NCBI GenBank assembly: GCA_021790935.1
Contig: JAJYFL010000006.1
Span: 62,001 to 126,000 of the forward strand
Source: a bacterium
GTDB taxonomy: Bacteria; Vulcanimicrobiota; Vulcanimicrobiia; Vulcanimicrobiales; Vulcanimicrobiaceae
Reading direction: 5' to 3'
DNA: 64,000 nucleotides
In this document: positions 1-64,000 of the stretch, one piece after another
How the letters are laid out: every line of letters starts with the position of its first letter
Numbering within the stretch: position 1 is the stretch's first letter
Translations under genes and position numbers: made by a program
The notes under the pieces: generated by a model
What the model was told of the DNA's origin: nothing
The model's input: the letters and a program-made list of their open reading frames with translations, nothing else
Databases searched by the model: none

Positions 1-3000
1 TAACCGCAAACTACATCGGCGCGAGCCCCGAAGCCGTCGAGACTTCCGTAACGACGCCGCTCGAGGAGGCCATCAACGGCGTCCAGGGACTGCGCTACAT
101 CTCGTCGACGAGCGCGCAAGGCGTCTCGACGATCACCTGCACGTTCGATCTGGGCCGGAACCTGGATATAGCGGCGACCGACGTGCAGAATGCCGTGCAA
201 ACGGCGCTGGGCCGCCTTCCCAACGAGGTGAAGCAGACCGGCATCACCGTCAGCAAGAACTCCGGAACCTTCACGATGGGCCTGGCGCTCACATCGAGCA
301 ACGCCAAGTACGATACGCTCTTTCTCAGCAACTATGCCGAGTTGAACATCGTCAACGTCCTCAAACGCGTGACCGGCGTGAGCGACGTGAGGATTTTCGG
401 GCAACGCCGCTATGCGATGCGCATCTGGCTCGACCCGCATGCGCTGGCGGCACGCGGTCTAACGGCCGGAGACGTGGTAACCGCCCTCCAGCAGCAAAAC
501 GTCCAAGTGGCGGCGGGCAGCATCGGCTCGGCCCCCGAGCCCCGCACGCAGTCCTACACGCTTACGATCAACGCCGCCGGGCAACTGACCGACCCCAAAC
601 AATTCCGAAACATCATCCTGCGCAGCAACCCCTACGGGGGCTTCACGCGCCTGCGTGACGTAGCCCGCATACAACTCGGAGCGGAGGATTACTCGTCGTT
701 CATACGGTTCGACGGCAATAACAACGTCGTCGGGCTCGGCGTTCTGCAACTGCCCACCGCGAACGCGCTCACGGTTTCCAAGAGCGTGCTGGCGAAGATG
801 GCGGAGCTCTCGAAGAGCTTCCCGGCCGGCGTCCACTATCAAGTCGCGTTCGACTCCACGTCGTTCGTGCGCGAGTCGATTAAAGAAGTCGTCACCACGC
901 TCGTGCTCTCGATCGTACTCGTCGTGCTCGTCATCTTCTTGTTTCTCCAGGACGCGCGCTCGACGCTCATCCCCGCGGCGACGATTCCCGTATCGCTCGT
1001 CGGCACGTTTTTCGTGATGAAACTTTTCGGCTTCACGATCAACACGATCACGCTCTTCGGCTTGACGCTCGCAACGGGGCTCGTCGTCGACGATGCCATC
1101 GTCGTCATAGAGAACATCGCGCGTTTCGTTCAGGAGAAGAATCTGCGCGGCATCGAGGGCGCGGGCGCGGCGATGCGCGAGATTCAGAGCGCGGTCGTGG
1201 CGTCGTCGCTCGTACTGCTCGCGGTTTTCATTCCGGTCGCCTTCTTCCCGGGCACGACCGGCCAGCTCTACAAGCAGTTCGCGCTGACGATCGCCGCGTC
1301 GATCACGATCTCGCTCTTCGCGGCGCTGACGCTCGCGCCGGTGCTTTCCGCGCGGCTGCTCCGGCCGCGCGCGGAGTCCGAGCACGGCTTCTTCGGTTGG
1401 TTCAACCGCGGGTTGCACGGCTTCCGCCGTATGTACGGCATCCTGCTTCCCAAGTTCTTCAAGCGGCGCTGGGCCGTCTTCGGAGTCTTCGCCATCGCGC
1501 TGCTGGCGACCGGATGGCTCTTCGAAACGACGCCGACCGGGTTCATCCCCAGCGAAGATCAGGGCTACTTCATCGTTCTGGTACAGGCTCCCGAAGGAAG
1601 CTCGCTCGCAGACGAGCGCCGCATCGCCATTCGGGCGGAACGTATCGTTCGCCGCACCCCCGGCGTAAGCCACGTCTTCGACATTGGCGGTTTCAGCTTC
1701 GCGGGAGCTGGACCCAATCGCGGCATGATGTTCGTCAGGTTGAAGCCCTGGTCGCAGCGAAAGAGCTTCGCCGAATCGATGACGGGCATTCTCTATGCGG
1801 GTCCGCACGCATTGATGCCGCGCTTCCAAAAGGAGATTCCCGGCGCGCAAGTCCTCGCGTTCAACCCTCCGGCGATCAACGGCGTCGGGAGTTTCGGAGG
1901 CTTCCAATTCGAGTTGGAAGACCGGGGGAACGTGGGCCTGCCGGCACTGATGAAGACGGCCTCCGAATACATGGCGCTCGGGAACCGCCCCGGTACGCCG
2001 CTCGCGCAAGTCTTTACTCAGTTTCGCATCAACTCGCCGCAGCTTCAGGTCGACGTCGACCGCAACAAGGCAACGGCCATCGGCGTCTCGCTCACCGATC
2101 TCTTCGACACGATGCAGACCGAGCTCGGGTCGGTGTACGTCAACGACTTCGATTACCTCAACCGCTCGTACCGCGTCTACGTACAAGCCGATACCAAGTA
2201 TCGCGACCGCGTCAGCGCGCTCAACGGGCTCTACGTCCGTTCGAACTCGGGCGGGATGACGCCGGTCGGCGCCCTCGTAAACGTGCGCCGCGTGCTCGCC
2301 CCGCCGATCATCACCCACTACAACCTCTTTCGCTCGATCGAGATCAACGGCAACGCAAAGCCCGGGTACGGTACCGGGCAAGCGATCCAAGCCATGCAGC
2401 AGATCGCAAAGAAGGTCGATCCGCCCGGCGTAGGCTACGAATGGTCGGGACTCTCGCTCGACGAGATCCAATCGGGCGCGCAGAGCGTACTCATCTTCAC
2501 CCTCGGGCTGGTCTTCGTCTTCCTCGTGCTCTCCGCGCAGTACGAGAGCTTCGTCGACCCACTGATCGTTATCTTAGCCGTGCCGGCCGCGCTGCTGGGC
2601 GCGCTGCTCTTCATGAACTACCGGATCGCGATGGGGCACGCCGGATTCCCCTTCATCCTGCTGGCAGGCGATCCCAACCTTTCGCAGGATGCCTACGCTC
2701 AGGTCGGTTACGTCATGCTCATCGGACTCGCGTCCAAGAGCGCGATCCTGATCGTCGAGTTCGCCAACCAACAGCTCAGGCAAGGCGCCGACGTGGTGAC
2801 GGCCGCGCTCCGTGCCGCGCAGACGCGGCTGCGCCCGATCCTGATGACCTCGATCGCCTTCGTCATCGCGGTCCTGCCCCTGGTCTTCGCCTCGGGAGCC
2901 GGGAGTGCCGCGCGCCATTCGCTCGGAACGGTCGTCTTCGGCGGCATGCTGGTCTCGACGGCGCTGAACCTCGCGATCACTCCAGTCCTTTACGTGATCG

Positions 3001-3089
3001 TGAAGTCGATCGCATTACGCCTCAAGCGGCGGAGACCCGACCCTGCCGCAACCGCCCCACCGGCCGAAGGCAGGGTTTCCCGGCCATAA
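1..3089 (+). CDS. RND multidrug efflux transporter, AcrB family (5' end missing)
   Basis: Inner-membrane proton-driven pump of the AcrB/HAE1 type; it would work with a periplasmic adaptor and an outer-membrane channel. The reading frame is already open at base 3, and the residues before the first internal ATG (183) match the AcrB porter domain (GASPEAVETSVTTPLEE), so the true start lies outside the window. Visible hallmarks are the paired aspartates of TM4 (VVDDAIVVIENI) and the TM10 lysine (ASKSAILIVEFAN), both part of the proton relay. About 1028 residues are present, near the usual length, so only a short N-terminal piece is missing. The next two genes follow on the same strand and may belong to the same envelope locus. 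Substrate cannot be told from sequence. Confidence 0.95.
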   Translation, partial: TANYIGASPEAVETSVTTPLEEAINGVQGLRYISSTSAQGVSTITCTFDLGRNLDIAATDVQNAVQTALGRLPNEVKQTGITVSKNSGTFTMGLALTSSNAKYDTLFLSNYAELNIVNVLKRVTGVSDVRIFGQRRYAMRIWLDPHALAARGLTAGDVVTALQQQNVQVAAGSIGSAPEPRTQSYTLTINAAGQLTDPKQFRNIILRSNPYGGFTRLRDVARIQLGAEDYSSFIRFDGNNNVVGLGVLQLPTANALTVSKSVLAKMAELSKSFPAGVHYQVAFDSTSFVRESIKEVVTTLVLSIVLVVLVIFLFLQDARSTLIPAATIPVSLVGTFFVMKLFGFTINTITLFGLTLATGLVVDDAIVVIENIARFVQEKNLRGIEGAGAAMREIQSAVVASSLVLLAVFIPVAFFPGTTGQLYKQFALTIAASITISLFAALTLAPVLSARLLRPRAESEHGFFGWFNRGLHGFRRMYGILLPKFFKRRWAVFGVFAIALLATGWLFETTPTGFIPSEDQGYFIVLVQAPEGSSLADERRIAIRAERIVRRTPGVSHVFDIGGFSFAGAGPNRGMMFVRLKPWSQRKSFAESMTGILYAGPHALMPRFQKEIPGAQVLAFNPPAINGVGSFGGFQFELEDRGNVGLPALMKTASEYMALGNRPGTPLAQVFTQFRINSPQLQVDVDRNKATAIGVSLTDLFDTMQTELGSVYVNDFDYLNRSYRVYVQADTKYRDRVSALNGLYVRSNSGGMTPVGALVNVRRVLAPPIITHYNLFRSIEINGNAKPGYGTGQAIQAMQQIAKKVDPPGVGYEWSGLSLDEIQSGAQSVLIFTLGLVFVFLVLSAQYESFVDPLIVILAVPAALLGALLFMNYRIAMGHAGFPFILLAGDPNLSQDAYAQVGYVMLIGLASKSAILIVEFANQQLRQGADVVTAALRAAQTRLRPILMTSIAFVIAVLPLVFASGAGSAARHSLGTVVFGGMLVSTALNLAITPVLYVIVKSIALRLKRRRPDPAATAPPAEGRVSRP

Positions 3090-3158
3090 AGCGGTAGGTA
3101 CGCGTTCACCTGGGACTGATATTTTTAATAGGCTGTCCCCGCTCTCTTGGAGATCGAT

Positions 3159-4337
3159 ATGGTTCGTACCTTACTTCGTACGTCGACGGCCATGGTGTTA
3201 GCCGTCACGGTCGGCATGGCTGCGGCACCGGCCGCGTTGGCGGATACCGGCGCGGCGCTATCGAGCGGCGTCGTTCAATCCGCGAACGTGGCCATCAAGA
3301 ATGCTATGAACGCTCAAACCCAAAAGGCGAGCCGGCCGGCGTTGCCCGACGGTACGCTCGCGCAGGTTCCTCCGGTCCGGCAACAACCCATCAGCCAGCA
3401 ACAGCTCGGGCTGCCGACCGGTTTCACCTACACGTTTGACGTCTCTATCGCCAAGCCGTTCGGCGACATCGGAAGCAAGACGGGCTGGCTCCCGGGCGGC
3501 ATGGACGTGGTGGCCGGCTACGGCTTCGACCCGACCACGCGCATCGTCGCAAATTACTACGAACTACAGCACTACCCGGTCGGCTTCAATAGCGGCGTGA
3601 AGCCGTTCTACATTCAAGGCCTGCCGAATGGCGCACCCGTTGATTTGGCGCAGTTGCACCCCCAGATCGACGTCGCGACCAAGGACCGCTTCGTCCTGCT
3701 CAATCTCGAGAAGTTGTTCTTGATCAAACTCAACGGCGGGAAGGTCATACCGCTGGTCGTCACGCCGACCTACGTCGCGCGCTGGTCGAAGATCGCATCC
3801 TCCCCAACCAACAACGACGTCGTAGCGTTCGAGCACAACGGATATCCGGTCTATGGCGTGCACACGCGCACGGCGCAGGTCGAATCGATCGCGTTTACGC
3901 TGCCCTTCTTGAAGACGCCGAAGATGTTCGGCACCTTCACCGTCGCGCCGTCGTGGCTGGTTCACACGGCCGGGCTCAACCAAGACAATCACGCGCAGTT
4001 GTACCAGATTCTCTACCTCGAGTACAACCCGACGCCGACGACGAAATTCTTCTTCGAGCCGCAGAGCTCGCGCGACTATCTACCCGCCGACCCGTACGCC
4101 CAGCACTTGATGGCGTACTTCCTGGGCGTCTCGCAACGCATCGGCAAGGCCGGATTCGTCCAGTTGGTTCTCAACAGCGGTGGCCCGACAAATTACAGCC
4201 CGTACGGCGTCTCGGCTCTGTACTGCCAGCAGGCGGGTAACTGCGCGAACACCACGGTTCCCGCAGTCGGCGGTTTGAAGGCGACGCAACTGCAAATCCA
4301 ATTCGGCATCGGCTCACCGAGCGTGATCCAATTCTAA
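3159..4337 (+). CDS. Exported protein, probable outer-membrane beta-barrel
   Basis: No family is recognised with certainty. The start at 3159 is preferred because GGAG sits six bases before ATG; a TTG at 3147 is also in frame. The first ~30 residues form a signal peptide (RTLLRTS, a hydrophobic stretch, then AxA-type sites around PAALADT). The rest (392 aa in total) has no membrane helices and consists of alternating, aromatic-rich short segments with many Tyr, Phe and Asn residues, typical of a porin-like barrel. It ends in Phe (VIQF), as outer-membrane barrels often do. It lies 70 bases after the RND pump, so a role in the cell envelope is likely but inferred. Confidence 0.6.
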   Translation: MVRTLLRTSTAMVLAVTVGMAAAPAALADTGAALSSGVVQSANVAIKNAMNAQTQKASRPALPDGTLAQVPPVRQQPISQQQLGLPTGFTYTFDVSIAKPFGDIGSKTGWLPGGMDVVAGYGFDPTTRIVANYYELQHYPVGFNSGVKPFYIQGLPNGAPVDLAQLHPQIDVATKDRFVLLNLEKLFLIKLNGGKVIPLVVTPTYVARWSKIASSPTNNDVVAFEHNGYPVYGVHTRTAQVESIAFTLPFLKTPKMFGTFTVAPSWLVHTAGLNQDNHAQLYQILYLEYNPTPTTKFFFEPQSSRDYLPADPYAQHLMAYFLGVSQRIGKAGFVQLVLNSGGPTNYSPYGVSALYCQQAGNCANTTVPAVGGLKATQLQIQFGIGSPSVIQF

Positions 4338-5935
4338 TGATGGGATACTGCGCTATGTTGAAAAAACTCATCCGACCGCTTGCGGTCCTCTCCGTATTCG
4401 CCCTGGCCGCCTGTGGCGGCGGCGGAGGCACGACGCCCACGCAAAGCGTGATCCCGCCGAAGACCGGCGGCACGGGTCTGTTCGCCACCATGGTCGGCGT
4501 CGGCGACAGCCTTACGGCCGGCTATCAATCCGCCGGCATCGTCGGCGTTGCGTCGAGCAACCCGCTCTCGATACTGCCCGGCAACCTCGTGCCTCCGACT
4601 CAGGAGAACGGCTGGTGGGCGCTTACCTACGAGCAAGCCACGGGCACCTCGGCGGCCGCTATGGCCAACCCCGCGACGTCGGTTCTGCCGCTCATCAACG
4701 CCCCTGGCCTAGGAGGCCAGCTCATCCCGGTCTCGCCGGCAATCTCGCCGGTCGGCTTCGCGCCTTCGCAACCTGGCTGCGATCCCTTCAACCAAGAGGC
4801 GTACCAGCTGAGCACGGCCCTGTCGGTGGTGCGCGCCAATCCGAACGCCACGATCCTCGATGTCGCGGTTCCCGGCCAGACGGCGCACGAAGCGCTCTAC
4901 GAAGTCGCGCCCTTGACGGGACCGCCGCCAAGCATGGTGGGCACCCCACCGAACGTCTCCTGCCCGCCGTATCCGAGTTCGGCGACCGACCCGACGGCGG
5001 GCGGCCTGCAACAGCTCGTCCAAGGCGAGAGCAGCCTCTTCTACCCGATCCTGGGCGGCTTTGCCGGCAAGATCCAGAACCTCGACCAGGTCGACGCTGC
5101 AGCGGCGCTGCACCCGACGCTCGCCACCGTCTGGCTTGGCGCAAACGACCTACTGAAGTTCACCTTCTCGGGCGGCAATCCGGTCGCGACCGATTCGCCG
5201 GCACAGATGCAAGCCGACATTACGCAGACGATCGAACGCCTGCAAAATGCCGGCGCCAAAGTCGTCGTTGCGAACCTGCCGGATATCCTCATCACCCCGC
5301 AGTTCTTTCAGGGTGGCGTGCCTGCCAACCCGGCGCAGCAGTGCCTCGTGCGCAGCTACGTCTTCTGCGGTCTGCTCCAAGCCTTCCTGAGCCAAGGGTT
5401 GCCGGCGGCAAACGCGCAAGCGGCGGCCGCACAGTATACCGGATATCTGCAGACGGCCTACGGCGTCGGTCCCAACGGATACCTCACCGAGAGCGGCTTC
5501 TTCGCCTTTCTCTCGCAGATCGCTCACGGCGTGCAGCAACCGGTCCTCGACCCGAACGGGAAGGGCTCCGGCCTGGGCGGCCTCTACCTGACGGATGCTT
5601 TCGCCGCACAAGTCCAAGGCCTGAATACGGCCTACAACGCGTCGATAGCGGCGGCGGCACAGGCCACCGGCGCACCGCTCGTCGATATGCACGCGCTCTT
5701 CGCGAGCATCCTGCAAGCCGGCGGCGTTCCGATCAACCCGCCGAAATGCTGTAGTCTCGTTCTCGGCGGTGGACTCCTCAGCTTCGACGGCCTGCATCCG
5801 TCGGACACCGGATACGCCCTCGTGGCAAACGCGTTCATCGGGACGATCGACCAGGCGTTCGGCGCTACGGTTCCGCCGCTCAGCCAAGCGCAGATCGGCG
5901 CGATCTACGCCACCGACCCGTACGCTCCGCACTAA
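4337..5935 (+). CDS. GDSL/SGNH-family esterase-lipase, predicted lipoprotein
   Basis: SGNH hydrolase acting on ester substrates at the cell surface. Block I is VGVGDSLTAG (nucleophile Ser), block III is WLGANDLL (oxyanion Gly/Asn) and block V is DGLHPSDTGY (catalytic Asp and His). The N-terminus reads MLKKLIRPL, a hydrophobic core, then LAAC followed by a Gly-rich linker, a clear lipobox for lipid attachment. The ATG at 4337 overlaps the upstream stop (TAATG), suggesting coupling; the in-frame ATG at 4355 gives a more ordinary signal peptide and may be the real start. At about 530 aa it is longer than simple GDSL esterases, with extra loops between blocks I and III. Substrate unknown. Confidence 0.85.
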   Translation: MMGYCAMLKKLIRPLAVLSVFALAACGGGGGTTPTQSVIPPKTGGTGLFATMVGVGDSLTAGYQSAGIVGVASSNPLSILPGNLVPPTQENGWWALTYEQATGTSAAAMANPATSVLPLINAPGLGGQLIPVSPAISPVGFAPSQPGCDPFNQEAYQLSTALSVVRANPNATILDVAVPGQTAHEALYEVAPLTGPPPSMVGTPPNVSCPPYPSSATDPTAGGLQQLVQGESSLFYPILGGFAGKIQNLDQVDAAAALHPTLATVWLGANDLLKFTFSGGNPVATDSPAQMQADITQTIERLQNAGAKVVVANLPDILITPQFFQGGVPANPAQQCLVRSYVFCGLLQAFLSQGLPAANAQAAAAQYTGYLQTAYGVGPNGYLTESGFFAFLSQIAHGVQQPVLDPNGKGSGLGGLYLTDAFAAQVQGLNTAYNASIAAAAQATGAPLVDMHALFASILQAGGVPINPPKCCSLVLGGGLLSFDGLHPSDTGYALVANAFIGTIDQAFGATVPPLSQAQIGAIYATDPYAPH

Positions 5936-5947
5936 CGAGAGCCTACC

Positions 5948-5997
5948 GGCTAGATATCGAAGAGGGCGCCCGCGGGCGCCCTCTTCGATATCTAGCC
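5948..5997. terminator. 50-bp perfect palindrome between convergent genes
   Basis: Bases 5948-5971 are the exact reverse complement of 5974-5997, and the central GC is self-complementary, so the whole 50 bases form one perfect palindrome. It lies 12 bases after the esterase stop and 10 bases before the stop of the convergent glutamate dehydrogenase gene. The position suits a bidirectional terminator. There is no T-run, so termination would rest on the very strong GC-rich hairpin. Confidence 0.7.
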
Positions 5998-6007
5998 TTG
6001 CAGCCGA

Positions 6008-7267
6008 TCAGGCGTAGACGCCGCGCAGTTTCAGCGACTGCACGACGCGATCGATCGCGATCATGTAAGCCGCCGTGCGGTAAGGCACCTTGTACTGGTT
6101 GACGATCTTACGCATCTCGTGGAAGTTGACGAGCAGCGTATCCTCGAGGCGCTCGTTGACCTCCGCCTCCTTCCAGAAGTAGCCCATACGGTCTTGGACC
6201 CACTCGAAGTACGAGACCGTGACGCCGCCGGCGTTGGCCATGATATCCGGAATCACGACGATGCCCTTCTTGTTGAAAATACGATCGGCCTCGGGGGTCG
6301 TCGGCCCGTTCGCACCCTCGACGATCAGCTTGGCTTTGACGAGGTTCGCGTTCTCCGTATTCAGCTGTTTCTCCAGCGCGGCGGGTACGAGCACCTCGCA
6401 ATCGCTTACGAGCAGCTCGGCGTTGCTGATGCGATCGCCGCCATCGAAGCCCTCGAGCGAGTGGTGCTCCTTGGCCAGAGCAAAAGCTTTCTCGACGTTC
6501 AGTCCTTGGGCGTTGTAGTAGCCGCCCGTAATATCCGAGATGCCGACGACCTTGCAGCCGCGCTCGGCAAAGAGCTTGGCCGCGTACATGCCGACGTTGC
6601 CGAAGCCCTGCACGACGACGCGCGCCTCCTCGGGGCGCATGTGCATGTTCGCCATCTCGTCGAGAGCGAGGATCGTCACACCGCGCCCGGTCGCTTCGAC
6701 CCGTCCGCGCGAGCCGCCGATTGCCAGCGGTTTTCCGGTAACGACGCCCGGCGTATTCTGGCGCATATGCATCGAGTACGTATCCATGAACCACGCCATG
6801 ACCTGCGGTGTGGTGTTGACGTCGGGCGCCGGAACGTCTTTGTCGGGTCCGACGACCTCGACGAGCTCCGCGGCGTACCGCCGCGTGATGCGTTCGAGCT
6901 CGTTCATCGACAGCGTCGCCGGGTCGCAGGTCACGCCGCCCTTGGCGCCGCCGAAGGGGAGGTCGACGACCGCACACTTCCAGGTCATCCAGAAGGCCAG
7001 CGCCGTCACCTCGTCGAGCGTTACGCCGGGGTGGTAGCGGATGCCGCCCTTGCCGGGGCCGCGTGCAAAATTGTACTGCACGCGATACCCGGTGAAGACT
7101 TCGAATCCACCGGCGTCCCGCTGGAAGGGGATCGAGAAGATAATCTGGCGCGACGGGTGCGTCAAGATCGCGCGCATCGATGCGTCGAGTTTAAGTAGGT
7201 CCGCAGCTTCGTTGAAATACGCGATAGCGTCGCCGAATACCGAGACGTCGCGCACGGCAGTGGTCAT
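6008..7267 (-). CDS. gdhA: Glu/Leu/Phe/Val dehydrogenase (glutamate dehydrogenase)
   Basis: Catalyses reversible oxidative deamination of glutamate to 2-oxoglutarate and ammonia with NAD(P). The 419-aa length is normal for hexameric GDH. The N-terminal catalytic domain shows GPGKGGIRYHP (about 70-80) and PFGGAKGGV (about 104-112, with the active-site lysine). The C-terminal Rossmann domain shows VVVQGFGNVGMYAAKLF. A GGAGG lies 12 bases before the ATG. It stands alone, convergent with the esterase gene. Coenzyme choice and exact substrate (Glu versus a branched-chain amino acid) cannot be settled by reading, but overall similarity favours glutamate. Confidence 0.92.
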   Translation of the reverse strand: MTTAVRDVSVFGDAIAYFNEAADLLKLDASMRAILTHPSRQIIFSIPFQRDAGGFEVFTGYRVQYNFARGPGKGGIRYHPGVTLDEVTALAFWMTWKCAVVDLPFGGAKGGVTCDPATLSMNELERITRRYAAELVEVVGPDKDVPAPDVNTTPQVMAWFMDTYSMHMRQNTPGVVTGKPLAIGGSRGRVEATGRGVTILALDEMANMHMRPEEARVVVQGFGNVGMYAAKLFAERGCKVVGISDITGGYYNAQGLNVEKAFALAKEHHSLEGFDGGDRISNAELLVSDCEVLVPAALEKQLNTENANLVKAKLIVEGANGPTTPEADRIFNKKGIVVIPDIMANAGGVTVSYFEWVQDRMGYFWKEAEVNERLEDTLLVNFHEMRKIVNQYKVPYRTAAYMIAIDRVVQSLKLRGVYA

Positions 7268-7377
7268 AAAACGATAAAGCCTCCAGAAAAGTCCAAACCT
7301 GGTATCTTTGCGGCGAGCGCCTCGATTTCCCTATCGGCACTGCGGGCGCATCGAGCGACCCAGCGGCTATGCCGCTC

Positions 7378-8472
7378 TTAGACGCTGAAGCGGAAGTTGA
7401 CGACGTCGCCCTCACGCATGACGTACTCCTTCCCCTCGGAGCGGACGCGACCGGCGGTACGAAGCGCGTCCATGGTTGCGTACTTCACGTAGTCGTCGTA
7501 CGACACGATCTCCGCGCGAATGAAGCCCCGCTCGATATCGCTATGGATCTTCCCGGCAGCCTGCGGTGCCTTGCTTCCCCGTGCGATCGTCCAAGCCCGC
7601 GCCTCCTTCTCCCCGGCGGTCAGGAACGTCATCAAACCGAGCAGATCGTAGGCGGCCACGATGAGATCGGCGAGCCCGCTGCGGTCGATGCCGATCTCGC
7701 GGCAGAACTCCTGCGCCTCCTCCGGCGACAGCCCGGCGAGCTCCGCCTCGACCTTACCGCAGATCGTAACCATGCGGCCGCCCTCGGCGGATGCAATATC
7801 GCCTACCCGCCGGACCAAGGGGCCCGGGTGGCCGATCTGCGCTTCGTCGATATTCGCAACGTAGAGCAGCGGTTTGGCGGTCAGCAGGAACGATTCCGCA
7901 GCCAGCTCGGCCTCGGCCGTCCCCAGAGCGAACGTTCGCGCGGGAACGTTCTGCTCCAGACCCGCAATGAGATTCTTCGCTGCCTCCACCTTGGGGCGCA
8001 GTTTTGGGTCGGCACGGGCCTCGCGCTCGATCTTATCTACGCGTTTGCGCAGCGTTGCAAGGTCGGCCAAGGCCATCTCGATGCCGACGATCTCGATGTC
8101 CCGCGCGGCGTCGGGACCGCCCTCGACGTGGGTGACGTTGTCGTCCTCGAAGCAGCGCACCACCATCGCGATGGCATCGACTTCGCGGATGTGGCTCAGG
8201 AAGGCGTTTCCGAGGCCTTGGCCGGAGCTGGCCCCTCGTACCAGCCCCGCAATATCCACGAAGCGCACGGTCGCCGGAACCACGCGTTCGGAGTCCAGGA
8301 GCCGCTGCAGGACGCTCAGGCGCTCGTCGGGGACGGGCACCTCGCCGATATTCGGCTCGATCGTCGCAAAAGGGTAGTTCGCGGCGAGCGCTTGCGCCGA
8401 CCGCGTCAGGGCGTTGAAGATGGTCGACTTGCCGACGTTGGGCAAACCGACGATGCCGCATGAAAGAGCCAT
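7378..8472 (-). CDS. ychF: Redox-regulated ATPase/GTPase YchF (Obg-like)
   Basis: P-loop ATPase of the Obg family that binds ribosomes. The start at 8472 gives MALSCGIVGLPNVGKST and 364 residues, exactly the family length; further upstream codons in frame are not homologous. Walker A is GLPNVGKS (9-16) with the YchF-type NxxE specificity region. DIAGLVRGAS is the G3 region and the C-terminus shows the conserved TGS-domain ending (FIRAEIVSYDDYV, then GKEYVMREGDVVNFRF). It is divergent from the bifunctional nuclease gene, with about 80 bases between the two starts. Confidence 0.95.
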   Translation of the reverse strand: MALSCGIVGLPNVGKSTIFNALTRSAQALAANYPFATIEPNIGEVPVPDERLSVLQRLLDSERVVPATVRFVDIAGLVRGASSGQGLGNAFLSHIREVDAIAMVVRCFEDDNVTHVEGGPDAARDIEIVGIEMALADLATLRKRVDKIEREARADPKLRPKVEAAKNLIAGLEQNVPARTFALGTAEAELAAESFLLTAKPLLYVANIDEAQIGHPGPLVRRVGDIASAEGGRMVTICGKVEAELAGLSPEEAQEFCREIGIDRSGLADLIVAAYDLLGLMTFLTAGEKEARAWTIARGSKAPQAAGKIHSDIERGFIRAEIVSYDDYVKYATMDALRTAGRVRSEGKEYVMREGDVVNFRFSV

Positions 8473-8551
8473 GGTGAACCGCCCTCCGTTCGGCCGGGCT
8501 CGCCCGCTTCCCTCGGAATGGAAAGGCGCGGGAGGCGTAGGATAGAGTAGG

Positions 8552-9025
8552 ATGCGCCAGATGAAGGTTGACAAGCTCGGCATCGACCTGCTTACGCATG
8601 ATCCGGTGGTGATCCTCAAGGATACCGAGGGCAAGCGCTTCCTGCCGATATTGATCGGTCCGTTCGAAGCGACCGCGATCGCACTGGCTCTGGAAGGTGC
8701 CCCCGTCCCTCGTCCGCTCTCCCACGATCTCATGCGCGCGATCCTCGACACGCTCGAAGCGCACCTCGAACAGGTCATCATCCACGATATCCGTGAGTCG
8801 ACGTTCTTCGCGAAGCTCATCGTTCGCACCGACGGCGAACTGCAAGAGATCGACGCGCGCCCGTCCGATGGTATCGCCCTTGCGCTGCGGATGCACGCGC
8901 CGATCTACGTTTCGGACAAGATCGTGCTAGAGGAATCCGCTCCCGACAAGAACGGCGACGACGTGGAGTTCGAGCGTTTCAAAAAATTCATCGACGACCT
9001 CAAACCATCCGATTTCGAACGCTAG
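8552..9025 (+). CDS. Bifunctional nuclease family protein (DUF151/BFN)
   Basis: 157-aa protein of the BFN (DUF151) family, members of which have been reported to cleave DNA and RNA; the physiological role in bacteria is unclear. Family traits seen here are the HDPVVILKD and LPILIGPFEATAI strands, the helix PRPLSHDLMRAIL and the DARPSDGIALALR motif. A second ATG at 8561 is possible; 8552 follows a purine-rich stretch. The gene ends three bases before a palindromic element. Confidence 0.85.
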   Translation: MRQMKVDKLGIDLLTHDPVVILKDTEGKRFLPILIGPFEATAIALALEGAPVPRPLSHDLMRAILDTLEAHLEQVIIHDIRESTFFAKLIVRTDGELQEIDARPSDGIALALRMHAPIYVSDKIVLEESAPDKNGDDVEFERFKKFIDDLKPSDFER

Positions 9026-9027
9026 CC

Positions 9028-9155
9028 CTAGGAGCCTGTCGGGGTTGAGCACGTTTCCGTCTTTGGGCCGCTTTTTTCGCTCCTTCTTCGCGCCTCGTCT
9101 CCGAACAAAATTCGGCACCAAATCCGAAAACGGCTCAACCCCGACAGGCTCCTAG
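9028..9155. repeat. Palindromic mini-element (MITE-like), copy 1
   Basis: Bases 9028-9050 are a perfect 23-bp inverted copy of 9133-9155, and the arms stay partly complementary further inward, so most of the 128 bases could fold into one long hairpin. It fills the gap between two convergent genes, and its last bases (CTAG) provide the TAG stop of the peptide-binding protein. The interior resembles that of 55127-55293. No coding capacity is seen. A non-autonomous transposon-derived element is the likeliest reading; a bidirectional terminator is an alternative role. Confidence 0.65.
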
Positions 9156-10777
9156 ATATCCCATTGCCAGATGTTGTACCACGGAGTCGACGTGGGGTTC
9201 GTCTTGAAATGCCGAAGGTCGACCGAGCGTACGACGAGCCTACGCAGCTGGTAGAGCGGGATGTACGGTACCGTAGCGTGGATCAAGCGTTCGGCACGAC
9301 GGTAGATCGCCGCGCGTGCGCGCGGTGCATCGGTCGCCAAACCGGCTCGCTCCAGCGCATCCAACTCGCGGTTGCAATACCCGTAGACATTCTGGCCCCG
9401 AGGGTACCAGCGGTCACATCCAAGATAGACCAGGTTGTTCGGGTCCCAGGAGAGCGTCGTCGAATAATCGGCAAAGTCGTATCTCCCCGTAAAGATGGGA
9501 CCGTCGTACGAGAAGATCGTATTGTAGGGGTAGGTCTTGAGGTGCAGCCGCACCCCGATCGCCGCGAAATACTGCTGCAACTGCAGCGCGGCCAGCCGGA
9601 TGTTTGACGACCCTGCGATGACAGCGATGTCGTAGTCCAGCCGTACCCCGTTCTTGACACGCACTCCGCCAGGCCCGCGTCTCCAGCCCGCGGCATCGAG
9701 CATGCGGTTAGCCGCGGCCGGATCGTACCGGTACGGCGGGAGATCGAGGTACCCGATCGCCGTGGGCGGCTCTACGGCACCGGTCGCCTCGCCGACGCCG
9801 TGCGTCAACTTGCGCGCGAGGGCCCGGTAGTCGATCGACATCGCGAGGGCCATGCGCACGGTCAGGTCCCCGAGGCCGGCATGGCGCTCGTTCATCACCA
9901 ACACGTTTTGCGCGTTCCATGGAACGGTCTCGACGACCGCTCCGGGTATGCTCTCGTACTGTTCGTAGAGCGCGGCCTGCGGAGCGGTGATGAGATCGAT
10001 CTGGTGGAGCCGCATTTCGTCGAGCATCGTTTCGTCGTTGGGAATCACGTAGAAGACGATCTTTGCAAGCCGCGGACGGCCTTTGAAATAATCGTCGTTG
10101 CGTACCAGGACGATCTCGCGGCCCCGCTCCCATTTCACGAACTTGAACGGCCCCGTGCCGATCGGAGCCGAGTCGAACGGAACGCGGTCGATCGAGCGGT
10201 ATTTTGCGAGTATGTGGGCCGGCAGAATCGGCTTCCCACCCTCCTGCAGCGGCGTAAAAAACAAGCTGACGAACGGCGGGTAGCGGCGTTTCAAATGCAC
10301 CACGACGGTGTAGGCGTCCGGGGTGTCGATCGACGCCACCCGATCGTAACCCTCGCGGTACAGCGTGTCGTTACGCGGATTGACGACGGCTTCCCACGAA
10401 AACTTCACGTCGCGCGAAGTGAAGGGTGCGCCGTCCTGCCACTTCACGCCGCGGCGCAAGTGGTAGACGTACGTCTTTCCGTCGGGCGATATGCCGCCAT
10501 CGGCCAGCGTCGGCACCTCGGTCGCCAGATCGCCAACCAGCCGCCCACGATCGTTCGCCACCACCAAGTACGAGAAGATCATGGATGAGAGATCGTATGT
10601 GATGTCCATCTCGGAAAGGTAGGGGTTCAGCCGATCCGGATCGGCGACGTCGGCGAAACGCAGGACGTGCGGCACGGTCCATGCGTGGCGGCCGCCGCGC
10701 ACGGCGTTCTCCGTGGCGATGCGCGTACAGCCCGCGAGCAATGCGACGCCGAGCAATATGGCAAAGGCAGATTTCAC
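9152..10777 (-). CDS. ABC transporter substrate-binding lipoprotein, peptide/nickel type (SBP family 5)
   Basis: Periplasmic or surface binding lipoprotein of the DppA/OppA class. A GTG at 10777 preceded by GAAGGAA gives MKSAFAILLGVALLAGC, a textbook lipobox; an in-frame ATG at 10852 would place 25 odd residues before it. Family-5 features include LNPYLSEMDITYDL, LADGGISPDGKTYVYHLRRGVKWQDGAPF split over the ligand-domain start, and the C-terminal region IPLYQLRRLVVRS. 541 aa is normal. No permease or ATPase genes adjoin it, so partners must be elsewhere. Its stop codon lies inside the palindromic element. Confidence 0.9.
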   Translation of the reverse strand: MKSAFAILLGVALLAGCTRIATENAVRGGRHAWTVPHVLRFADVADPDRLNPYLSEMDITYDLSSMIFSYLVVANDRGRLVGDLATEVPTLADGGISPDGKTYVYHLRRGVKWQDGAPFTSRDVKFSWEAVVNPRNDTLYREGYDRVASIDTPDAYTVVVHLKRRYPPFVSLFFTPLQEGGKPILPAHILAKYRSIDRVPFDSAPIGTGPFKFVKWERGREIVLVRNDDYFKGRPRLAKIVFYVIPNDETMLDEMRLHQIDLITAPQAALYEQYESIPGAVVETVPWNAQNVLVMNERHAGLGDLTVRMALAMSIDYRALARKLTHGVGEATGAVEPPTAIGYLDLPPYRYDPAAANRMLDAAGWRRGPGGVRVKNGVRLDYDIAVIAGSSNIRLAALQLQQYFAAIGVRLHLKTYPYNTIFSYDGPIFTGRYDFADYSTTLSWDPNNLVYLGCDRWYPRGQNVYGYCNRELDALERAGLATDAPRARAAIYRRAERLIHATVPYIPLYQLRRLVVRSVDLRHFKTNPTSTPWYNIWQWDI

Positions 10778-10826
10778 CGCGCTTCCTTCGAGGGTCGCGG
10801 GGACGCACCTCGAATCCATGCCCTCC

Positions 10827-11624
10827 ATGAATACCAACGAACGCGCCGACATCGGCGTCTTTGGCGGCTCGGGCTTCTACTCGCTGATAGAAAACGCCCG
10901 CGAAGTCGCGATCGAAACCCCCTACGGAGCGCCGAGCGACCGGCTCGCGCTCGGCGAGATCGCGGGCAAGCGCGTCGCATTTTTGCCGCGTCATGGCAAG
11001 GATCATCGCCTTCCGCCCCATACGATCAACTACCGCGCCAACCTCTACGCCATGAAGACGCTCGGCGTGACGCGCATCATCGCACCGACCGCCTGCGGTT
11101 CGCTCAAGACCGAGGTAAAGCCGGGTTCCATGGTCGTGGCCGACCAGGTGGTGGACCGCACGAACGGGCGCCGCGACACCTTCTACGACGGCCCGATTAC
11201 GACGCACGTCAGCTTTGCCGATCCCTACTGCCCGACGCTTCGCCCGATCGCGGTCGACGCCCTGAAGGCCATGGGCGTGCAGACGCACGAGCGCGGCACC
11301 ATCGTCGTCATCCAAGGTCCGCGTTTCTCCACGCGCGCCGAATCGCGGTGGTTCCAGAGCCAGGGCTGGGAGGTCATCAATATGACCCAGTACCCGGAGT
11401 GCTATCTGGCGCGCGAACTGGAGATGTGCTACGTCAACATCTCGCTGATAACCGACTACGACGTCGGCTTGGAGGGGATGAGCCCGGTCTCGCACCACGA
11501 CGTCATCGAGGTTTTCAACAAGAACAACGCTCGCGTGAGAACTGCGATCTCGAAGATCGTCGAGCGTATCGACCTCGGCAGCGCCTGTGCGTGTCATCAC
11601 GCGCTCGAAGGCTCGCGCGGCTAG
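10827..11624 (+). CDS. mtnP: S-methyl-5'-thioadenosine phosphorylase
   Basis: Cleaves methylthioadenosine with phosphate to adenine and methylthioribose-1-phosphate, salvaging the by-product of spermidine synthesis. Motifs: GVFGGSGFYSL at the N-terminus, LPRHGKDHRLPPH, IAPTACGSLK, GPRFSTRAES and NMTQYPECYLARE followed by TDYDVGLEG, typical of MTAP in the purine phosphorylase family. ATGs at 10818 and 10827 are both in frame; no ribosome-binding site decides. SpeE, which makes methylthioadenosine, is encoded at 56112-56999. The gene is divergent from the binding-protein gene. Confidence 0.9.
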   Translation: MNTNERADIGVFGGSGFYSLIENAREVAIETPYGAPSDRLALGEIAGKRVAFLPRHGKDHRLPPHTINYRANLYAMKTLGVTRIIAPTACGSLKTEVKPGSMVVADQVVDRTNGRRDTFYDGPITTHVSFADPYCPTLRPIAVDALKAMGVQTHERGTIVVIQGPRFSTRAESRWFQSQGWEVINMTQYPECYLARELEMCYVNISLITDYDVGLEGMSPVSHHDVIEVFNKNNARVRTAISKIVERIDLGSACACHHALEGSRG

Positions 11625-11625
11625 G

Positions 11626-12333
11626 ATGCCCTCCCAGCCGCGTACCGATCTCTCGCTCTACTGGCGCGCGTTCCCGGCCTACGCGCGCAACCTCGCAGTG
11701 CTCCTTCCTCCCTTGCTCGCCGCAGTCGTCCAGCAACTGCTGAACTATGCGGGCGCGCAGCTCACCGGACCGCTCGGCGGAATTGGAATGGGCATCTTCG
11801 GCTTCATCGGGCAGTTGGTCTTCGGCTTCGCCTTCGGCGTCTCACTGATCGTGGCGGACGATGCGTGGCGGCACGAGCGCGCCAACTTGGGGACGGACTG
11901 GGACGAGGCGAAGCGCAAGGCGGGCAACATCCTGCTCGCAACGGTCGGCCTCTTCTTCATGATCTACGTCGCTCAGATGATCGGCTCGATCCTCGGCGGC
12001 GGCGGGAGCCTCGCGGCGGGCGCGCTCGCGGTGCTCTTTCTCGTCTATACCATACCGGCAGCGTCGCTGGGAGGCTCGCCCGGGCCCTACGCGCTGAGTT
12101 CCTCGATCCAGATCGCGCGCCGAGAACCGGGCCGCACGCTGTTGCTAACGGTCGTCAGCTTGTTCGTCTACTACTTCATCGGCTTCATGCTCCCGCCGAT
12201 ACTCGCGCCCTACGTTAGCACCCCCTCGTTTATCGTGCTGCAGATGCTGCTTCCGTCGTTAGCGATCGGCTACGTCGCGCTGATCGTTGCCAAGCAATAC
12301 GCCGACATCGCCTTTAGCCGGTGGTGGAGATAG
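11626..12333 (+). CDS. Multi-pass membrane protein, unknown function
   Basis: 235-aa integral membrane protein with five or six hydrophobic segments (for example NLAVLLPPLLAAVVQQLL, GMGIFGFIGQLVFGFAF, ILLATVGLFFMIYVA and LLTVVSLFVYYFIGF). It begins two bases after the mtnP stop, so the two are probably co-transcribed. It resembles loosely defined DUF4013-like proteins, but I cannot assign a family. Its 3' end overlaps the convergent holB gene by 20 bases. Confidence 0.65.
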   Translation: MPSQPRTDLSLYWRAFPAYARNLAVLLPPLLAAVVQQLLNYAGAQLTGPLGGIGMGIFGFIGQLVFGFAFGVSLIVADDAWRHERANLGTDWDEAKRKAGNILLATVGLFFMIYVAQMIGSILGGGGSLAAGALAVLFLVYTIPAASLGGSPGPYALSSSIQIARREPGRTLLLTVVSLFVYYFIGFMLPPILAPYVSTPSFIVLQMLLPSLAIGYVALIVAKQYADIAFSRWWR

Positions 12334-13336
12334 GGCTCGCCGCGCCCGTCAACGCCATCCGCACCATCTCCACGACCAGCGCCGGGCTGACGTTCGTGCG
12401 TGCCAGGCGCTGCGCTTCGGCAAGCCGGCCCAGTATGGCGATCGCCGCTTCGTTGGGAGCGGCGGGCAACGCTCGCAGCCGCGCCTCGTAATCGATTGCG
12501 AGCAGCGGCGCTCCGCCGCCGGCGGCATGGCTTGCGATCCAATCTCGCACCAGCGTCTTTACGGTTTCGAGTCCCTCGTCGAGCGTCTCGCGCGTCGCCC
12601 ACGCTTCGCCGGGCGACGTTCCGGCAACGACATCGAAGAACCAGTCCGCTACGCTGGCGCGCAGGTGTTCGTCGTCGAGCGCCGCGAGGGCCGTCGTCGC
12701 GCTCCCTTGCGAGAGTGCGGCACCGAGGTCGGCTCGCGCCGCGTCGAAACCCTTAAGCCGTAAGATCTCCGCGACCTCGGATCGTCCCAGCGCCGGAAAT
12801 CGTATCTCGACCAGTCGCGAGCGGATCGTCGCGAGCAGTCTCCCGGGTGTCGAAGTCGTGAGCAGCAGCACGACCGCGGGCGGCGGCTCCTCGAAGAATT
12901 TGAGCAGCGCGTTGGCGGCCTCGTGCGAGACGAAATCGACGTCGCCCAAGACGACCACGCGTAGTCCGCCCGAGTAGGACTGCAGCGAGAGCAGCCGGAC
13001 GAGATCGCGCGCCGTCATCTCGTCGGACTCGTGGAATCCGAGCGCACCCTCAGGGTCGCCGATCTTGAGCGGGCCGAGACTCTCGAGCAGATCGGGGTGG
13101 CGCGTCTCCTCCTTGCCGATAAGGCGGCACGAGGCACAGGTTCCGTCGTATCCGATGACGCCGTCCTTGGGCGCTTCGCAGAGCAGCGATTGGGCCAATC
13201 TTCGCGCGAACGTCTTCTTTCCGACGCCCTGTGGGCCGGAGAAGAGGTACGCATGCGCAAGCGCCGGCTTGCGCAGCCTCGAGAAGAATGCGAGCGGTCC
13301 GCGGGCGCCGACAACGTCGAACTGCAGATCGCTCAC
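12314..13336 (-). CDS. holB: DNA polymerase III subunit delta'
   Basis: Clamp-loader AAA+ subunit. The N-terminal domain shows LAHAYLFSGPQGVGKKTFARRLAQ split around the P-loop (about 33-42), a cysteine cluster typical of the zinc module (C, then TCASCRL), VVVLGDVDFVSHEAANALLKFFEEPP, and the sensor region LLLTTSTPGRLLATIRSR. 340 aa is normal. Its start overlaps the tmk stop by four bases; tmk followed by holB is a classic pair. Confidence 0.9.
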   Translation of the reverse strand: MSDLQFDVVGARGPLAFFSRLRKPALAHAYLFSGPQGVGKKTFARRLAQSLLCEAPKDGVIGYDGTCASCRLIGKEETRHPDLLESLGPLKIGDPEGALGFHESDEMTARDLVRLLSLQSYSGGLRVVVLGDVDFVSHEAANALLKFFEEPPPAVVLLLTTSTPGRLLATIRSRLVEIRFPALGRSEVAEILRLKGFDAARADLGAALSQGSATTALAALDDEHLRASVADWFFDVVAGTSPGEAWATRETLDEGLETVKTLVRDWIASHAAGGGAPLLAIDYEARLRALPAAPNEAAIAILGRLAEAQRLARTNVSPALVVEMVRMALTGAASPISTTG

Positions 13337-13944
13337 CGGATCCTCGCCTCGAACGCTCGCATCGCCGCAGCTGCGATGGCCTCCACGCCGGCTTCGCCGT
13401 CGAGCACGACGATGCGCTCGTGCTGCCGTGCCAACTCGTGGAAACCGCCTCGCACGCGCTCGTGGAAGGCCCGGTCCTGATTCTCGATGCGATCCGCAGT
13501 TTGGGAGCGCGCGAGCACGCGGCTTTGCGACGTCGTCACGGAGACATCGACGAAGAACGTCAAGTCCGGGGTAAGGCCGTTCGACGCGATATCGCAGATT
13601 TGCCGCACGCGCTCGATATCCAAACCGCGCCCGTAGCCCTGATAGGCGATCGTGGAATCGACGAACCGGTCGCAGAGCACGATGCGCCCTGCGCCCAGTG
13701 CCGGCCTAAGCACCTCCGCTACGAGCTGCGCCCGCGACGCGTTCAGCAAGAGCGTCTCCGCCCAAGGGTTCAACGCCGACTCGAGGTCGAGGAATATCGC
13801 GCGCATCGCGTCGCCGGCCGGCGTCCCGCCTGGTTCCCGGGTCGCCAGCGGATCGCGGCCGGCGGCGCGGAGCGCGCCGAGCAATCCGTCGAGCAACGTC
13901 GTCTTTCCGCTGCCCTCGATGCCCTCGATGGTAATGAACGCCAT
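13333..13944 (-). CDS. tmk: Thymidylate kinase
   Basis: Phosphorylates dTMP to dTDP. P-loop GIEGSGKTT (8-16), the substrate motif ATREPGGTP, and CDRFVDSTIAYQGYGRG (DRX motif) are clear. 203 aa is the standard length. It is translationally coupled to holB by a four-base overlap and lies two bases after the R3H ATPase gene, so these appear to form one operon. Confidence 0.95.
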   Translation of the reverse strand: MAFITIEGIEGSGKTTLLDGLLGALRAAGRDPLATREPGGTPAGDAMRAIFLDLESALNPWAETLLLNASRAQLVAEVLRPALGAGRIVLCDRFVDSTIAYQGYGRGLDIERVRQICDIASNGLTPDLTFFVDVSVTTSQSRVLARSQTADRIENQDRAFHERVRGGFHELARQHERIVVLDGEAGVEAIAAAAMRAFEARIR

Positions 13945-13946
13945 CG

Positions 13947-15575
13947 CTAGAGGCGTTCCTCGCCGCCTCCCGGCATGATGCGCACGCGCCGGTTCGGCTC
14001 CAGGCCCGTGCTGCGCGACTGCAAGCGGTAGCGCTCGGCCAATTGATGCTGCATTCGCCGAACGTAGGATGTCTGCGGAGAGAGTTCGACCGCGTTCTTG
14101 TTGAGCAATACCTGATAGATCGCCTCTTCCGCTTCGCGCAGGGCGATCTCTTCGTTGTCGATCGCGGGCAAGTTGAAGACGTTTTTCAGGCAGCCCTGGA
14201 TCTGCGTCGTCGTGTTCGTCTTGATCGAACAGATCGGCACGTTTTCGGAAGCGATCTGCTTGAGCCGCGGCTGCTCCTTGCGCTCCAGCGCCTTGAGCGT
14301 CAGCACGAGATCGGCATCGTCCCAGGTGCGCGCGATCGTGGCGTTCACGCGGAGGTTATGAATCGCGCGCTCGATCTTATTCCGAGAGACGCCGTATGGA
14401 AAGATGAACAGCGGCCGGTCGGCTTCATCGGCCTCTCGAATCTCCTCGTGCAGGGCGCCGGCCAATGCCGGCATCGACTCGGTGTCGGCCTCTTGTACGA
14501 TCGCGACGGCGCCGCTCGCGCTTCGCTGTCGAATCTCCGGCTGCGGCTGGTATCCGCGCAACAACGCGTCGACCACCTGCGCAACGTTCTTATGGATAGC
14601 CAGGCGATCGCGATCGTGAATCTCTACCACCGCATCAAAGGTCGGGGGAGCCTTCCGCTCGAGCACCGTCTTGCGCGTCCCGCGGCGGCGAGCCTCCTCG
14701 TCGGAGAGCGTCACCGCGCTGATGCCGCCGACCAGGTCGGAGAGGGTCGGGTTCATCAGCAGATTCTCGAGCGTCTGCCCGTGTGCCGTACCGATGAGCG
14801 TCACGCCGCGTTCGGCGATCGTACGCGCCGCCAGAGCTTCGGCCTCGGTGCCGATCTCGTCGATCACGACGACCTGCGGCATGTGGTTCTCCACCGCTTC
14901 GATCATCACGGCATGCTGGAGCGCCGGGTCGGTGACCTGCATGCGGCGCGCGGTTCCGATGCCGGGATGAGGGATATCGCTATCCCCGGCGATCTCGTTG
15001 CTGGTGTCGACGATGACGACGCGCTGGCGGTCCTCGCTAAGCATGCGCGCGCACTCGCGCAGCATCGTCGTCTTACCGACGCCGGGACGGCCGAGAAGGC
15101 AGATCGACTGGCCGCTGCGCAGTATATCGAGGACGATGTCGATCGTTCCGTATACGGCGCGGCCCACGCGGCACGTCAGGCCGACGATCTTGCCCGTTCG
15201 GTTGCGAATCGCGCTGATGCGGTGCAGCGTCTGCTCGATACCGGCGCGGTTGTCCCCCGCGAAAGGCGTAACCCGCGAACACACTTGGGCGAGATCTTCT
15301 TGGGAGACCGGCGTCTCCGAAAGATACACGAAATCGTTTTCGAAGCGCGCCTCTGGCGGGCGCCCCAAATCGAGAACGACTTCGATCATGGCCTCTAGGT
15401 TTGGAAGACGAACGAGCGCCTGTCTAATTGAGAGTGGGAAGATGTCGAGGAGTTGGGTGAGTTCCCAACCCGGAGAGATCGATTCGGCTTTGACCGCCAA
15501 TACTGACCCTCGCTTCCAAAATGTTTCATCCCTCTTCCCGTTATCGGGCGGCCAACCTTCATCGTTGAGCGGCAA
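13947..15575 (-). CDS. AAA ATPase with C-terminal R3H domain (SpoIIIAA/Ycf45-like)
   Basis: Ring ATPase related to SpoIIIAA and plastid Ycf45, with a nucleic-acid-binding R3H domain. P-loop LLGRPGVGKTT lies at about 160-170, Walker B in QVVVIDEIGTEAEA, and the C-terminal RRMQH with a following Arg-rich tail gives the R3H signature. The long open frame begins at TTG 15575, directly against the decarboxylase stop. An internal TTG near 15500, preceded by a GAGGG, is a possible shorter start because the first ~25 residues look unlike the family. Function unknown; single-stranded nucleic acid binding is expected from the family. Confidence 0.85.
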   Translation of the reverse strand: MPLNDEGWPPDNGKRDETFWKRGSVLAVKAESISPGWELTQLLDIFPLSIRQALVRLPNLEAMIEVVLDLGRPPEARFENDFVYLSETPVSQEDLAQVCSRVTPFAGDNRAGIEQTLHRISAIRNRTGKIVGLTCRVGRAVYGTIDIVLDILRSGQSICLLGRPGVGKTTMLRECARMLSEDRQRVVIVDTSNEIAGDSDIPHPGIGTARRMQVTDPALQHAVMIEAVENHMPQVVVIDEIGTEAEALAARTIAERGVTLIGTAHGQTLENLLMNPTLSDLVGGISAVTLSDEEARRRGTRKTVLERKAPPTFDAVVEIHDRDRLAIHKNVAQVVDALLRGYQPQPEIRQRSASGAVAIVQEADTESMPALAGALHEEIREADEADRPLFIFPYGVSRNKIERAIHNLRVNATIARTWDDADLVLTLKALERKEQPRLKQIASENVPICSIKTNTTTQIQGCLKNVFNLPAIDNEEIALREAEEAIYQVLLNKNAVELSPQTSYVRRMQHQLAERYRLQSRSTGLEPNRRVRIMPGGGEERL

Positions 15576-17084
15576 CTACCGTTCCTTGACGACGCGGATC
15601 GTCTTCAGCTCGTCGTCGTACGGCCCTTGCATGCGGACGCCGGCCCTCATCTCCAGGGCGAGATAGTCGATGAGCTCCTGGGTTATCTCCTCTCCCGGCG
15701 AGATCGCAGGTATGCCCGGCGGATACGGCGATATCGTCTCGGCGCAGATCCGTCCCCTGCTCTGCTTGAAACGCACCGCTTCGGCCGGTGCCAAGAAGGC
15801 TTCGCGCGGCAGCATGCGCATCGGCGGAATCTTCGGAAGCTTGTAACTGCCCGTCTTCAGCCGGCGGTCGAGCACGCCCGATGGCGAAAAGATGTCGACC
15901 TGGCGATCCTCGCGCGCCAACTCGGAGACGCCAAAGACGAGCCGGTCGGCGGCGGCAGCCGTCGTGCCGATGGTAAAGAGCGCAACGACGTTGAAGAGGT
16001 CGGCCAGCTCTACCTGCACGTTGTAGCGCCGCCGCAAGATCTCCGACGCTTCGTAGCCGGTGTAACCGAGATCCTTGACGGTAATCGTTACCTTGGTCGG
16101 GTCGATATCGAAGACGCCGGGCCGGCCCTGCAACTCTTCCCCGAAACAGTAAACGCCCCCGATCGCGTTGAGCCGCCGGCGCGTATCCTCGGCCAGCTCG
16201 ATCGTGCGGGAGAGGAGAGCCGCGCCTTCGGTCGCCATCTGTTTGCGCGCCACGTCCAGCGATGCGAGCATCGGCAGGTTCGGCGAAGTCGAAAGGAACA
16301 TCTTGATGACCGCTTTGAGCCGCTCGACGCGTACCCGCGGCCCGATCTGGTGCAGCATGGCGCACTGAGAGAAAGCCGAGAGCATCTTGTGCGTCGAGTT
16401 GATGCACAGATCGGCACCCGCCGCGGTGGCCGAGAGCGGGAGCGCCGGGTGAAAATGGAAATGCGGCCCCCAAGCTTCATCGACCAGAAGCAACTTGCCG
16501 GCATCGCGTACGATGCGGACGATCGCTTCAAGGTCGGCCGCCACCCCGTAATAGGTTGGGCTCACGACGTAGACCGCCGCGATGTCCGGGTATTCCTGGA
16601 GCGTCCGGCTCACGGTCTCCGGGGTGACGCAGTGGTCCATGTGCAACGCTTCGTCGACTTCCGGGCGCATGTATATCGGATGCGCGCCGCTCATGACCAA
16701 GCCGCCCAGCATCGACTTGTGCGCGTTGCGGGGCACGGCGATCTTCTCGCCCGGGTTCACCGCGGTCATCATCATGCACTGGTTGCCGCTCGTCGAGCCG
16801 TTGATCAAGAAAAACGAACGATCGGCACCGTAGGCCTCGGCCGCGAGCTCTTGGGCCTCTTTGATCGACTCGGTCGGCTGCAGCAAATCGTCGATGCCCG
16901 GCATCGGAGTCAGGTCGATCGAGCAGATGTTGTCCCCGACGAACTCTCGAAACGCCAGATCCATTCCAGCGCCCTGCATGTGCCCGGGCGTGTGAAACGG
17001 GATGACGCCCGCGTCGACGTAATCGAGCAGGGCTTGGAAGTACGGCGTCTTCGACTGGTCCAATGTCAAACCGCAGAATGCCAA
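15576..17084 (-). CDS. Orn/Lys/Arg decarboxylase, fold-type I (likely arginine decarboxylase)
   Basis: PLP enzyme of the aspartate-aminotransferase fold that makes agmatine, cadaverine or putrescine. Visible are FHTPGHMQG near residue 30, the cofactor-binding NGSTSGNQ, VDEAWGPHFHFHP, and the PLP lysine in INSTHKML. 502 aa matches the short Bacillus-type SpeA subclass rather than the ~700-aa inducible enzymes. With SpeD and SpeE in the same window, a biosynthetic arginine decarboxylase is the best guess, but substrate cannot be read from sequence. Confidence 0.88.
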   Translation of the reverse strand: MAFCGLTLDQSKTPYFQALLDYVDAGVIPFHTPGHMQGAGMDLAFREFVGDNICSIDLTPMPGIDDLLQPTESIKEAQELAAEAYGADRSFFLINGSTSGNQCMMMTAVNPGEKIAVPRNAHKSMLGGLVMSGAHPIYMRPEVDEALHMDHCVTPETVSRTLQEYPDIAAVYVVSPTYYGVAADLEAIVRIVRDAGKLLLVDEAWGPHFHFHPALPLSATAAGADLCINSTHKMLSAFSQCAMLHQIGPRVRVERLKAVIKMFLSTSPNLPMLASLDVARKQMATEGAALLSRTIELAEDTRRRLNAIGGVYCFGEELQGRPGVFDIDPTKVTITVKDLGYTGYEASEILRRRYNVQVELADLFNVVALFTIGTTAAAADRLVFGVSELAREDRQVDIFSPSGVLDRRLKTGSYKLPKIPPMRMLPREAFLAPAEAVRFKQSRGRICAETISPYPPGIPAISPGEEITQELIDYLALEMRAGVRMQGPYDDELKTIRVVKER

Positions 17085-17172
17085 GAATCTCGGGTTTTCC
17101 CTGCAACGAACCCGCCGGAACGCCGAAGGAGCCTCCGGTTACCGCCCTGGCGGCTCTCGCCGGCAGCGATCT

Positions 17173-17703
17173 TCAGGCCTCGATGCGCTCCTCGATCGAA
17201 ACGTTGTAGAGAAATAGGAACTTGCACCACTCGCCGGGCAGCGTGTTGCGCTTGATCTGAATCCACGGGATGTATTTCGGCTGCCGCGGCTTGCGCACGA
17301 GCGCCATGTTGGCGTCCTCGGGCGCCCGGTTGTTCTTGCGGTTGTTGCACCGCATGCACGCGCAAACGAGGTTTTCCCAAGTGGACGGGCCGCCCTTGCT
17401 CTTTGGCACGATGTGGTCCACCGTCATCAACTTGTCGCCGTGAAGCCCGCAGTACTGGCAGGTATGATCGTCGCGGATCAGGATGTTCTTCTTCGTCAGC
17501 GCGACCCTTTGCATCGGCCGCCTGATGTAGTAGAGCATCCGAATGATCGAGGGCATGCGCATCTCGAACGTAGGCGACGAGATCACGCGCTCGCGCCCAT
17601 GCACGAGTTCGGCCTTACCTGAAAAGATAAGCTTCACCGCCCGCTGAAAACTCGTGACGTTCAACGCTTCGTACGTGAAGTTCAGCACGAGGACCTCGCT
17701 CAC
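17173..17703 (-). CDS. HNH endonuclease family protein
   Basis: 176-aa HNH protein with two CxxC pairs: CQYCG before and CMRCNN after the core VDHIVPKSKGG, which carries the catalytic His and is followed by ENLV. The N-terminal LNFTYEALNVTSFQRAVKLI is conserved in a widespread, chromosomal single-copy HNH family. These are often called restriction-like, but no methylase or mobile element is nearby here, so a housekeeping role is likelier. Function not established. Confidence 0.85.
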   Translation of the reverse strand: MSEVLVLNFTYEALNVTSFQRAVKLIFSGKAELVHGRERVISSPTFEMRMPSIIRMLYYIRRPMQRVALTKKNILIRDDHTCQYCGLHGDKLMTVDHIVPKSKGGPSTWENLVCACMRCNNRKNNRAPEDANMALVRKPRQPKYIPWIQIKRNTLPGEWCKFLFLYNVSIEERIEA

Positions 17704-17743
17704 GATCCCCCTCCGTACGGCCGCATAAACCCAAGGGCGAGGC

Positions 17744-18037
17744 TCATAGGCCTCGCTTTCGGATGAACGCCATGCGCGTCTCCGTGAGCATCTGGGCTGT
17801 CGCCAGGCGTTCCTCGGGCGTCAGGCGCTCCTTGACGCGCTCGAACGCCGCACTCGCGACGTCGATGGCAATCTCGGCCGCCTGCAAGCCGGACCCTTCA
17901 TCTCCGCCTTCCGCCAGGTAGGCGTGCGCGGCCAGCGAGAGCGTCGCTATCACCTCCGCGAGCAGCGCCTCGACGGGTGGAATCTGACCGTTAAAGCCCG
18001 CTCCTTGCGCGTCGAGCGGTGGAGATTGCGAACTCAT
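17744..18037 (-). CDS. DUF1844-like small protein
   Basis: 97-aa soluble protein. The segment VEALLAEVIATLSLAAHAYL followed by AAEIAIDVASAAFERVKERLTPEE and a C-terminal MAFIRK resembles DUF1844 proteins, which have an all-helical fold and no known function. It starts 12 bases downstream of pdxT, so it may be the last gene of the pdxST operon. Confidence 0.6.
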   Translation of the reverse strand: MSSQSPPLDAQGAGFNGQIPPVEALLAEVIATLSLAAHAYLAEGGDEGSGLQAAEIAIDVASAAFERVKERLTPEERLATAQMLTETRMAFIRKRGL

Positions 18038-18049
18038 GACGGTCAGAAT

Positions 18050-18700
18050 TTATGCGACGTCTTGACGGTTCCCTATCCCGGCCGCTCGACCGGCCTGCGA
18101 CGCCTCAAGCACCATGCTCAGGAAGTATTCGTGGACGCGCGTGTCGGCGGTGAGTTCCGGATGGAACGACGTGCAGAGAACGTTCCTCTCGCGGACCATC
18201 ACCGAATGCCCGTCGCGCTCGGCCAGCGACTGGACGCCGCGCCCCTGGCGTTCGATCCAGGGAGCCCGGATGAAGATCGCGGGGAAGGGTTCGGCGCCCA
18301 GAACCGGGATCGGCAACGCCACCTCGGCGGAGTCGTTCTGGCGGCCGAACGCGTTACGCCGCACGGCGATATCGATAAGGCCGAGGGTGGGCTGTTCGAG
18401 GCCGACGACCTCCCGCGCCACGACGATCGTGCCCATGCAGGTGCCCCACAACGGCAGCCCAGCGCGAACGCGCTCCTGCAGCGGTTTGCCGAGTTCGAAG
18501 CGGGCGAGCAGTTTCATCACCGTGGTAGACTCGCCGCCCGGCACGATCAATCCATCGACCCGCGCGAGGTCTGCGCGCGTCTTCACGCCGGCGGCCGAGA
18601 CGCCGGCGCGCCGCATCGCCGCGATGTGTTCGTCCACATCGCCCTGCAGGGCGAGCACCCCAATCGAGATCCGTTCGGAGATCCCGGCCTTCGGAGCCAT
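18050..18700 (-). CDS. pdxT: Pyridoxal 5'-phosphate synthase glutaminase subunit
   Basis: Class-I glutaminase that feeds ammonia to PdxS in the DXP-independent PLP pathway. IGVLALQGDVDEH at the start, the glutamine-binding VPGGESTT, the nucleophile in LWGTCMGT and the His/Glu pair in SFHPELT form the complete set. 216 aa is slightly longer than average because of a nine-residue N-terminal tail. It follows pdxS by six bases. Confidence 0.96.
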   Translation of the reverse strand: MAPKAGISERISIGVLALQGDVDEHIAAMRRAGVSAAGVKTRADLARVDGLIVPGGESTTVMKLLARFELGKPLQERVRAGLPLWGTCMGTIVVAREVVGLEQPTLGLIDIAVRRNAFGRQNDSAEVALPIPVLGAEPFPAIFIRAPWIERQGRGVQSLAERDGHSVMVRERNVLCTSFHPELTADTRVHEYFLSMVLEASQAGRAAGIGNRQDVA

Positions 18701-18706
18701 GGTTTG

Positions 18707-19600
18707 CTAATTGCCGCGCGAGGCGAGCAACTCCGATTCCGGCAGATTCCGCAGATCGATCCCCGCCATCGCTTGCGCTCCCTTGCCCAGCGACTTGCTG
18801 GCCGCCACGATCACGTTCGGATCCTCGAAGTGCGTGGTCGCGTCGACGATCGCCTTGGCGAACGCCTTCGGGCTGTTCGATTTGAAGATGCCGCTGCCCA
18901 CGAAGATGCCTTCCGCGCCGAGCTGCATCATGAGAGCGGCGTCGGCCGGCGTCGAAACGCCTCCCGCGCAGAAGAGCACGACCGGGAGCCTCCCCGCGCG
19001 CGCCGCCTCACGCACGAGTTCGAGCGGCGCACCGAGATCGCGAGCCCGCGCCGTCAACTCCTCCTCGGGTACGACCGTCAACTCTTTGATTGCGTCCCGG
19101 ATACTGCGCATGTGGCGCACCGCCTCGACGATGTTTCCGCTGCCGGCCTCGCCCTTGCTGCGGATCATCGCCGCGCCTTCGGCGATTCGGCGCAAGGCCT
19201 CGCCGAGATCGCGAGCGCCGCAGACGAAGGGCGTCGTGAAAAGATGCTTGGAGACGTGGTACTTTTCGTCGGCGGGGGTGAGGACCTCGGATTCGTCGAT
19301 AAAGTCGACCCCAAGCGCTTGCAGCGCCTGTGCCTCGGCGAAATGCCCGATTCGCACCTTGGCCATCACCGGAATCGTCACCGCGTCCATGATGCTCTGC
19401 ACGAGTTCCAAGTTGCTCATTCGTGCAACGCCGCCATCCGCGCGGATATCCGCCGGGATCCGTTCGAGCGCCATCACGGCGACCGCACCGGCATCCTGCG
19501 CAATCGCGGCCTGCTCGGGGGTCACGACGTCCATGATGACGCCGCCCTTGAGCATCTGCGCGAGCCCGCGCTTAACGGTTATGGTTCCGGTCTCTGTCAT
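18707..19600 (-). CDS. pdxS: Pyridoxal 5'-phosphate synthase lyase subunit
   Basis: TIM-barrel PLP synthase joining ribose-5-phosphate, glyceraldehyde-3-phosphate and ammonia. [27 protein letters not shown] (first catalytic lysine) and [19 protein letters not shown] are characteristic. 297 aa is the family norm. A GGAG ribosome-binding site precedes the ATG. It supplies PLP used by the decarboxylase and GcvP encoded in this window. Confidence 0.97.
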
Positions 19601-19658
19601 GGTTTCGTTCTCCTTGCGGCTACGGGCCGTGACGCCCGCGCACTCCTATCATACCAGG

Positions 19659-20102
19659 TTACGGATGTGGCGTTGCACGCGAAACCGGCACCGGCGAGGC
19701 TTGCACCCTTTGAGAGGTGGGCAGCGCGCTTGGCAGCGGCGCGGCGCGGCGCCAAATGGGGAGGTTTAGGTTGGGCGTCGGGCTCGGCGACGCCGCTTCG
19801 GGCCGGGGCGATGGCGTAGGCCGAGAGGCCGGCAGAGGCACGGGCCGAACGCGCGGGTCGGGGAAAGCCGGTGAGGTGGCGGCCGCGAGAACCTGCGAAC
19901 GTTTCCAGTCGGGGCCATACGGCGCCGACTTCTCGTTCGGGGCGAGGGTGGCGGCCACAACCGGAACGCTCGTAAGGCGCTTTTCCGCGGTGCGCCCCAG
20001 CACGCGCTCGCCAAGATGCTCGCCTATCGCGATGGAAGCGAGCAACACGATGACGCCGAGGGCGAGCACGCCCGTAATGAAGCGTTTGGATGGATCGAGC
20101 AT
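19659..20102 (-). CDS. Hypothetical protein: one membrane helix and a Pro-rich tail
   Basis: 147 aa. One transmembrane helix near the N-terminus (FITGVLALGVIVLLASIAI), then a low-complexity Pro/Ser/Ala/Thr-rich extracytoplasmic tail (SRPTPSPRPEAASPSPTPN). No family recognised. It may span the cell wall or act as a membrane anchor. It is the first gene upstream of pdxS but about 60 bases away. Confidence 0.5.
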   Translation of the reverse strand: MLDPSKRFITGVLALGVIVLLASIAIGEHLGERVLGRTAEKRLTSVPVVAATLAPNEKSAPYGPDWKRSQVLAAATSPAFPDPRVRPVPLPASRPTPSPRPEAASPSPTPNLNLPIWRRAAPLPSALPTSQRVQASPVPVSRATPHP

Positions 20103-20158
20103 GGGACGGTACTACATCCGCGCCGAGGCCCGCGATTCCTTTCGTGCGGAGCGGGCGG

Positions 20159-22594
20159 CTACGTCGGCTGCAGGAGTTTCGACGCGGCGGGGCTCCGGGC
20201 CGGACGGCCCGAGGCGAGGCCGAAGAGATGAATCTCTCGCAACTCGCCCGCTCCCAGATGCGCGCGGCGATTCGTGCCGCGAAACTCCATCATGACGTCA
20301 CGGGCCGCGTCGTTCGTATTGCACAAGAACGCGAGCACCGCGCCGCCATCGTCCTCGAAGGCGACCGCGCCGACCTCGACCGGTGAAGTCGTCACCTCGT
20401 CGCTCACGTCGCGGCCCGCATAGATGCAGGTGAAGGGCTCCTCCGCAGAGAGCTCCGGCATGTTGCCGTAGATGACGCTGCGCTCGAGATCGACCACATA
20501 GGTGCGCCCGCGACCGCCCCACTGCACCCGCGCCGCCGCCAGCCACTTCCAGCCCGCCGGGCGAAGCGGCGCCAAGTGCAGCCGCCCGCTCGTGCGGTAG
20601 CCGTCCAGGCCCCCGACGGTCTCGGCGACCGCCCATAGATACTTCGCGCCGGTCCACGGTGAGAGGTACATGCCGCGGTTGGTCAGCGACGCACCGTCGA
20701 ACCATTCGCCGAACTCACCGGGCACGGTGTTGCGCGCGCTGCCGCCCTCCATCGTTTCGTAGATGCGCTGCAGCCAGTTCACCGCGGCATCGGTCATGCC
20801 GTTGCGAGCCAGCGCGACGGCAAACCAGAGCGTGAGATCGGGCCACACGCCGCCCAGCAGCCCGAAGCCGTGCGACGGGAAGTACCATGAATCCGCCGTA
20901 GAGATCGTTCGCAGCCCGACCGGCGTCACGAAGTCTTCTTCGCTCAAGCGCCGCAGAATCGCTCGGCGTTCTTCGTAACCGGCGACGCCGAAAAGCACCG
21001 GGAAGATTTCGTCGGCCGTAAAGCTATCCTGGTAGTTACCGTCTTGATCGTAGTTCAGAACGAAGGCTCCGGTCTCTTCGTTGAACAGTTCGCGCATCAT
21101 CGCTTCGCGCAGCGCGGCGGCCTCCCGCGAGTATCTCTCCCAATGCGCTCCGTCGTTGGCAACGGCACACAGCATCGCGGCGGCCTCGAGCGCGAAGACT
21201 CCTTCGGCGTTGATCTCCGTGACCGCACCGTCGAGGGTATAGTACGGGATGATGTTTCGCCACGAACTGATGCCGAACATATCGACGCCGGCCGCACGGC
21301 AAAAGAGCAGACCCTTGCCGTCTCGCTGTGCGAGCATATAATCTGCAATCTTGCAGATGAGTGGAAGAGCCTGCGCGACCCACGCGTCGTCGAGCGTTGC
21401 GTTATAGTGGTGCAGCATCGCGATAAGGTGCAGCGGCGTGTCGTCGTTGATGTTCAAGTCGTACGACGTTTTGAAGCCGGTGACGCCCCGGACGTATTCG
21501 ATCATCTCGCCGCTCTCCTCGGCAAAACGGTTGAACACTTCGATCGCGTCGCGCGAGAACGCCGGCAAGAAGTAATCGAAACCATGCACGAACCACGAGG
21601 TATCGCGCGAGACGAGGATATCCGAGGGTGGGGAGTTGGTCGAGCCCCAGCCGTGAGGGTACTCCTTGACGATGCGCAGCATGTTGGCCTTGGCCCATAC
21701 CACACCGCGGCTGATCTCCGGCGAGGGCGTCATGAAACGCGCGTCCGCCAGCTGCGCCGCGAAGTATCGCTGCGTGGCGTGCAGCGCTTGCTTATCGTAG
21801 AGCAGCTGCTCGAGTACGGGGCGCGACCGCGCGTAACCGTCCTTGTGAAAGACGACGGCCAGTCGGAGCGACTCGCGTGCGCCGGGCGCGATGGCGATGC
21901 GGTATTCAAATGCCCCGAAGATTCGCCTCCCGACGCACTGCGCGGATTCCGGCGCCGCGTCCCCCGCCGGTTCCTGCGCGCGTAACGAGCCGGCGCGCAT
22001 GTGGTGGAGGAGCGTCTGTTCGCGCAACCCCACTTCGCCGGCGTACGGTTCGCGCGAACCGCCCCACCAGCGTTCCGCGCCGGTCCCTTCGTTGCGCGAG
22101 CAGATGTATGCCCCGTCGACCCACGCGCGCAGATCGTACTCGGCCTCGCCGTAAAAGCGCTGACCGACCAGCAGCGCCCACGGGAAGACCGCGATCTCGA
22201 CCGGCGCGGAGCCCGGGTTGTACAACGTCAAATCGATGACGAAGGAGACCGCGCGGTCGTGCGCGGGGCCGTGCGGCACGTAGAAGGCTTCGGTCACTTG
22301 AACGCGATCGAGGAGCGTAAACTCCGATATCTGGGCGTACGGCAGGAACGTGAACTCACGCTTGAACTGGTGGGGGAAGATCGTCCGGTTCGTGCCCTCG
22401 ATGCGGTAGGCGAGCTGGTGCGTACCGAAGACGATCCGATCGGTGTCGGCATCCCAGAGCCCGCGTATGCCGCCTTTGCCGGTGGACTGAACGTACGTCT
22501 TGAAATTTCCGAGCAGCACGCCGTAGGGCGTCTCCGACTCCGGCAATACGTACGCGCAAAACTCGTTGTGCTGTGCGTCGTAGCTGGCTCGCAT
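20159..22594 (-). CDS. Six-hairpin glycoside hydrolase-like protein
   Basis: 811 aa. An N-terminal beta-sandwich (about 1-260) with GTHQLAYRIEG and FTLLDRVQVTEAFYVP is followed by an (alpha/alpha)6 barrel containing SRDTSWFVHGFDYFLPAF, TGFKTSYDLNINDD and GVWPDLTLWF, and a C-terminal beta domain. This layout occurs in amylo-alpha-1,6-glucosidases and related GH15/63/78/94-type enzymes. An acid/base pair (the Asp of SRDTSW and the Glu of EFGEWFDG) is plausible. The exact family and substrate cannot be fixed by reading. No signal peptide is seen, so it should act in the cytoplasm. Confidence 0.75.
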   Translation of the reverse strand: MRASYDAQHNEFCAYVLPESETPYGVLLGNFKTYVQSTGKGGIRGLWDADTDRIVFGTHQLAYRIEGTNRTIFPHQFKREFTFLPYAQISEFTLLDRVQVTEAFYVPHGPAHDRAVSFVIDLTLYNPGSAPVEIAVFPWALLVGQRFYGEAEYDLRAWVDGAYICSRNEGTGAERWWGGSREPYAGEVGLREQTLLHHMRAGSLRAQEPAGDAAPESAQCVGRRIFGAFEYRIAIAPGARESLRLAVVFHKDGYARSRPVLEQLLYDKQALHATQRYFAAQLADARFMTPSPEISRGVVWAKANMLRIVKEYPHGWGSTNSPPSDILVSRDTSWFVHGFDYFLPAFSRDAIEVFNRFAEESGEMIEYVRGVTGFKTSYDLNINDDTPLHLIAMLHHYNATLDDAWVAQALPLICKIADYMLAQRDGKGLLFCRAAGVDMFGISSWRNIIPYYTLDGAVTEINAEGVFALEAAAMLCAVANDGAHWERYSREAAALREAMMRELFNEETGAFVLNYDQDGNYQDSFTADEIFPVLFGVAGYEERRAILRRLSEEDFVTPVGLRTISTADSWYFPSHGFGLLGGVWPDLTLWFAVALARNGMTDAAVNWLQRIYETMEGGSARNTVPGEFGEWFDGASLTNRGMYLSPWTGAKYLWAVAETVGGLDGYRTSGRLHLAPLRPAGWKWLAAARVQWGGRGRTYVVDLERSVIYGNMPELSAEEPFTCIYAGRDVSDEVTTSPVEVGAVAFEDDGGAVLAFLCNTNDAARDVMMEFRGTNRRAHLGAGELREIHLFGLASGRPARSPAASKLLQPT

Positions 22595-22678
22595 GCCCTT
22601 GAGTACGCCTTCCGAGCCCCCTAGCCCGCTTGCTTCTCTACGAGGTGCGGACGAGTTCCGCGTTGGAAGGAAAGCGGC

Positions 22679-23548
22679 GTGAGACTACGCGCTCCCGCAA
22701 AGTTGAACCTGACGCTGGAGGTCCTCGATCGGCGCCCCGACGGACTGCACAATCTGCGCAGCCTCATGGTGCCGGTCGACCTCTGCGACGAACTCGAGAT
22801 CGAGCCGCACGCCGGCGGTTTCGAGTTCATCTGCGACCGGCCTGAACTGGCCGCCGGCAATCTCGTCGAACGCGCCGTGCGCGCGCTGGACCTCCCCTCG
22901 CCCGACTGGCGGATTACGCTGCGCAAGGCGATACCGGTTGGATCGGGCATGGGCGGCGGCTCCAGCGACGCTGCAGCGGTGCTTGCAGCGGCGCAGGGCG
23001 GCGCCTTCGGTTCGCTCGGCACGCGCGATTACTTGGCTATCGCGCGGTCGCTCGGCTCCGACGTTCCGTTCTTCCTGGTGCGAACCGGCGCTCTGGTCGA
23101 ATCCGCCGGCGAACGCGTTACCGCCGTCGGCGCGCTGCCCCCTTGGCACGCCGTCATCGTCGCGCCGCCGATAGGCATCTCGACGGCACAGGCCTATGCG
23201 GACCTGGATGCGCGGCCGAAGATCACGAGGCCGCGCAGCGGATCGGTAACGCTGCAGGCGCTCGCCGCGTTACAACGCGCCGAGTTCGAACGGGTGAACG
23301 AACTGCTGAGCAACGACTTCGAAGCGGTGGCTCTCCAGCGCTCGCCGGAGGTCGGCATCGCGATCGCGGCTCTGCGCGCAGCCGGCACAGCCCATCCGAT
23401 CATGAGCGGTTCGGGATCCTGCGTCTACGCGCTGGCGCCATCCTCCGGCGAACGGGACGCACTGGCGCGCGGGCTCTCCCTGCCGCCGCGCTATCGCGTC
23501 TACTCGGTTGCGTTCGACCGGGCAGATGATTGGAAGGCGGCCGCGTGA
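22679..23548 (+). CDS. ispE: 4-diphosphocytidyl-2-C-methyl-D-erythritol kinase
   Basis: GHMP kinase of the MEP isoprenoid pathway. The GTG start at 22679 has GGAAGGA upstream. Conserved features are APAKLNL (Lys8), the phosphate-binding PVGSGMGGGSSDAA (86-99), GSDVPFF with Asp128, and the C-terminal MSGSGSCVYAL. 289 aa is normal. The following nucleotidyltransferase starts inside the ispE stop codon region (GTGA), so the two are co-translated. Confidence 0.95.
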   Translation: MRLRAPAKLNLTLEVLDRRPDGLHNLRSLMVPVDLCDELEIEPHAGGFEFICDRPELAAGNLVERAVRALDLPSPDWRITLRKAIPVGSGMGGGSSDAAAVLAAAQGGAFGSLGTRDYLAIARSLGSDVPFFLVRTGALVESAGERVTAVGALPPWHAVIVAPPIGISTAQAYADLDARPKITRPRSGSVTLQALAALQRAEFERVNELLSNDFEAVALQRSPEVGIAIAALRAAGTAHPIMSGSGSCVYALAPSSGERDALARGLSLPPRYRVYSVAFDRADDWKAAA

Positions 23549-24321
23549 GGCGCGTCACGGCGGTCGTGTTGGCAGGCGGCCCGCTAGATGCGATCGCCGC
23601 GCTTACACCCGGTGCGCCGAACAAAGCCTTCGTCGAGATCGTCGGCGTTCCGCTCGTAACGCGCGTGCTGCGCGCGCTGCGCTCATCCGCCGCCGTCGGC
23701 CGGATCGTCGTGGTCGCCCCGCCCGCCACGCACGCCTGGGAAGCGTTGGCCCTCGCCGATGCGTGCAGGGCGGACGGACCGCGCATCGGCGAGAGCCTGC
23801 GAGCGGGGCTCGCCGGCCTCGACCCGGAGGAAGGCGTGCTGGTCGCCGCATCGGATCTCCCGGTGCTCACCGCGCTCTGCATCGACGATTTCGTGCGGCA
23901 GGCGGCGGCCGCCGGCGCCGAGGTCGCCTACGGCTGTCTCGAACGGCGCACCCACGAAGCGCGCTTTCCCGAAGTCCCGCATACGTGGGCGCGCCTGCGC
24001 GAGGGCACCTACTGCGGGGGCGGCTTCGTTACGATCAAACCGCGCGTCTATCCCCTGCTGGCCGGCTTCATCGAGCGGCTGGGGCGGGCGCGAAAGAACC
24101 CGCTCCAGCTCGCGTCGTTGTTCGGTTGGGACATCTTGCTGAAGTTCGCCCTCCGCCGCGTCACCATCGCGAGCGCCGAAGAACGCGCGTCGCGCATTCT
24201 CGGCGCGAAGGTGCGCGCGGTCGTTTCGCCCTATGCGGAGAGCGCGGTCAACGTCGACCGGGAGAGCGACGTCGCACTGGCGGAACGGCTCGTGCGAACT
24301 ATGGAGAACGCCAGCGCGTGA
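23545..24321 (+). CDS. MobA-like NTP transferase domain protein
   Basis: Nucleotidyltransferase of the NTP_transf_3 (MobA/IspD-related) superfamily. GTG at 23545 overlaps the ispE stop by four bases and has GGAAGG upstream, giving MRRVTAVVLAGG as the N-terminus. The variant nucleotide-binding loop reads LAGGPLDAIAAL with Lys in NKAFVEIVG, and the metal-binding Asp lies in VAASDLPVLT. The C-terminus ends in NVDRESDVALAE. Neither a true IspD nor a true MobA by motif; coupling to ispE hints at a cofactor or isoprenoid-phosphate role, which is inference only. Confidence 0.75.
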   Translation: MRRVTAVVLAGGPLDAIAALTPGAPNKAFVEIVGVPLVTRVLRALRSSAAVGRIVVVAPPATHAWEALALADACRADGPRIGESLRAGLAGLDPEEGVLVAASDLPVLTALCIDDFVRQAAAAGAEVAYGCLERRTHEARFPEVPHTWARLREGTYCGGGFVTIKPRVYPLLAGFIERLGRARKNPLQLASLFGWDILLKFALRRVTIASAEERASRILGAKVRAVVSPYAESAVNVDRESDVALAERLVRTMENASA

Positions 24322-24862
24322 AGAGGTCGTTGGGAATCCCGAGCTGATCGAGCGCTTTCCCAACGGTGTGCGCGATGATGTCGTCGACCGTTGCCGGCTT
24401 GGCATACATCGCCGGCATCGGCGGAAGGATGACTGCGCCGATCTCCGCCAGCTGCGTCAGCGTCCGCAGATGCCCCAGATGCAACGGCGTCTCTCGCACC
24501 ACCAGCACGAGCCTCCGGCGCTCCTTCAGGCAGACGTCGGCCGCGCGGACGAGGAGATTCGAGTTCAGCGAGTAGGCGATGGCCGCCGCGCTTTTCATCG
24601 AGCACGGGATCACGAGCATCCCGTCCGTAACGAACGATCCGCTCGAGATCGCGGCTGCCAGATCGTCGTTGGAATACACGACGTCGGCCAGCGCTTCGAA
24701 CTCCTCGACCGCCTTCTCGGTCTCGAGTTCGATCGTACGGCGAGCCTGATCGCCAAGCACCAGGTGCGTCTCGATGCCGCTCGCAGCGCGCAACGCCCGC
24801 AGCGCGGCATAACCGTAGATGCTTCCGCTGGCACCGCTGATGCCGATAACGATTCGCCGCAT
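24299..24862 (-). CDS. ubiX: Flavin prenyltransferase UbiX
   Basis: Prenylates FMN to make the cofactor of UbiD-type decarboxylases. MRRIVIGISGASGSIYG gives the FMN-binding start, and PCSMKSAAAIAYSLNSNLLVRAADV split with RRRLVLVVRETPLH covers the substrate and flavin contacts. 187 aa is standard. It overlaps the convergent nucleotidyltransferase by 23 bases. No ubiD is found in the window. Confidence 0.95.
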   Translation of the reverse strand: MRRIVIGISGASGSIYGYAALRALRAASGIETHLVLGDQARRTIELETEKAVEEFEALADVVYSNDDLAAAISSGSFVTDGMLVIPCSMKSAAAIAYSLNSNLLVRAADVCLKERRRLVLVVRETPLHLGHLRTLTQLAEIGAVILPPMPAMYAKPATVDDIIAHTVGKALDQLGIPNDLFTRWRSP

Positions 24863-24939
24863 GCTCCGCGCATTACACGCCCGCCGCGCGGCCGCCTGGT
24901 CTGTGGGAGTTTTTCGCCGCCCCGCAAAAGACTGGCAAC

Positions 24940-26238
24940 GTGTCCCAATCCCCAGAGGCTCGATCGTTTGTCGCCGCAGCGGTCGCGTGGAGCCGCACCG
25001 CGGAGGAACGCCACGCGATCCGGCTCATTCGATCCCCCTTCTCGGGTGTCGCGCACGAGGTCGCGGCCGCCTATGCCGTCGTCGGCCAGCGGGGCGGGAC
25101 GCTGCTCGACTCCATAGCGCGGACGCGTTTGGCCATAGGCGGCGAGCAGCGCGACGCGCTCTTCGCGTTCGCAGCGAAACTCGAAGAGCTGCGCGCCGCG
25201 GGGGAGGGTGGCGCCTCGGAGGAGGCGCTGCACGCAACGACCGCACGCCTTTTCGATCTCGCCGCGGGCGACGCACCCTCCAACTCGCGCACCTCCGGCG
25301 TGGCACCGCCGGCGCTTGCCGAACCCGTCGCGCCGGAGGCCGGTTCGGGCGTGCGGACGCGCCACGCGCACTTCAGCGCCTCCGCGCTCAACACGTATGC
25401 GGAATGCGCGCGTAAGTGGTACTACCGCTATCTCTGCGCCGCGGTCGAGGACAAGAGCTCCCCGGCGGCAGTCTACGGCACCGCTTTTCACGCTGCGCTC
25501 GAGAGCCTGCACGCCGAAATCCCACATCCGAGCGACGCGGCGCCGGAGGATCTGCGCCGGCGCCTCGAAGGATACGTCAACGCCGCCTTCGAGCGCTATC
25601 GCAACGGTTTCGGCACCGCCGTCGAGTACGAACTTCAACGCCGCCGCGCGCAGCGTACCGCGCTGCGTTATGCCGATTGGCTGGCAGGTGAGGCGCGGCG
25701 CGCCCCCTTTACCGTTGTGGGCTGCGAACTTTCGGCGCGGCTCGATCTCGAGGGCTACGATTTCATCGGCTACATCGATCGCCTGGATCGCGACGATCGC
25801 ACGGGGAACGTTACGGTCATCGACTACAAGACCGGCGCGATCGCCGCGAGCGCAAGCGAGTATCGCGATAAAGTCCGGCAGTTCAAGGATTTTCAGCTGC
25901 CGTTCTACTATTGGGCGCGAACCGCCGCAGGCGACCGCGTCACCAAACTCGCGCTCGTCCCACTGAAAAACGCCCAACTCGACGTACGGCCGATCGCGCT
26001 CGAAGTCGTTCCGGTCGCCTCGCAAAACGGCGCGCGTTCCTCGGCGGCGACCGGTACGATCTCGATCGCGGAGTTGGAACGCGCGCGCGCGCGGATGGTC
26101 GAGATCTGCCGCGAACTCTCCTCGGGCGACGCGACCTCGTTCGGCGTGACCGAGGACCCCGGCGCCTGCACCTACTGCGTCTACACGGCGGCCTGCGCGA
26201 ACCGTCCCGCGCCGGCCGAGGAGAAGTTCGGGCGTTGA
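24940..26238 (+). CDS. PD-(D/E)XK exonuclease with AddB-type Fe-S cysteines
   Basis: 432 aa. The C-terminal part (from about 145) is a RecB-family nuclease with GYIDRLDR, VIDYKTG (catalytic Asp, Lys) and QLPFYYW. Four cysteines at 156, 410, 413 and 419 (one upstream, then CxxCx5C) match the iron-sulphur staple of AddB and Cas4. The N-terminal part contains RLIRSPFSG, a motif of UvrD-like 2B regions, so the protein looks like the C-terminal half of an AddB-like subunit standing alone. The start is GTG 24940. The helicase that follows begins inside its stop codon (TTGA), implying a joint DNA-end-processing complex. Confidence 0.8.
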   Translation: MSQSPEARSFVAAAVAWSRTAEERHAIRLIRSPFSGVAHEVAAAYAVVGQRGGTLLDSIARTRLAIGGEQRDALFAFAAKLEELRAAGEGGASEEALHATTARLFDLAAGDAPSNSRTSGVAPPALAEPVAPEAGSGVRTRHAHFSASALNTYAECARKWYYRYLCAAVEDKSSPAAVYGTAFHAALESLHAEIPHPSDAAPEDLRRRLEGYVNAAFERYRNGFGTAVEYELQRRRAQRTALRYADWLAGEARRAPFTVVGCELSARLDLEGYDFIGYIDRLDRDDRTGNVTVIDYKTGAIAASASEYRDKVRQFKDFQLPFYYWARTAAGDRVTKLALVPLKNAQLDVRPIALEVVPVASQNGARSSAATGTISIAELERARARMVEICRELSSGDATSFGVTEDPGACTYCVYTAACANRPAPAEEKFGR

Positions 26239-28412
26239 GCTGCCTCTTCATCACGGGCTCCGCCGGGAGCGGCAAGACTACGGAGTTGCGTGCCCGTATC
26301 GAACGTGCCATCGCGCGCGGAGCTTCCGTGTTCGCCGGTGCCCCCTCGCGCAGCTCGCTCGACGCGTTGCGCGAGGGTGCCGGACCGGGCTCGGGCGTGA
26401 CTTACGGCACGATCGCGGATCTCGCGCTCGAAATTTTGCGAGAGCCCCCCGGCGAGGCAGAACCGCACGCTCCGCCGCATATCGTCGACGACCTCGAAGC
26501 CTTCGTCATCTTCGAGCGCGCCGCAGAGCCGTTGCTGGCACTCTCGTGGAGCGAGTTCGTGGAATCGGATCTCGACCCGGAGGTTCCGGGGCTTCGCGCT
26601 CCGCAGCGCTTCTTGGAATCGGCCTTCCGGTTGATACGGAAGTTACGCGATGCGCAGATCGGCCCCGAGCCTTTTTTGGAGACGGCGCTGGCGGCAGCGA
26701 CGAACTTCTACGCCAATCCGCCGAATCTCGTCACCCCGGAACTCCTCTACTACACGAAAGACGCGCACCGCGATTCGTTGACGGTTACGCCTCAAGAACT
26801 CCAGCGCCAATATCGCCGTGAGGTCGACCTCGCAAAGATTCTAGCCAAGCTCTACGGCTCGTACTTGGAAGTCCAGGTGCGGCAGGGCTGCCTGACCGCA
26901 CGCGATGCCATCGCGCAAGCCGTAGTACACCTCGAGCGGCGGCCCGCTGCCGCCGCCGCCATCGTGGAACGCTACGCCGCGGCGTTCGTCGACGACGCTA
27001 TGGACCTGACGCTCGGAGAACTGATCTTGCTGCAGCGGATCTGGGGCGAGAACCTCGACGGGCTGACGCTCGCCGGCGACGAGCGTTCGGCGATATCGAC
27101 GTTTCGCGGAGCGCGCCCCGACCGCGTCTTCGCGCTGCCGGGCGAACGTTTCGAGATGACGCGGCAGTACCGCTCTCCGGATTCGATCGAACGTGCCTGC
27201 GCGCACTTGACCGGCACGATCGCCGCTCCCGGGCCGATCGGCGGCGAACCCTCGGAACTGACGCTCTTCCGAGCGCCGAACAAACGCGCCGAGGCGCAGT
27301 TCATCGCCGAATACGTCGGCGATCTCCTGCGGCGCGGAAGCCGCCCGGAGAGCGTAGCGCTGATCTTCCGCTCGGTCGCCGGCGTGGGCGTCTACGAAGA
27401 GGCACTCCTCGAACGAGGGATACGCGTCCAGACCATCGGCGATGCCAACGTGCTCGCCGACCGCGACGCGCTCGACGCACTGGCGCTGCTGTGGAACGTT
27501 CGCGACCCTTTCCGGCACGAATGGCTACTGCGCACGCTTGCCGGTCCGGCGATGGCGCTCTCCGATGCGTCGGTGTACGCGCTCTGCGCCGAACCTCCCG
27601 ACAGCCAGGCACCGCTCTTCGAGAGCGAGAGTCAGAGCGGCGCGGCTGCGCGCTCGGGGCGCTGGGATCCCAAACGCGACGTGCGCTTGGGCTGGAACGT
27701 GACCCATCCCGAGGTCGACGCGCAGCTCGCCCCCACGGCGCGCGAGCGAATCGAGCGTTTTCGCGCTCTCCTCGCGCAGTGGGTCGAGGCCTCGAAGACC
27801 CTCTCGCTTCCGGATCTCGCTCAAACGATATGGAGAGATGGGCTCGCGCGGCGCGGCGAGCCAGGCTCCGCGCGCGCGCATCGGCAGCAGACGACGCTCG
27901 CTCGGCTCTTGGAACGCATCGCCGCCTTCGCCGCCGAACGCCCGGATGCGGGGCTCGGCGAGCTGCTGGAGTATTTCGACGCGCGCATGGAAAGCGGGCT
28001 GGAATCGCTCGAAACCGATCGCGGTGACGGCTCGGTACGTATCGCAAGCGTCGACGCCGTGCGCGGCCGGTCGTTCGATCACGTCGTGCTTCCGAACGTG
28101 CGAGCCGGCGCGTTTCCGCTCTGGTACGTTCCCGACGCCTTCCTCTACAGCCCGGCGCTAGGCATGATCCCTAAAGAAAACGTCGGGGATGCCGATACGG
28201 CTCGAACGGCCAAGTTCAGCTACTACATGTTTCGTACCAAGACGCGCGAGGCATACAACCGCGAGGAGCGCCGCGCATTCGTTTACGCGCTGCGGCGCGC
28301 TCGGCGCGGTGCGCTGGTCACCGCGAGCGGGCCGCCGACGCGCGGCGTCGCGGCACCGGAGTTCCTACGCGAACTTGAAACCGCCCTTCGCGCTCCTACG
28401 CCGCTCGCATGA
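26235..28412 (+). CDS. UvrD/AddA-like superfamily 1 helicase
   Basis: 725-aa SF1 helicase starting at TTG 26235, overlapping the nuclease stop. Motif I is TGSAGSGKTT (7-16), motif II is a variant VDDAMDLT in place of DExQ, motif III is LAGDERSAISTFRG, motif IV includes MTRQYRSP, motif V is SVDAVRGRSFDHVVLPNV, and motif VI is YALRRARR. It is shorter than AddA and lacks its own nuclease domain, which the preceding gene supplies. Likely role: resection of double-strand breaks, as an AddAB/AdnAB counterpart. The variant Walker B (DD instead of DE) is odd but has a precedent in inactive or weak SF1 motors such as AddB. Confidence 0.82.
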   Translation: MSCLFITGSAGSGKTTELRARIERAIARGASVFAGAPSRSSLDALREGAGPGSGVTYGTIADLALEILREPPGEAEPHAPPHIVDDLEAFVIFERAAEPLLALSWSEFVESDLDPEVPGLRAPQRFLESAFRLIRKLRDAQIGPEPFLETALAAATNFYANPPNLVTPELLYYTKDAHRDSLTVTPQELQRQYRREVDLAKILAKLYGSYLEVQVRQGCLTARDAIAQAVVHLERRPAAAAAIVERYAAAFVDDAMDLTLGELILLQRIWGENLDGLTLAGDERSAISTFRGARPDRVFALPGERFEMTRQYRSPDSIERACAHLTGTIAAPGPIGGEPSELTLFRAPNKRAEAQFIAEYVGDLLRRGSRPESVALIFRSVAGVGVYEEALLERGIRVQTIGDANVLADRDALDALALLWNVRDPFRHEWLLRTLAGPAMALSDASVYALCAEPPDSQAPLFESESQSGAAARSGRWDPKRDVRLGWNVTHPEVDAQLAPTARERIERFRALLAQWVEASKTLSLPDLAQTIWRDGLARRGEPGSARAHRQQTTLARLLERIAAFAAERPDAGLGELLEYFDARMESGLESLETDRGDGSVRIASVDAVRGRSFDHVVLPNVRAGAFPLWYVPDAFLYSPALGMIPKENVGDADTARTAKFSYYMFRTKTREAYNREERRAFVYALRRARRGALVTASGPPTRGVAAPEFLRELETALRAPTPLA

Positions 28413-29383
28413 CGATTCCGGAGCTACGGCTGTGCGAGATCGCGCCCGAGCAATACGCCGAGCGCGTCTTGCCCGTGACGGCGCAGCTTTGGCGCGGGCG
28501 GCGCTCGGTGGGTCTCTACGTGGAGCAGACGCTCGAGATCGCGCGTTCGGCATACGGGCGGCGGTCTTATCGCACGGTCGGGCTATTCGACGGTGCGCGC
28601 CTGCTCGCGTCGCTAAAACGCTACGACCGCACGATCCATCTGCGCGGCCGCCGGATCCGCGCCGTCGGCATCGGCGCGGTCTTTACGCCGCCGGAGCTTC
28701 GTGGACGCGGGTACGCAAGCGCGATGCTGGGGCTGTTGCTCGATCGCTTGCGGGCTGACGGATGCGAGGCCGCCTACCTCTTCTCCGATATTCGCCCGCG
28801 ATTCTATGCGGATATCGGCTTCGTCGAGATGGACTCGCGTTCGATATCCGTGCGCTCCGCGGCGCTGCCCGCAGAACGCATCGCGCTCGGCTCGCTGGAG
28901 GAACGCGATTGGAGCGGCGTCCGGCGCTGCTTCGAGGCCGTCGAATCGAAACGCCCGTGGGGCTTCGAACGCTCTCCGATCGTCTGGGATTGGCTGCGCA
29001 TGCGCATCCGTCACGGTTCGGAACACACCTCCGGGCAGGCGACCAACCTCGTGCTGCGCCGCGGCCGCAGCGTCGCGGCCTACGTCCTCGGGGCGCGCGA
29101 CCCGGCGCACGACGCCTACGTCATCGACGAGTTCGGGTACGCCGACGAGGACGCACGCGCCCTCGTCCCGGCCCTGCTGCGCGGCGCGGCCGGCGATCTG
29201 CGCAGGATCACCGGCTGGCTCCCGCCGCAGCCTGCACGCGATCTGCTGGCACGCGGTTCGGTGCGCCGCCGCAAAGACGCTATCTTGATGATCGCGCCGC
29301 TCGCGCCGCTCGGCCGGGAACTCGTCCGGCTAGCGCGCGCGCCCAGCACCGGCGACGGCGCCTGGTGCAGCGATCACATCTAA
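28409..29383 (+). CDS. GNAT acetyltransferase, Eis-like architecture
   Basis: 324 aa. The N-terminal GNAT domain shows GVFTPPELRGRG-type acetyl-CoA loop residues (VFTPPELRGRGYASAML) and FYADIGFVEMD; a second, weaker acetyltransferase-like half follows, as in Eis/DUF4081-type proteins. The ATG overlaps the helicase stop (ATGA), so it is the third gene of that operon. Acceptor unknown. Confidence 0.75.
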   Translation: MTIPELRLCEIAPEQYAERVLPVTAQLWRGRRSVGLYVEQTLEIARSAYGRRSYRTVGLFDGARLLASLKRYDRTIHLRGRRIRAVGIGAVFTPPELRGRGYASAMLGLLLDRLRADGCEAAYLFSDIRPRFYADIGFVEMDSRSISVRSAALPAERIALGSLEERDWSGVRRCFEAVESKRPWGFERSPIVWDWLRMRIRHGSEHTSGQATNLVLRRGRSVAAYVLGARDPAHDAYVIDEFGYADEDARALVPALLRGAAGDLRRITGWLPPQPARDLLARGSVRRRKDAILMIAPLAPLGRELVRLARAPSTGDGAWCSDHI

Positions 29384-29531
29384 CAGCTCGGCCGACGGTA
29401 TTCCTATTTGCGCCTTTCGAAGAGCGGTGTCGCGTTCGTGACGCTCGCGCTATCGGATTTGCTGGCTATAGCTGGAATCGTGTATACCGCCGGTTGAGAT
29501 CGCGATCACCGGAGCAGCTCTCATTTTTTCG

Positions 29532-31214
29532 GTGGCCGCGAGCAGCTGTGTGGGCGCGCATCCGGCTTGCAGGCGCGCTCCGCACCCACGTCCAATCATC
29601 CAGGCCATGGCGCGCATGGCTGCCTTTGGCGTTGGCGCCGTGACCGTGTGTTCCGTCGGCATTGCCAGCCTCGTCGGGCTCGGTTACGTGCTCGAGGGCA
29701 ACGGTCTGGTCGTCGCCGCGCTCCTGCTTCCGCCGCTGATTATAGCGCTGGTCGTACAGATTTTTGCCCGTCACGACCGCGCCACGGCTGCGGTGTCGCT
29801 GTACTTGGTGTACTCGTTTGTGATGGGCGCTGCGTTGCTCTCCGTGACGATCGGCGCCGCGGCGAACACGGAGTTGAACGCGCTCGCCGCGGTGTTCGCC
29901 CAGCTTGCGCTCTGGCGCGCCTGCGTCGTTCTCGACGCTTTCTCGTCGTCGGACACGTCCCGTGCCACGCGCCGCTTCGGGTTCGCAGCGCTGTTCAGCG
30001 CTCTCTTGACGATTGCGGCGATCGGCATCTTCGTTGCGATGCTCGTCATTGGGATGAACAACTCACGCATACTCCATCACCTGCACGTGCTCGCGCCGTT
30101 CGCACTTGCGTACGCTCTCGCGTCATTCGGGCTGCTCTCCCTGCTCTTGGTGTCGACCGCGGCTCTCGTCGTTCGCATCGTGCGAATGCTGCGCTCCAGA
30201 ACCGGCGACGTGCGACGGCTGCAATGGATTGCCCCCGGATTGCTGTTCAGTTGCGCGATGTCGGTCGCGATTGTCATCGTCAGCGCATACGGCGTTGTCA
30301 AGGTGCTTGAGGCCTATGCCGCATTCGCGGAAAACTCGCGTGGGTTTGGGGCACTGGCGGCGCCGGACTGGTTCACGACGAGTTGCGTGGTGGTGGGCAT
30401 CGTCGCGCAAGCGCTGCTCGCATACGCGATCCTCAGCCGGCGAATCGTGGACATCCGCTATTACCTCGCTCGCGGTACCACGTTTACGATCTTACTCATG
30501 ATGATCGTCGTGGGTGTCAGTCTCATCGAGTTCACCCTCGAGCGGATCTTCGATGCGCTCGGCGGGACGGTACCAAATTTGAAGCTCGCCGTCTCGGCCA
30601 GCGGCGCCGTCGGGCTCTCCTTCTTCGCACAGCGGCTTCATAATGCCACAGAACATCGCGTGCAGCACCTGCTCTTTCGCGATCGCTATGATCTTCTCGC
30701 TGCGTTGCGGTCGTTTCGCGCCTCCATCTATCAGTTCTGCGACGAACGGACGCTCATCGCAAGCGCAAGTAGCGTGCTGCGCGAACGCACGCACTGCGAT
30801 GCGGCAGTCATCGCCCTGCGCGATAACAGGGATCGGCTACGCATCGAACGCGGTGACGCAGCGGGGACCATCGTCCCCGACGACGACCCGCTCGCTGCCG
30901 AACTGCGCGAACGCGCCGCTCCGGTTGACGCCGCGGGGCTCGTTTCCGCACTCGGGTCGGGCAGCGCGTTTCCATGCGTGTTGCGCGGGCAGCTCTTCGG
31001 CATTGTTCTATTGCAACGCCGCGCGGAAGCCGAAGCCTTCGCGCCCGACGAATCGGCCGCCATCGCGGATGTGGTTACGCACATCGGGCTCGCTACGGAC
31101 GCTCTCCGCGCCGCCCGCCTTCGGGCTATCGTAAACCAAGCGCTGGCAGATCGAGTCGGTATCGAGCAGCTTGAAGGTCTGCTTTCGGCGGAGGAGTCCG
31201 TACGCTCGTGCTGA
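29532..31214 (+). CDS. Membrane protein with C-terminal GAF domain, no kinase
   Basis: 560 aa from GTG 29532 (ATG 29607 is an alternative). At least eight hydrophobic segments fill the first ~370 residues (for example LEGNGLVVAALLLPPLIIALVV and ILLMMIVVGVSLIEF). The region AILSRRIVDIRYYLARG followed by a helix and then ERTLIASASSVLRERTHCDAAVIALRD marks a GAF sensor domain, an arrangement common in membrane histidine kinases. The protein stops right after the GAF domain, with no HisKA or ATPase part. It may be a truncated sensor or a stand-alone ligand receptor. It lies at the edge of the defence island but is still GC-rich. Confidence 0.65.
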   Translation: MAASSCVGAHPACRRAPHPRPIIQAMARMAAFGVGAVTVCSVGIASLVGLGYVLEGNGLVVAALLLPPLIIALVVQIFARHDRATAAVSLYLVYSFVMGAALLSVTIGAAANTELNALAAVFAQLALWRACVVLDAFSSSDTSRATRRFGFAALFSALLTIAAIGIFVAMLVIGMNNSRILHHLHVLAPFALAYALASFGLLSLLLVSTAALVVRIVRMLRSRTGDVRRLQWIAPGLLFSCAMSVAIVIVSAYGVVKVLEAYAAFAENSRGFGALAAPDWFTTSCVVVGIVAQALLAYAILSRRIVDIRYYLARGTTFTILLMMIVVGVSLIEFTLERIFDALGGTVPNLKLAVSASGAVGLSFFAQRLHNATEHRVQHLLFRDRYDLLAALRSFRASIYQFCDERTLIASASSVLRERTHCDAAVIALRDNRDRLRIERGDAAGTIVPDDDPLAAELRERAAPVDAAGLVSALGSGSAFPCVLRGQLFGIVLLQRRAEAEAFAPDESAAIADVVTHIGLATDALRAARLRAIVNQALADRVGIEQLEGLLSAEESVRSC

Positions 31215-31303
31215 GGATGCCGCTCTGGCCTATCGGCGCCGTGGCCCTCATCGCCGGCGCGATTGTCTTCGTTTGCGCGCAGCGATACATCGGGTCGCCG
31301 TGA
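31208..31303 (+). CDS. Possible 31-aa single-span membrane peptide
   Basis: A GTG overlaps the stop of the GAF protein and opens a short frame reading MLRMPLWPIGAVALIAG, then AIVFVCAQRYIGSP and TGA. One hydrophobic helix followed by a short polar tail is typical of small membrane proteins. Support is only the overlap and the composition; it could be spurious. Confidence 0.3.
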   Translation: MLRMPLWPIGAVALIAGAIVFVCAQRYIGSP

Positions 31304-31402
31304 TGGACCTTCTCCGGCCTTAGATCGCTAGAGGGAACGGTCTCCGCGTCAGTCTCGTGCCGCAGCACGTTCGTCGCCAGCCGAAATTTGAAAAAAGAGA
31401 GA

Positions 31403-31425
31403 TAATCGTAACATTATTACGATTA
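31403..31425. promoter_or_regulatory. Upstream AbiEi operator (23-bp inverted repeat)
   Basis: Perfect 9-bp arms (31403-31411 and 31417-31425) around a 5-base spacer. The half-site TAATCGTAA matches the TARTCGTAR consensus shared with the second repeat at 31467-31489. The centres are 64 bases apart, about six helical turns. Likely bound by the AbiEi product. Confidence 0.65.
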
Positions 31426-31441
31426 CTGCGCTAGTGACAAA

Positions 31442-31489
31442 TTGATTTTGCTTGAAATATGCTATATAGTCGTAGCGTGGCTACGACTA
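31442..31489 (+). promoter_or_regulatory. abiE promoter with overlapping operator
   Basis: A -35 box TTGATT (31442-31447) and a -10 box TATAGT (31465-31470), 17 bases apart, predict transcription from about 31477, the GTG start itself. A perfect 10-bp inverted repeat with a 3-base spacer (31467-31476 and 31480-31489) covers the -10 box and start codon, so protein binding would block transcription. Confidence 0.65.
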
Positions 31490-32214
31490 ACCAAGGCAAA
31501 CTAAAGAGCCTCTACACCCAGCTTCCGGCGGGCGCCCCTGTGACCTCAAGTGACTTGGCCCGCCTAGGTATATCGGCGGACTTGGCTGTCCACTACGCTC
31601 GTTCAGGCTGGCTGAGCCGTTTGGCGCGAGGCGTGTACGGCCGCCCTGGCGACACCCTGGCGCTTCATCCCAGCCTGACCTTGCTGCAGCGAAAGATCGA
31701 CGGGCTGCACGTCGGCGGCAAGTCGGCGTTGGAGTGGTACGGTCTGCGCCACTATGTTTCGCAACAAAGCATCTTGCACTTGTACGGCTGGACTACCACC
31801 CGTCTGCCAGAGTGGTTCGTTCGGCGATTCCCCAGCGAGTATCATCGCAAGCGGCTGCTCGATGAGCAACCCGACAGGCCGCTTAACGTCGGTAGATTCG
31901 AAAACCGCGAGGGTGCACCGCTGGTTTCGGAACCCGAACGCGCGATACTGGAACTCCTCAGTGAAGTCGGTGTTCGGCAGCAGCTGCACGAAGCTCGCGA
32001 AATCATGGAGGGCACGTACAGCCTGCGCGCCGACGTACTTGAGCAATTGTTGATGCATTGTAGGAGCGTAAAGACCGTGCGCCTGTGTCTGCAGCTCGGC
32101 CACGAACTGAAGCTGAACTGGGCATCGAAACTCGACGCCAAGAAACTGCCGACCGGGAGCGATCGGCCTTGGGTATCGAAATCCAAGCAGGGCTTGCTCG
32201 TGCTAAAACCATGA
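31477..32214 (+). CDS. abiEi: AbiEi antitoxin / transcriptional repressor (type IV TA)
   Basis: Antitoxin of the AbiE system: an N-terminal winged helix binds DNA for negative autoregulation and the C-terminal domain neutralises the toxin. The start at GTG 31477 (245 aa) is chosen because the in-frame ATG at 31459 lies between the -35 and -10 boxes. MATTNQGKLKSLYTQLP with SSDLARLGISADLAVHY is the winged helix; the C-terminal part contains LISEPERAILELLSEVG-like residues (VSEPERAILELLSEV). The last bases overlap the toxin start (ATGA). Two 23-bp operators precede it. Confidence 0.85.
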   Translation: MATTNQGKLKSLYTQLPAGAPVTSSDLARLGISADLAVHYARSGWLSRLARGVYGRPGDTLALHPSLTLLQRKIDGLHVGGKSALEWYGLRHYVSQQSILHLYGWTTTRLPEWFVRRFPSEYHRKRLLDEQPDRPLNVGRFENREGAPLVSEPERAILELLSEVGVRQQLHEAREIMEGTYSLRADVLEQLLMHCRSVKTVRLCLQLGHELKLNWASKLDAKKLPTGSDRPWVSKSKQGLLVLKP

Positions 32215-33152
32215 ATCAAGTGTATCTCGATACTGCCCGGCTGATGACGCAAGTTGCGCCACTGGTCTTTGCCGACGGCATCTTCGCACTGAAAGGCGGA
32301 ACAGCGATCAACCTGTTCCTCCGCGACATGCCGCGCCTGTCGGTTGACTTGGACCTCGTTTTCGTCGATCACCGCCTTTCCCGTGACGAAGCGCTCAGGT
32401 CCATCAACACAGCGATCCAAAAAGCCGTCAACCGTCTTGAGGCAAACGGTTTCCGGACGCACGTCACGACAGCCCGCGACGTCGGTGAAACCAAACTCCT
32501 CGTGCGAAGCGGCAACATAGAGGTTAAAGTCGAAGTCAACTTCGTAATGCGCGGCACCGTCTATCCGGTGCAGACCGCTTCGCTCACAACTACGGCAAAG
32601 GAAGCCCTGCTCGGCGACCTGGAGCTGCCGATCCTATCGCTGGAAGACGTATACGGTGGAAAGCTCGTTGCCGCTATGGACCGCCAGCACCCGCGCGATC
32701 TTTTCGACGTGCTGCAACTTTTCGGTCACGAAGGCATCACACCGGGTATCCGCCGTAGCTTTGTGGTCTACCTCGCCAGCCATAACCGACCGATCCACGA
32801 AGTGCTGTTCCCCACGAAAAGGGAAATCGTTCAAGAATATGAGGGAACGTTTCGAGGGATGACCGCGGAACCGGTTGGGTTATCGGAGCTGCTCGCCGCG
32901 CGCGAGCGATTGATCGCTGAACTTCAACAAGACTTGAGCGCGCAAGAACGGCAGTTTTTGCTCTCGCTCGCCAATGCCGAACCGGAGTGGTCCTTGCTCG
33001 AAATCGAGCATCTGGAGCAGTTGCCCGCTATACGATGGAAGCTGCAAAACCTTCGGGAACTGGCGAAGAAGAATCCTGCGAAGTTGCGCGATCAAGCAGA
33101 CGAATTGGCGCGCCGGCTCGGATTGTCGTTACCAAGTCCGGAATCGGCCTGA
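32211..33152 (+). CDS. abiEii: AbiEii toxin, nucleotidyltransferase (type IV TA)
   Basis: Toxin of the AbiE pair, DNA polymerase beta-like nucleotidyltransferase fold. ATG 32211 overlaps the antitoxin stop by four bases; the longer frame upstream is the antitoxin region in another phase. Motif I is KGGTAINLF (Gly29, Gly30), motif II is SVDLDLVF (Asp46, Asp48), and motifs III/IV include VEVNFV and YGGKLVAAMDRQHPRDLFDV (Lys151, Arg162, Asp163). All catalytic residues look intact, so the toxin should be active. 313 aa is normal. Confidence 0.88.
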   Translation: MNQVYLDTARLMTQVAPLVFADGIFALKGGTAINLFLRDMPRLSVDLDLVFVDHRLSRDEALRSINTAIQKAVNRLEANGFRTHVTTARDVGETKLLVRSGNIEVKVEVNFVMRGTVYPVQTASLTTTAKEALLGDLELPILSLEDVYGGKLVAAMDRQHPRDLFDVLQLFGHEGITPGIRRSFVVYLASHNRPIHEVLFPTKREIVQEYEGTFRGMTAEPVGLSELLAARERLIAELQQDLSAQERQFLLSLANAEPEWSLLEIEHLEQLPAIRWKLQNLRELAKKNPAKLRDQADELARRLGLSLPSPESA

Positions 33153-33185
33153 GATAGCGAACCTGAAACCATTGGGAGAAAGCAC

Positions 33186-33458
33186 ATGGCTAAGACGAAA
33201 GCGTGCGTAGACGTAACCGATGCCGAAATCGGCGCTGCAATCGCACGGGGAAAGGTCTTTGAGCAGTACGCGCCGCGCGCTGTTAAAGCCGCCTATCGTG
33301 AGAAAGACGACGTGATCGCCATCACGCTTTCGACCGGGATCGAAATCGCAATCCCGCGCAAACCTCTTCACGAAATTAGCATCGGTCTTGCTACCGCCGC
33401 AATGCTCGACCATATCGACTTCGAAGAATCCCCGGCGGCGGGGTCTCCCCGTCGCTGA
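33186..33458 (+). CDS. DUF2442-like protein, C-terminally truncated
   Basis: 90 aa. VTDAEIGAAIARGKVF followed by AVKAAYREKDDVIAITLSTGIEIAIPR matches the N-terminal half of DUF2442 proteins. The usual second half (the LDxDxxVPxLL region) is missing: after LDHIDFEE the frame runs into ESPAAGSPRR and stops, exactly where transposase-like sequence starts on the other strand. Probably a gene fragment rather than a working protein. Its place after abiEii may be chance. Confidence 0.5.
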   Translation: MAKTKACVDVTDAEIGAAIARGKVFEQYAPRAVKAAYREKDDVIAITLSTGIEIAIPRKPLHEISIGLATAAMLDHIDFEESPAAGSPRR

Positions 33459-33462
33459 AGGC

Positions 33463-33531
33463 CTTCTCCCTCCTCGATGCCGCCCGGTACCGTGTGCCCA
33501 CCGCCGCGAGCAATTCCTTCCGTGTTCCCAT
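33463..33531 (-). pseudogene. Transposase N-terminal remnant
   Basis: Minus-strand codons read MGTRKELLAAVGTRYRAASR followed by REKA, which resembles the start of integrase-core transposases (RKELxxAVxxRYxxASxxEK). The likeness ends there. Upstream of it (to about 33610) are short repeats with the core GCTACCC, as found at the ends of such insertion sequences. Only a scar of an insertion sequence is left. Confidence 0.4.
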
Positions 33532-33795
33532 GCTGATTCGCCTCAATCTGCCTTTCCGTTCCCGCCGGAGTAGCCCGGCGGGTAGCATTTTGCGTGAGGC
33601 AACGAGTAGTCTCATGGGTAGCTTTTCCGACGAGTCAATGCGCCGGCGGAGGAACTGAACCAAGGCGAGGGGCTTGGTCGCGGTAGGTGAGGGGTCGCCT
33701 TAAATAGCAAAGCCGCCTTGCGGCGGCTCGCACCCTCGCTCCGAGGATTGAGGGGGGATCCGCTACTATGATATCAGGGTAGGCAAGGGCTGGCC
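33532..33795. other. Non-coding stretch between the two toxin-antitoxin modules
   Basis: No convincing gene. It holds the probable insertion-sequence end repeats (33570-33630), a small hairpin (GCCGCC, TT, GCGGCGGC-type, around 33711-33727) that could terminate the first module, and a GC-poor approach to the next promoter. Confidence 0.4.
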
Positions 33796-33830
33796 TTGCC
33801 TTGTCACGTTTTTCTATAGTAAAATGTGAC
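33796..33830 (+). promoter_or_regulatory. Promoter/operator of the DUF6088-AbiEii module
   Basis: TTGCCT (33796-33801), an 18-base spacer and TAAAAT (33820-33825) place transcription at about 33832, right at the ATG. A 28-bp imperfect inverted repeat (33803-33830, arms GTCACRTTTTWCT with 11 of 13 matches) covers the whole core promoter and touches the start codon, suggesting autorepression. Confidence 0.5.
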
Positions 33831-33832
33831 CA

Positions 33833-34468
33833 ATGACGGCCAATACCGTAGCGGACGCCGTCCGCCGATACCTCAAGAGACTCGAACCTGGGACCGTTTT
33901 CACCCCGGCGGAGTTGGTCCACGCTCGGCTAGGCTCTGAGGATGCAGTTCGCCAGGCACTTCGCCGTCTTGCATCCGCCGGGGATGTCCGGCGCCTATCC
34001 AAGGGCTACTATGACATCCCTCGCGTCAACCCGCGAATTGGCGTCCTTAGCCCAACCCCCGAGGCAATTATCGCCGCCCATAAGCGGAAGACGGGAGCTA
34101 CCATTGAGCGGCCCGAGGTCGACGCCGCGAACAAGTTGGGCTTGACCACGCAAGTCGTCGCTAGGCCTGTCTATCGTACGAATCTGTTTCCGCGCGATCT
34201 AAACATCGGCGGCCAGCGTATCAGATTGCGCACGGCCGGCCCGCGCTCGCTTGCCGGGAAAGCCGATGATCCCGCAGAGCTCGTGATCGACGCGCTTCAG
34301 GCAATTGGCAAGGCGCACATTACGGACGTGCAGATCGCCAAGCTGCGCGACTTTGTGCGCTCGCATAGCCTCGAAAAAAAACTTCGCCAACGAGCGCGCC
34401 GCGCGTCGTCGTGGATGCTCCCGGTAGTCGACAAGATTCTAGCCAGGGACCAGGAGGCGCATGGATAG
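33833..34468 (+). CDS. DUF6088 family protein, AbiEi-like antitoxin
   Basis: 211 aa. N-terminal winged-helix (VADAVRRYLKRLEPGTVFTP, then VRQALRRLASAGDVRRLSKGYY) in the style of AbiEi/DUF6088 repressors; the C-terminal part is basic (RQRARRASSW). It overlaps the following nucleotidyltransferase by eight bases. Not similar in sequence to the abiEi at 31477, so this is a second independent module rather than a duplication. Confidence 0.75.
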   Translation: MTANTVADAVRRYLKRLEPGTVFTPAELVHARLGSEDAVRQALRRLASAGDVRRLSKGYYDIPRVNPRIGVLSPTPEAIIAAHKRKTGATIERPEVDAANKLGLTTQVVARPVYRTNLFPRDLNIGGQRIRLRTAGPRSLAGKADDPAELVIDALQAIGKAHITDVQIAKLRDFVRSHSLEKKLRQRARRASSWMLPVVDKILARDQEAHG

Positions 34469-35483
34469 CTTCGCGCGGTTGCCTGCCTCCGATCGTCGCG
34501 AGATCATCCAGGAGCGGGCAACCCAAATGGACGTCGATTTCACGATCGTGGAAAAAGACTTCTGGGTTTGCTGGACCCTGAAGTCTCTCTTTTCTCTTCC
34601 ACCCGGAAACGCGGCTATGACCTTCAAGGGTGGAACATCGTTGTCGAAGGCTTACGGGCTTATCGATCGGTTTTCTGAAGACATCGATGTTGCCATCAAG
34701 CCAGGGTTCTTTATTGCTCAGGGATTTGACGATCCGGAAGAGCCTGGTCTCAGTAAGCCGCAACGCGATCGTCGTCGGCGTGCGCTCGATGTCGCCTGTG
34801 CAGGATATATCGGTGACCCGCTCTTGGCAGAGTTACAGACCCAATTTTCAACGAGGCTCGCATCAACCGACGGATGGAGTATTGATGTCGATCCGACGGA
34901 TAGTAATGCGTTGCTCTTCCAGTACCGTCAGAGCAATCCCCAACTAGACTATTCGAGTGTTCTTGGCGGCGTAAAGATCGGAATAGTTAAAATAGAATTG
35001 GGCTGGCGCGCCAAGACGGATCCGCAAGAACCCAGGACGATAGTGCCTTTTCTGGCCGAGATCCCCATGCTCTTGCGGAGCCCTCAGGTTATTTGCAACG
35101 TTCTCGCGCCCGGCAGAACGTTCTGGGAAAAGGTAACCGCATTGCACGCAGAGAGTTTCCGCGGCGAGACGAAGCGGTTCTTTTCGCGTCATTATTCCGA
35201 TGTCGCGGCGATGCTTCAAACGCAGATCGGCAAAACTGCCTCTCGTGATCTTGCGATGCTTGACGATGTGCGCATTTTCAAAGATGTCTATTACCACTCG
35301 GGATGGGCGCGCTACGACCTAGCTAGACCGGGTTCGCTCGCCATTGTTCCAAGTCGCGAGAAGCTGCGCGACCTGGCCGGCGATTATCGAGGTATGCGAC
35401 AAATGTTCTTAAGTCATCCGCCGTCGTTCGATTGGGTGATCGATCAGCTCCGAGCCTTCGAAAGCGAAGTGAATGCCGCCTAG
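34461..35483 (+). CDS. Nucleotidyl transferase AbiEii/AbiGii toxin family protein
   Basis: 340 aa, DUF1814-type toxin. Motif I is FKGGTSLSKAYG (Gly57, Gly58, Ser60) and motif II is FSEDIDVAI (Asp74, Asp76). The N-terminal helix VEKDFWVCWTLKSLF is typical of the DUF1814 branch paired with DUF6088. The C-terminus includes HYSDVAAML and KDVYYHSGWARYD, also family features. Active-site residues intact. Confidence 0.82.
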   Translation: MDSFARLPASDRREIIQERATQMDVDFTIVEKDFWVCWTLKSLFSLPPGNAAMTFKGGTSLSKAYGLIDRFSEDIDVAIKPGFFIAQGFDDPEEPGLSKPQRDRRRRALDVACAGYIGDPLLAELQTQFSTRLASTDGWSIDVDPTDSNALLFQYRQSNPQLDYSSVLGGVKIGIVKIELGWRAKTDPQEPRTIVPFLAEIPMLLRSPQVICNVLAPGRTFWEKVTALHAESFRGETKRFFSRHYSDVAAMLQTQIGKTASRDLAMLDDVRIFKDVYYHSGWARYDLARPGSLAIVPSREKLRDLAGDYRGMRQMFLSHPPSFDWVIDQLRAFESEVNAA

Positions 35484-35708
35484 AGTGCGCCAAAAGTCTC
35501 GGTGCGGCCAAATTTATAAGGGCGCCCGCTCGGCGGCTGAGAATGTCGTCCCGCAGGTCCGGTATGCGAAATTTGCCGCTAACCATCCGCCCGTATCCGT
35601 ACAACGGGCGGCGCCCCGTCGTTTGAGAGCAAAGCCGCGCGAAAAAACACCCAGCATGGACGATGCAGCGGTCAACAGTGGTGGATCGATATTGAAAAAA
35701 CTGGAACG
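35484..35708. other. Spacer before the five-gene defence operon
   Basis: 225 bases with no clear gene or strong promoter. A 79-codon frame (35473-35712) starts within the toxin's last codons and ends overlapping the helicase ATG, which would allow coupling. Its product is basic, resembles nothing I know, and could equally be open by chance. The operon may be read through from the toxin genes. Confidence 0.3.
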
Positions 35709-38570
35709 ATGATCACCGACTATCAAGCAAAATACATTGCCCACGACCTCACGCGGCGGCGATCCTCTGATAGCGCCGAACGTCTGGCGGTAGCTGTTGC
35801 TGGGGCACAAGTCGATGTGAATCCACATCAGGTCGATGCTGCCCTTTTTGCATTCGCATCTCCCCTATCCAAGGGGGCTCTGCTTGCCGATGAGGTGGGC
35901 CTAGGCAAGACGATTGAGGCTGGGTTAGTAATCTCTCAGCGCTGGGCAGAGGGCAAACGCTGTATCCTCATCGTCGTTCCGGCCAACCTACGTAAGCAGT
36001 GGCTTCAGGAACTGAACGAAAAGTTCTTCATCCCCTGTACGATTTTAGAAGCACGCTCCTTCAACGCCGAGATCAAGGCTGGGAATTCCAGTCCGTTCCA
36101 GCCGCGCGATAGCGTCGTTATCTGTTCCTACCAGTTCGCGCGAAGCAAGGCGGCGGAGGTGGCGGGAACGCCATGGGATTTGGTAGTCATGGACGAGGCC
36201 CATAGGCTCCGGAACGTCTATAAGCCTTCCAACGTTATCGCCAATACCCTTAAGGGAGCGCTCGCCCAACGCAACAAACTGCTATTGACGGCGACGCCGC
36301 TTCAAAACTCGCTGTTAGAGTTGTTCGGCCTCGTTAGCTTCATCGATGAGCATTCGTTCGGCGACATTAACAGCTTCCGCGAACAGTTCGCCGGTGTGCC
36401 CCAGGAGCGCGCGTTCGACCTTTTGCGCGAACGTTTAAAGCCCATCTGTCATCGCACTCTACGTCGGCAGGTGACAGCTTATGTGCCCTATACCAAACGC
36501 CACGCGATCTTGCAAGAATTCAGCCCGGACGAGGCCGAGGACCGGCTCTACAAGCTCGTCACTGCCTACCTTCAACGCGACAATTTGCAGGCTCTACCGT
36601 CCGGCCAGCGTGCCCTCATGACACTGGTATTGCGCAAGCTGCTGGCGTCGTCGTCCTTCGCAATCGCTGGGGCGCTTTCGTCCATCTCCGAGCGTCTCCA
36701 GTTGCGGCTTAACAAGGGCCGGCGTGTGGCTTCCCTGAGCGACGCGGTCGATGAAGACTACGAGGCGCTCGACGATACTGAGGAAGAATGGGCTGAAGAT
36801 GATGCGGCCGAGCCATTGAGCGAGGCAGACCTGCGCGCGCTCGAAGCAGAGATCGCCGAGTTGCGTGAGTTCGCCGCTTTGGCAACGTCCATTGAGCAAA
36901 ACGCCAAAGGGCGCGCTTTGCTCACCGCTTTGGAGATTGGCTTCGCAAAGGCTCGCGAGTTTGGCGCGGCGGAAAAGGCGATTATCTTCACCGAGTCCCG
37001 GCGCACGCAGTCCTATCTGCTACGCGTGCTGGCGGACAGCCCATGGGCGGATTCCATCGTCTTGTTCAACGGCAGCAACACCGATGAACAGTCGCGCACC
37101 ATCTATCAAGAATGGTTGGCGTGTCATGCCGGATCTGACCGTGTTACTGGCTCGCGTACGGCCGACATGCGTTCGGCCCTTGTCGATTATTTCCGAGATC
37201 GCGGCAGGATCATGATCGCAACGGAGGCGGGCGCCGAGGGCATCAACCTCCAGTTTTGCTCCATGATCGTCAATTACGACCTGCCCTGGAATCCGGCGCG
37301 TATCGAGCAGCGCATCGGCCGTTGCCACCGTTACGGCCAGAAGCACGATGTCGTCGTGGTCAATTTCCTCAACCGCAAGAATGAGGCCGATCAACGCGTC
37401 TACCAACTTCTTTCCGAGAAATTCCAGCTCTTCGAGGGCGTATTCGGAGCCAGCGACGAGGTACTGGGCGTCGTCGAATCCGGCGTTGATTTCGAGAAGC
37501 GCATTGCCGGGATTTACCAGCAATGTCGGCAGCCTGCCGAAATTAGGGCGGCTTTCGACAGCCTCCAGCGTGAGTTGAGTTCGGAGATCAGCGAAGCAAT
37601 GACCCTAGCTCGTCGAAAGCTCCTGGAGAACTTCGACGACGAAGTGCGCGAAAAACTCAAGCTCCGCGATCAGGACACCGGCCAGCACCTCCAGCACTTC
37701 GAGCGCCAGTTGATGCGTCTCGCAGAGCATGAACTGAAAGGTTCAGCATCCTTCACCAACGGATCGTCTTTTTGCCTCGACGCACTGCCGGATTGGGTTA
37801 GCGATCGCTCGATACCGACCGGCCTCTACGAGCTGCCGCGCCGATCGGGCGAGGCGCACCTCTTCCGGCTCAATCACCCCTTGGGCGATGCCCTCGTCAC
37901 TCACGCGTTGCAGCGCGAACTGCCAGCCCGCGAGATTGTTTTCAACTATACAGCCCACGAGGGGCGTATCAGCGTAGTCGAACCTTTTGTCGGTAAAGCC
38001 GGCTGGATGACAGCCTCGCTTTTGTCTATTAACGCCCTCGGCCAGAGCGAAGATCACTTGTTGGTCGCGGGTCAATGCGACGACACCGCGGTGCTGAGCG
38101 AAGAGACCGCGAACCGCCTACTCACCATCGGCGCTCATATCGGCTCACCGATCACTGCGCCTGAGGCTGTTGAGCTGCAACTTGCAGCGCGGCTCGCCGA
38201 TCAGCAGAATCGGATTCGCCGTGGCATATCGGAGCGCAATGCCCGTTTCTTCGAGATGGAGGCCGACAAGTTAGATGGTTGGGCCGACGATCTCAAGGTC
38301 GGCCTGGAGCGCGAACTAAAAGATCTGGACCGGAAGATGAAGGAAGCCCGAAGAACCGCCACGGTTGCCTTGACGTTGGAGGAAAAGCTAGCGGGGCAAA
38401 AGATGGTCAAGGCGCTTGAGGCTGAACGCTCCATGAAGCGCCGTACGCTGTTCGACGCGCAGGACCGGATCGACGCACAGCGCGCCGAGCTGATCGCGCA
38501 GATTGAGGGGAAGCTGGAGCAGACTGTCGACCAGAAACTGCTATTCACGATTCGCTGGAGGATTCAGTGA
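35709..38570 (+). CDS. SNF2/RapA-type DNA helicase-translocase
   Basis: 953-aa SF2 ATPase. Motif I is DEVGLGKT (61-68), motif II DEAH (162-165), motif III LLTATPLQNS, motif V AEGINLQF and motif VI RIGRCHRYGQ (535-544), all intact. An acidic insert (residues about 345-380) separates the two RecA lobes, and the C-terminal ~150 residues are predicted coiled coil (MKEARRTATVALTLEEK). Such translocases accompany DISARM (DrmD) and several restriction systems. The 61-aa gene starts in its stop codon (GTGA). Likely moves on or remodels DNA for the methylase-nuclease partners; this is inferred from context. Confidence 0.88.
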   Translation: MITDYQAKYIAHDLTRRRSSDSAERLAVAVAGAQVDVNPHQVDAALFAFASPLSKGALLADEVGLGKTIEAGLVISQRWAEGKRCILIVVPANLRKQWLQELNEKFFIPCTILEARSFNAEIKAGNSSPFQPRDSVVICSYQFARSKAAEVAGTPWDLVVMDEAHRLRNVYKPSNVIANTLKGALAQRNKLLLTATPLQNSLLELFGLVSFIDEHSFGDINSFREQFAGVPQERAFDLLRERLKPICHRTLRRQVTAYVPYTKRHAILQEFSPDEAEDRLYKLVTAYLQRDNLQALPSGQRALMTLVLRKLLASSSFAIAGALSSISERLQLRLNKGRRVASLSDAVDEDYEALDDTEEEWAEDDAAEPLSEADLRALEAEIAELREFAALATSIEQNAKGRALLTALEIGFAKAREFGAAEKAIIFTESRRTQSYLLRVLADSPWADSIVLFNGSNTDEQSRTIYQEWLACHAGSDRVTGSRTADMRSALVDYFRDRGRIMIATEAGAEGINLQFCSMIVNYDLPWNPARIEQRIGRCHRYGQKHDVVVVNFLNRKNEADQRVYQLLSEKFQLFEGVFGASDEVLGVVESGVDFEKRIAGIYQQCRQPAEIRAAFDSLQRELSSEISEAMTLARRKLLENFDDEVREKLKLRDQDTGQHLQHFERQLMRLAEHELKGSASFTNGSSFCLDALPDWVSDRSIPTGLYELPRRSGEAHLFRLNHPLGDALVTHALQRELPAREIVFNYTAHEGRISVVEPFVGKAGWMTASLLSINALGQSEDHLLVAGQCDDTAVLSEETANRLLTIGAHIGSPITAPEAVELQLAARLADQQNRIRRGISERNARFFEMEADKLDGWADDLKVGLERELKDLDRKMKEARRTATVALTLEEKLAGQKMVKALEAERSMKRRTLFDAQDRIDAQRAELIAQIEGKLEQTVDQKLLFTIRWRIQ

Positions 38571-38752
38571 CCGTTAAGCCATCACCATCGGAGACTCTAT
38601 CCGCGGAGCTTGTCGATAACCTGATCGCAGCGGGGTTGCTTCGAGCTAACAAGCGTGACGCCCTGATCGCCAAGATTGCTGCCGGTGACATGAGAGGCCA
38701 GGATTGGAAGCACGAAATCGACCTAGCTCAAGCAAGAGTGGTCTCGGAATGA
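38567..38752 (+). CDS. Small 61-aa component of the defence operon
   Basis: GTG 38567 overlaps the helicase stop, and its own TGA overlaps the ATPase ATG, so it is locked between two large genes by four-base overlaps on both sides. The product is mostly helical (LSAELVDNLIAAGLLRANKR, DALIAKIAAGDMRGQDWKHE) and charged. No family recognised. Such placement favours a real subunit or adaptor. Confidence 0.6.
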   Translation: MTVKPSPSETLSAELVDNLIAAGLLRANKRDALIAKIAAGDMRGQDWKHEIDLAQARVVSE

Positions 38753-41070
38753 GTGCAATTGCTCCGCTAAAGTCGCTTAGCATCACGGCATTTCGGGGAT
38801 CCTCTACTACGTTTACGTTGCCGTTTGAGAAAGGCCGGAAGCTTACGCTGATCTATGGCGAGAACGGCACGGGAAAGACCACGATTTGCGACGCCTTTGA
38901 ATTGCTGGCGCATGGGCGCGTATCGTCACTCGACGGATATGGCCTTGGTAGGGGACTAGAAAAGTACTGGCCGACGACCGGGAGGTCCCTCGGGGACTTG
39001 TCAGTGGCGTTAGAGACGAACGCCGGCACGTGTTCCGGCAAGATGATCGGCAAGGACGTGAACGTGTCGCCCACGACACTGCGCCCGAAGATCGAATTGC
39101 TGCGGCGCCAGCAGATGCTTGATCTGATCAAGGCAGCACCAGCGGAGCGCTACGAGGCCATCAAACGTTTTATCGATATAGCTACTTTCGAGATATCTGA
39201 AGAGGCGTTGAGAAAGCAGACCAAAAGCCTCCGGGATGAGTGCACGACTGCCGAGCGAGCAGAGGGCCAGAGCCTTCAGGAGCTGCAGGGCTTCTATGAA
39301 GCAGCCGGGGAGCCAGCTGGACTGAACGCGGTGACGTGGGCTAAGCAGAAAATCGCCGAGCCGATGACCGATCTTGGCGGTGACATCGCGGCCGTCGGAA
39401 AGCTCCGAACCGCATTTGACGCACTTACGGGTTTCCCCGAAAGAGCGAAGACGCGCCAAAAGGCGTTGGCAGAAGCCACGGAGGCGCTCGCCAAAGCAGA
39501 AATGGCGCTGCTGGCAGCGGCGAACGCGGCTACCGGCAGCGCTGCTGACACGTTGGAGTTGTTGGAAGCGGGCAGCAAATATTTGCATGACCATCCTGAT
39601 GTGGTCGAATGTCCTCTGTGTCGCAGCCAAGAGAATGCGGTAGGACTGGCAGACGCACTCGCAGCTCAACTCGCTGATTTAGAAGCATTGCGATCGGCGA
39701 CGGGAAAGCGCCAGCAATGCGCAACAGCGTTGACGGCCGCGCAAAGCGCGATGACCCAACTTAATGCCGACTATGCAGATGCCGTTGATGCGTATAAACG
39801 GGCTGAGGGAAGCCATGCGTGGAGGGCTGAGGTAACCCTGCCTATCGATGCACCTAGCGCTGACCCACTATCGATTTCCGTATGGCTGCAGGTTAACGAG
39901 ACAACGGCTCAGTCATGGCCCGCGGTGGAAGCATCATGGCGTGACGAAAAGAAGTTTGTTCAGACCTTGTCCGCGGCAAATGATCGCTACGAGCAAAACC
40001 TCGCCACGCGCATCCAGTTGGCTACATTGGTACCAAAGCTGGAGGAGGCACTCAGGCACTGCATCGAGCAGCGGCAGGGTTTCACGAACAAGATAATCGG
40101 CGAGATTGCGCAAGAGGTCGGCAAGCTTTACGAGCAGGTTCACCCCGGCGAGGGGCTGGACAAGATCGCTTTGCCTCTGGATCCCAAGAAGCGCGCTTCA
40201 ATAGAACTGGAAGCCAAGTTTTTAGGGCAGGACGCTCCCCCACAGGCATATTTCAGTCAGTCACACCTCGATACGCTTGGTTTGTGTGTGTTCCTCGCGC
40301 TTGCTGCCCGTGAACAGCCTGACGAAACCGTTCTAATCTTGGATGACGTGCTTGGCAGCGCGGATGAGCCGCATGTCGAACGAGTCGTCGGTATGGTTTA
40401 CGAGGTCAGCGAGAAGTTCCGTCACACCCTCGTTACCACGCACTATCGGCCCTGGCGCGAACGTTTCCGTTGGGGGTCGCTTAAGCCCGGCCAGCCGTGC
40501 CAGTTCGTCGAACTGACGCAGTGGAGCATTACGGACGGAATAGGTCGTGCCGGCTGCCTGCCGGAAATTGATCTGCTGAAGGGTCTGCTTGCGCAAAGCC
40601 CTCTTGATACGCAGTCGATTTGTAGCAAAGCCGGCGTGATCCTCGAATACGCTTTGGATTACCTAACCCTGCGCTATGAATGCCGCGTTCCACGTCGCTA
40701 CGGTAACCCGTACACCCTTGGCGAATTACTGAACGCGATCGACAAGAAGCTACGCGAGGCGCTGTGCGTAGAAATTCGCGATGGCCTAACAGATTCGAAC
40801 GCAGTGTCCACTAAACACATCCAGCTGAAACCAATATTGGATGAACTCTCGCGTATCGCACAGGTGCGCAACGCGTTGGGCGCGCACTTCAAGAGTATTT
40901 CGTTTGACTTGCTCGATCAGGATGCTATCAGCTTCGCCGGGCATGTCGTGCAGTTAGTGGACGCTCTTTCTCATCCCGACCATGGTTGGCCCACCAATGA
41001 CAACTCCGGAAGTTACTGGCGCAACAATGACGACAGCCGTCGTCTCCATCCCCTCAAGAAACCCAGCTAA
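38749..41070 (+). CDS. Rad50/RecF-like ATPase with CxxC hook and HEPN-like C-terminus
   Basis: 773 aa starting at ATG 38749. The ABC-type ATPase halves are split: Walker A YGENGTGKTT (36-45) at the front; signature-like FSQSHLDTLG (502-511), Walker B TVLILDDVLGSAD (Asp532, Asp533) and an H-loop in TTHYRPW near 560. Between them lies a coiled-coil arm with CPLC (288-291) at its tip, as in Rad50 zinc hooks. After about residue 590 a helical domain carries QVRNALGAHF (Arg707, His713), an Rx5H motif of HEPN ribonucleases. This domain order recalls the RloC/PrrC anticodon nucleases that guard restriction systems, though direct homology is not shown. The tail (GWPTNDNSGSYW, RLHPLKKP) looks like a zinc ribbon that has lost its cysteines. 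Confidence 0.8.
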   Translation: MSAIAPLKSLSITAFRGSSTTFTLPFEKGRKLTLIYGENGTGKTTICDAFELLAHGRVSSLDGYGLGRGLEKYWPTTGRSLGDLSVALETNAGTCSGKMIGKDVNVSPTTLRPKIELLRRQQMLDLIKAAPAERYEAIKRFIDIATFEISEEALRKQTKSLRDECTTAERAEGQSLQELQGFYEAAGEPAGLNAVTWAKQKIAEPMTDLGGDIAAVGKLRTAFDALTGFPERAKTRQKALAEATEALAKAEMALLAAANAATGSAADTLELLEAGSKYLHDHPDVVECPLCRSQENAVGLADALAAQLADLEALRSATGKRQQCATALTAAQSAMTQLNADYADAVDAYKRAEGSHAWRAEVTLPIDAPSADPLSISVWLQVNETTAQSWPAVEASWRDEKKFVQTLSAANDRYEQNLATRIQLATLVPKLEEALRHCIEQRQGFTNKIIGEIAQEVGKLYEQVHPGEGLDKIALPLDPKKRASIELEAKFLGQDAPPQAYFSQSHLDTLGLCVFLALAAREQPDETVLILDDVLGSADEPHVERVVGMVYEVSEKFRHTLVTTHYRPWRERFRWGSLKPGQPCQFVELTQWSITDGIGRAGCLPEIDLLKGLLAQSPLDTQSICSKAGVILEYALDYLTLRYECRVPRRYGNPYTLGELLNAIDKKLREALCVEIRDGLTDSNAVSTKHIQLKPILDELSRIAQVRNALGAHFKSISFDLLDQDAISFAGHVVQLVDALSHPDHGWPTNDNSGSYWRNNDDSRRLHPLKKPS

Positions 41071-41078
41071 GGCAGTAG

Positions 41079-42722
41079 ATGGCGAAAAAGCAGAAACTTG
41101 AGCTAACTTGGGTCGGTAAGGAAAATCGTCCTCGGCTGGAGCCCCGTATCCTCATCGAAGATGCGGCGAAAAGCTATCATGCCGCCGCGCGTATGAGCGA
41201 TAGGGACATTTTCGACAACGTCCTAATACACGGCGACAATCTGCTGGCCCTGAGGGCACTGGAACAAGACTTCGCCGGAAAGATAAAATGCGTCTTCATT
41301 GATCCGCCCTATAACACTGGCAGCGCTTTTACTCACTACGATGATGGGCTGGAGCATTCCATCTGGCTCGGCCTGATGCGCGACAGGCTGGAGATTCTCC
41401 GTCGCCTTCTGTCGGACGACGGGTCGCTATGGATTACTATTGACGAAAATGAGGGGCATTACCTCAAGATACTGTGCGACGAGATATTTAGCCGAGCCAA
41501 CTTCGTGCGACAGATAACGTGGCAAAAAAAATACAGTGTTAGCAATAACTTCAAGGGTATCGCATCAATATGCGATATGATTTTAGTTTATCGTAAGTCG
41601 GAGAGGTTTCAGAACAATCTACTCCCGCGCTCCGAAGAGGCTGCAAGCCGCTATTCAAATCCCGACAACGACCCCAGAGGTCCTTGGAAAGCGGTGGATT
41701 ATCTCAATCAGGCAACGGTCGAGCAGAGGCGCAACCTCGTATATGAAATACGCAATCCGTTTACCGGCGAAGTGGTGAGGAATCGGGTAAAGGCTTGGAA
41801 ATATGACCCTGAAACGCATAGGAAGCACGTTGAAGAGAACCGTCTTTGGTGGGGTCTAAGCGGCGAAAACTCAGTGCCAGCCCTTAAGTTGTTCCTGAGT
41901 GAAGTTAGGGTAGGAATGACGCCACATAATTGGTGGCGTCACTCTGATGTTGGACATACTGATGAGGCTAAGAAAGAGAGTATCGCGCTTTTTGGTGCTG
42001 CCAATGTTTTTGATACCCCGAAGCCTGAGCGTCTAATTCACCGCATATTGACGCTCTCAACCAATGCCGGCGATCTTGTTCTAGATTCATTCGCGGGCTC
42101 AGGCACCACTGGCGCTGTCGCGCATAAGATGGGGCGTCAATGGATCATGGTCGAGCTTGGCGAGCATTGCTTGACCCATATCGTACCGAGGCTCAGGAAG
42201 GTGATCGACGGCGCCGATCCTGGCGGCGTTACCGAGGCCGTCGATTGGAAGGGTGGCGGCGGCTTTCGTTATTACGAACTCGCGCCGTCATTGCTGCAAA
42301 AGGACAAGTGGGACCGCGAGGTCATCTCTATGCGCTATAATGCGGAGATGCTGGCGCAGGCTCTGTGCAAGCTGGAGGGGTTTATATACGACCCCAGCCC
42401 CGATGTCTATTGGCAACACGGCCGGTCCTCGGAGACGGACTTCCTTTACGTCACGACGCAGACGATGGCGCCAAACGAATTAGCGGCCTTAGGCGACGAG
42501 GTCGGAGAGGGCCGGTCGCTACTGGTTCTCTGCTCCGCCTTTCGCGGCAACGCGGATCAATGGCCGAACCTGACGGTGCGCAAGATCCCGAACCATATTC
42601 GCAGCCGTTGCGAATGGGGTCACGACGACTACAGCCTTAACGTCGCTAACTTGCCGATGGCCAAGCCGAACGCAAAGCGGCCGAAGCAGGCCGGACTGTT
42701 CGATGACGGAGACGAGACGTGA
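41079..42722 (+). CDS. Type III-like site-specific DNA-methyltransferase (Mod), beta class
   Basis: 547-aa N6-adenine (or N4-cytosine) methyltransferase. Catalytic motif IV is DPPY (75-78) and the AdoMet-binding motif I, DSFAGSG (336-342), follows it: the circularly permuted beta order of Mod subunits. The central part (about 140-330) should hold the target-recognition region; it contains NDPRGPWKAVD and TPHNWWRHSDVGHTDEAKKE-type residues and is visibly richer in AT than the flanks. Starts eight bases after the ATPase gene and overlaps the res start (GTGA). Would provide self-marking and the recognition specificity for Res. Confidence 0.9.
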   Translation: MAKKQKLELTWVGKENRPRLEPRILIEDAAKSYHAAARMSDRDIFDNVLIHGDNLLALRALEQDFAGKIKCVFIDPPYNTGSAFTHYDDGLEHSIWLGLMRDRLEILRRLLSDDGSLWITIDENEGHYLKILCDEIFSRANFVRQITWQKKYSVSNNFKGIASICDMILVYRKSERFQNNLLPRSEEAASRYSNPDNDPRGPWKAVDYLNQATVEQRRNLVYEIRNPFTGEVVRNRVKAWKYDPETHRKHVEENRLWWGLSGENSVPALKLFLSEVRVGMTPHNWWRHSDVGHTDEAKKESIALFGAANVFDTPKPERLIHRILTLSTNAGDLVLDSFAGSGTTGAVAHKMGRQWIMVELGEHCLTHIVPRLRKVIDGADPGGVTEAVDWKGGGGFRYYELAPSLLQKDKWDREVISMRYNAEMLAQALCKLEGFIYDPSPDVYWQHGRSSETDFLYVTTQTMAPNELAALGDEVGEGRSLLVLCSAFRGNADQWPNLTVRKIPNHIRSRCEWGHDDYSLNVANLPMAKPNAKRPKQAGLFDDGDET

Positions 42723-45376
42723 GCAATCTTCGCCATGTAAACGCCATCGCTGGGCGCATGAGTCTGCGCGCTCCGCAGCGCGAGAGTCTCGAAATCCTTG
42801 ATCGTGTGACTGAGATCGTGCCATTGTCCAAAGAGGTCGACCTTGCTACGACCTTGGCGACCATCCGCAGCGAGTTTCCTGGCGTCACGGATTTCGAGCG
42901 GGATTTTCCATCGCTCTGCTACGCGCTCGCAACGGGCGTCGGCAAGACGCGTCTTATGGGAGCGTTCATTACCTATCTACGGATCGCGCATGGCATCAAT
43001 AATTTCTTCGTCCTTGCGCCCAACCTTACGATCTATAACAAGTTGATCGCGGACTTTACGCCCAATGCGCCCAAGTACGTCTTTAAGGGCATCTCCGAGT
43101 TTGCCGTTTCGCCGCCGGTGCTGACGACTGGCGAGAGCTTTGAACGGCAGATCGCGTCAGGCGGTCAGCTTTTTCCAACCACCATCAACATCTTCAACAT
43201 CTCCAAGATCGCCTCAGAGGGGCGACGGATGCGTTCTTTCCGTGAAGAGATCGGCGGAAGCTATTTCGATTATCTCGCGAGCCTTCCTGACCTCGTGCTG
43301 CTCATGGATGAGTCGCACCGTTACCGTGCCACCGCTGGGATGCGTGCAATCAACGAGTTGAAGCCGATCCTTGGGCTGGAGTTAACCGCCACGCCGTTCA
43401 CGGAAAGTACGCGCGGACCCATTCCGTTCCGAAACGTCATCTTCGACTACCCGCTTGCGCGAGCGATGGAAGATCATTTCGTCAAAGAGCCGGCCGTCGT
43501 CACGCGCAAGGATTTCAATCCGCTGGGCAAGTCGCCCGAGGCGATCCAGACACTAAAGCTGGAGGACGGCATTCGCCTGCACGAGAGCGTAAAGGTTGAG
43601 TTGGAGACCTATGCGCGCGAGAACGGTGAGCGAATCGTCAAACCGTTTGTGCTGGTGATCGCTCGTGACACAACACACGCCGCCGAGCTGATGAAGCTCA
43701 TTCAGTCTGACGTCTTCTTTCAGGGGCGCTACGCGGACAAGGTAATCCAGGTCGATTCAAGTGTGAAGGAAGAAGAGACCGTCGAAAAGTTGCTGACAGT
43801 CGAGCACTACGACAATCCGGTTGAGATCGTCATTCACGTCAACATGCTTAAGGAAGGCTGGGATGTAACGAACCTCTACACGATCGTGCCGTTGCGAGCC
43901 GCTAACGCCCGCACATTGATCGAGCAGAGTATCGGGCGCGGTTTGCGCCTGCCGTATGGTAAGCGTACTGGCGTAACTGCCGTCGATCGCTTGAACATCG
44001 TCGCCCATGACCGCTTTCAGGAGATCGTGGACGAGGCGAACGATCCGAAGTCGCCCATCCGCCTGAAGCACCTTATACTCGACGATGTCGAGCTAGACCG
44101 CAGGACCACGACCGTTGTGGCCTCGCCGACCATCCTGACCGGCCTCGGCCTACAATCGACTCCGGCGGTCCCGAATTCCGCCGTACCGAGCGCGCCGCCG
44201 GCGTTTACCGATCCCGAAGAACAAAAAGTTGCGCAGCTCGCCTACGATGCAATCCACAAACTCGCGCGCTCTCCGGACAAAGTGCCGGGCGTTTCCTATC
44301 TCATCAACCCGGAGGTCCAGGCACAGGTCGTCAGAGAGGTGCAGAGCCGGTATCAGTCGCCGTTGGAGTTGGAAGGCATCGGTAAACCGGCGCCCGACAT
44401 GGCGGCCGTGATCGCCGCGACGATGAAGCTGGTTGTCGAGCGCACCATCGACATTCCCCGCATCGTCGTCATGCCCAAGGGTGAGGTAAGGGCGGGCTTT
44501 CGTCCCTTTACGCTCGACCTTTCGGGAGTGCGCTATCCCGCTCCGAGCGAGGAGCTCTGGGCTAAGCATCTGCGCACCGATCAGATCGACGTTATCGAAG
44601 TCGCACAGGGGAATCCGATCGAGAAGCGGCCGGAGGACTATGTCGTCAGCGGGCTGATCGACTTTCCCGATATCGCCTACGACGAAAACGCCGATTTGCT
44701 CTACGACCTCGCCGGGCAGGTTGTGCGGCACCTGCGAACTTTTCTGGCCGAAAGGGAAGCCGGGCAGGTTCTCTCCCTTCATCAACGCGAGATCGCGCGC
44801 GCCGTACATGCGCAGATGCTGGATCATTTCTGGCTTGACGATACAGTGGAATATCACCACGAGGTCCGGCAGGGCTTTACCGAGCTGAAGGAGAGCGCGT
44901 TCACCGCCATCGATGCGTCGCCGCTCGATTATCGCATCTCCCCGGCAGACAAGAACAATATGCCGCGGTACCTGTTCGGCGGCTTCAGTAAATGTTTGTC
45001 GAATGTCGCGAAGTTCCACTCGGAGGCGGAGCGAAAGCTGGCCGTGATTCTCGAGCGCGAGGCCTTGAAGTGGCTACGCCCTGCGAAGGGGCAGTTCCAG
45101 ATGTTCTACCGCAGTGGCCACGACCATTTCGAGTATCAGCCGGATTTCGTCGCCGAGATGGGTGACAGCATCGCTATGCTGGAGCCTAAAATGACGACGC
45201 AGATGACCGATAAGGACGTGCTGGCGAAACGAGACGTGGCTGTCCAGTGGTGCGGTTGGGCGAGCGAGCACGCGCGAACTTACGGTGGCAAGCCATGGCG
45301 CTATGCGCTCATTCCCCACGATGCCATTGCCGAGAATGTTACGATCACTTTCTTGCTCGAACGGTACGGCTTCTGA
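42719..45376 (+). CDS. Type III restriction enzyme Res subunit (helicase-endonuclease)
   Basis: 885 aa. SF2 motor with Walker A ATGVGKT (71-77), DESH box (197-200), LTATPF motif III, and motif VI IEQSIGRGLRLPYG. The C-terminal PD-(D/E)XK nuclease has EYQPDFVAE with Asp809 and LEPKM with Glu822 and Lys824. All active-site residues are present, so cleavage should be possible. It forms a complex with Mod. Its start codon overlaps the mod stop. Last gene of the operon; a hairpin with T-run lies about 165 bases downstream. Confidence 0.9.
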   Translation: MSNLRHVNAIAGRMSLRAPQRESLEILDRVTEIVPLSKEVDLATTLATIRSEFPGVTDFERDFPSLCYALATGVGKTRLMGAFITYLRIAHGINNFFVLAPNLTIYNKLIADFTPNAPKYVFKGISEFAVSPPVLTTGESFERQIASGGQLFPTTINIFNISKIASEGRRMRSFREEIGGSYFDYLASLPDLVLLMDESHRYRATAGMRAINELKPILGLELTATPFTESTRGPIPFRNVIFDYPLARAMEDHFVKEPAVVTRKDFNPLGKSPEAIQTLKLEDGIRLHESVKVELETYARENGERIVKPFVLVIARDTTHAAELMKLIQSDVFFQGRYADKVIQVDSSVKEEETVEKLLTVEHYDNPVEIVIHVNMLKEGWDVTNLYTIVPLRAANARTLIEQSIGRGLRLPYGKRTGVTAVDRLNIVAHDRFQEIVDEANDPKSPIRLKHLILDDVELDRRTTTVVASPTILTGLGLQSTPAVPNSAVPSAPPAFTDPEEQKVAQLAYDAIHKLARSPDKVPGVSYLINPEVQAQVVREVQSRYQSPLELEGIGKPAPDMAAVIAATMKLVVERTIDIPRIVVMPKGEVRAGFRPFTLDLSGVRYPAPSEELWAKHLRTDQIDVIEVAQGNPIEKRPEDYVVSGLIDFPDIAYDENADLLYDLAGQVVRHLRTFLAEREAGQVLSLHQREIARAVHAQMLDHFWLDDTVEYHHEVRQGFTELKESAFTAIDASPLDYRISPADKNNMPRYLFGGFSKCLSNVAKFHSEAERKLAVILEREALKWLRPAKGQFQMFYRSGHDHFEYQPDFVAEMGDSIAMLEPKMTTQMTDKDVLAKRDVAVQWCGWASEHARTYGGKPWRYALIPHDAIAENVTITFLLERYGF

Positions 45377-45515
45377 TGGCGCCATGGCTTCTAACAATCG
45401 TCTAACAGACCGGCCGGAAATGGCCGGGTATCGGGCAGGACGCAAACCGTGCGGAATCCCCGGAAAATCGAGGTTATTGGTAACGGTCGGGACCTGCCGG
45501 GACCCCACTTCGAGA

Positions 45516-45539
45516 GTTCGATTCCCGTTGGCGCTACCA
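45516..45539 (+). other. tRNA 3'-end fragment, probable attachment site
   Basis: GTTCGATTCCCGTTGGCGCT followed by ACCA looks like the T-loop, acceptor strand and CCA end of a tRNA, but the upstream ~50 bases cannot fold into the rest of one. The stop codon of the integrase remnant lies inside it on the other strand. This is the usual geometry of an integrase attachment site at the edge of an integrated element. Confidence 0.65.
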
Positions 45540-45779
45540 TTGAAAACCCATAAGCACGGGGTTTTTTCGTTGGTGCGGTTGTGATTGGCCCACATCGGCT
45601 TTCTCGAAGACGGCATCGAGGCGATCGGCAGCCTCGGACTCGAGCCCGCCGAGAACGTGCGTGTACGGGTCGGCGGTGGTCGAGATCGTCGTATGCCCGA
45701 GCAGGTCTGAAACGACCTTGAGGCTCGTCCCGGCCCGTAGCTGGACCGAGGCGAACGTATCGGTGCGCCACGGTTCGCA
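45534..45779 (-). pseudogene. Tyrosine integrase, C-terminal remnant
   Basis: 81 codons read on the minus strand include WRTDTFASVQLRAGTSLKVV, then SDLLGHTTISTTADPYTHVL, matching the catalytic C-terminus of phage-type tyrosine recombinases (Arg of the HxLR-box region, GH, and the nucleophilic Tyr before THV). The N-terminal and core-binding domains are absent: no related codons are seen above 45790. It is the relic of the integrase that brought in, or once bordered, the island. Confidence 0.75.
45543..45567 (+). terminator. Rho-independent terminator
   Basis: AAAACCC (45543-45549) pairs with GGGTTTT (45559-45565), and the T-run continues. It sits where a tRNA terminator would be and would also stop transcription from the res gene. 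Confidence 0.6.
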
Positions 45780-45848
45780 TGGAGAGCGGAATCTCGCGAC
45801 GCGCTCGCCATCAGCCGAAAACTCGGCAAAGCGACAATGAAGTCGCGG

Positions 45849-46889
45849 TTAGAGCAGCGGCAGCTGCTCGCTGCCGCGCGCCGCGAGCGCCGCCGCGCGC
45901 GTTCCCAGCAAACGCACGGGGACGCCGCGCACGCCGGCTCGGCGCAGGCAGACCATCGCCGCACGAAATATCCGTGCCGGGTCAGCGGTCGGTTCGGTGA
46001 GGTTGGTTTGCCGCACGAGCGTGGAAAAATCCGCTCGCTTGAGCTTTATGCCGATGCTGCGAGCCGATAGCCCTTCACGCGCCAGCTTCGCTGCGATCTC
46101 TTTCGCTTGCACGCGTAACAGATCCACCAGCACGCCAACCTCGCGCACGTCGTATTCGAAGGTCTCCTCGGTCGAGATCGATTTGGTTTCCCGCTCGGGC
46201 CGAACGTCACGGCGATCGATTCCGCGCGCGAGGTCGCGCACTTCCGCGCCCCACGACCCGAACGCCACGCGGAGCTCCGCGTCGCCGAGCTTCGCAACGT
46301 CGCCGATGGTTTCGATCCCGCACAGACGCAGCCGCGCCTGCGTCTTGGGCCCGACGCCCCACAAGCACCCTACGGGCAAGGGGGCGAGAAATGCCGCTTC
46401 GTCTCCCGGCGCAAGCCCCTTCAGGCCGTTGGGCTTGCAGGCGTCCGAGAGTATCTTGGCAACCATCTTGCCGCTTGCGACGCCCGCGCTCACGGTGAGT
46501 TGCGTGGCGGCGTAGATCTCCGCGCGCATCGCTTTCGCGAGTTCGATCGCCTCACCGAGAGCGCACTCGCCGAAATCGACAAAGGCTTCGTCGAGCGACA
46601 GACTCTCGACCGGATGCCCGCGCCGGGCGAGGACCGCGAAGATCTCGCGCGACGCGTTGCGATAGGCCTGCATGTTCGGCGGAACGACGACCAAATGCGG
46701 GCAGGCTTGCAGCGCGCGATAGAGCGGTATCGCAGATCGAACGCCGAAGGGCCTGGCTTCGTACGAAGCGGTGAGCACGACGGCGCGGCGGCCGCTACCC
46801 GCAATAGCCACGGGCTTGCCGCGCAGGCTCGGATCGTCCCGAACGGCTACGCCGGCATAGAACGCGTCGACGTCAAAGTGCGCGATCAT
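45849..46889 (-). CDS. dinB: DNA polymerase IV (Y family)
   Basis: Translesion polymerase. ATG 46889 gives MIAHFDVDAFYAGVAVRDDP, the standard N-terminus; the open frame further upstream is antisense to or overlaps nfo and is not homologous. SLDEAFVDF carries the catalytic Asp-Glu pair and VSAGVASGKMVAKILSD follows. 346 aa. The C-terminal end lacks an obvious QLxLF-type clamp motif, but QLPLL at the very end fits a beta-clamp-binding peptide. Overlaps nfo by 17 bases. Confidence 0.93.
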   Translation of the reverse strand: MIAHFDVDAFYAGVAVRDDPSLRGKPVAIAGSGRRAVVLTASYEARPFGVRSAIPLYRALQACPHLVVVPPNMQAYRNASREIFAVLARRGHPVESLSLDEAFVDFGECALGEAIELAKAMRAEIYAATQLTVSAGVASGKMVAKILSDACKPNGLKGLAPGDEAAFLAPLPVGCLWGVGPKTQARLRLCGIETIGDVAKLGDAELRVAFGSWGAEVRDLARGIDRRDVRPERETKSISTEETFEYDVREVGVLVDLLRVQAKEIAAKLAREGLSARSIGIKLKRADFSTLVRQTNLTEPTADPARIFRAAMVCLRRAGVRGVPVRLLGTRAAALAARGSEQLPLL

Positions 46890-47718
46890 CGAAGAGCGCG
46901 CGGATCGCCGCCATGTTGCGCGCGTCGTCCTCCTCCTCGCCCGGCGTTTCGAGGATCGCGGTCTTTCCGCGCAGATCGGGCCGCGCGCTAAGCGCCCGAA
47001 AGCCTTCGATGCCGATGAGACCACGCCCGATGTGCCAATGGCGGTCGCGATTGCCGCCCAGGGGCACCTCGGTATCGTTGAAGTGAAAGACGTGAACGCG
47101 GTCGAGGCCGATTCGTTCGGCGACTTCTTCGACGAACGCGTCGACGCCGCTTTGCGAGCCGATCTCGTAACCGGCCGCCCATGCGTGCGCGGTATCCAGG
47201 CATACGCCGAGCTGCGGATGGTCGATCGCTTTGATGAACCGCCCGAGTTCTTCGAGCGTGCCGCCGCAGAGCGAACCCGCGCCGGCCGAGTTCTCGAGCA
47301 CGAGGTAGACGCCTGGAGCGATTTCGGCGAGCGCCGCTTCAAGCAGCGCGCAGGCCGCGTCGAAACCCTCGCCGCGATCGCGCTTACCGTACGAACCAAG
47401 ATGCGTGTTCACGTAGCGGATCCCGCCTATAGCGGCCACTTCGAGATCGTACTTCAACAGGCGCAGCGAGCCGCCGGCGATCTTCGGGTCCTCGCTCGCC
47501 AGGTTGATAAGGTATGACGTGTGAATGACGCAAGGATCGATGCCCGCCTCCGCGCGCAGGCGCGCGAACGCAGCTAACCCTTCGAGATCGATCGGAGACG
47601 TTCGGTAACTGCGCGGGTTGCCGGCAAATATCTGTATGGCCGTGCAGCCCAAACGGCGTGCGTATTCCACGGCGGCCCGATAGCCGTCTCCGACGCGTAC
47701 GTGTACTCCGATGCGCAC
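46873..47718 (-). CDS. nfo: Endonuclease IV (apurinic/apyrimidinic)
   Basis: TIM-barrel zinc AP endonuclease of base excision repair. RIGVHVRVGDGYRAAVEYA at the start, IHTSYLINLAS, LENSAGAGSLCGGTLEEL, CLDTAHAWAAGYEI and VHVFHFNDTEVPLGGNRDRH supply the metal-binding His, Glu and Asp residues. 281 aa is normal. It lies between scpB (three bases away) and dinB. Confidence 0.96.
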   Translation of the reverse strand: MRIGVHVRVGDGYRAAVEYARRLGCTAIQIFAGNPRSYRTSPIDLEGLAAFARLRAEAGIDPCVIHTSYLINLASEDPKIAGGSLRLLKYDLEVAAIGGIRYVNTHLGSYGKRDRGEGFDAACALLEAALAEIAPGVYLVLENSAGAGSLCGGTLEELGRFIKAIDHPQLGVCLDTAHAWAAGYEIGSQSGVDAFVEEVAERIGLDRVHVFHFNDTEVPLGGNRDRHWHIGRGLIGIEGFRALSARPDLRGKTAILETPGEEEDDARNMAAIRALFDDRAL

Positions 47719-47721
47719 GTA

Positions 47722-48315
47722 CTACTCCGGCGCCGGCGGTGCGTGGGCGGTGACGGCCGCAGTCAGTAGTTCGAGTTCGAGGGGTTGCCCGTGCTCGAGC
47801 TCCATCTCCGGAAGATCGTCGAGCGATCGCAGTCCGAACGATTCCAAGAACCCCGGAGTCGTCTTATAGAGCAGCGGGCGGCCAACGACGTCCTTGCGGC
47901 CGGCTTCGACGATCAAGCCCTTGTCGAGCAGCGTCGAGACGACGCTATCCGAAGCGACTCCGCGGATAGACTCGATCTCGCCTTTGGTAACCGGCTGCAT
48001 GTACGCTACGATCGCAAGCGTCTCGAGAGCGGGCGTAGAGAGGTTGCTCCTCGGAGGCAACAGGTACGCTTCGACGACGTCGCGTGCGAGCGGTGCGGTG
48101 GCGAAGCGGTAGCCGCCCGCGACCTCGCGGACGACGACGCCGCGCTCCGCGTATGCCGCTTCGATCCGCGCGAGCGCGGTCGCGACTTCGAGCTCTCCCG
48201 CCCGGACGAGTTTCGCAATCTGCTTTATCGTGAGCGGCTCGCCGGCGACGAAGAGCAACGCTTCGATCGGGCGGTCCAACTCGCCGGCGGCCCGCATTTC
48301 GTCCGGGGCCGTCAT
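47722..48315 (-). CDS. scpB: Segregation and condensation protein B
   Basis: Winged-helix kleisin-interacting subunit of the SMC-ScpAB condensin. ATG 48315 overlaps the scpA stop (ATGA), giving 197 aa. IEALLFVAGEPLTIKQIAKL, ETLAIVAYMQPVTKGEIESI-type helix and GRPLLYKTTPGFLESFGL are family hallmarks. Confidence 0.95.
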   Translation of the reverse strand: MTAPDEMRAAGELDRPIEALLFVAGEPLTIKQIAKLVRAGELEVATALARIEAAYAERGVVVREVAGGYRFATAPLARDVVEAYLLPPRSNLSTPALETLAIVAYMQPVTKGEIESIRGVASDSVVSTLLDKGLIVEAGRKDVVGRPLLYKTTPGFLESFGLRSLDDLPEMELEHGQPLELELLTAAVTAHAPPAPE

Positions 48316-49070
48316 GCGTTGGAAAGGATTAAGAAGATGCGAATATCGTCGAACAACTCGGGCTGATCGTAGCCGACGCGGTGACGGCGAATGAGTTCGA
48401 GGATCGCGAGAAACGTTACGATGATCTGCTCGCGGAGCATGCCCAACTCGTTGCACAGCGCCGAGAATCGGACCTCGCCGCTCTCTCGCACGCGACGCAT
48501 GATGTAGTCCATCGAGGCCATCAGCGAGATGCGCTCGCGGGCTACGGTGCGCTTCTCGGGGCGGGCCGACTGCAGCATCGTGAGAAAGGCTCGCGTCAAG
48601 CGCTCCGGATCGATGCGGTAGCGCTGTTGCAAGTCGCTTGCCGGGTCGCCCGATTCGCGATAATAGAAGGATGCCGCCTCGAGCTGCCTTGCGCGCAGAT
48701 CTTGCCCGATCTCGCGGTACTTTGAGTACGCGATCAGGCGTTGCCGCAAGCGTTCCTCGACCTGTTCGGGCGTCTCGGCCTGGTCGTCGACGAACTCGCT
48801 CGGGATCGGCGGCAAGAGAGCCTTGGACTTCAAGAAGACCAGCGTGGCTGCCATTACCAAATACTCCGCGGCAACCTCGACGTCGAGCGCTTCCATCATG
48901 GAGATATAGGCAAGAAACTGTTCGGCAACCGTCGCCAGCGGAACGGTTGCGATGTCGAGCTGCCGCTCCTTCACCAGGTGCAGCAACAGGTCGAGCGGAC
49001 CGTCGAAGACCTCGAGCGAGACGCGGCATGCGGCTTCGGCCGGCGGATGCGCCAGGTCTTGCGCTATCAA
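48312..49070 (-). CDS. scpA: Segregation and condensation protein A (kleisin)
   Basis: Kleisin subunit bridging SMC heads. FDGPLDLLLHLVKERQLDIA is the N-terminal SMC-neck motif, and AAEYLVMAATLVFLKSKALLP follows. The C-terminal winged helix ends in QPELFDDIRIFL. 252 aa. Coupled by overlaps to the Nudix gene before and scpB after it. Confidence 0.95.
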   Translation of the reverse strand: MIAQDLAHPPAEAACRVSLEVFDGPLDLLLHLVKERQLDIATVPLATVAEQFLAYISMMEALDVEVAAEYLVMAATLVFLKSKALLPPIPSEFVDDQAETPEQVEERLRQRLIAYSKYREIGQDLRARQLEAASFYYRESGDPASDLQQRYRIDPERLTRAFLTMLQSARPEKRTVARERISLMASMDYIMRRVRESGEVRFSALCNELGMLREQIIVTFLAILELIRRHRVGYDQPELFDDIRIFLILSNA

Positions 49071-49546
49071 GACGTTCTCTGTTCCGCCGTCCTTGCGAAC
49101 TCCGGCACGTCGCCGAAGGCCATCGGGTTAGCCTGCAGGTAGTCGAGCCCGAGATCTACCAGGCGCTTTTCGTTGACGTATTTGAGGGCCTTTCTAGCGG
49201 CCGCTACGTCGAACCACTGGGCTTCGTCAACCTCGTGGTCGTGGTTGGCGGTGTCGCCCGAAAGATACCGCATCAGGTAGAAGGTCACGGATTTCTTGTG
49301 CTTCGCGCGGTTGAAGTAGAACCAGTACGAGATCTCGTTGAGCTTGGTGAGAATCTCACCCCAGCACCCCGTCTCCTCGCGGACCTCGCGCAGCGCCGCC
49401 TGCTCGTGCGACTCGCGCGCCTCGACATGCCCTTTGGGCAGCGTCCAGATGCGCGGCGTGCCGCGGCCGATCAGCAGCGCGTCGAAGCTCGACTCGCGCC
49501 GGCGCAGCACGAGTCCACCAGACGAAAATTCATACTTAACACGCAT
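49067..49546 (-). CDS. Nudix hydrolase
   Basis: 159 aa. The Nudix box reads GHVEARESHEQAALREVREE followed by TG, with the full GX5EX7REUXEEXGU pattern. SSGGLVLRRRESSFDALLIGRG and TPRIWTLPKG resemble diadenosine polyphosphate or 8-oxo-dGTP hydrolases. First gene of the scpA-scpB-nfo-dinB operon, consistent with a nucleotide clean-up role, which is inferred. Confidence 0.88.
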   Translation of the reverse strand: MRVKYEFSSGGLVLRRRESSFDALLIGRGTPRIWTLPKGHVEARESHEQAALREVREETGCWGEILTKLNEISYWFYFNRAKHKKSVTFYLMRYLSGDTANHDHEVDEAQWFDVAAARKALKYVNEKRLVDLGLDYLQANPMAFGDVPEFARTAEQRTS

Positions 49547-49571
49547 CGTAAACGCCCCTGAAGGACCGCAA

Positions 49572-49609
49572 AGGCGCCCCGGCGGCGCCTCCTGATTACC
49601 TCAATTATA
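49572..49609 (-). promoter_or_regulatory. Probable promoter -10 box and leader hairpin of the nudix-scp operon
   Basis: Read on the minus strand, TATAAT lies at 49609-49604, about 60 bases before the Nudix start; no strong -35 box is seen. The leader holds a 7-bp GC hairpin (49572-49578 with 49584-49590, loop of 5). Confidence 0.35.
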
Positions 49610-49667
49610 GCGCCCGCCACCAAGAAGAGCCTGCCGAAAGGAGGGTCCTTTTTTCAGGATGCGCCGG

Positions 49668-50198
49668 CTATGGGCTCGCTCCTACAGCGCTCGGGCAGGG
49701 CAGCGTGCGCGACTCACCGGCGCGGCCGGCGGAGAAGGTGACGACGGCGGCGCCGGGCGACGGAACGGGGCAGGGGGGCTCGCTAGCCAGGAAGGAGCCC
49801 GGGGCGTACGAACCGCTGGCGGCGGTCGCGTATCCGGCGCTCGAGAAAAAGATCGCAAAGGGCGGGCGGCCGACATTTTCCGCCCGGACCTCGGCTCGCA
49901 GGCGGACCGGCGCAAGACTCGTCGCCCTCATCGCCCCGCCGTTCGGGCGCCCGGCGTAGAGCCTCGCGGTCGTCCCCGCGCCGCCGCCTCCGGAGACGAA
50001 GGCCAGCGTCGCGCCGTTCCCGCTGGAGGCCGCGACCGCGCGCGCCGCGGCGACCAGCGCATCGAAGCGGGTGGCATCGGAGCGCACCGCAAACGGCCGC
50101 GAGCCAAGCGCGATCGCCCCGACGGCCAATAGGAAGGCGGCGAGGATGCCCGTTGCCACCGTCACCTCCACGAGCGTGAAACCGCGAGAGCCCTGCAC
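49668..50198 (-). CDS. Type IV prepilin-like / pseudopilin protein
   Basis: 176 aa with a class III signal peptide: MQGSRG then FTLVEVTVATGILAAFLLAV, that is, a cleavage site after Gly6, Phe at +1 and Glu at +5. The rest is Gly/Ala-rich and unassigned, with two cysteines near the C-terminus. No pilus-assembly genes lie close by; it follows gcvPB by 36 bases. Probably a minor pseudopilin. Confidence 0.75.
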   Translation of the reverse strand: MQGSRGFTLVEVTVATGILAAFLLAVGAIALGSRPFAVRSDATRFDALVAAARAVAASSGNGATLAFVSGGGGAGTTARLYAGRPNGGAMRATSLAPVRLRAEVRAENVGRPPFAIFFSSAGYATAASGSYAPGSFLASEPPCPVPSPGAAVVTFSAGRAGESRTLPCPSAVGASP

Positions 50199-50234
50199 GT
50201 CGAGAGTAGTGCCCCGCAGCGGCGCCGCCGCGGA

Positions 50235-51761
50235 CTAGTTGGGGTTGGCCGGAGTCTCCGCGTGCGGATACCAGCGCAGATCGGGCTGGCGGGCGGCGCG
50301 GGTTTCGTCGAGGCGGCCGACGACGGTGCGCTCGGGCGCGGCAAGAATCGTGCCCGGATCGCTCTTCGCGAGCGAGACGATCTCGCGCAGAGCTGCGACG
50401 AACTCGTCGAGCGTCTCCTTCGACTCGGTCTCGGTCGGCTCGATCATCAGAGCCTCCGCGACGATCAGCGGGAAGTAGATCGTCGGCGCCATGAAGCCTC
50501 GGTCGAGCAGCGCCTTCGCTATATCGAGCGCCTTCACGCCGGTCTCGCGCTTCAGGGCTTGCGCGGAGGCGACGAACTCGTGCCGGCAGATCTCGTCGTA
50601 TGGCGTATCCAAGAAGTCGCGCACGCGCACGCGAAGGTAATTTGCGTTGAGTACCGCCAGCTGCGATACCGCTGCGAGCCCTTCGGCGCCGTTGGCGTAG
50701 ATGTAGGCAAGCGCCCGTACGGCGTGCGCGAAGTTCGACCAGAACGAACGCACCGGTCCGACCGAATGCGGAAGGTCGAAGTCGAGCCGGAACTCCATCC
50801 GGTCGCTCGGCGCGGCGCTCGGATCCGCACCCGCTTTGGCCCGCGCGCGCACGTACGGTATCGGCAGGTACTCGACCAGGTGCGCCGCCACGCCCACGGG
50901 GCCGTGGCCGGCGCCGCCTCCACCATGCGGTATCGTGAAGGTCTTGTGCAGGTTCAGGTGCATGAGATCGAACCCCATGTCGCCGGGGCGGGCGTTGCCC
51001 ATCAGGGCGTTGGCGTTCGCGCCGTCGTAATACATCAAGCCGCCGGCCTCGTGTACGGCCCGCGAAATCTCGTGAATGTGGTCTTCGAAAAGACCGAGCG
51101 TGTTGGGATTGGTCATCATGCAGACCGCCGTATCCGCACCGAGGACGTTCTTCAACGCGTCGACGCTCACGCGGCCGCGCGCGTCGCTGCGTAGAGAGAG
51201 CACCTTGAAGCCGCACATCGCTGCGGAGGCGGGGTTGGTTCCGTGCGCCGTATCCGGAACGATTACCGTTCCGCGCCGCGTCTCCCCACGGTCCTTGAAG
51301 TACTTCTTCGCGATCAGCAGCGCGGTCAACTCGGCGTGCGCGCCGGCCGACGGGTTGAGCGAGAATGCCGCCATGCCGAAAAGCGAGCACAGGCTGCGCT
51401 CGAGCTCCCACATGATCTGCAGCGCTCCTTGCGCGAGATCGTCGGGCGTCCACGGGTGGAGATCGCGCAGCGCGGGCAACTCCGCCATCGCGTCGTTAAC
51501 GCGCGGGTTGTACTTCATCGTGCACGATCCGAGAGGATAGAAGCCCAGGTCGATGCCGAACGTACGCGCAGAGAGCCGCGTAAAATGCCGGACCACATCG
51601 AGCTCGGTATTGTCCGGCAACGGCAGGTCGGCCCGTAACGCCTCCGGCGGCAGAAAACCGGTCGGCGCGCCGCCGCTCTCGACGTAGCGGCTGCCTCGAC
51701 CTTCTTGACCCTGCTCGAAGATTATCGGCGAGAAGGTGTGATCAGACGCGAGCCGGGACAT
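50235..51761 (-). CDS. gcvPB: Glycine dehydrogenase (decarboxylating) subunit 2
   Basis: PLP-bearing half of the split P-protein of the glycine cleavage system. The PLP lysine lies in LNLHKTFTIPHGGGGAG. Also seen: YPLGSCTMKYNPRVND and VPDTAHGTNPASAAM. 508 aa is normal for GcvPB. Overlaps gcvPA by 20 bases. Confidence 0.97.
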   Translation of the reverse strand: MSRLASDHTFSPIIFEQGQEGRGSRYVESGGAPTGFLPPEALRADLPLPDNTELDVVRHFTRLSARTFGIDLGFYPLGSCTMKYNPRVNDAMAELPALRDLHPWTPDDLAQGALQIMWELERSLCSLFGMAAFSLNPSAGAHAELTALLIAKKYFKDRGETRRGTVIVPDTAHGTNPASAAMCGFKVLSLRSDARGRVSVDALKNVLGADTAVCMMTNPNTLGLFEDHIHEISRAVHEAGGLMYYDGANANALMGNARPGDMGFDLMHLNLHKTFTIPHGGGGAGHGPVGVAAHLVEYLPIPYVRARAKAGADPSAAPSDRMEFRLDFDLPHSVGPVRSFWSNFAHAVRALAYIYANGAEGLAAVSQLAVLNANYLRVRVRDFLDTPYDEICRHEFVASAQALKRETGVKALDIAKALLDRGFMAPTIYFPLIVAEALMIEPTETESKETLDEFVAALREIVSLAKSDPGTILAAPERTVVGRLDETRAARQPDLRWYPHAETPANPN

Positions 51762-53103
51762 CGAGCACCTCGTTCAGCGCGGCGTGCAGTGCCTGGATAT
51801 CGCCGGCCGACGTGAGCTCCGTCGCCGTCATCAGGATGCAGTTTGCATATTCGGGATAGAAGCGGCCCAGATCGATGCCGCCCAGGATTCCGCGCCCTTT
51901 CAGCCGGTCGAGAACCTCCCCGGCCGGCCGGCCGACGTTCACTACGACCTCGTTGAAGAACGGAGCGTCGAACTCGAGCGCGCAGCCCTGCAGCGAGGCA
52001 ACGCTCGCCGCGAGTTCGCGCGAGCGCTTGAGGTTCGCCGACGCGACGTCCTGCAGGCCGCTCTTCCCCAGCAGCGCGAGGTATATCGTCGCTATCAGCG
52101 CACAGTGGGCTTGATTCGTGCATATATTGCTGGTCGCGCGCTCGCGGCGGATGTGCTGCTCGCGGGCCTGAAGCGTGAGAACGTACGCTTCGTTTCCGCC
52201 CGCGTCGACGGTCTTACCGACGAGACGGCCTGGGATGCGCCGCATATGTTCTTTGGTGGTGGCCATAAAGCCGAGGTAAGGTCCGCCGTACGCGGTCGCG
52301 ACGCCGAAACTTTGGCCCTCGCCTACGGCGATCTGCGCGCCCCACGATGCGGGAGTGGCGAGCACCGCTAGAGCGATGGCCTCCGCGACGACGGCGATCG
52401 AGACCGTTCCGCTCGCGGCGATCGCCGACTGCGCGGCGGCGTCGGGTACGTCGAGATTGCCGAAGAAGTTCGGCGATTGGAGCGCTACGCAAGCATAGGT
52501 TCCCTCGGCCACCAGCGCCTGCAGGGCGGCAAGGTCCGTCGTCCCGTTCGCGGTTACGGGAATCTCGTCGAGTTCGACATCCAGGCCGTCGCAATAGGTC
52601 TGCAGCACCGCGCGATAGTTGGGATTGACCGCCCGCGAAACCAGCGCACGCTTGCGGCCGTTCGCGTGTATCGACATGATCGTCGCCTCCGCCAGAGCCG
52701 TCGCGCCGTCGTAGACGGAGGCGTTGGCGACATCCAGACCCGTCAGCAGGCAGACGTAGGTCTGCCACTCGTAGATCGCCTGCAGGTAGCCTTGGGAGAC
52801 CTCCGCCTGATAGGGCGTGTAGGACGTGAGGAATTCGCCCCGCATCGCGAGCGACGCGATCGCCGGGGGCGTGTAGTGGCGGTAGCTCCCGCCGCCCAAG
52901 AACGAGATGTACGACGCGCCCACGTTCTTGCGGGCAAAATGCTCGAATCGCTTGACGATGCCGGCTTCGGGTAAGGCCGGGACGAGGTCGAGCCTCTCCC
53001 GCAGCGCGATCGCATCCGGCACGCGGACGAGATCGTCGAGCGAGTTCGCCCCGACGGTTTCAAGCATCTGCGCGATATCCCGCGGCGTATGTGGCGTATA
53101 CAT
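51742..53103 (-). CDS. gcvPA: Glycine dehydrogenase (decarboxylating) subunit 1
   Basis: Non-PLP half of the split P-protein. YTPHTPRDIAQMLETVG, SYTPYQAEVSQGYLQAIYEW and GEGQSFGVATAYGGPYLGFM are typical. 453 aa. Lies 33 bases after gcvH. Confidence 0.97.
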   Translation of the reverse strand: MYTPHTPRDIAQMLETVGANSLDDLVRVPDAIALRERLDLVPALPEAGIVKRFEHFARKNVGASYISFLGGGSYRHYTPPAIASLAMRGEFLTSYTPYQAEVSQGYLQAIYEWQTYVCLLTGLDVANASVYDGATALAEATIMSIHANGRKRALVSRAVNPNYRAVLQTYCDGLDVELDEIPVTANGTTDLAALQALVAEGTYACVALQSPNFFGNLDVPDAAAQSAIAASGTVSIAVVAEAIALAVLATPASWGAQIAVGEGQSFGVATAYGGPYLGFMATTKEHMRRIPGRLVGKTVDAGGNEAYVLTLQAREQHIRRERATSNICTNQAHCALIATIYLALLGKSGLQDVASANLKRSRELAASVASLQGCALEFDAPFFNEVVVNVGRPAGEVLDRLKGRGILGGIDLGRFYPEYANCILMTATELTSAGDIQALHAALNEVLDVPARV

Positions 53104-53136
53104 TCCTTCGACCCGTATTGACGGTGGTTGCGTGCG

Positions 53137-53526
53137 CTAGTGCGCTTCTTCGGCTATGAGCTGCTCGTAGGCGGACGGGGAGAGCAGGCGCGCCGTCTCC
53201 GACGCGTCGCTCAAGCGTACCTTGAGCATCCAACCTCCGGCAAATGGCTCGCGGTTGACAAGGGCCGGGTCGCCGTCGAGCTCGGTGTTGACCTCCACGA
53301 CCTCGCCTCCGACCGGCGTGAAGAGATCCGAGACGGCCTTCACCGATTCGACGACTCCGATGTTGCCGAACTGCACCACGTGCGCCCCGGTCTTCGGAAG
53401 TTCGACGTAGACGATGTCGCCGAGGGAACTTTGCGCGTATTCGGTGATGCCGACGGTCGCGATATCGCCGTCGATCTTCACCCATTCGTGTTCTTTGCTA
53501 TACAGCAGATTCTCGGGCTGCGCCAC
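53137..53526 (-). CDS. gcvH: Glycine cleavage system H protein
   Basis: Lipoyl carrier shuttling the aminomethyl group between P and T proteins. GTG 53526, preceded by AAGGAG, gives 129 aa starting MAQPENLLYSKEHEW. The lipoylated lysine is in VESVKAVSDL. TEYAQSSLGDIVYVELP is also conserved. Codons upstream in the same frame are inside gcvT and not part of it. Confidence 0.95.
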   Translation of the reverse strand: MAQPENLLYSKEHEWVKIDGDIATVGITEYAQSSLGDIVYVELPKTGAHVVQFGNIGVVESVKAVSDLFTPVGGEVVEVNTELDGDPALVNREPFAGGWMLKVRLSDASETARLLSPSAYEQLIAEEAH

Positions 53527-53542
53527 AGGCTGGACTCTCCTT

Positions 53543-54649
53543 CTACGAGCGTTTGTAAAACGGTAAAGCGACGACGGTCGCCGCGTGCTTGGTCCCGCGA
53601 ATCTCGACCGCGACCGCCGTCCCGACGACCGCCGCCTCCGGCTCGACGAGCGCCGTCGCGACGTTCCGGTTTCCGACGGATGGCGCCGTCGAGCCGCTGC
53701 GGACTTCGCCAACGTCACGATCCCCAAGGAAGACGCGGTATCCTTCGCGAGCCGGGGCGCGACCCGCCATTACGATGCCTGCGACGCGCCGGAAATCGTC
53801 CGCTTCCTGCTGCGCCAGCAGCGCCTCCTTACCGAGAAACTCGGGCTTACCGAACTTCACGGCCCAGCCGAGGCCCGCTTGGAGCGGCGTGATATCTTCG
53901 GCGAGCTCGTGACCGTAAAGCGGCATCCCGGCTTCGAGGCGCAGAACGTCGCGCGCTCCCAGCCCGCAGGGTTCCAAGCCCGTAGCGCAGTTGTCGGCGA
54001 GCAGCGCACGCCAGATCTCTGCAGCGTACTCGCCATCCACGAAGATCTCGAAGCCGTCCTCGCCGGTGTACCCGGTGCGCGCGATTACCGCGGGCCTGCC
54101 GTAGACGCTCGCCTCGGCGCAGAAGTAGTACTTCAGCGCGCTCAGATCCGCGCCGGCGTGCGGCGCGAGCATGGCGAGAGCCTGCGGGCCTTGGATCGCA
54201 ATCAAGGCGCTGCGGCCGTGGAGGTTCGTCAGTTTCACCGCCGAGCCGCCGGCGTGACCGCTCAAGTGTTGCCACATCTTGGCGGCGTTGCTCGCATTGA
54301 CGACGAGGAGCCAGCGGTCTTCGAGGCGGTAAAAAATGACGTCGTCGTGCGCACCGCCGCGTGCGTTGGTGAAGATATTGTAACGGGCCTGCATGGGTTT
54401 GATGGTGGCGACGTGGTTGACGCTCAGACGATCGGCCCACTCCGCGACGCCCTCGCCTTCGAGCACGAACTGGCCCATGTGCGAGAGATCGAAGAGCCCG
54501 GCGCGCCGGCGCACGGCTTCGTGTTCCTTCAAGATGCTCGAATACTGCACCGGCATCTCGAAGCCGCCGAATGGAATGAGACGCGCCCCGAGGGCGCGGT
54601 GTTCCTCGTAAAGCGCCGTGCGCTTGACGGGCACGCTCGCAGCGGTCAT
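53543..54649 (-). CDS. gcvT: Glycine cleavage system aminomethyltransferase (T protein)
   Basis: Transfers the methylene unit to tetrahydrofolate. IPFGGFEMPVQYSSILKEHE, LFDLSHMGQ and TGYTGEDGFEIF are signatures; 368 aa is normal. First of the gcvT-H-PA-PB series and coupled by ATGA to the thioesterase before it. No glycine riboswitch can lie directly in front, since its start is inside the upstream gene. Confidence 0.96.
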   Translation of the reverse strand: MTAASVPVKRTALYEEHRALGARLIPFGGFEMPVQYSSILKEHEAVRRRAGLFDLSHMGQFVLEGEGVAEWADRLSVNHVATIKPMQARYNIFTNARGGAHDDVIFYRLEDRWLLVVNASNAAKMWQHLSGHAGGSAVKLTNLHGRSALIAIQGPQALAMLAPHAGADLSALKYYFCAEASVYGRPAVIARTGYTGEDGFEIFVDGEYAAEIWRALLADNCATGLEPCGLGARDVLRLEAGMPLYGHELAEDITPLQAGLGWAVKFGKPEFLGKEALLAQQEADDFRRVAGIVMAGRAPAREGYRVFLGDRDVGEVRSGSTAPSVGNRNVATALVEPEAAVVGTAVAVEIRGTKHAATVVALPFYKRS

Positions 54650-55077
54650 TTGGACGGTTTCTCCCCCGGATAACTGTTGAGAAAGTTGAGCGTCGCGTGA
54701 GCGACGAGCTTCTCTCCGCTGCGGACGTGGACCTCACCGTAGACGACGCGGCGGCCGGCCTTGAGGACCGTCGCTTCCGCGATGAGATCGTGCGGCGGGA
54801 GCGCGGGCGCCAGATAATTACACTGCAGGGTCACCGTCGTGGTGTTCTGATCGCGACCGTAGAGCGACGCGAGCGCCAGGTAGAACGTCGTATCGCACAG
54901 GCTTACGATCGCGCCGCCGTGCACGGCACCCGTACCGTTGCTGATCTCGCTGCGGTACGGCATGCGCATCGACGCGCGGCCGTCGCCGACGCTCTCCAAA
55001 TGCAAGTCGAGGAGCGCGACAAAATTCGACTTCTCCTTATCCCACCGACGACGCGCGCTCTCTTGATCGATCGACAT
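54646..55077 (-). CDS. PaaI-family hotdog thioesterase
   Basis: 143 aa from ATG 55077 (GGAGG just upstream). The hotdog motif NGTGAVHGGAIVSLCDTTFY carries the HGG-Asp arrangement of the PaaI/4HBT group, which hydrolyses aromatic or acyl-CoA thioesters. Joined to gcvT by a four-base overlap, although a metabolic link is not evident. Confidence 0.85.
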   Translation of the reverse strand: MSIDQESARRRWDKEKSNFVALLDLHLESVGDGRASMRMPYRSEISNGTGAVHGGAIVSLCDTTFYLALASLYGRDQNTTTVTLQCNYLAPALPPHDLIAEATVLKAGRRVVYGEVHVRSGEKLVAHATLNFLNSYPGEKPSK

Positions 55078-55126
55078 ATCCCTCCAATAACCACCGGACG
55101 GCAATGCCGTTCGGCACGTTGCCTTC

Positions 55127-55293
55127 TAGCAGGTTGCGAAAAAACCCCCAGCGCCGTCTCGAACCCGCCTGTTCCGCCGAAAGCTTCGTCGCTCTTCGGT
55201 CACAACGCTACGGCGTTGCTTCCTCATCGCTCCTCGTTTCGACGAAACATTCGGACCCGATCCGGACACCGCGGGTCTTTCCGCAACCTGCTA
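55127..55293. repeat. Palindromic mini-element (MITE-like), copy 2
   Basis: Terminal inverted repeats of 21 bases (55127-55147 and 55273-55293) match at 19 positions, core TAGCAGGTTGCG. The right half resembles the element at 9028-9155 (shared strings such as CCTCGT and ATTCGG in the same order and spacing). Its last bases, CTA, form the TAG stop of the SDR gene. No coding capacity. Confidence 0.55.
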
Positions 55294-56115
55294 ATGCTTT
55301 TGTTCGCCGGCTGCGGCGGCCATGGCGTCCCATGCCTTGCGAAAGTTGAGGCTGCCGCCATGCACGGCCGCCGCACCGTCGACCGTCAAACACGCCCCGC
55401 TCACCCATCGCGCTTCATCCGAACAGAGCCAGAGCGCCGCGCGAGCAACGTCGCCGGGCTCGCCCAATCGCCCGAGCGGAATCGACTTTACGAGATGCTT
55501 CTCGACGTCGCCGACGCTCCAGAGGTTCTTGTCCGTGCCCTCGGTATGGATCGGGCCGGGAGCGATGGCGTTGGCGCGGATGCCGTAACGCCCCCATTCG
55601 CCGGCGAGGGTTTGGGTCATATTCAGAACGCCGGCTTTGGCGGCTGCAGAGTGAATCGCGCCCGGTTCGCCCGTCCAGGCATAGGTCGCGACGATATTGA
55701 GGATCGCGCCCTTCCTCGCGCGCAGCGCGTCGAAGGCCAAGCGACTGCAGTTGAACGTGCCCATGAGCACGATCTCGACGACCGCTTTGAAACCGTTGGG
55801 AGAGAGCTGCTCGGACGGCGATATGAAGTTGCCCGCGGCGTTGTTCACGAGCACGTCGAGGCCGCCCGTGCGCGCGACGACCGCCGCGACCGTCTCCTCC
55901 ACGCGCGGCGCGTCGCGCACGTCGCAGGAAAGACCGAAGCCCCGGCCTCCGGCCGCCGCAATCAACTCGGAGGTTCGATCGACGGCCTCTTGCCGGCGCC
56001 CGATCGTCACGACCGTGGCGCCCTCGGCGGCAAAAGCCAGGGCCATCGCGCGGCCCAAGCCCGAGCCGCCCCCCGTCACGAGCACCGTCTTATCGGCGTA
56101 GCGCTGCGTCGTCAA
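55291..56115 (-). CDS. SDR oxidoreductase, 2,4-dienoyl-CoA reductase-like
   Basis: 274-aa short-chain dehydrogenase. Cofactor motif TGGGSGLGRAM and NNAAGNF are present. The usual YxxxK is replaced by HSAAAK, with Tyr further upstream in ATYAWTG; exactly this arrangement is found in 2,4-dienoyl-CoA reductases. Likely role: beta-oxidation of polyunsaturated acyl-CoA with NADPH. ATG overlaps the speE stop by four bases. Confidence 0.8.
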   Translation of the reverse strand: MTTQRYADKTVLVTGGGSGLGRAMALAFAAEGATVVTIGRRQEAVDRTSELIAAAGGRGFGLSCDVRDAPRVEETVAAVVARTGGLDVLVNNAAGNFISPSEQLSPNGFKAVVEIVLMGTFNCSRLAFDALRARKGAILNIVATYAWTGEPGAIHSAAAKAGVLNMTQTLAGEWGRYGIRANAIAPGPIHTEGTDKNLWSVGDVEKHLVKSIPLGRLGEPGDVARAALWLCSDEARWVSGACLTVDGAAAVHGGSLNFRKAWDAMAAAAGEQKH

Positions 56116-56999
56116 AACGTATCTCCGTTCTTAGCGAGCTCGCGCCGCAGGTAGAGCGGCAGCGCGAAGATGCGCCGGTGCGTCTCCGCATCGTAAAAAA
56201 AGTTCTCGCCACGCAGCTGCGCGCAGTACGCATCGATCGCCGCCCCTTCGATCTTGGCCAGATCCAGGCGGTCGCTGCAGGCGATGAACGCCCAATCGTT
56301 GTCGAAAGCCGGAACGTGGGTGTAGAAGGACGTCACGTATCTGTAGTACCCGCGCAGCGTGCGCGCCATCTTCGCGTGCAGCGACATATTGTGAAAGCCT
56401 GCCGTACTGGCCTGCAGCACGTACACCCCATCCTCGCGCAGCCGTGCTTTTATGTTGCGAAAGACGTCGTCGCTAAATAGGGGATTGCTCGGCGAATCCT
56501 CGAGCGGTTCGGTCAAGTCCGAGACGATCGCACCGTAGCGGCCGGTATCGCGAGCCAAAAATGCGAGCGCGTCGCCGATAACCACGCGCGCGCGCGGATC
56601 CGTGAAGGCGCCCGCCGACCATTCCGGCAGATACTTTTTTGAGAGTTCGACGACGTCGCCGTCGATATCGACCATCGTGCAGCGCTTCACGCCGGGATGC
56701 CGCAGCACTTCACGCAGCGTCGCGCCCTCGCCGCCACCGAGGATCAGCACCTCGCTGCGGTCGGCGGTGCCGGCTAGAGCCGGATGCACCAGCGCCTCGT
56801 GGTAGATCTTTTCGTCGTTCTGCGCGCTCTGGGTATCGCCGTCGAGGATCAGCATCTTGCCGAAAACCGGCGTCTCGATGATGCCGATGCTCTGATAAGC
56901 CGTCTCTCCGGCGTAGTAGACGGCGTCGATGGCGCGGTGGTGCTGTTCGGTCGGGAAGAACTCCTCGACGTACCAGTGCCAGCGTTCGGTTTTGGGCAT
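56112..56999 (-). CDS. speE: Spermidine synthase-like aminopropyltransferase
   Basis: Transfers aminopropyl from decarboxylated AdoMet to putrescine or agmatine, releasing methylthioadenosine. GKMLILDGDTQSAQNDEKIYHE, LILGGGEGATLREVLRH and the catalytic Asp in VSDLTEPLEDSPSNPLF are conserved. 295 aa. The neighbouring speD supplies the donor. The exact acceptor (putrescine, agmatine or spermidine) is open. Confidence 0.93.
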   Translation of the reverse strand: MPKTERWHWYVEEFFPTEQHHRAIDAVYYAGETAYQSIGIIETPVFGKMLILDGDTQSAQNDEKIYHEALVHPALAGTADRSEVLILGGGEGATLREVLRHPGVKRCTMVDIDGDVVELSKKYLPEWSAGAFTDPRARVVIGDALAFLARDTGRYGAIVSDLTEPLEDSPSNPLFSDDVFRNIKARLREDGVYVLQASTAGFHNMSLHAKMARTLRGYYRYVTSFYTHVPAFDNDWAFIACSDRLDLAKIEGAAIDAYCAQLRGENFFYDAETHRRIFALPLYLRRELAKNGDTF

Positions 57000-57052
57000 A
57001 GCCCCCTACACTATGTAATGCGGCCGGGGCGGACCTTTCGGACAGGCCAGAT

Positions 57053-57072
57053 CGGCCGCCCTTCGGCGGCCG
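57053..57072 (-). terminator. GC hairpin after speD
   Basis: Perfect 8-bp stem (57053-57060 with 57065-57072) around a four-base loop, eight bases after the speD stop. No T-run, so it may slow rather than end transcription, and speE could still be read through. Confidence 0.4.
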
Positions 57073-57080
57073 GGCGGAGT

Positions 57081-57491
57081 TCATGCGGTAAGGGAGCGGC
57101 CCTCGTTCTCGGTGGTTACCACGTGCGTAAAGAAGCCGGTGCTCGATTCGATGCCGCGCTTGACTTCGGTGGTCAGCATCTTCTTGGCGCCCAGCCGCTT
57201 GGCGGCGTAGGCACACGCGGCCCACGGATCCGTGTGGTCGCCGCATGTATAAAAGTCCATCGCGGCATAGCCGGTCTCGGGCCATGTATGGATGGACAGA
57301 TGAGATTCCGCAATCACCACGACGCCCGAAACGCCGTGGGGCTGGAAACGGTGGAAGGCGGTCTGCATGACGGTGGCATTGGCGGCTTTAGCCGCGTTCA
57401 CCATCATCTCGCGTACGACGTCGATGTCGGTGAGAACCTCGGGATCGCATCCCGAAAGCTCACAGACGATGTGAGTACCGAGTGCCTGCAA
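57081..57491 (-). CDS. speD: S-adenosylmethionine decarboxylase proenzyme
   Basis: Pyruvoyl enzyme making decarboxylated AdoMet for SpeE. The self-cleavage site is AESHLSIHTWPE, with Ser63 becoming the pyruvoyl group. FYTCGDH and the Cys region are conserved. The TTG at 57491, after a GAGGAG, gives MQALGTHIVCELSGCD and 136 aa, close to the prokaryotic class 1B length; a GTG at 57566 would add 25 residues unlike the family. Forms a polyamine pair with speE. Confidence 0.92.
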   Translation of the reverse strand: MQALGTHIVCELSGCDPEVLTDIDVVREMMVNAAKAANATVMQTAFHRFQPHGVSGVVVIAESHLSIHTWPETGYAAMDFYTCGDHTDPWAACAYAAKRLGAKKMLTTEVKRGIESSTGFFTHVVTTENEGRSLTA

Positions 57492-57747
57492 TTTTTGTCT
57501 CTCTCCTCGATTTCGGGGGAAATCCCACCTCCGGACTTCGTCGGCTGGCGTCTGCGGTGCAGTCACGTCCCCGACCTATCTGCAGCCTCTAGCCGGCACG
57601 ACATCCGCGTACGGGCGTTCTGCAGCAATGGCGCGTTGGGCGCGCCTCCCGCTCGAGGCTCGGCACCCCCACGTGCGACGCACGCCGGGGGAGGACGGCT
57701 CGGCGTTCATGATAGCCCGTTAAGACCCCCCTGTAAAGGAGGCTCGG

Positions 57748-57816
57748 GTGAAAATGGCGCGTCCGCCCTGCGCGCTGCGCGCCCCGTCGCCAGAAGATAG
57801 TGAAGATACGGCTTAA
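57748..57816 (+). CDS. Possible 22-aa leader peptide upstream of sufB
   Basis: AAAGGAGG ends five bases before GTG 57748, an excellent ribosome-binding site. The short frame reads [20 protein letters not shown] and stops at TAA just before the sufB -35 box. It would need an upstream promoter, none of which is seen. The rest of the 57492-57747 gap is GC-rich and shows nothing else I can name. Confidence 0.25.
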
Positions 57817-57850
57817 CTATCTTGACTTACGCGGGGCCTGAGCCTATCTT
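57794..57850 (+). promoter_or_regulatory. sufB promoter with repeated AAGATA/TATCTT boxes
   Basis: TTGACT (57822-57827), 17 bases, TATCTT (57845-57850); transcription would begin around 57857, almost at the ATG (57861). An 8-bp inverted repeat (57794-57801 and 57816-57823) overlaps the -35 box, and AAGATA or its complement occurs four times (57794, 57803, 57818, 57845). Suggests an operator for an iron-sulphur or redox regulator, identity unknown. Confidence 0.6.
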
Positions 57851-57860
57851 TAGAGCTACT

Positions 57861-59274
<1,414 letters not shown>

Positions 59275-59282
<8 letters not shown>

Positions 59283-59586
59283 CTCCGCGACCGCGGTTGC
59301 GCGAATCCACGAGATCGCGCCGGGCACGACCTTGCGCGTCGCAGCCGGCGAAGACGAGATCCTCCTCTGCAACGTCGACGGCACGATCTACGCCATCGAA
59401 GACGTCTGCACGCACGACGGGGCACCGCTCGACCAAGGCGAACTCGAGGGCTGCCGCATCGTATGCCCGCGCCACGGCGCGAATTTCGACGTGCGGACAG
59501 GTGAAGCGCTCACGCTCCCCGCAATCCTCCCCTTACCAATGTACGCGGTGAGGGTCGAGGATGACGCCATCTACATCGACAGGTAA
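59275..59586 (+). CDS. Rieske [2Fe-2S] ferredoxin
   Basis: 103-aa non-haem ferredoxin of the NirD/BphF type. Cluster ligands are CTHDG and CPRHGANF (two Cys, two His). TTG 59275 overlaps the sufB stop by eight bases, so it is co-translated with SufB; an electron-supply role in cluster assembly is a reasonable inference. Confidence 0.9.
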
Positions 59587-61837
59587 GTCCATTTTGCGCC
59601 CGGCCCTGACGGTGCTGGGGATCCTGCTGCTGCTCGCCTTCGTCCTCGTGGGCATCTATGCCGGCAACGTCTTTGCCGGGATGCGCGCCGCCGCGCAGAC
59701 GAGCGGCACGATCGCGGGAACCGGCGTCGTGCAGCCCGTCGAGATCCTGCGCGACGGCCGCGACATACCGCACATCCGGGCGCGGTCGCTGCACGATCTC
59801 TTCTACGCGCAAGGTTTCGCCGAGGGTTCGGACCGGCTCTTCCAGATGGACCTCGTCCGTCGCTTCGTCTACGGGCGATTGGCCGAAGTGCTCGGCGCGA
59901 GGTTGCTGCCGGTCGACGAGCGGGCGCGCGTCGTCGACGTGCGCGGTATCGTCGACCGCGAGTGGCAGAATCTGGACCCGCGCGAGCGCGCAATCCTTCA
60001 AGCCTTCAGCGACGGAGTAAACGCCGCTATGGCGCGCGAACCGTTGCCGGTCGAGTTCCGACTGCTGCTCTACACGCCGCAGCCGTGGCGCCCGCAGGAC
60101 TCGCTCGCGGCTGGGTTCGCGACCGTGCTCGACCTCACCGACTCATGGCGTGACGTGCTCGACCGCAATCAGATTTGGCGAACCGGTAACAGGCGCGCAT
60201 TCGACGCCGCTTATCCGCTCACCGACTGGAAGTACGACGCGCCGACCGTCGGCCGCGACGCTCCGCGCTCCGTCGCCGCATCGTTGCCGGCAGAGGCGCT
60301 CGCCGCGCTCGTTGCGCCCGCAGCAGGCGCCGTGGCGCACCGCGCGCGCCGCGGCCTGGGCAGTAACGATTGGGCCGCCGGTGCGGCACACACGGCGACC
60401 GGGCGCGCGCTGCTCGCCAACGATCCGCATCTCGATCTCTACATTCCGGGCATCTGGTATCTCGTCGATCTGCGAGCGCCGGGCTTTCACGTCGCGGGAG
60501 CCGCGATCGCCGGCACGCCCGGGGTCATTCTCGGGCACAACGACCACATCGCGTGGGGAGTCACCAACGGCACCGTCGCCGCACTCTCGGTCTTCGACGC
60601 GCCCGCGAATCTGCCGCAACGGAACTGGGTCACCGAGACCTTTCACGTGCGTTTCGGAGGCGACGTCACGCGGCGCTACTATCGCGGCCGGCGCGAGTTC
60701 GGCGTGCCGCGCCCAAGGAACCCTCACCGCATCGCGCTGGTGCGATGGAGCGCCTATACCCGGCCATACTCGCCGGTCGCGGCGTTCCTAGATCTCGACG
60801 CGGCGAACTCCGTCCGCGCGGCACTTCACGCGCTCGCGCGCTACCCGGGCCCAACGCAGAACTTCGTCGTTGCCGGAACGAGCGGCCGGGTCGCGTACCA
60901 GCTCGCCGGCGAGATCCCCGATGACCCCGCGTGGGCCCGCTACGTGCACCCGGCTAGCGATCTGCGAAAGACCTATCCGGATATTCCGTTCGCGCGCTTG
61001 CCGCACGTCGCTCCATCGAAACGGGCTGTCGTCTTTACCGCAAACGACAAGATGTACGGCGCCGGCTACCCCTACCGCCTGAGCGCATCGTTCGAGGCGC
61101 CGTACCGCGCCTACCGCATCTCACGTCTGCTCCGCGCCCGCAAGACGTACGACGTCTCCTACTTCGCTCGGATGCAGCGAGACACGCTCTCACCGGCCGA
61201 TCTCGAATTCGCTCGCGACGTCGTTCGCGCCGCGCGGGCTCATCCGCGCTCGCTTCCACCTTCAGCGAAACCGCTAATCGACGCGCTCGCCACGTGGGAC
61301 GGCCGCTTCGACCCGAGCTCCGTCGGCGCGACCGTGGAGCGCGCGGTACGCACCCAGGCGCTGTACGATGCTCCGAGCTTCGTCGGCTTGCTCGGAAGCC
61401 TTCGGCAAGATTCCGGCGGCCGGCTCGCAGCGGTACAGCATTCCGTCTTACGCGCCGTCGCGAAGCTCGCGCGGGCACCCGCTGCGCCGCGCGCGCTCTT
61501 GCAGCCTTGGCGATTGGCCGGCGCGGTACGCGTGAAGCATCAGCTTGCCTCCATGGGCTTCACGTTCTTGGACGGCGCACTCCTACCGGGCGACGGCGAG
61601 AAGTACACCGTCCACGTTCAGATGCCGAAGTATTCGCAGAGTTTCCGCGCGGTCTGGGACATCGGCAACTGGAATGCGGGCGGCATCGTCATTCCGAGCG
61701 GCGAGTCGGGCGAACCCGGCTCCGGACACTACACCGATCTCTCGCGCACCTGGATCGCCAACCGTCTCGTGCCCTTGCCCTACGGAACGCGGGCGGTCGA
61801 CGCCGCAGCACGCGCCACACTTACGCTGAAACCGTAA
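59561..61837 (+). CDS. Penicillin acylase-family Ntn hydrolase
   Basis: 758 aa. A signal anchor (LTVLGILLLLAFVLVGIYAG) is followed by the A-chain region and the self-processing site GLGSNDWAAG, with nucleophile Ser268 as residue 1 of the B chain. NDPHLDLYIPGIWY and FSGTPG-like GTPGVILGHNDHIAWG are conserved. Exported amidase, possibly acting on acyl-homoserine lactones or other amides; substrate unknown. ATG 59561 overlaps the ferredoxin gene by 26 bases; TTG 59594 is an alternative. Confidence 0.88.
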   Translation: MTPSTSTGKSILRPALTVLGILLLLAFVLVGIYAGNVFAGMRAAAQTSGTIAGTGVVQPVEILRDGRDIPHIRARSLHDLFYAQGFAEGSDRLFQMDLVRRFVYGRLAEVLGARLLPVDERARVVDVRGIVDREWQNLDPRERAILQAFSDGVNAAMAREPLPVEFRLLLYTPQPWRPQDSLAAGFATVLDLTDSWRDVLDRNQIWRTGNRRAFDAAYPLTDWKYDAPTVGRDAPRSVAASLPAEALAALVAPAAGAVAHRARRGLGSNDWAAGAAHTATGRALLANDPHLDLYIPGIWYLVDLRAPGFHVAGAAIAGTPGVILGHNDHIAWGVTNGTVAALSVFDAPANLPQRNWVTETFHVRFGGDVTRRYYRGRREFGVPRPRNPHRIALVRWSAYTRPYSPVAAFLDLDAANSVRAALHALARYPGPTQNFVVAGTSGRVAYQLAGEIPDDPAWARYVHPASDLRKTYPDIPFARLPHVAPSKRAVVFTANDKMYGAGYPYRLSASFEAPYRAYRISRLLRARKTYDVSYFARMQRDTLSPADLEFARDVVRAARAHPRSLPPSAKPLIDALATWDGRFDPSSVGATVERAVRTQALYDAPSFVGLLGSLRQDSGGRLAAVQHSVLRAVAKLARAPAAPRALLQPWRLAGAVRVKHQLASMGFTFLDGALLPGDGEKYTVHVQMPKYSQSFRAVWDIGNWNAGGIVIPSGESGEPGSGHYTDLSRTWIANRLVPLPYGTRAVDAAARATLTLKP

Positions 61838-61867
61838 CCGCCCTCGCCGGCGCCGATCGAGAGCCGC

Positions 61868-62149
61868 TCACGATGCACCTGCCTTGAGGATTGCTTGCAT
61901 CTGCTCTACGTGGCGGACGAACGCGTTGCGGCCCGTCCCGGTCAGCCGGTAGCGCGTCTGCGGACGGCGGTCCACGAAGGCCTTCTCTTCCAGCACGTAG
62001 CCCGCATCGACGAGTTTCGCTAGGTGCGCTCCCAGATTGCCGTTGGTCGTCTGCGTCGCGCGCTGCAATTCGCTGAAGGCGACCCACTCCGACGCGACCA
62101 ACTCCGCGATGACGCCGAGGCGAATCTTCGATAGCAAGAGTTCGTCCAC
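61868..62149 (-). CDS. Winged-helix transcriptional regulator (PadR/MarR-like, DUF2250 type)
   Basis: 93 aa from GTG 62149. LGVIAELVASEWVAFSELQR, ATQTTNGNLGAHLAKLVDAG and YVLEEKAFVDRRPQTRYRLT form a winged helix with recognition helix and wing. Starts one base after the stop of the membrane-protein gene upstream, so it is the second gene of that operon. Likely autoregulates through the inverted repeat at 62741-62755, which is inferred. Confidence 0.8.
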   Translation of the reverse strand: MDELLLSKIRLGVIAELVASEWVAFSELQRATQTTNGNLGAHLAKLVDAGYVLEEKAFVDRRPQTRYRLTGTGRNAFVRHVEQMQAILKAGAS

Positions 62150-62150
62150 G

Positions 62151-62714
62151 CTAGTCTCGCTGGAGTTCGAAGGCGAGCCCGGCGCCCGCATAGCCGAGAA
62201 TCCAACCCGCGGCGAGCACGTAGCCAATCGCGTGCGGCGTGAAGTTCGCAACGACGACCGAGGCGAGGAGAATCGCCCCGCCGACGGTCGCACTGCGATT
62301 ACCGAGCCACCCGACGAAGAGCAGCGGAATCGCCAAGCAGACCGACCAGATCGCACCGGCGCTCCAACCGGTGAAGATGTTGAAGGCACCGTCGGAACCG
62401 ACGAAAGCCGCGAGCAGAGCCACGTAGAGCACGCGTACGAACGCGGCATCGACCACGCTCAAGCGGCCCCGGCCACGGCAACGGCGGACCCAGAAGATCG
62501 TGTAGGCGATGGCCGCCACGGCCACCGCCCCTGCAAGCCACATCCAGGACGGCGCGATACGCCCGGCGTTGACCAGCTGAATCAGCACGGTCCCGATGGC
62601 TCCCTCAACGCCCCATACGATGAAAAGCGCTCCGCTTGGGCGAGGCGTACCCGCGGCGTGAGATAATATCCGGTCGACCATCTCCAGGCGTTCGTTCGCT
62701 TCCGAGGTATCCAC
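62151..62714 (-). CDS. Six-helix membrane protein, partner of the winged-helix regulator
   Basis: 187 aa, start GTG 62714 with AAGGA upstream. Hydrophobic segments include WMWLAGAVAVAAIAYTIFWV, VRVLYVALLAAFVG, IWSVCLAIPLLFVGWLG and AILLASVVVANFTPHAIGYV. No family recognised; pairs of a small multi-pass protein and a PadR-like regulator are common stress-sensing units. Confidence 0.7.
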   Translation of the reverse strand: MDTSEANERLEMVDRILSHAAGTPRPSGALFIVWGVEGAIGTVLIQLVNAGRIAPSWMWLAGAVAVAAIAYTIFWVRRCRGRGRLSVVDAAFVRVLYVALLAAFVGSDGAFNIFTGWSAGAIWSVCLAIPLLFVGWLGNRSATVGGAILLASVVVANFTPHAIGYVLAAGWILGYAGAGLAFELQRD

Positions 62715-62740
62715 GTTCGTGCAGTCCTTTTCTAAGAGTG

Positions 62741-62792
62741 GTCTATTTTATAGACTTATCTGCATTATATGGAGATCGTCGACCGATGTCAA
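62741..62792 (-). promoter_or_regulatory. Consensus sigma-70 promoter and operator
   Basis: Read on the minus strand: TTGACA (62792-62787), 17 bases, TATAAT (62769-62764), a perfect consensus. Just downstream of the predicted start is a 6-bp inverted repeat with 3-base spacer (62741-62755), a good operator for the regulator encoded in the operon. Confidence 0.75.
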
Positions 62793-62798
62793 GCGTAT

Positions 62799-62828
62799 TT
62801 GACAGGTCCGGCGGGGGAGTGCTAGTCT
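62799..62828 (+). promoter_or_regulatory. rplU promoter
   Basis: TTGACA (62799-62804), 18 bases, TAGTCT (62823-62828), only 9 bases before the rplU ATG, so the mRNA is probably leaderless. It is back to back with the minus-strand promoter; the two -35 boxes are six bases apart. Confidence 0.6.
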
Positions 62829-62837
62829 TCCCTAGTT

Positions 62838-63155
62838 ATGTACGCGATCATAGAGACCGGCGGCAAGCAGTTCAAAGTCTCCGAAGGCTCCGTTATTAGG
62901 TGCGATCTGCTCGAGAGCGAGGTCGGATCTGACGTGAAGTTCGAGACGGTCGTCCTCGCGAGCAAAGGTGAAGGGGCCGTTTCGGTCGGTGCGCCGACCG
63001 TCGGCGGCGCCGTCGTGACCGGTACGGTACTGCGCCAAGCCAAAGACAAGAAGATTCTGGTCTTCCGGTATAAGCCCAAGAAGCGCGTCCGCAAACTCAA
63101 CGGGCATCGCCAGCGCTTTGCCGAGGTCAAGATCACCAAGATCGACCTCCCGTAG
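62838..63155 (+). CDS. rplU: 50S ribosomal protein L21
   Basis: 105 aa. MYAIIETGGKQFKVSEG, DKKILVFRYKPKKRVRKLNGHR and the C-terminal VKITKI are diagnostic. Followed 33 bases later by prp, as in many bacteria, but rpmA (L27) does not follow. Confidence 0.97.
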   Translation: MYAIIETGGKQFKVSEGSVIRCDLLESEVGSDVKFETVVLASKGEGAVSVGAPTVGGAVVTGTVLRQAKDKKILVFRYKPKKRVRKLNGHRQRFAEVKITKIDLP

Positions 63156-63188
63156 CCGGCACCGCGCCCAGTCCCCTTTAGCGGAACG

Positions 63189-63518
63189 ATGCTCGAGGTA
63201 ACGTTTTTCAGAGACAGCCGCGACCGGCTGTCTTCTGTTTCCGCCGAAGGCCACGCAGGATGGGCCGAGTACGGTCAGGACGTCGTCTGCGCCGCCGCCT
63301 CGGCGGTGCTGCAGGCGGCGCGCCTCGGGCTCGAGACACATGTCGGGCTCCCATTGCACGCCGAGCAGCAAGAGGGCAGCCTCAAGTTGAGCTGGCCCGA
63401 ATCCTCGCGCGACGACCTGCGCGTTGCCGCCATCGTCGCCACGGCCGAGCTGGCGATCGAGCAGATCGCCCGGCAGTATCCCGGCCACGTCCGCGCCATC
63501 CGGAGGACGGGAGCCTAA
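63189..63518 (+). CDS. prp: Ribosomal-processing cysteine protease Prp
   Basis: 109 aa. GHAGWAEYGQDVVCAAASAV contains the catalytic pair His22 and Cys34, the same positions as in the Staphylococcus enzyme that trims the N-terminus of L27. Position after rplU is typical. Its usual substrate gene rpmA is not next to it. Confidence 0.9.
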   Translation: MLEVTFFRDSRDRLSSVSAEGHAGWAEYGQDVVCAAASAVLQAARLGLETHVGLPLHAEQQEGSLKLSWPESSRDDLRVAAIVATAELAIEQIARQYPGHVRAIRRTGA

Positions 63519-63532
63519 ATCGTAACATCGCC

Positions 63533-63546
63533 ACCCGAAATCGGGT
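63533..63546. promoter_or_regulatory. Small inverted repeat before the YtxH-like gene
   Basis: ACCCGA-AA-TCGGGT, a perfect 6-bp palindrome between prp and the next gene, followed by a TAAGAT that could be a -10 box. Operator or weak terminator; undecided. Confidence 0.3.
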
Positions 63547-63578
63547 AAGATAGAACAATCGAGCGCGAAGGAGGCAGC

Positions 63579-63869
63579 ATGTCAGATACGTATCGGTCGA
63601 CGCCGTCCGAACAACAGGGGTTCGGAAGCAACGGCTACAAGGGCGCGAACGCCGAAAACGCAAATGCGAACTACGACAACGCCGAGAACGGCGTCAGCAA
63701 CGAGCTCGGCAAGACGCTCCTCGTCGGCGTCCTCGGAGGAATCATCTCGGCTGCCGGTTACCTCGTGTACACGCGTCTGCCCGACGAGCAAAAGGACCGC
63801 ATTCACGGGCAGGTGCGCTCCGCGTTGCAGCAGCGCATCAACGAGATCCGCCAGAACTTCAACATTTAG
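63579..63869 (+). CDS. YtxH-like small membrane protein
   Basis: 96 aa with AAGGAGG four bases before ATG. A Asn/Gly-rich polar N-terminus (NAENANANYDNAENG), one transmembrane helix (TLLVGVLGGIISAAGYLVY) and an amphipathic C-terminal helix. Resembles YtxH-type stress proteins in layout; function unknown. Confidence 0.6.
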   Translation: MSDTYRSTPSEQQGFGSNGYKGANAENANANYDNAENGVSNELGKTLLVGVLGGIISAAGYLVYTRLPDEQKDRIHGQVRSALQQRINEIRQNFNI

Positions 63870-63911
63870 TCGCCCGTCCGGCGCTGCCGGGAAGAGGGCA
63901 CTCATCCGTTC

Positions 63912-64000
63912 GTGCGACGGTTACCGGCCGCTCTGCTCTACGCCCTTGCGTGGTGCGTTCTAACCCACGTGCAGACGGCTCGCGCCTCGGACGCCGATAT
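63912..64000 (+). CDS. Secreted protein, N-terminus only (runs off the window)
   Basis: GTG 63912 opens a frame reading MRRLPAALLYALAWCVLTHV, then QTARASDAD, a typical signal peptide with a cleavage site around ARA-S. The gene continues past the end of the window, so nothing more can be said. Confidence 0.45.
   Translation, partial: MRRLPAALLYALAWCVLTHVQTARASDAD

Follow-up and report, generated by a model that had tools for sequence, protein, structure and literature searches.

A zinc-hook ABC ATPase with a probable HEPN domain and a 61-residue partner between the helicase and methyltransferase genes of a type III restriction operon

RloC, a Rad50-like zinc-hook protein, is a wobble-excising tRNA anticodon nuclease. 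PrrC, which belongs with the type Ic restriction-modification system PrrI, is hookless and tied to hsdMSR, and it was PrrC, together with type I enzymes, that led to the proposal of a nested defense in which restriction comes first and suicide follows. In Lamassu, the ATPase LmuB is reported to carry a Walker B motif of a Glu-to-Gln form. The Lamassu operon also contains a small middle component that adjoins the ATPase (PMC10586767). For Eco86II and BspHIV, and from more than 500 genomes, PMC8259958 describes an additional SF2 helicase gene that lies 5′ of mod and res.

The window, by which we mean the whole stretch of 64,000 nucleotides analyzed here, contains a locus comparable to each of these systems. 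Like PrrC in its type Ic setting, a predicted ABC-HEPN effector lies within a restriction operon; in contrast to PrrC, it has a hook, and its neighbors are type III mod and res genes with an extra SNF2 helicase. The position of that helicase resembles the arrangement in Eco86II and BspHIV. The original prediction, that such an ATPase is coupled to a type III instead of a type I system, holds well beyond the window, as this coupling is conserved in dozens of genomes.

The restriction operon and its surroundings

The operon runs on the + strand in the order helicase, 61-residue gene, ATPase, Mod and Res (Table 1), with intergenic gaps of −4 to +8 bases, and the five genes therefore form one operon. 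The small gene overlaps both of its neighbors by four bases, through GTGA at the helicase stop and ATGA at the ATPase start. The ATPase frame is intact from its ATG at 38749 to its stop at 41070. An alternative start proposed by the ORF tool, TTG 38704, was dropped because the ATG yields the ATGA coupling and agrees with the homologues. Both genes of a type III restriction-modification system, mod and res, were recognized by Pfam and PADLOC, and Res consists of a helicase plus a C-terminal PD-(D/E)xK-like motif, PDFVAEMGDSIAMLEPK, identified by eye. The upstream helicase matches SNF2-rel_dom (7e-36) and Helicase_C in Pfam and DrmD in PADLOC (1e-205), and it resembles DrmD-b of DISARM. However, its score against NCBIfam DISARM_DrmD_b, 688 bits, falls below the cut-off of 950, and the operon is devoid of DrmA, DrmB and DrmC; on the score and the absence of DrmA and DrmB from the operon, membership in DISARM was not accepted.

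The G+C content drops from 0.66–0.69 in the flanks to 0.52–0.60 across about 31,000–45,000, which suggests that this region is an acquired island. A search near the operon for a tRNA, an Rfam element or a promoter or terminator signal above chance found none, and insertion at a tRNA site is therefore not supported. AbiEi/AbiEii pairs are type IV toxin-antitoxin systems in which AbiEii is the toxin. Two tandem pairs of different subfamilies (31459–35483) lie directly 5′ of the operon, the first of which is possibly part of the same island, and a 90-residue frame between them (33186–33458) matched nothing in Pfam or PADLOC. AbiE pairs also adjoin the operon at three other loci (L072, L073 and L090), and an E. 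coli plasmid (L242) has one close to a helicase homologue.

Table 1 Features of the operon, its ATPase and its upstream neighbors, in window coordinates
Feature	Coordinates	Strand	Basis
AbiEi/AbiEii pair 1, upstream neighbor	31459..33152	+	Pfam AbiEi_3 9e-39, AbiEii 1.5e-39
AbiEi-like (DUF6088)/AbiEii pair 2, upstream neighbor	33833..35483	+	Pfam DUF6088 4e-26, AbiEii 1e-33
DrmD-like SNF2 helicase, 953 aa, first gene of the operon core	35709..38570	+	Pfam, PADLOC, NCBIfam
Small partner protein, 61 aa, GTG start	38567..38752	+	ORF calling, family profile
ABC/Rad50-like zinc-hook ATPase with C-terminal HEPN-like domain, 773 aa	38749..41070	+	Alignment, AF2, Foldseek
Walker A, residues 37-44, GENGTGKT (flanked by Y36 and T45)	38857..38880	+	G37, N39, G42, K43 in 65/65 rows
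Zinc hook CPLC, residues 288-291	39610..39621	+	C288, P289, C291 in 65/65 rows; AF2
ABC signature region, residues 502-512 (YFSQSHLDTLGL at about 501-512)	40252..40284	+	S503 64/65, H506 63/65, D508 63/65
Walker B, residues 527-533, TVLILDD	40327..40347	+	D532, D533 in 65/65 rows
HEPN-like helical domain, about residues 606-740	40564..40968	+	AF2 domain and full-chain models
E633, acidic residue of HEPN helix 2	40645..40647	+	Invariant in 53 rows; helix 621-642 (AF2)
R707-N708-x4-H713 (RNALGAH), predicted HEPN active-site motif, end of helix 3	40867..40887	+	Alignments, AF2
Type III methyltransferase Mod, 547 aa, DPPY and FAGSGTTG	41079..42722	+	Pfam N6_N4_Mtase 3e-46; PADLOC MTase_III 4e-208
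Type III restriction subunit Res, 885 aa	42719..45376	+	Pfam ResIII 1e-17; PADLOC REase_III 1e-188

The zinc-hook ATPase and its C-terminal domain

When 84,980 species genomes were scanned with a profile built from seven sequences, 75 loci were recovered. Together with plasmid and phylum relatives these gave 64 homologues of at least 700 residues and an alignment of 65 rows; a second alignment, of 53 rows, was used for invariance. L049, in which AbiEii runs into the ATPase, was excluded as evidence because it is frameshifted and degraded, and L091 is broken too. The original prediction had read from the letters a 773-residue frame with Walker A, a CPLC hook, a signature, Walker B and an R707/H713 pair, and the ORF check and the 65-row alignment located every one of them at its predicted position. 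Outside the motifs listed in Table 1, the D-loop (S537/D539) and H-loop (H565) were recognized, with D539, H542 and H565 present in 65/65 rows. The full-chain AF2 model (pLDDT 85.5) proceeds from an N-terminal head through an ascending coil, a tip loop with CPLC, a descending coil and the second half of the head to a helical C-terminus, which places CPLC in the loop between the coil helices and hence at the predicted coiled-coil tip. The best Foldseek matches of this model were Rad50 and SMC heads and Lamassu LmuB. Alignment, model and fold search thus agree on the Rad50-like head and zinc hook that had been proposed. No relative was found in phage records, and matches in viral contigs were mostly limited to the short Walker A stretch.

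In the HEPN superfamily, as described by Anantharaman and colleagues (PMC3710099), an acidic residue lies in helix 2, an insert separates helices 2 and 3, and an Rx4-6H motif with a polar residue after the arginine ends helix 3. AF2 modeling of the C-terminal domain (191 residues, pLDDT 83.5, pTM 0.80) gave a helix 1, a long helix 2 with E633, a two-strand insert, a kinked helix 3 with R707-N708-x4-H713 at its end, and a helix 4, an order that agrees with this description. The motif has the form R-N-x4-H, with x3 in a few homologues, and so contains the polar residue in the expected place. When the domain was compared with PDB by Foldseek, the top match was 1wwp, at a probability of 0.75 and a weak E of 0.35, and Csm6, a HEPN protein, appeared lower down. 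The entry 1wwp is listed as HEPN-T in PMC3710099. In the 65-row alignment H713 is present in 65/65 rows, R707 in 62/65 and N708 in 61/65. Two of the R707 exceptions are distant outgroup ATPases (L018 and L088), and the third (L093) is an alignment shift in which RN-x3-H is still present. R707, G711 and H713 are invariant across the 53 rows, and nearly all of the 61 family members retain R707-N708 and H713. The conservation of R707 and H713 anticipated in the original prediction is therefore borne out among the homologues, and, judged from the alignments, that of head, hook and C-terminal motif is far beyond chance.

By sequence, the domain matched nothing in Pfam, PADLOC or PDB; no HEPN family was found in Pfam or PADLOC for the 53 members, and a fold search of BFVD gave no match. 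Weak RecA matches in the PDB search at residues 699–736, which span the C-terminal motif, were taken as chance since no stretch passed alone. Profile comparison with RiboL-PSP HEPN by hhalign placed RN over RN at a score that is not significant (P 0.04), and comparisons with HEPN families gave P 0.04–0.08. The accepted families DUF4145 and RiboL-PSP HEPN likewise fail to find each other, so hhalign cannot decide HEPN membership. Taking motif, helix order and weak fold match together, we consider it highly probable that the C-terminal domain is HEPN, as had been proposed, and the invariant R, N and H suggest catalysis rather than binding. In many homologues the HEPN helices are followed by a zinc-ribbon-like tail of the form CPxCG...CxC; in the window protein (40969–41070, HPDHGWPTNDNSGSYW) the cysteines of this tail are lost.

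The parallel with RloC and PrrC drawn in the original prediction stands in one respect and fails in another. RloC and the window protein share an ABC head, a zinc hook and a C-terminal HEPN-type RNase motif, in the same order and in one chain, and the Rad50-like head with hook is a family trait (CPxC in 65/65 rows, head motifs, AF2, Foldseek). Unlike RloC, the window protein has a predicted RNase domain without sequence similarity to that of RloC, an R-x5-H motif set in RN..GAH, an obligate 61-residue partner and a type III operon as host. The score against Pfam AAA_13, the RloC/PrrC family, is 28.3 bits against a gathering score of 36 and covers residues 30–58 only, and hhalign between the C-terminal profile of the ABC-HEPN family and that of AAA_13 proteins gave a probability of 0.3% and an E of 0.2. 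RloC-like proteins were recovered as a separate set. Because the AAA_13 score lies below the cut-off and the C-terminal profiles are dissimilar, membership in the RloC/PrrC family was not accepted; the ABC-HEPN protein is nevertheless predicted to work like RloC and PrrC.

The 61-residue partner and the helicase–Mod interval

The partner family was built by extending a profile from the frames that, at all loci, end a few bases from the ATPase start. It occurs at 61/61 loci of the ATPase family and is absent from only four outgroup ATPases, at least three of which have other small frames at this place. Its consensus is P..LA..I...L...GL...........KLA.G.....DW...IE.A, with the W in 60/61, the D in 57/61 and the G in 54/61 sequences, and neither Pfam nor PADLOC contains a match to it. 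Conversely, 84/84 matches to the partner profile at all loci examined adjoin a frame of the ATPase family. The partner is obligate to the ATPase; it belongs to the small genes that annotation tends to miss, and the original prediction missed it, just as it missed that several other effectors can take the place of the ABC-HEPN gene in its slot.

The helicase is encoded directly upstream of the ATPase in 47 of the 57 homologues with enough contig, and Mod directly downstream in 38 of 49. For a survey not selected for the ATPase, we searched for the helicase instead and detected it in 21/397 genomes of Pseudomonadota, 5/289 of Alphaproteobacteria, 6/247 of Acidobacteriota, 16/296 of Bacteroidota and 5/147 of the window's own phylum. 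The phyla are named after the record titles of the loci that served as search centres. The search-centre genomes, picked for carrying ABC-HEPN, were left out of the slot lists. Where a type III Mod and Res follow the helicase in this sample, the content of the helicase–Mod interval varies. It was empty at L151, L161, L162 and L171 and held the ABC-HEPN gene with its partner at L144, L167, L174 and L176, the last two also with AIPR-sized genes. Elsewhere the interval contained AIPR (L143, L153, L154), a DSR2-like SIR2 protein (L146; PADLOC 1.4e-143), Septu PtuA and PtuB (L147; 5.8e-163 and 9e-36), Schlafen-type genes (L159, L160, L168), DUF3800 (L170, L178), Bro-N (L179) or HTH-peptidase proteins (L182, L184), and at L148 GmrSD follows the helicase where the contig ends. 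Most of these operons thus have another effector, or none, in place of ABC-HEPN. Annotated plasmids of Deinococcus contain AIPR, an HTH gene and VapC in the slot, and on annotated Salmonella plasmids with the same helicase-Mod-Res chassis the slot is occupied by an Abi-family gene and an IS256 element (L243:6419-16247); one full record of the latter is an IncFIB conjugative plasmid.

DSR2 and AbiU/AIPR act by abortive infection. As relatives of both occupy the slot, the positional argument for an abortive-infection function, drawn by analogy, is strong, and ABC-HEPN with its partner look like a fail-safe, by which an infected cell would be shut down, because the slot holds known anti-virus systems in related operons. 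Neither a variable effector slot nor an ABC-HEPN gene between helicase and mod was found in the searched passages of PMC8259958. Searches of the open-licence literature recovered no account of the pair of ABC-HEPN and partner or of the slot, and an earlier account in subscription journals is possible.

The DrmD-like helicase also heads operons with a Mod of ~630 residues and a Res of ~980 residues (L149, L155, L164, L175, L177, L183). At a further eight loci (L150, L157, L158, L165, L173, L185, L187, L188) it heads an operon with a methylase-like protein of ~1000–1190 residues and usually a second large protein of ~1100 residues.

Proposed mode of action and alternative readings

The reading that we favor, and regard as reasonably probable, is that the ABC-HEPN ATPase and the 61-residue protein together make up an abortive-infection module of two genes, which sits as exchangeable cargo in the helicase–Mod slot of a type III operon. 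The data show the architecture, the conserved motifs, the gene order, the obligate partner and a slot shared with known defense systems, and we infer an RNase activity, an RNA target, a trigger by DNA ends, a role for the small protein and an anti-phage effect. Two ATPase heads and a zinc-hooked coiled coil would clamp DNA in the manner of Rad50 or Lamassu, and the small protein would sit on the ATPase and help to assemble or restrain the complex; it could be structural rather than regulatory. The C-terminal HEPN domains would be silent at first; once the ATPase had been loaded by phage DNA, or by restricted or replicating ends, the paired R707/H713 sites would cut host RNA and end phage production. 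The type III enzyme would serve as the first line and the RNase as the second. A wider generalization, to which we give even weight for and against, is that the SNF2 helicase and type III Mod/Res form a widespread chassis with a dedicated slot for exchangeable suicide effectors, a common cargo being a new two-gene defense system of ABC-HEPN and an obligate ~60-residue adaptor, which could also be fused to another toxin, AbiEii, and work alone outside the operon.

The module might alternatively be a form of Lamassu (ABC-3C), with its effector fused to an LmuB-like ATPase and the small protein in the place of LmuC. The likeness extends to an SMC/Rad50-like ATPase, a short coiled coil, a hook, a small partner adjoining the ATPase as the Lamassu middle component does, and an abortive logic. 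LmuB is the best PADLOC match of the ATPase (7e-17, over part of the model only), and LmuB structures are among its best fold matches. However, in the window the effector is fused to the ATPase, PADLOC found no LmuA gene in the operon and no LmuC match for the small protein, which is unrelated, and Walker B ends in DD and not in the Glu-to-Gln form. Membership in Lamassu was not accepted on the absence of LmuA and of an LmuC match, and a Lamassu-like system in this broader sense is possible but doubtful.

The partner itself invites comparison with toxin-antitoxin pairs, in which the 61-residue protein would be the classical antitoxin of a HEPN RNase, lost under stress, and the ATPase would regulate the toxin. 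The small gene comes first, is translationally coupled and is strictly co-inherited, and many HEPN toxins have such partners (PMC3710099). At L051:8845-9993, the partner domain forms the C-terminal end of an AbiEii nucleotidyltransferase, which is directly followed by the ABC-HEPN ATPase, and helicase, Mod and Res are absent within the stretch examined. This fusion to AbiEii may be read in favor of an antitoxin; however, its location at the end of another toxin better fits a docking domain, and a large conserved ATPase exceeds the needs of a toxin-antitoxin pair. We therefore rate this explanation as rather unlikely.

The strict gene order, the 4-bp overlaps with the helicase and the presence of helicase, Mod and Res beside most of the ATPase homologues sampled would also be expected of a restriction-enzyme subunit, in which the ATPase helps these proteins to recognize, tether or cut foreign DNA and the C-terminus is an interaction or RNA/DNA-binding domain. 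Against this, the ATPase is missing from most of the helicase-Mod-Res operons that were sampled without selection, the invariant R, N and H fit catalysis better than binding, and copies of the ATPase without any restriction gene occur on Hymenobacter and Fibrella plasmids, at L051 and at L028. In the ATPase tree, some branch supports of which are low, these copies nest inside the restriction-associated diversity and therefore look like escapes, and every intact stand-alone copy has kept the small partner. Since ABC-HEPN and its partner exist away from restriction genes, they cannot depend wholly on restriction, and a restriction subunit is decidedly improbable. Least likely is a true RloC, a wobble-excising tRNA anticodon nuclease, that moved into a type III operon, since the shared order of Rad50-like head, hook and C-terminal HEPN is outweighed by the AAA_13 score below cut-off, the C-terminal profiles that do not align and the separate set formed by RloC-like proteins.

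If the module acts as the abortive-infection cargo that we favor, the nested-defense logic would here be found in a type III operon across many phyla, with DSR2, Septu, AIPR, GmrSD and ABC-HEPN replacing each other. The slot would then be a place to seek new effectors, and it would provide a likely setting for the extra type III helicase, the role of which PMC8259958 left open. At the outgroup locus L018:8720-19900, a distinct ABC ATPase, preceded by a small frame of its own, lies 5′ of the same type of helicase; after the helicase come a gene resembling Mod, one for a PLD-like protein recognized by eye, and a Res-like gene.
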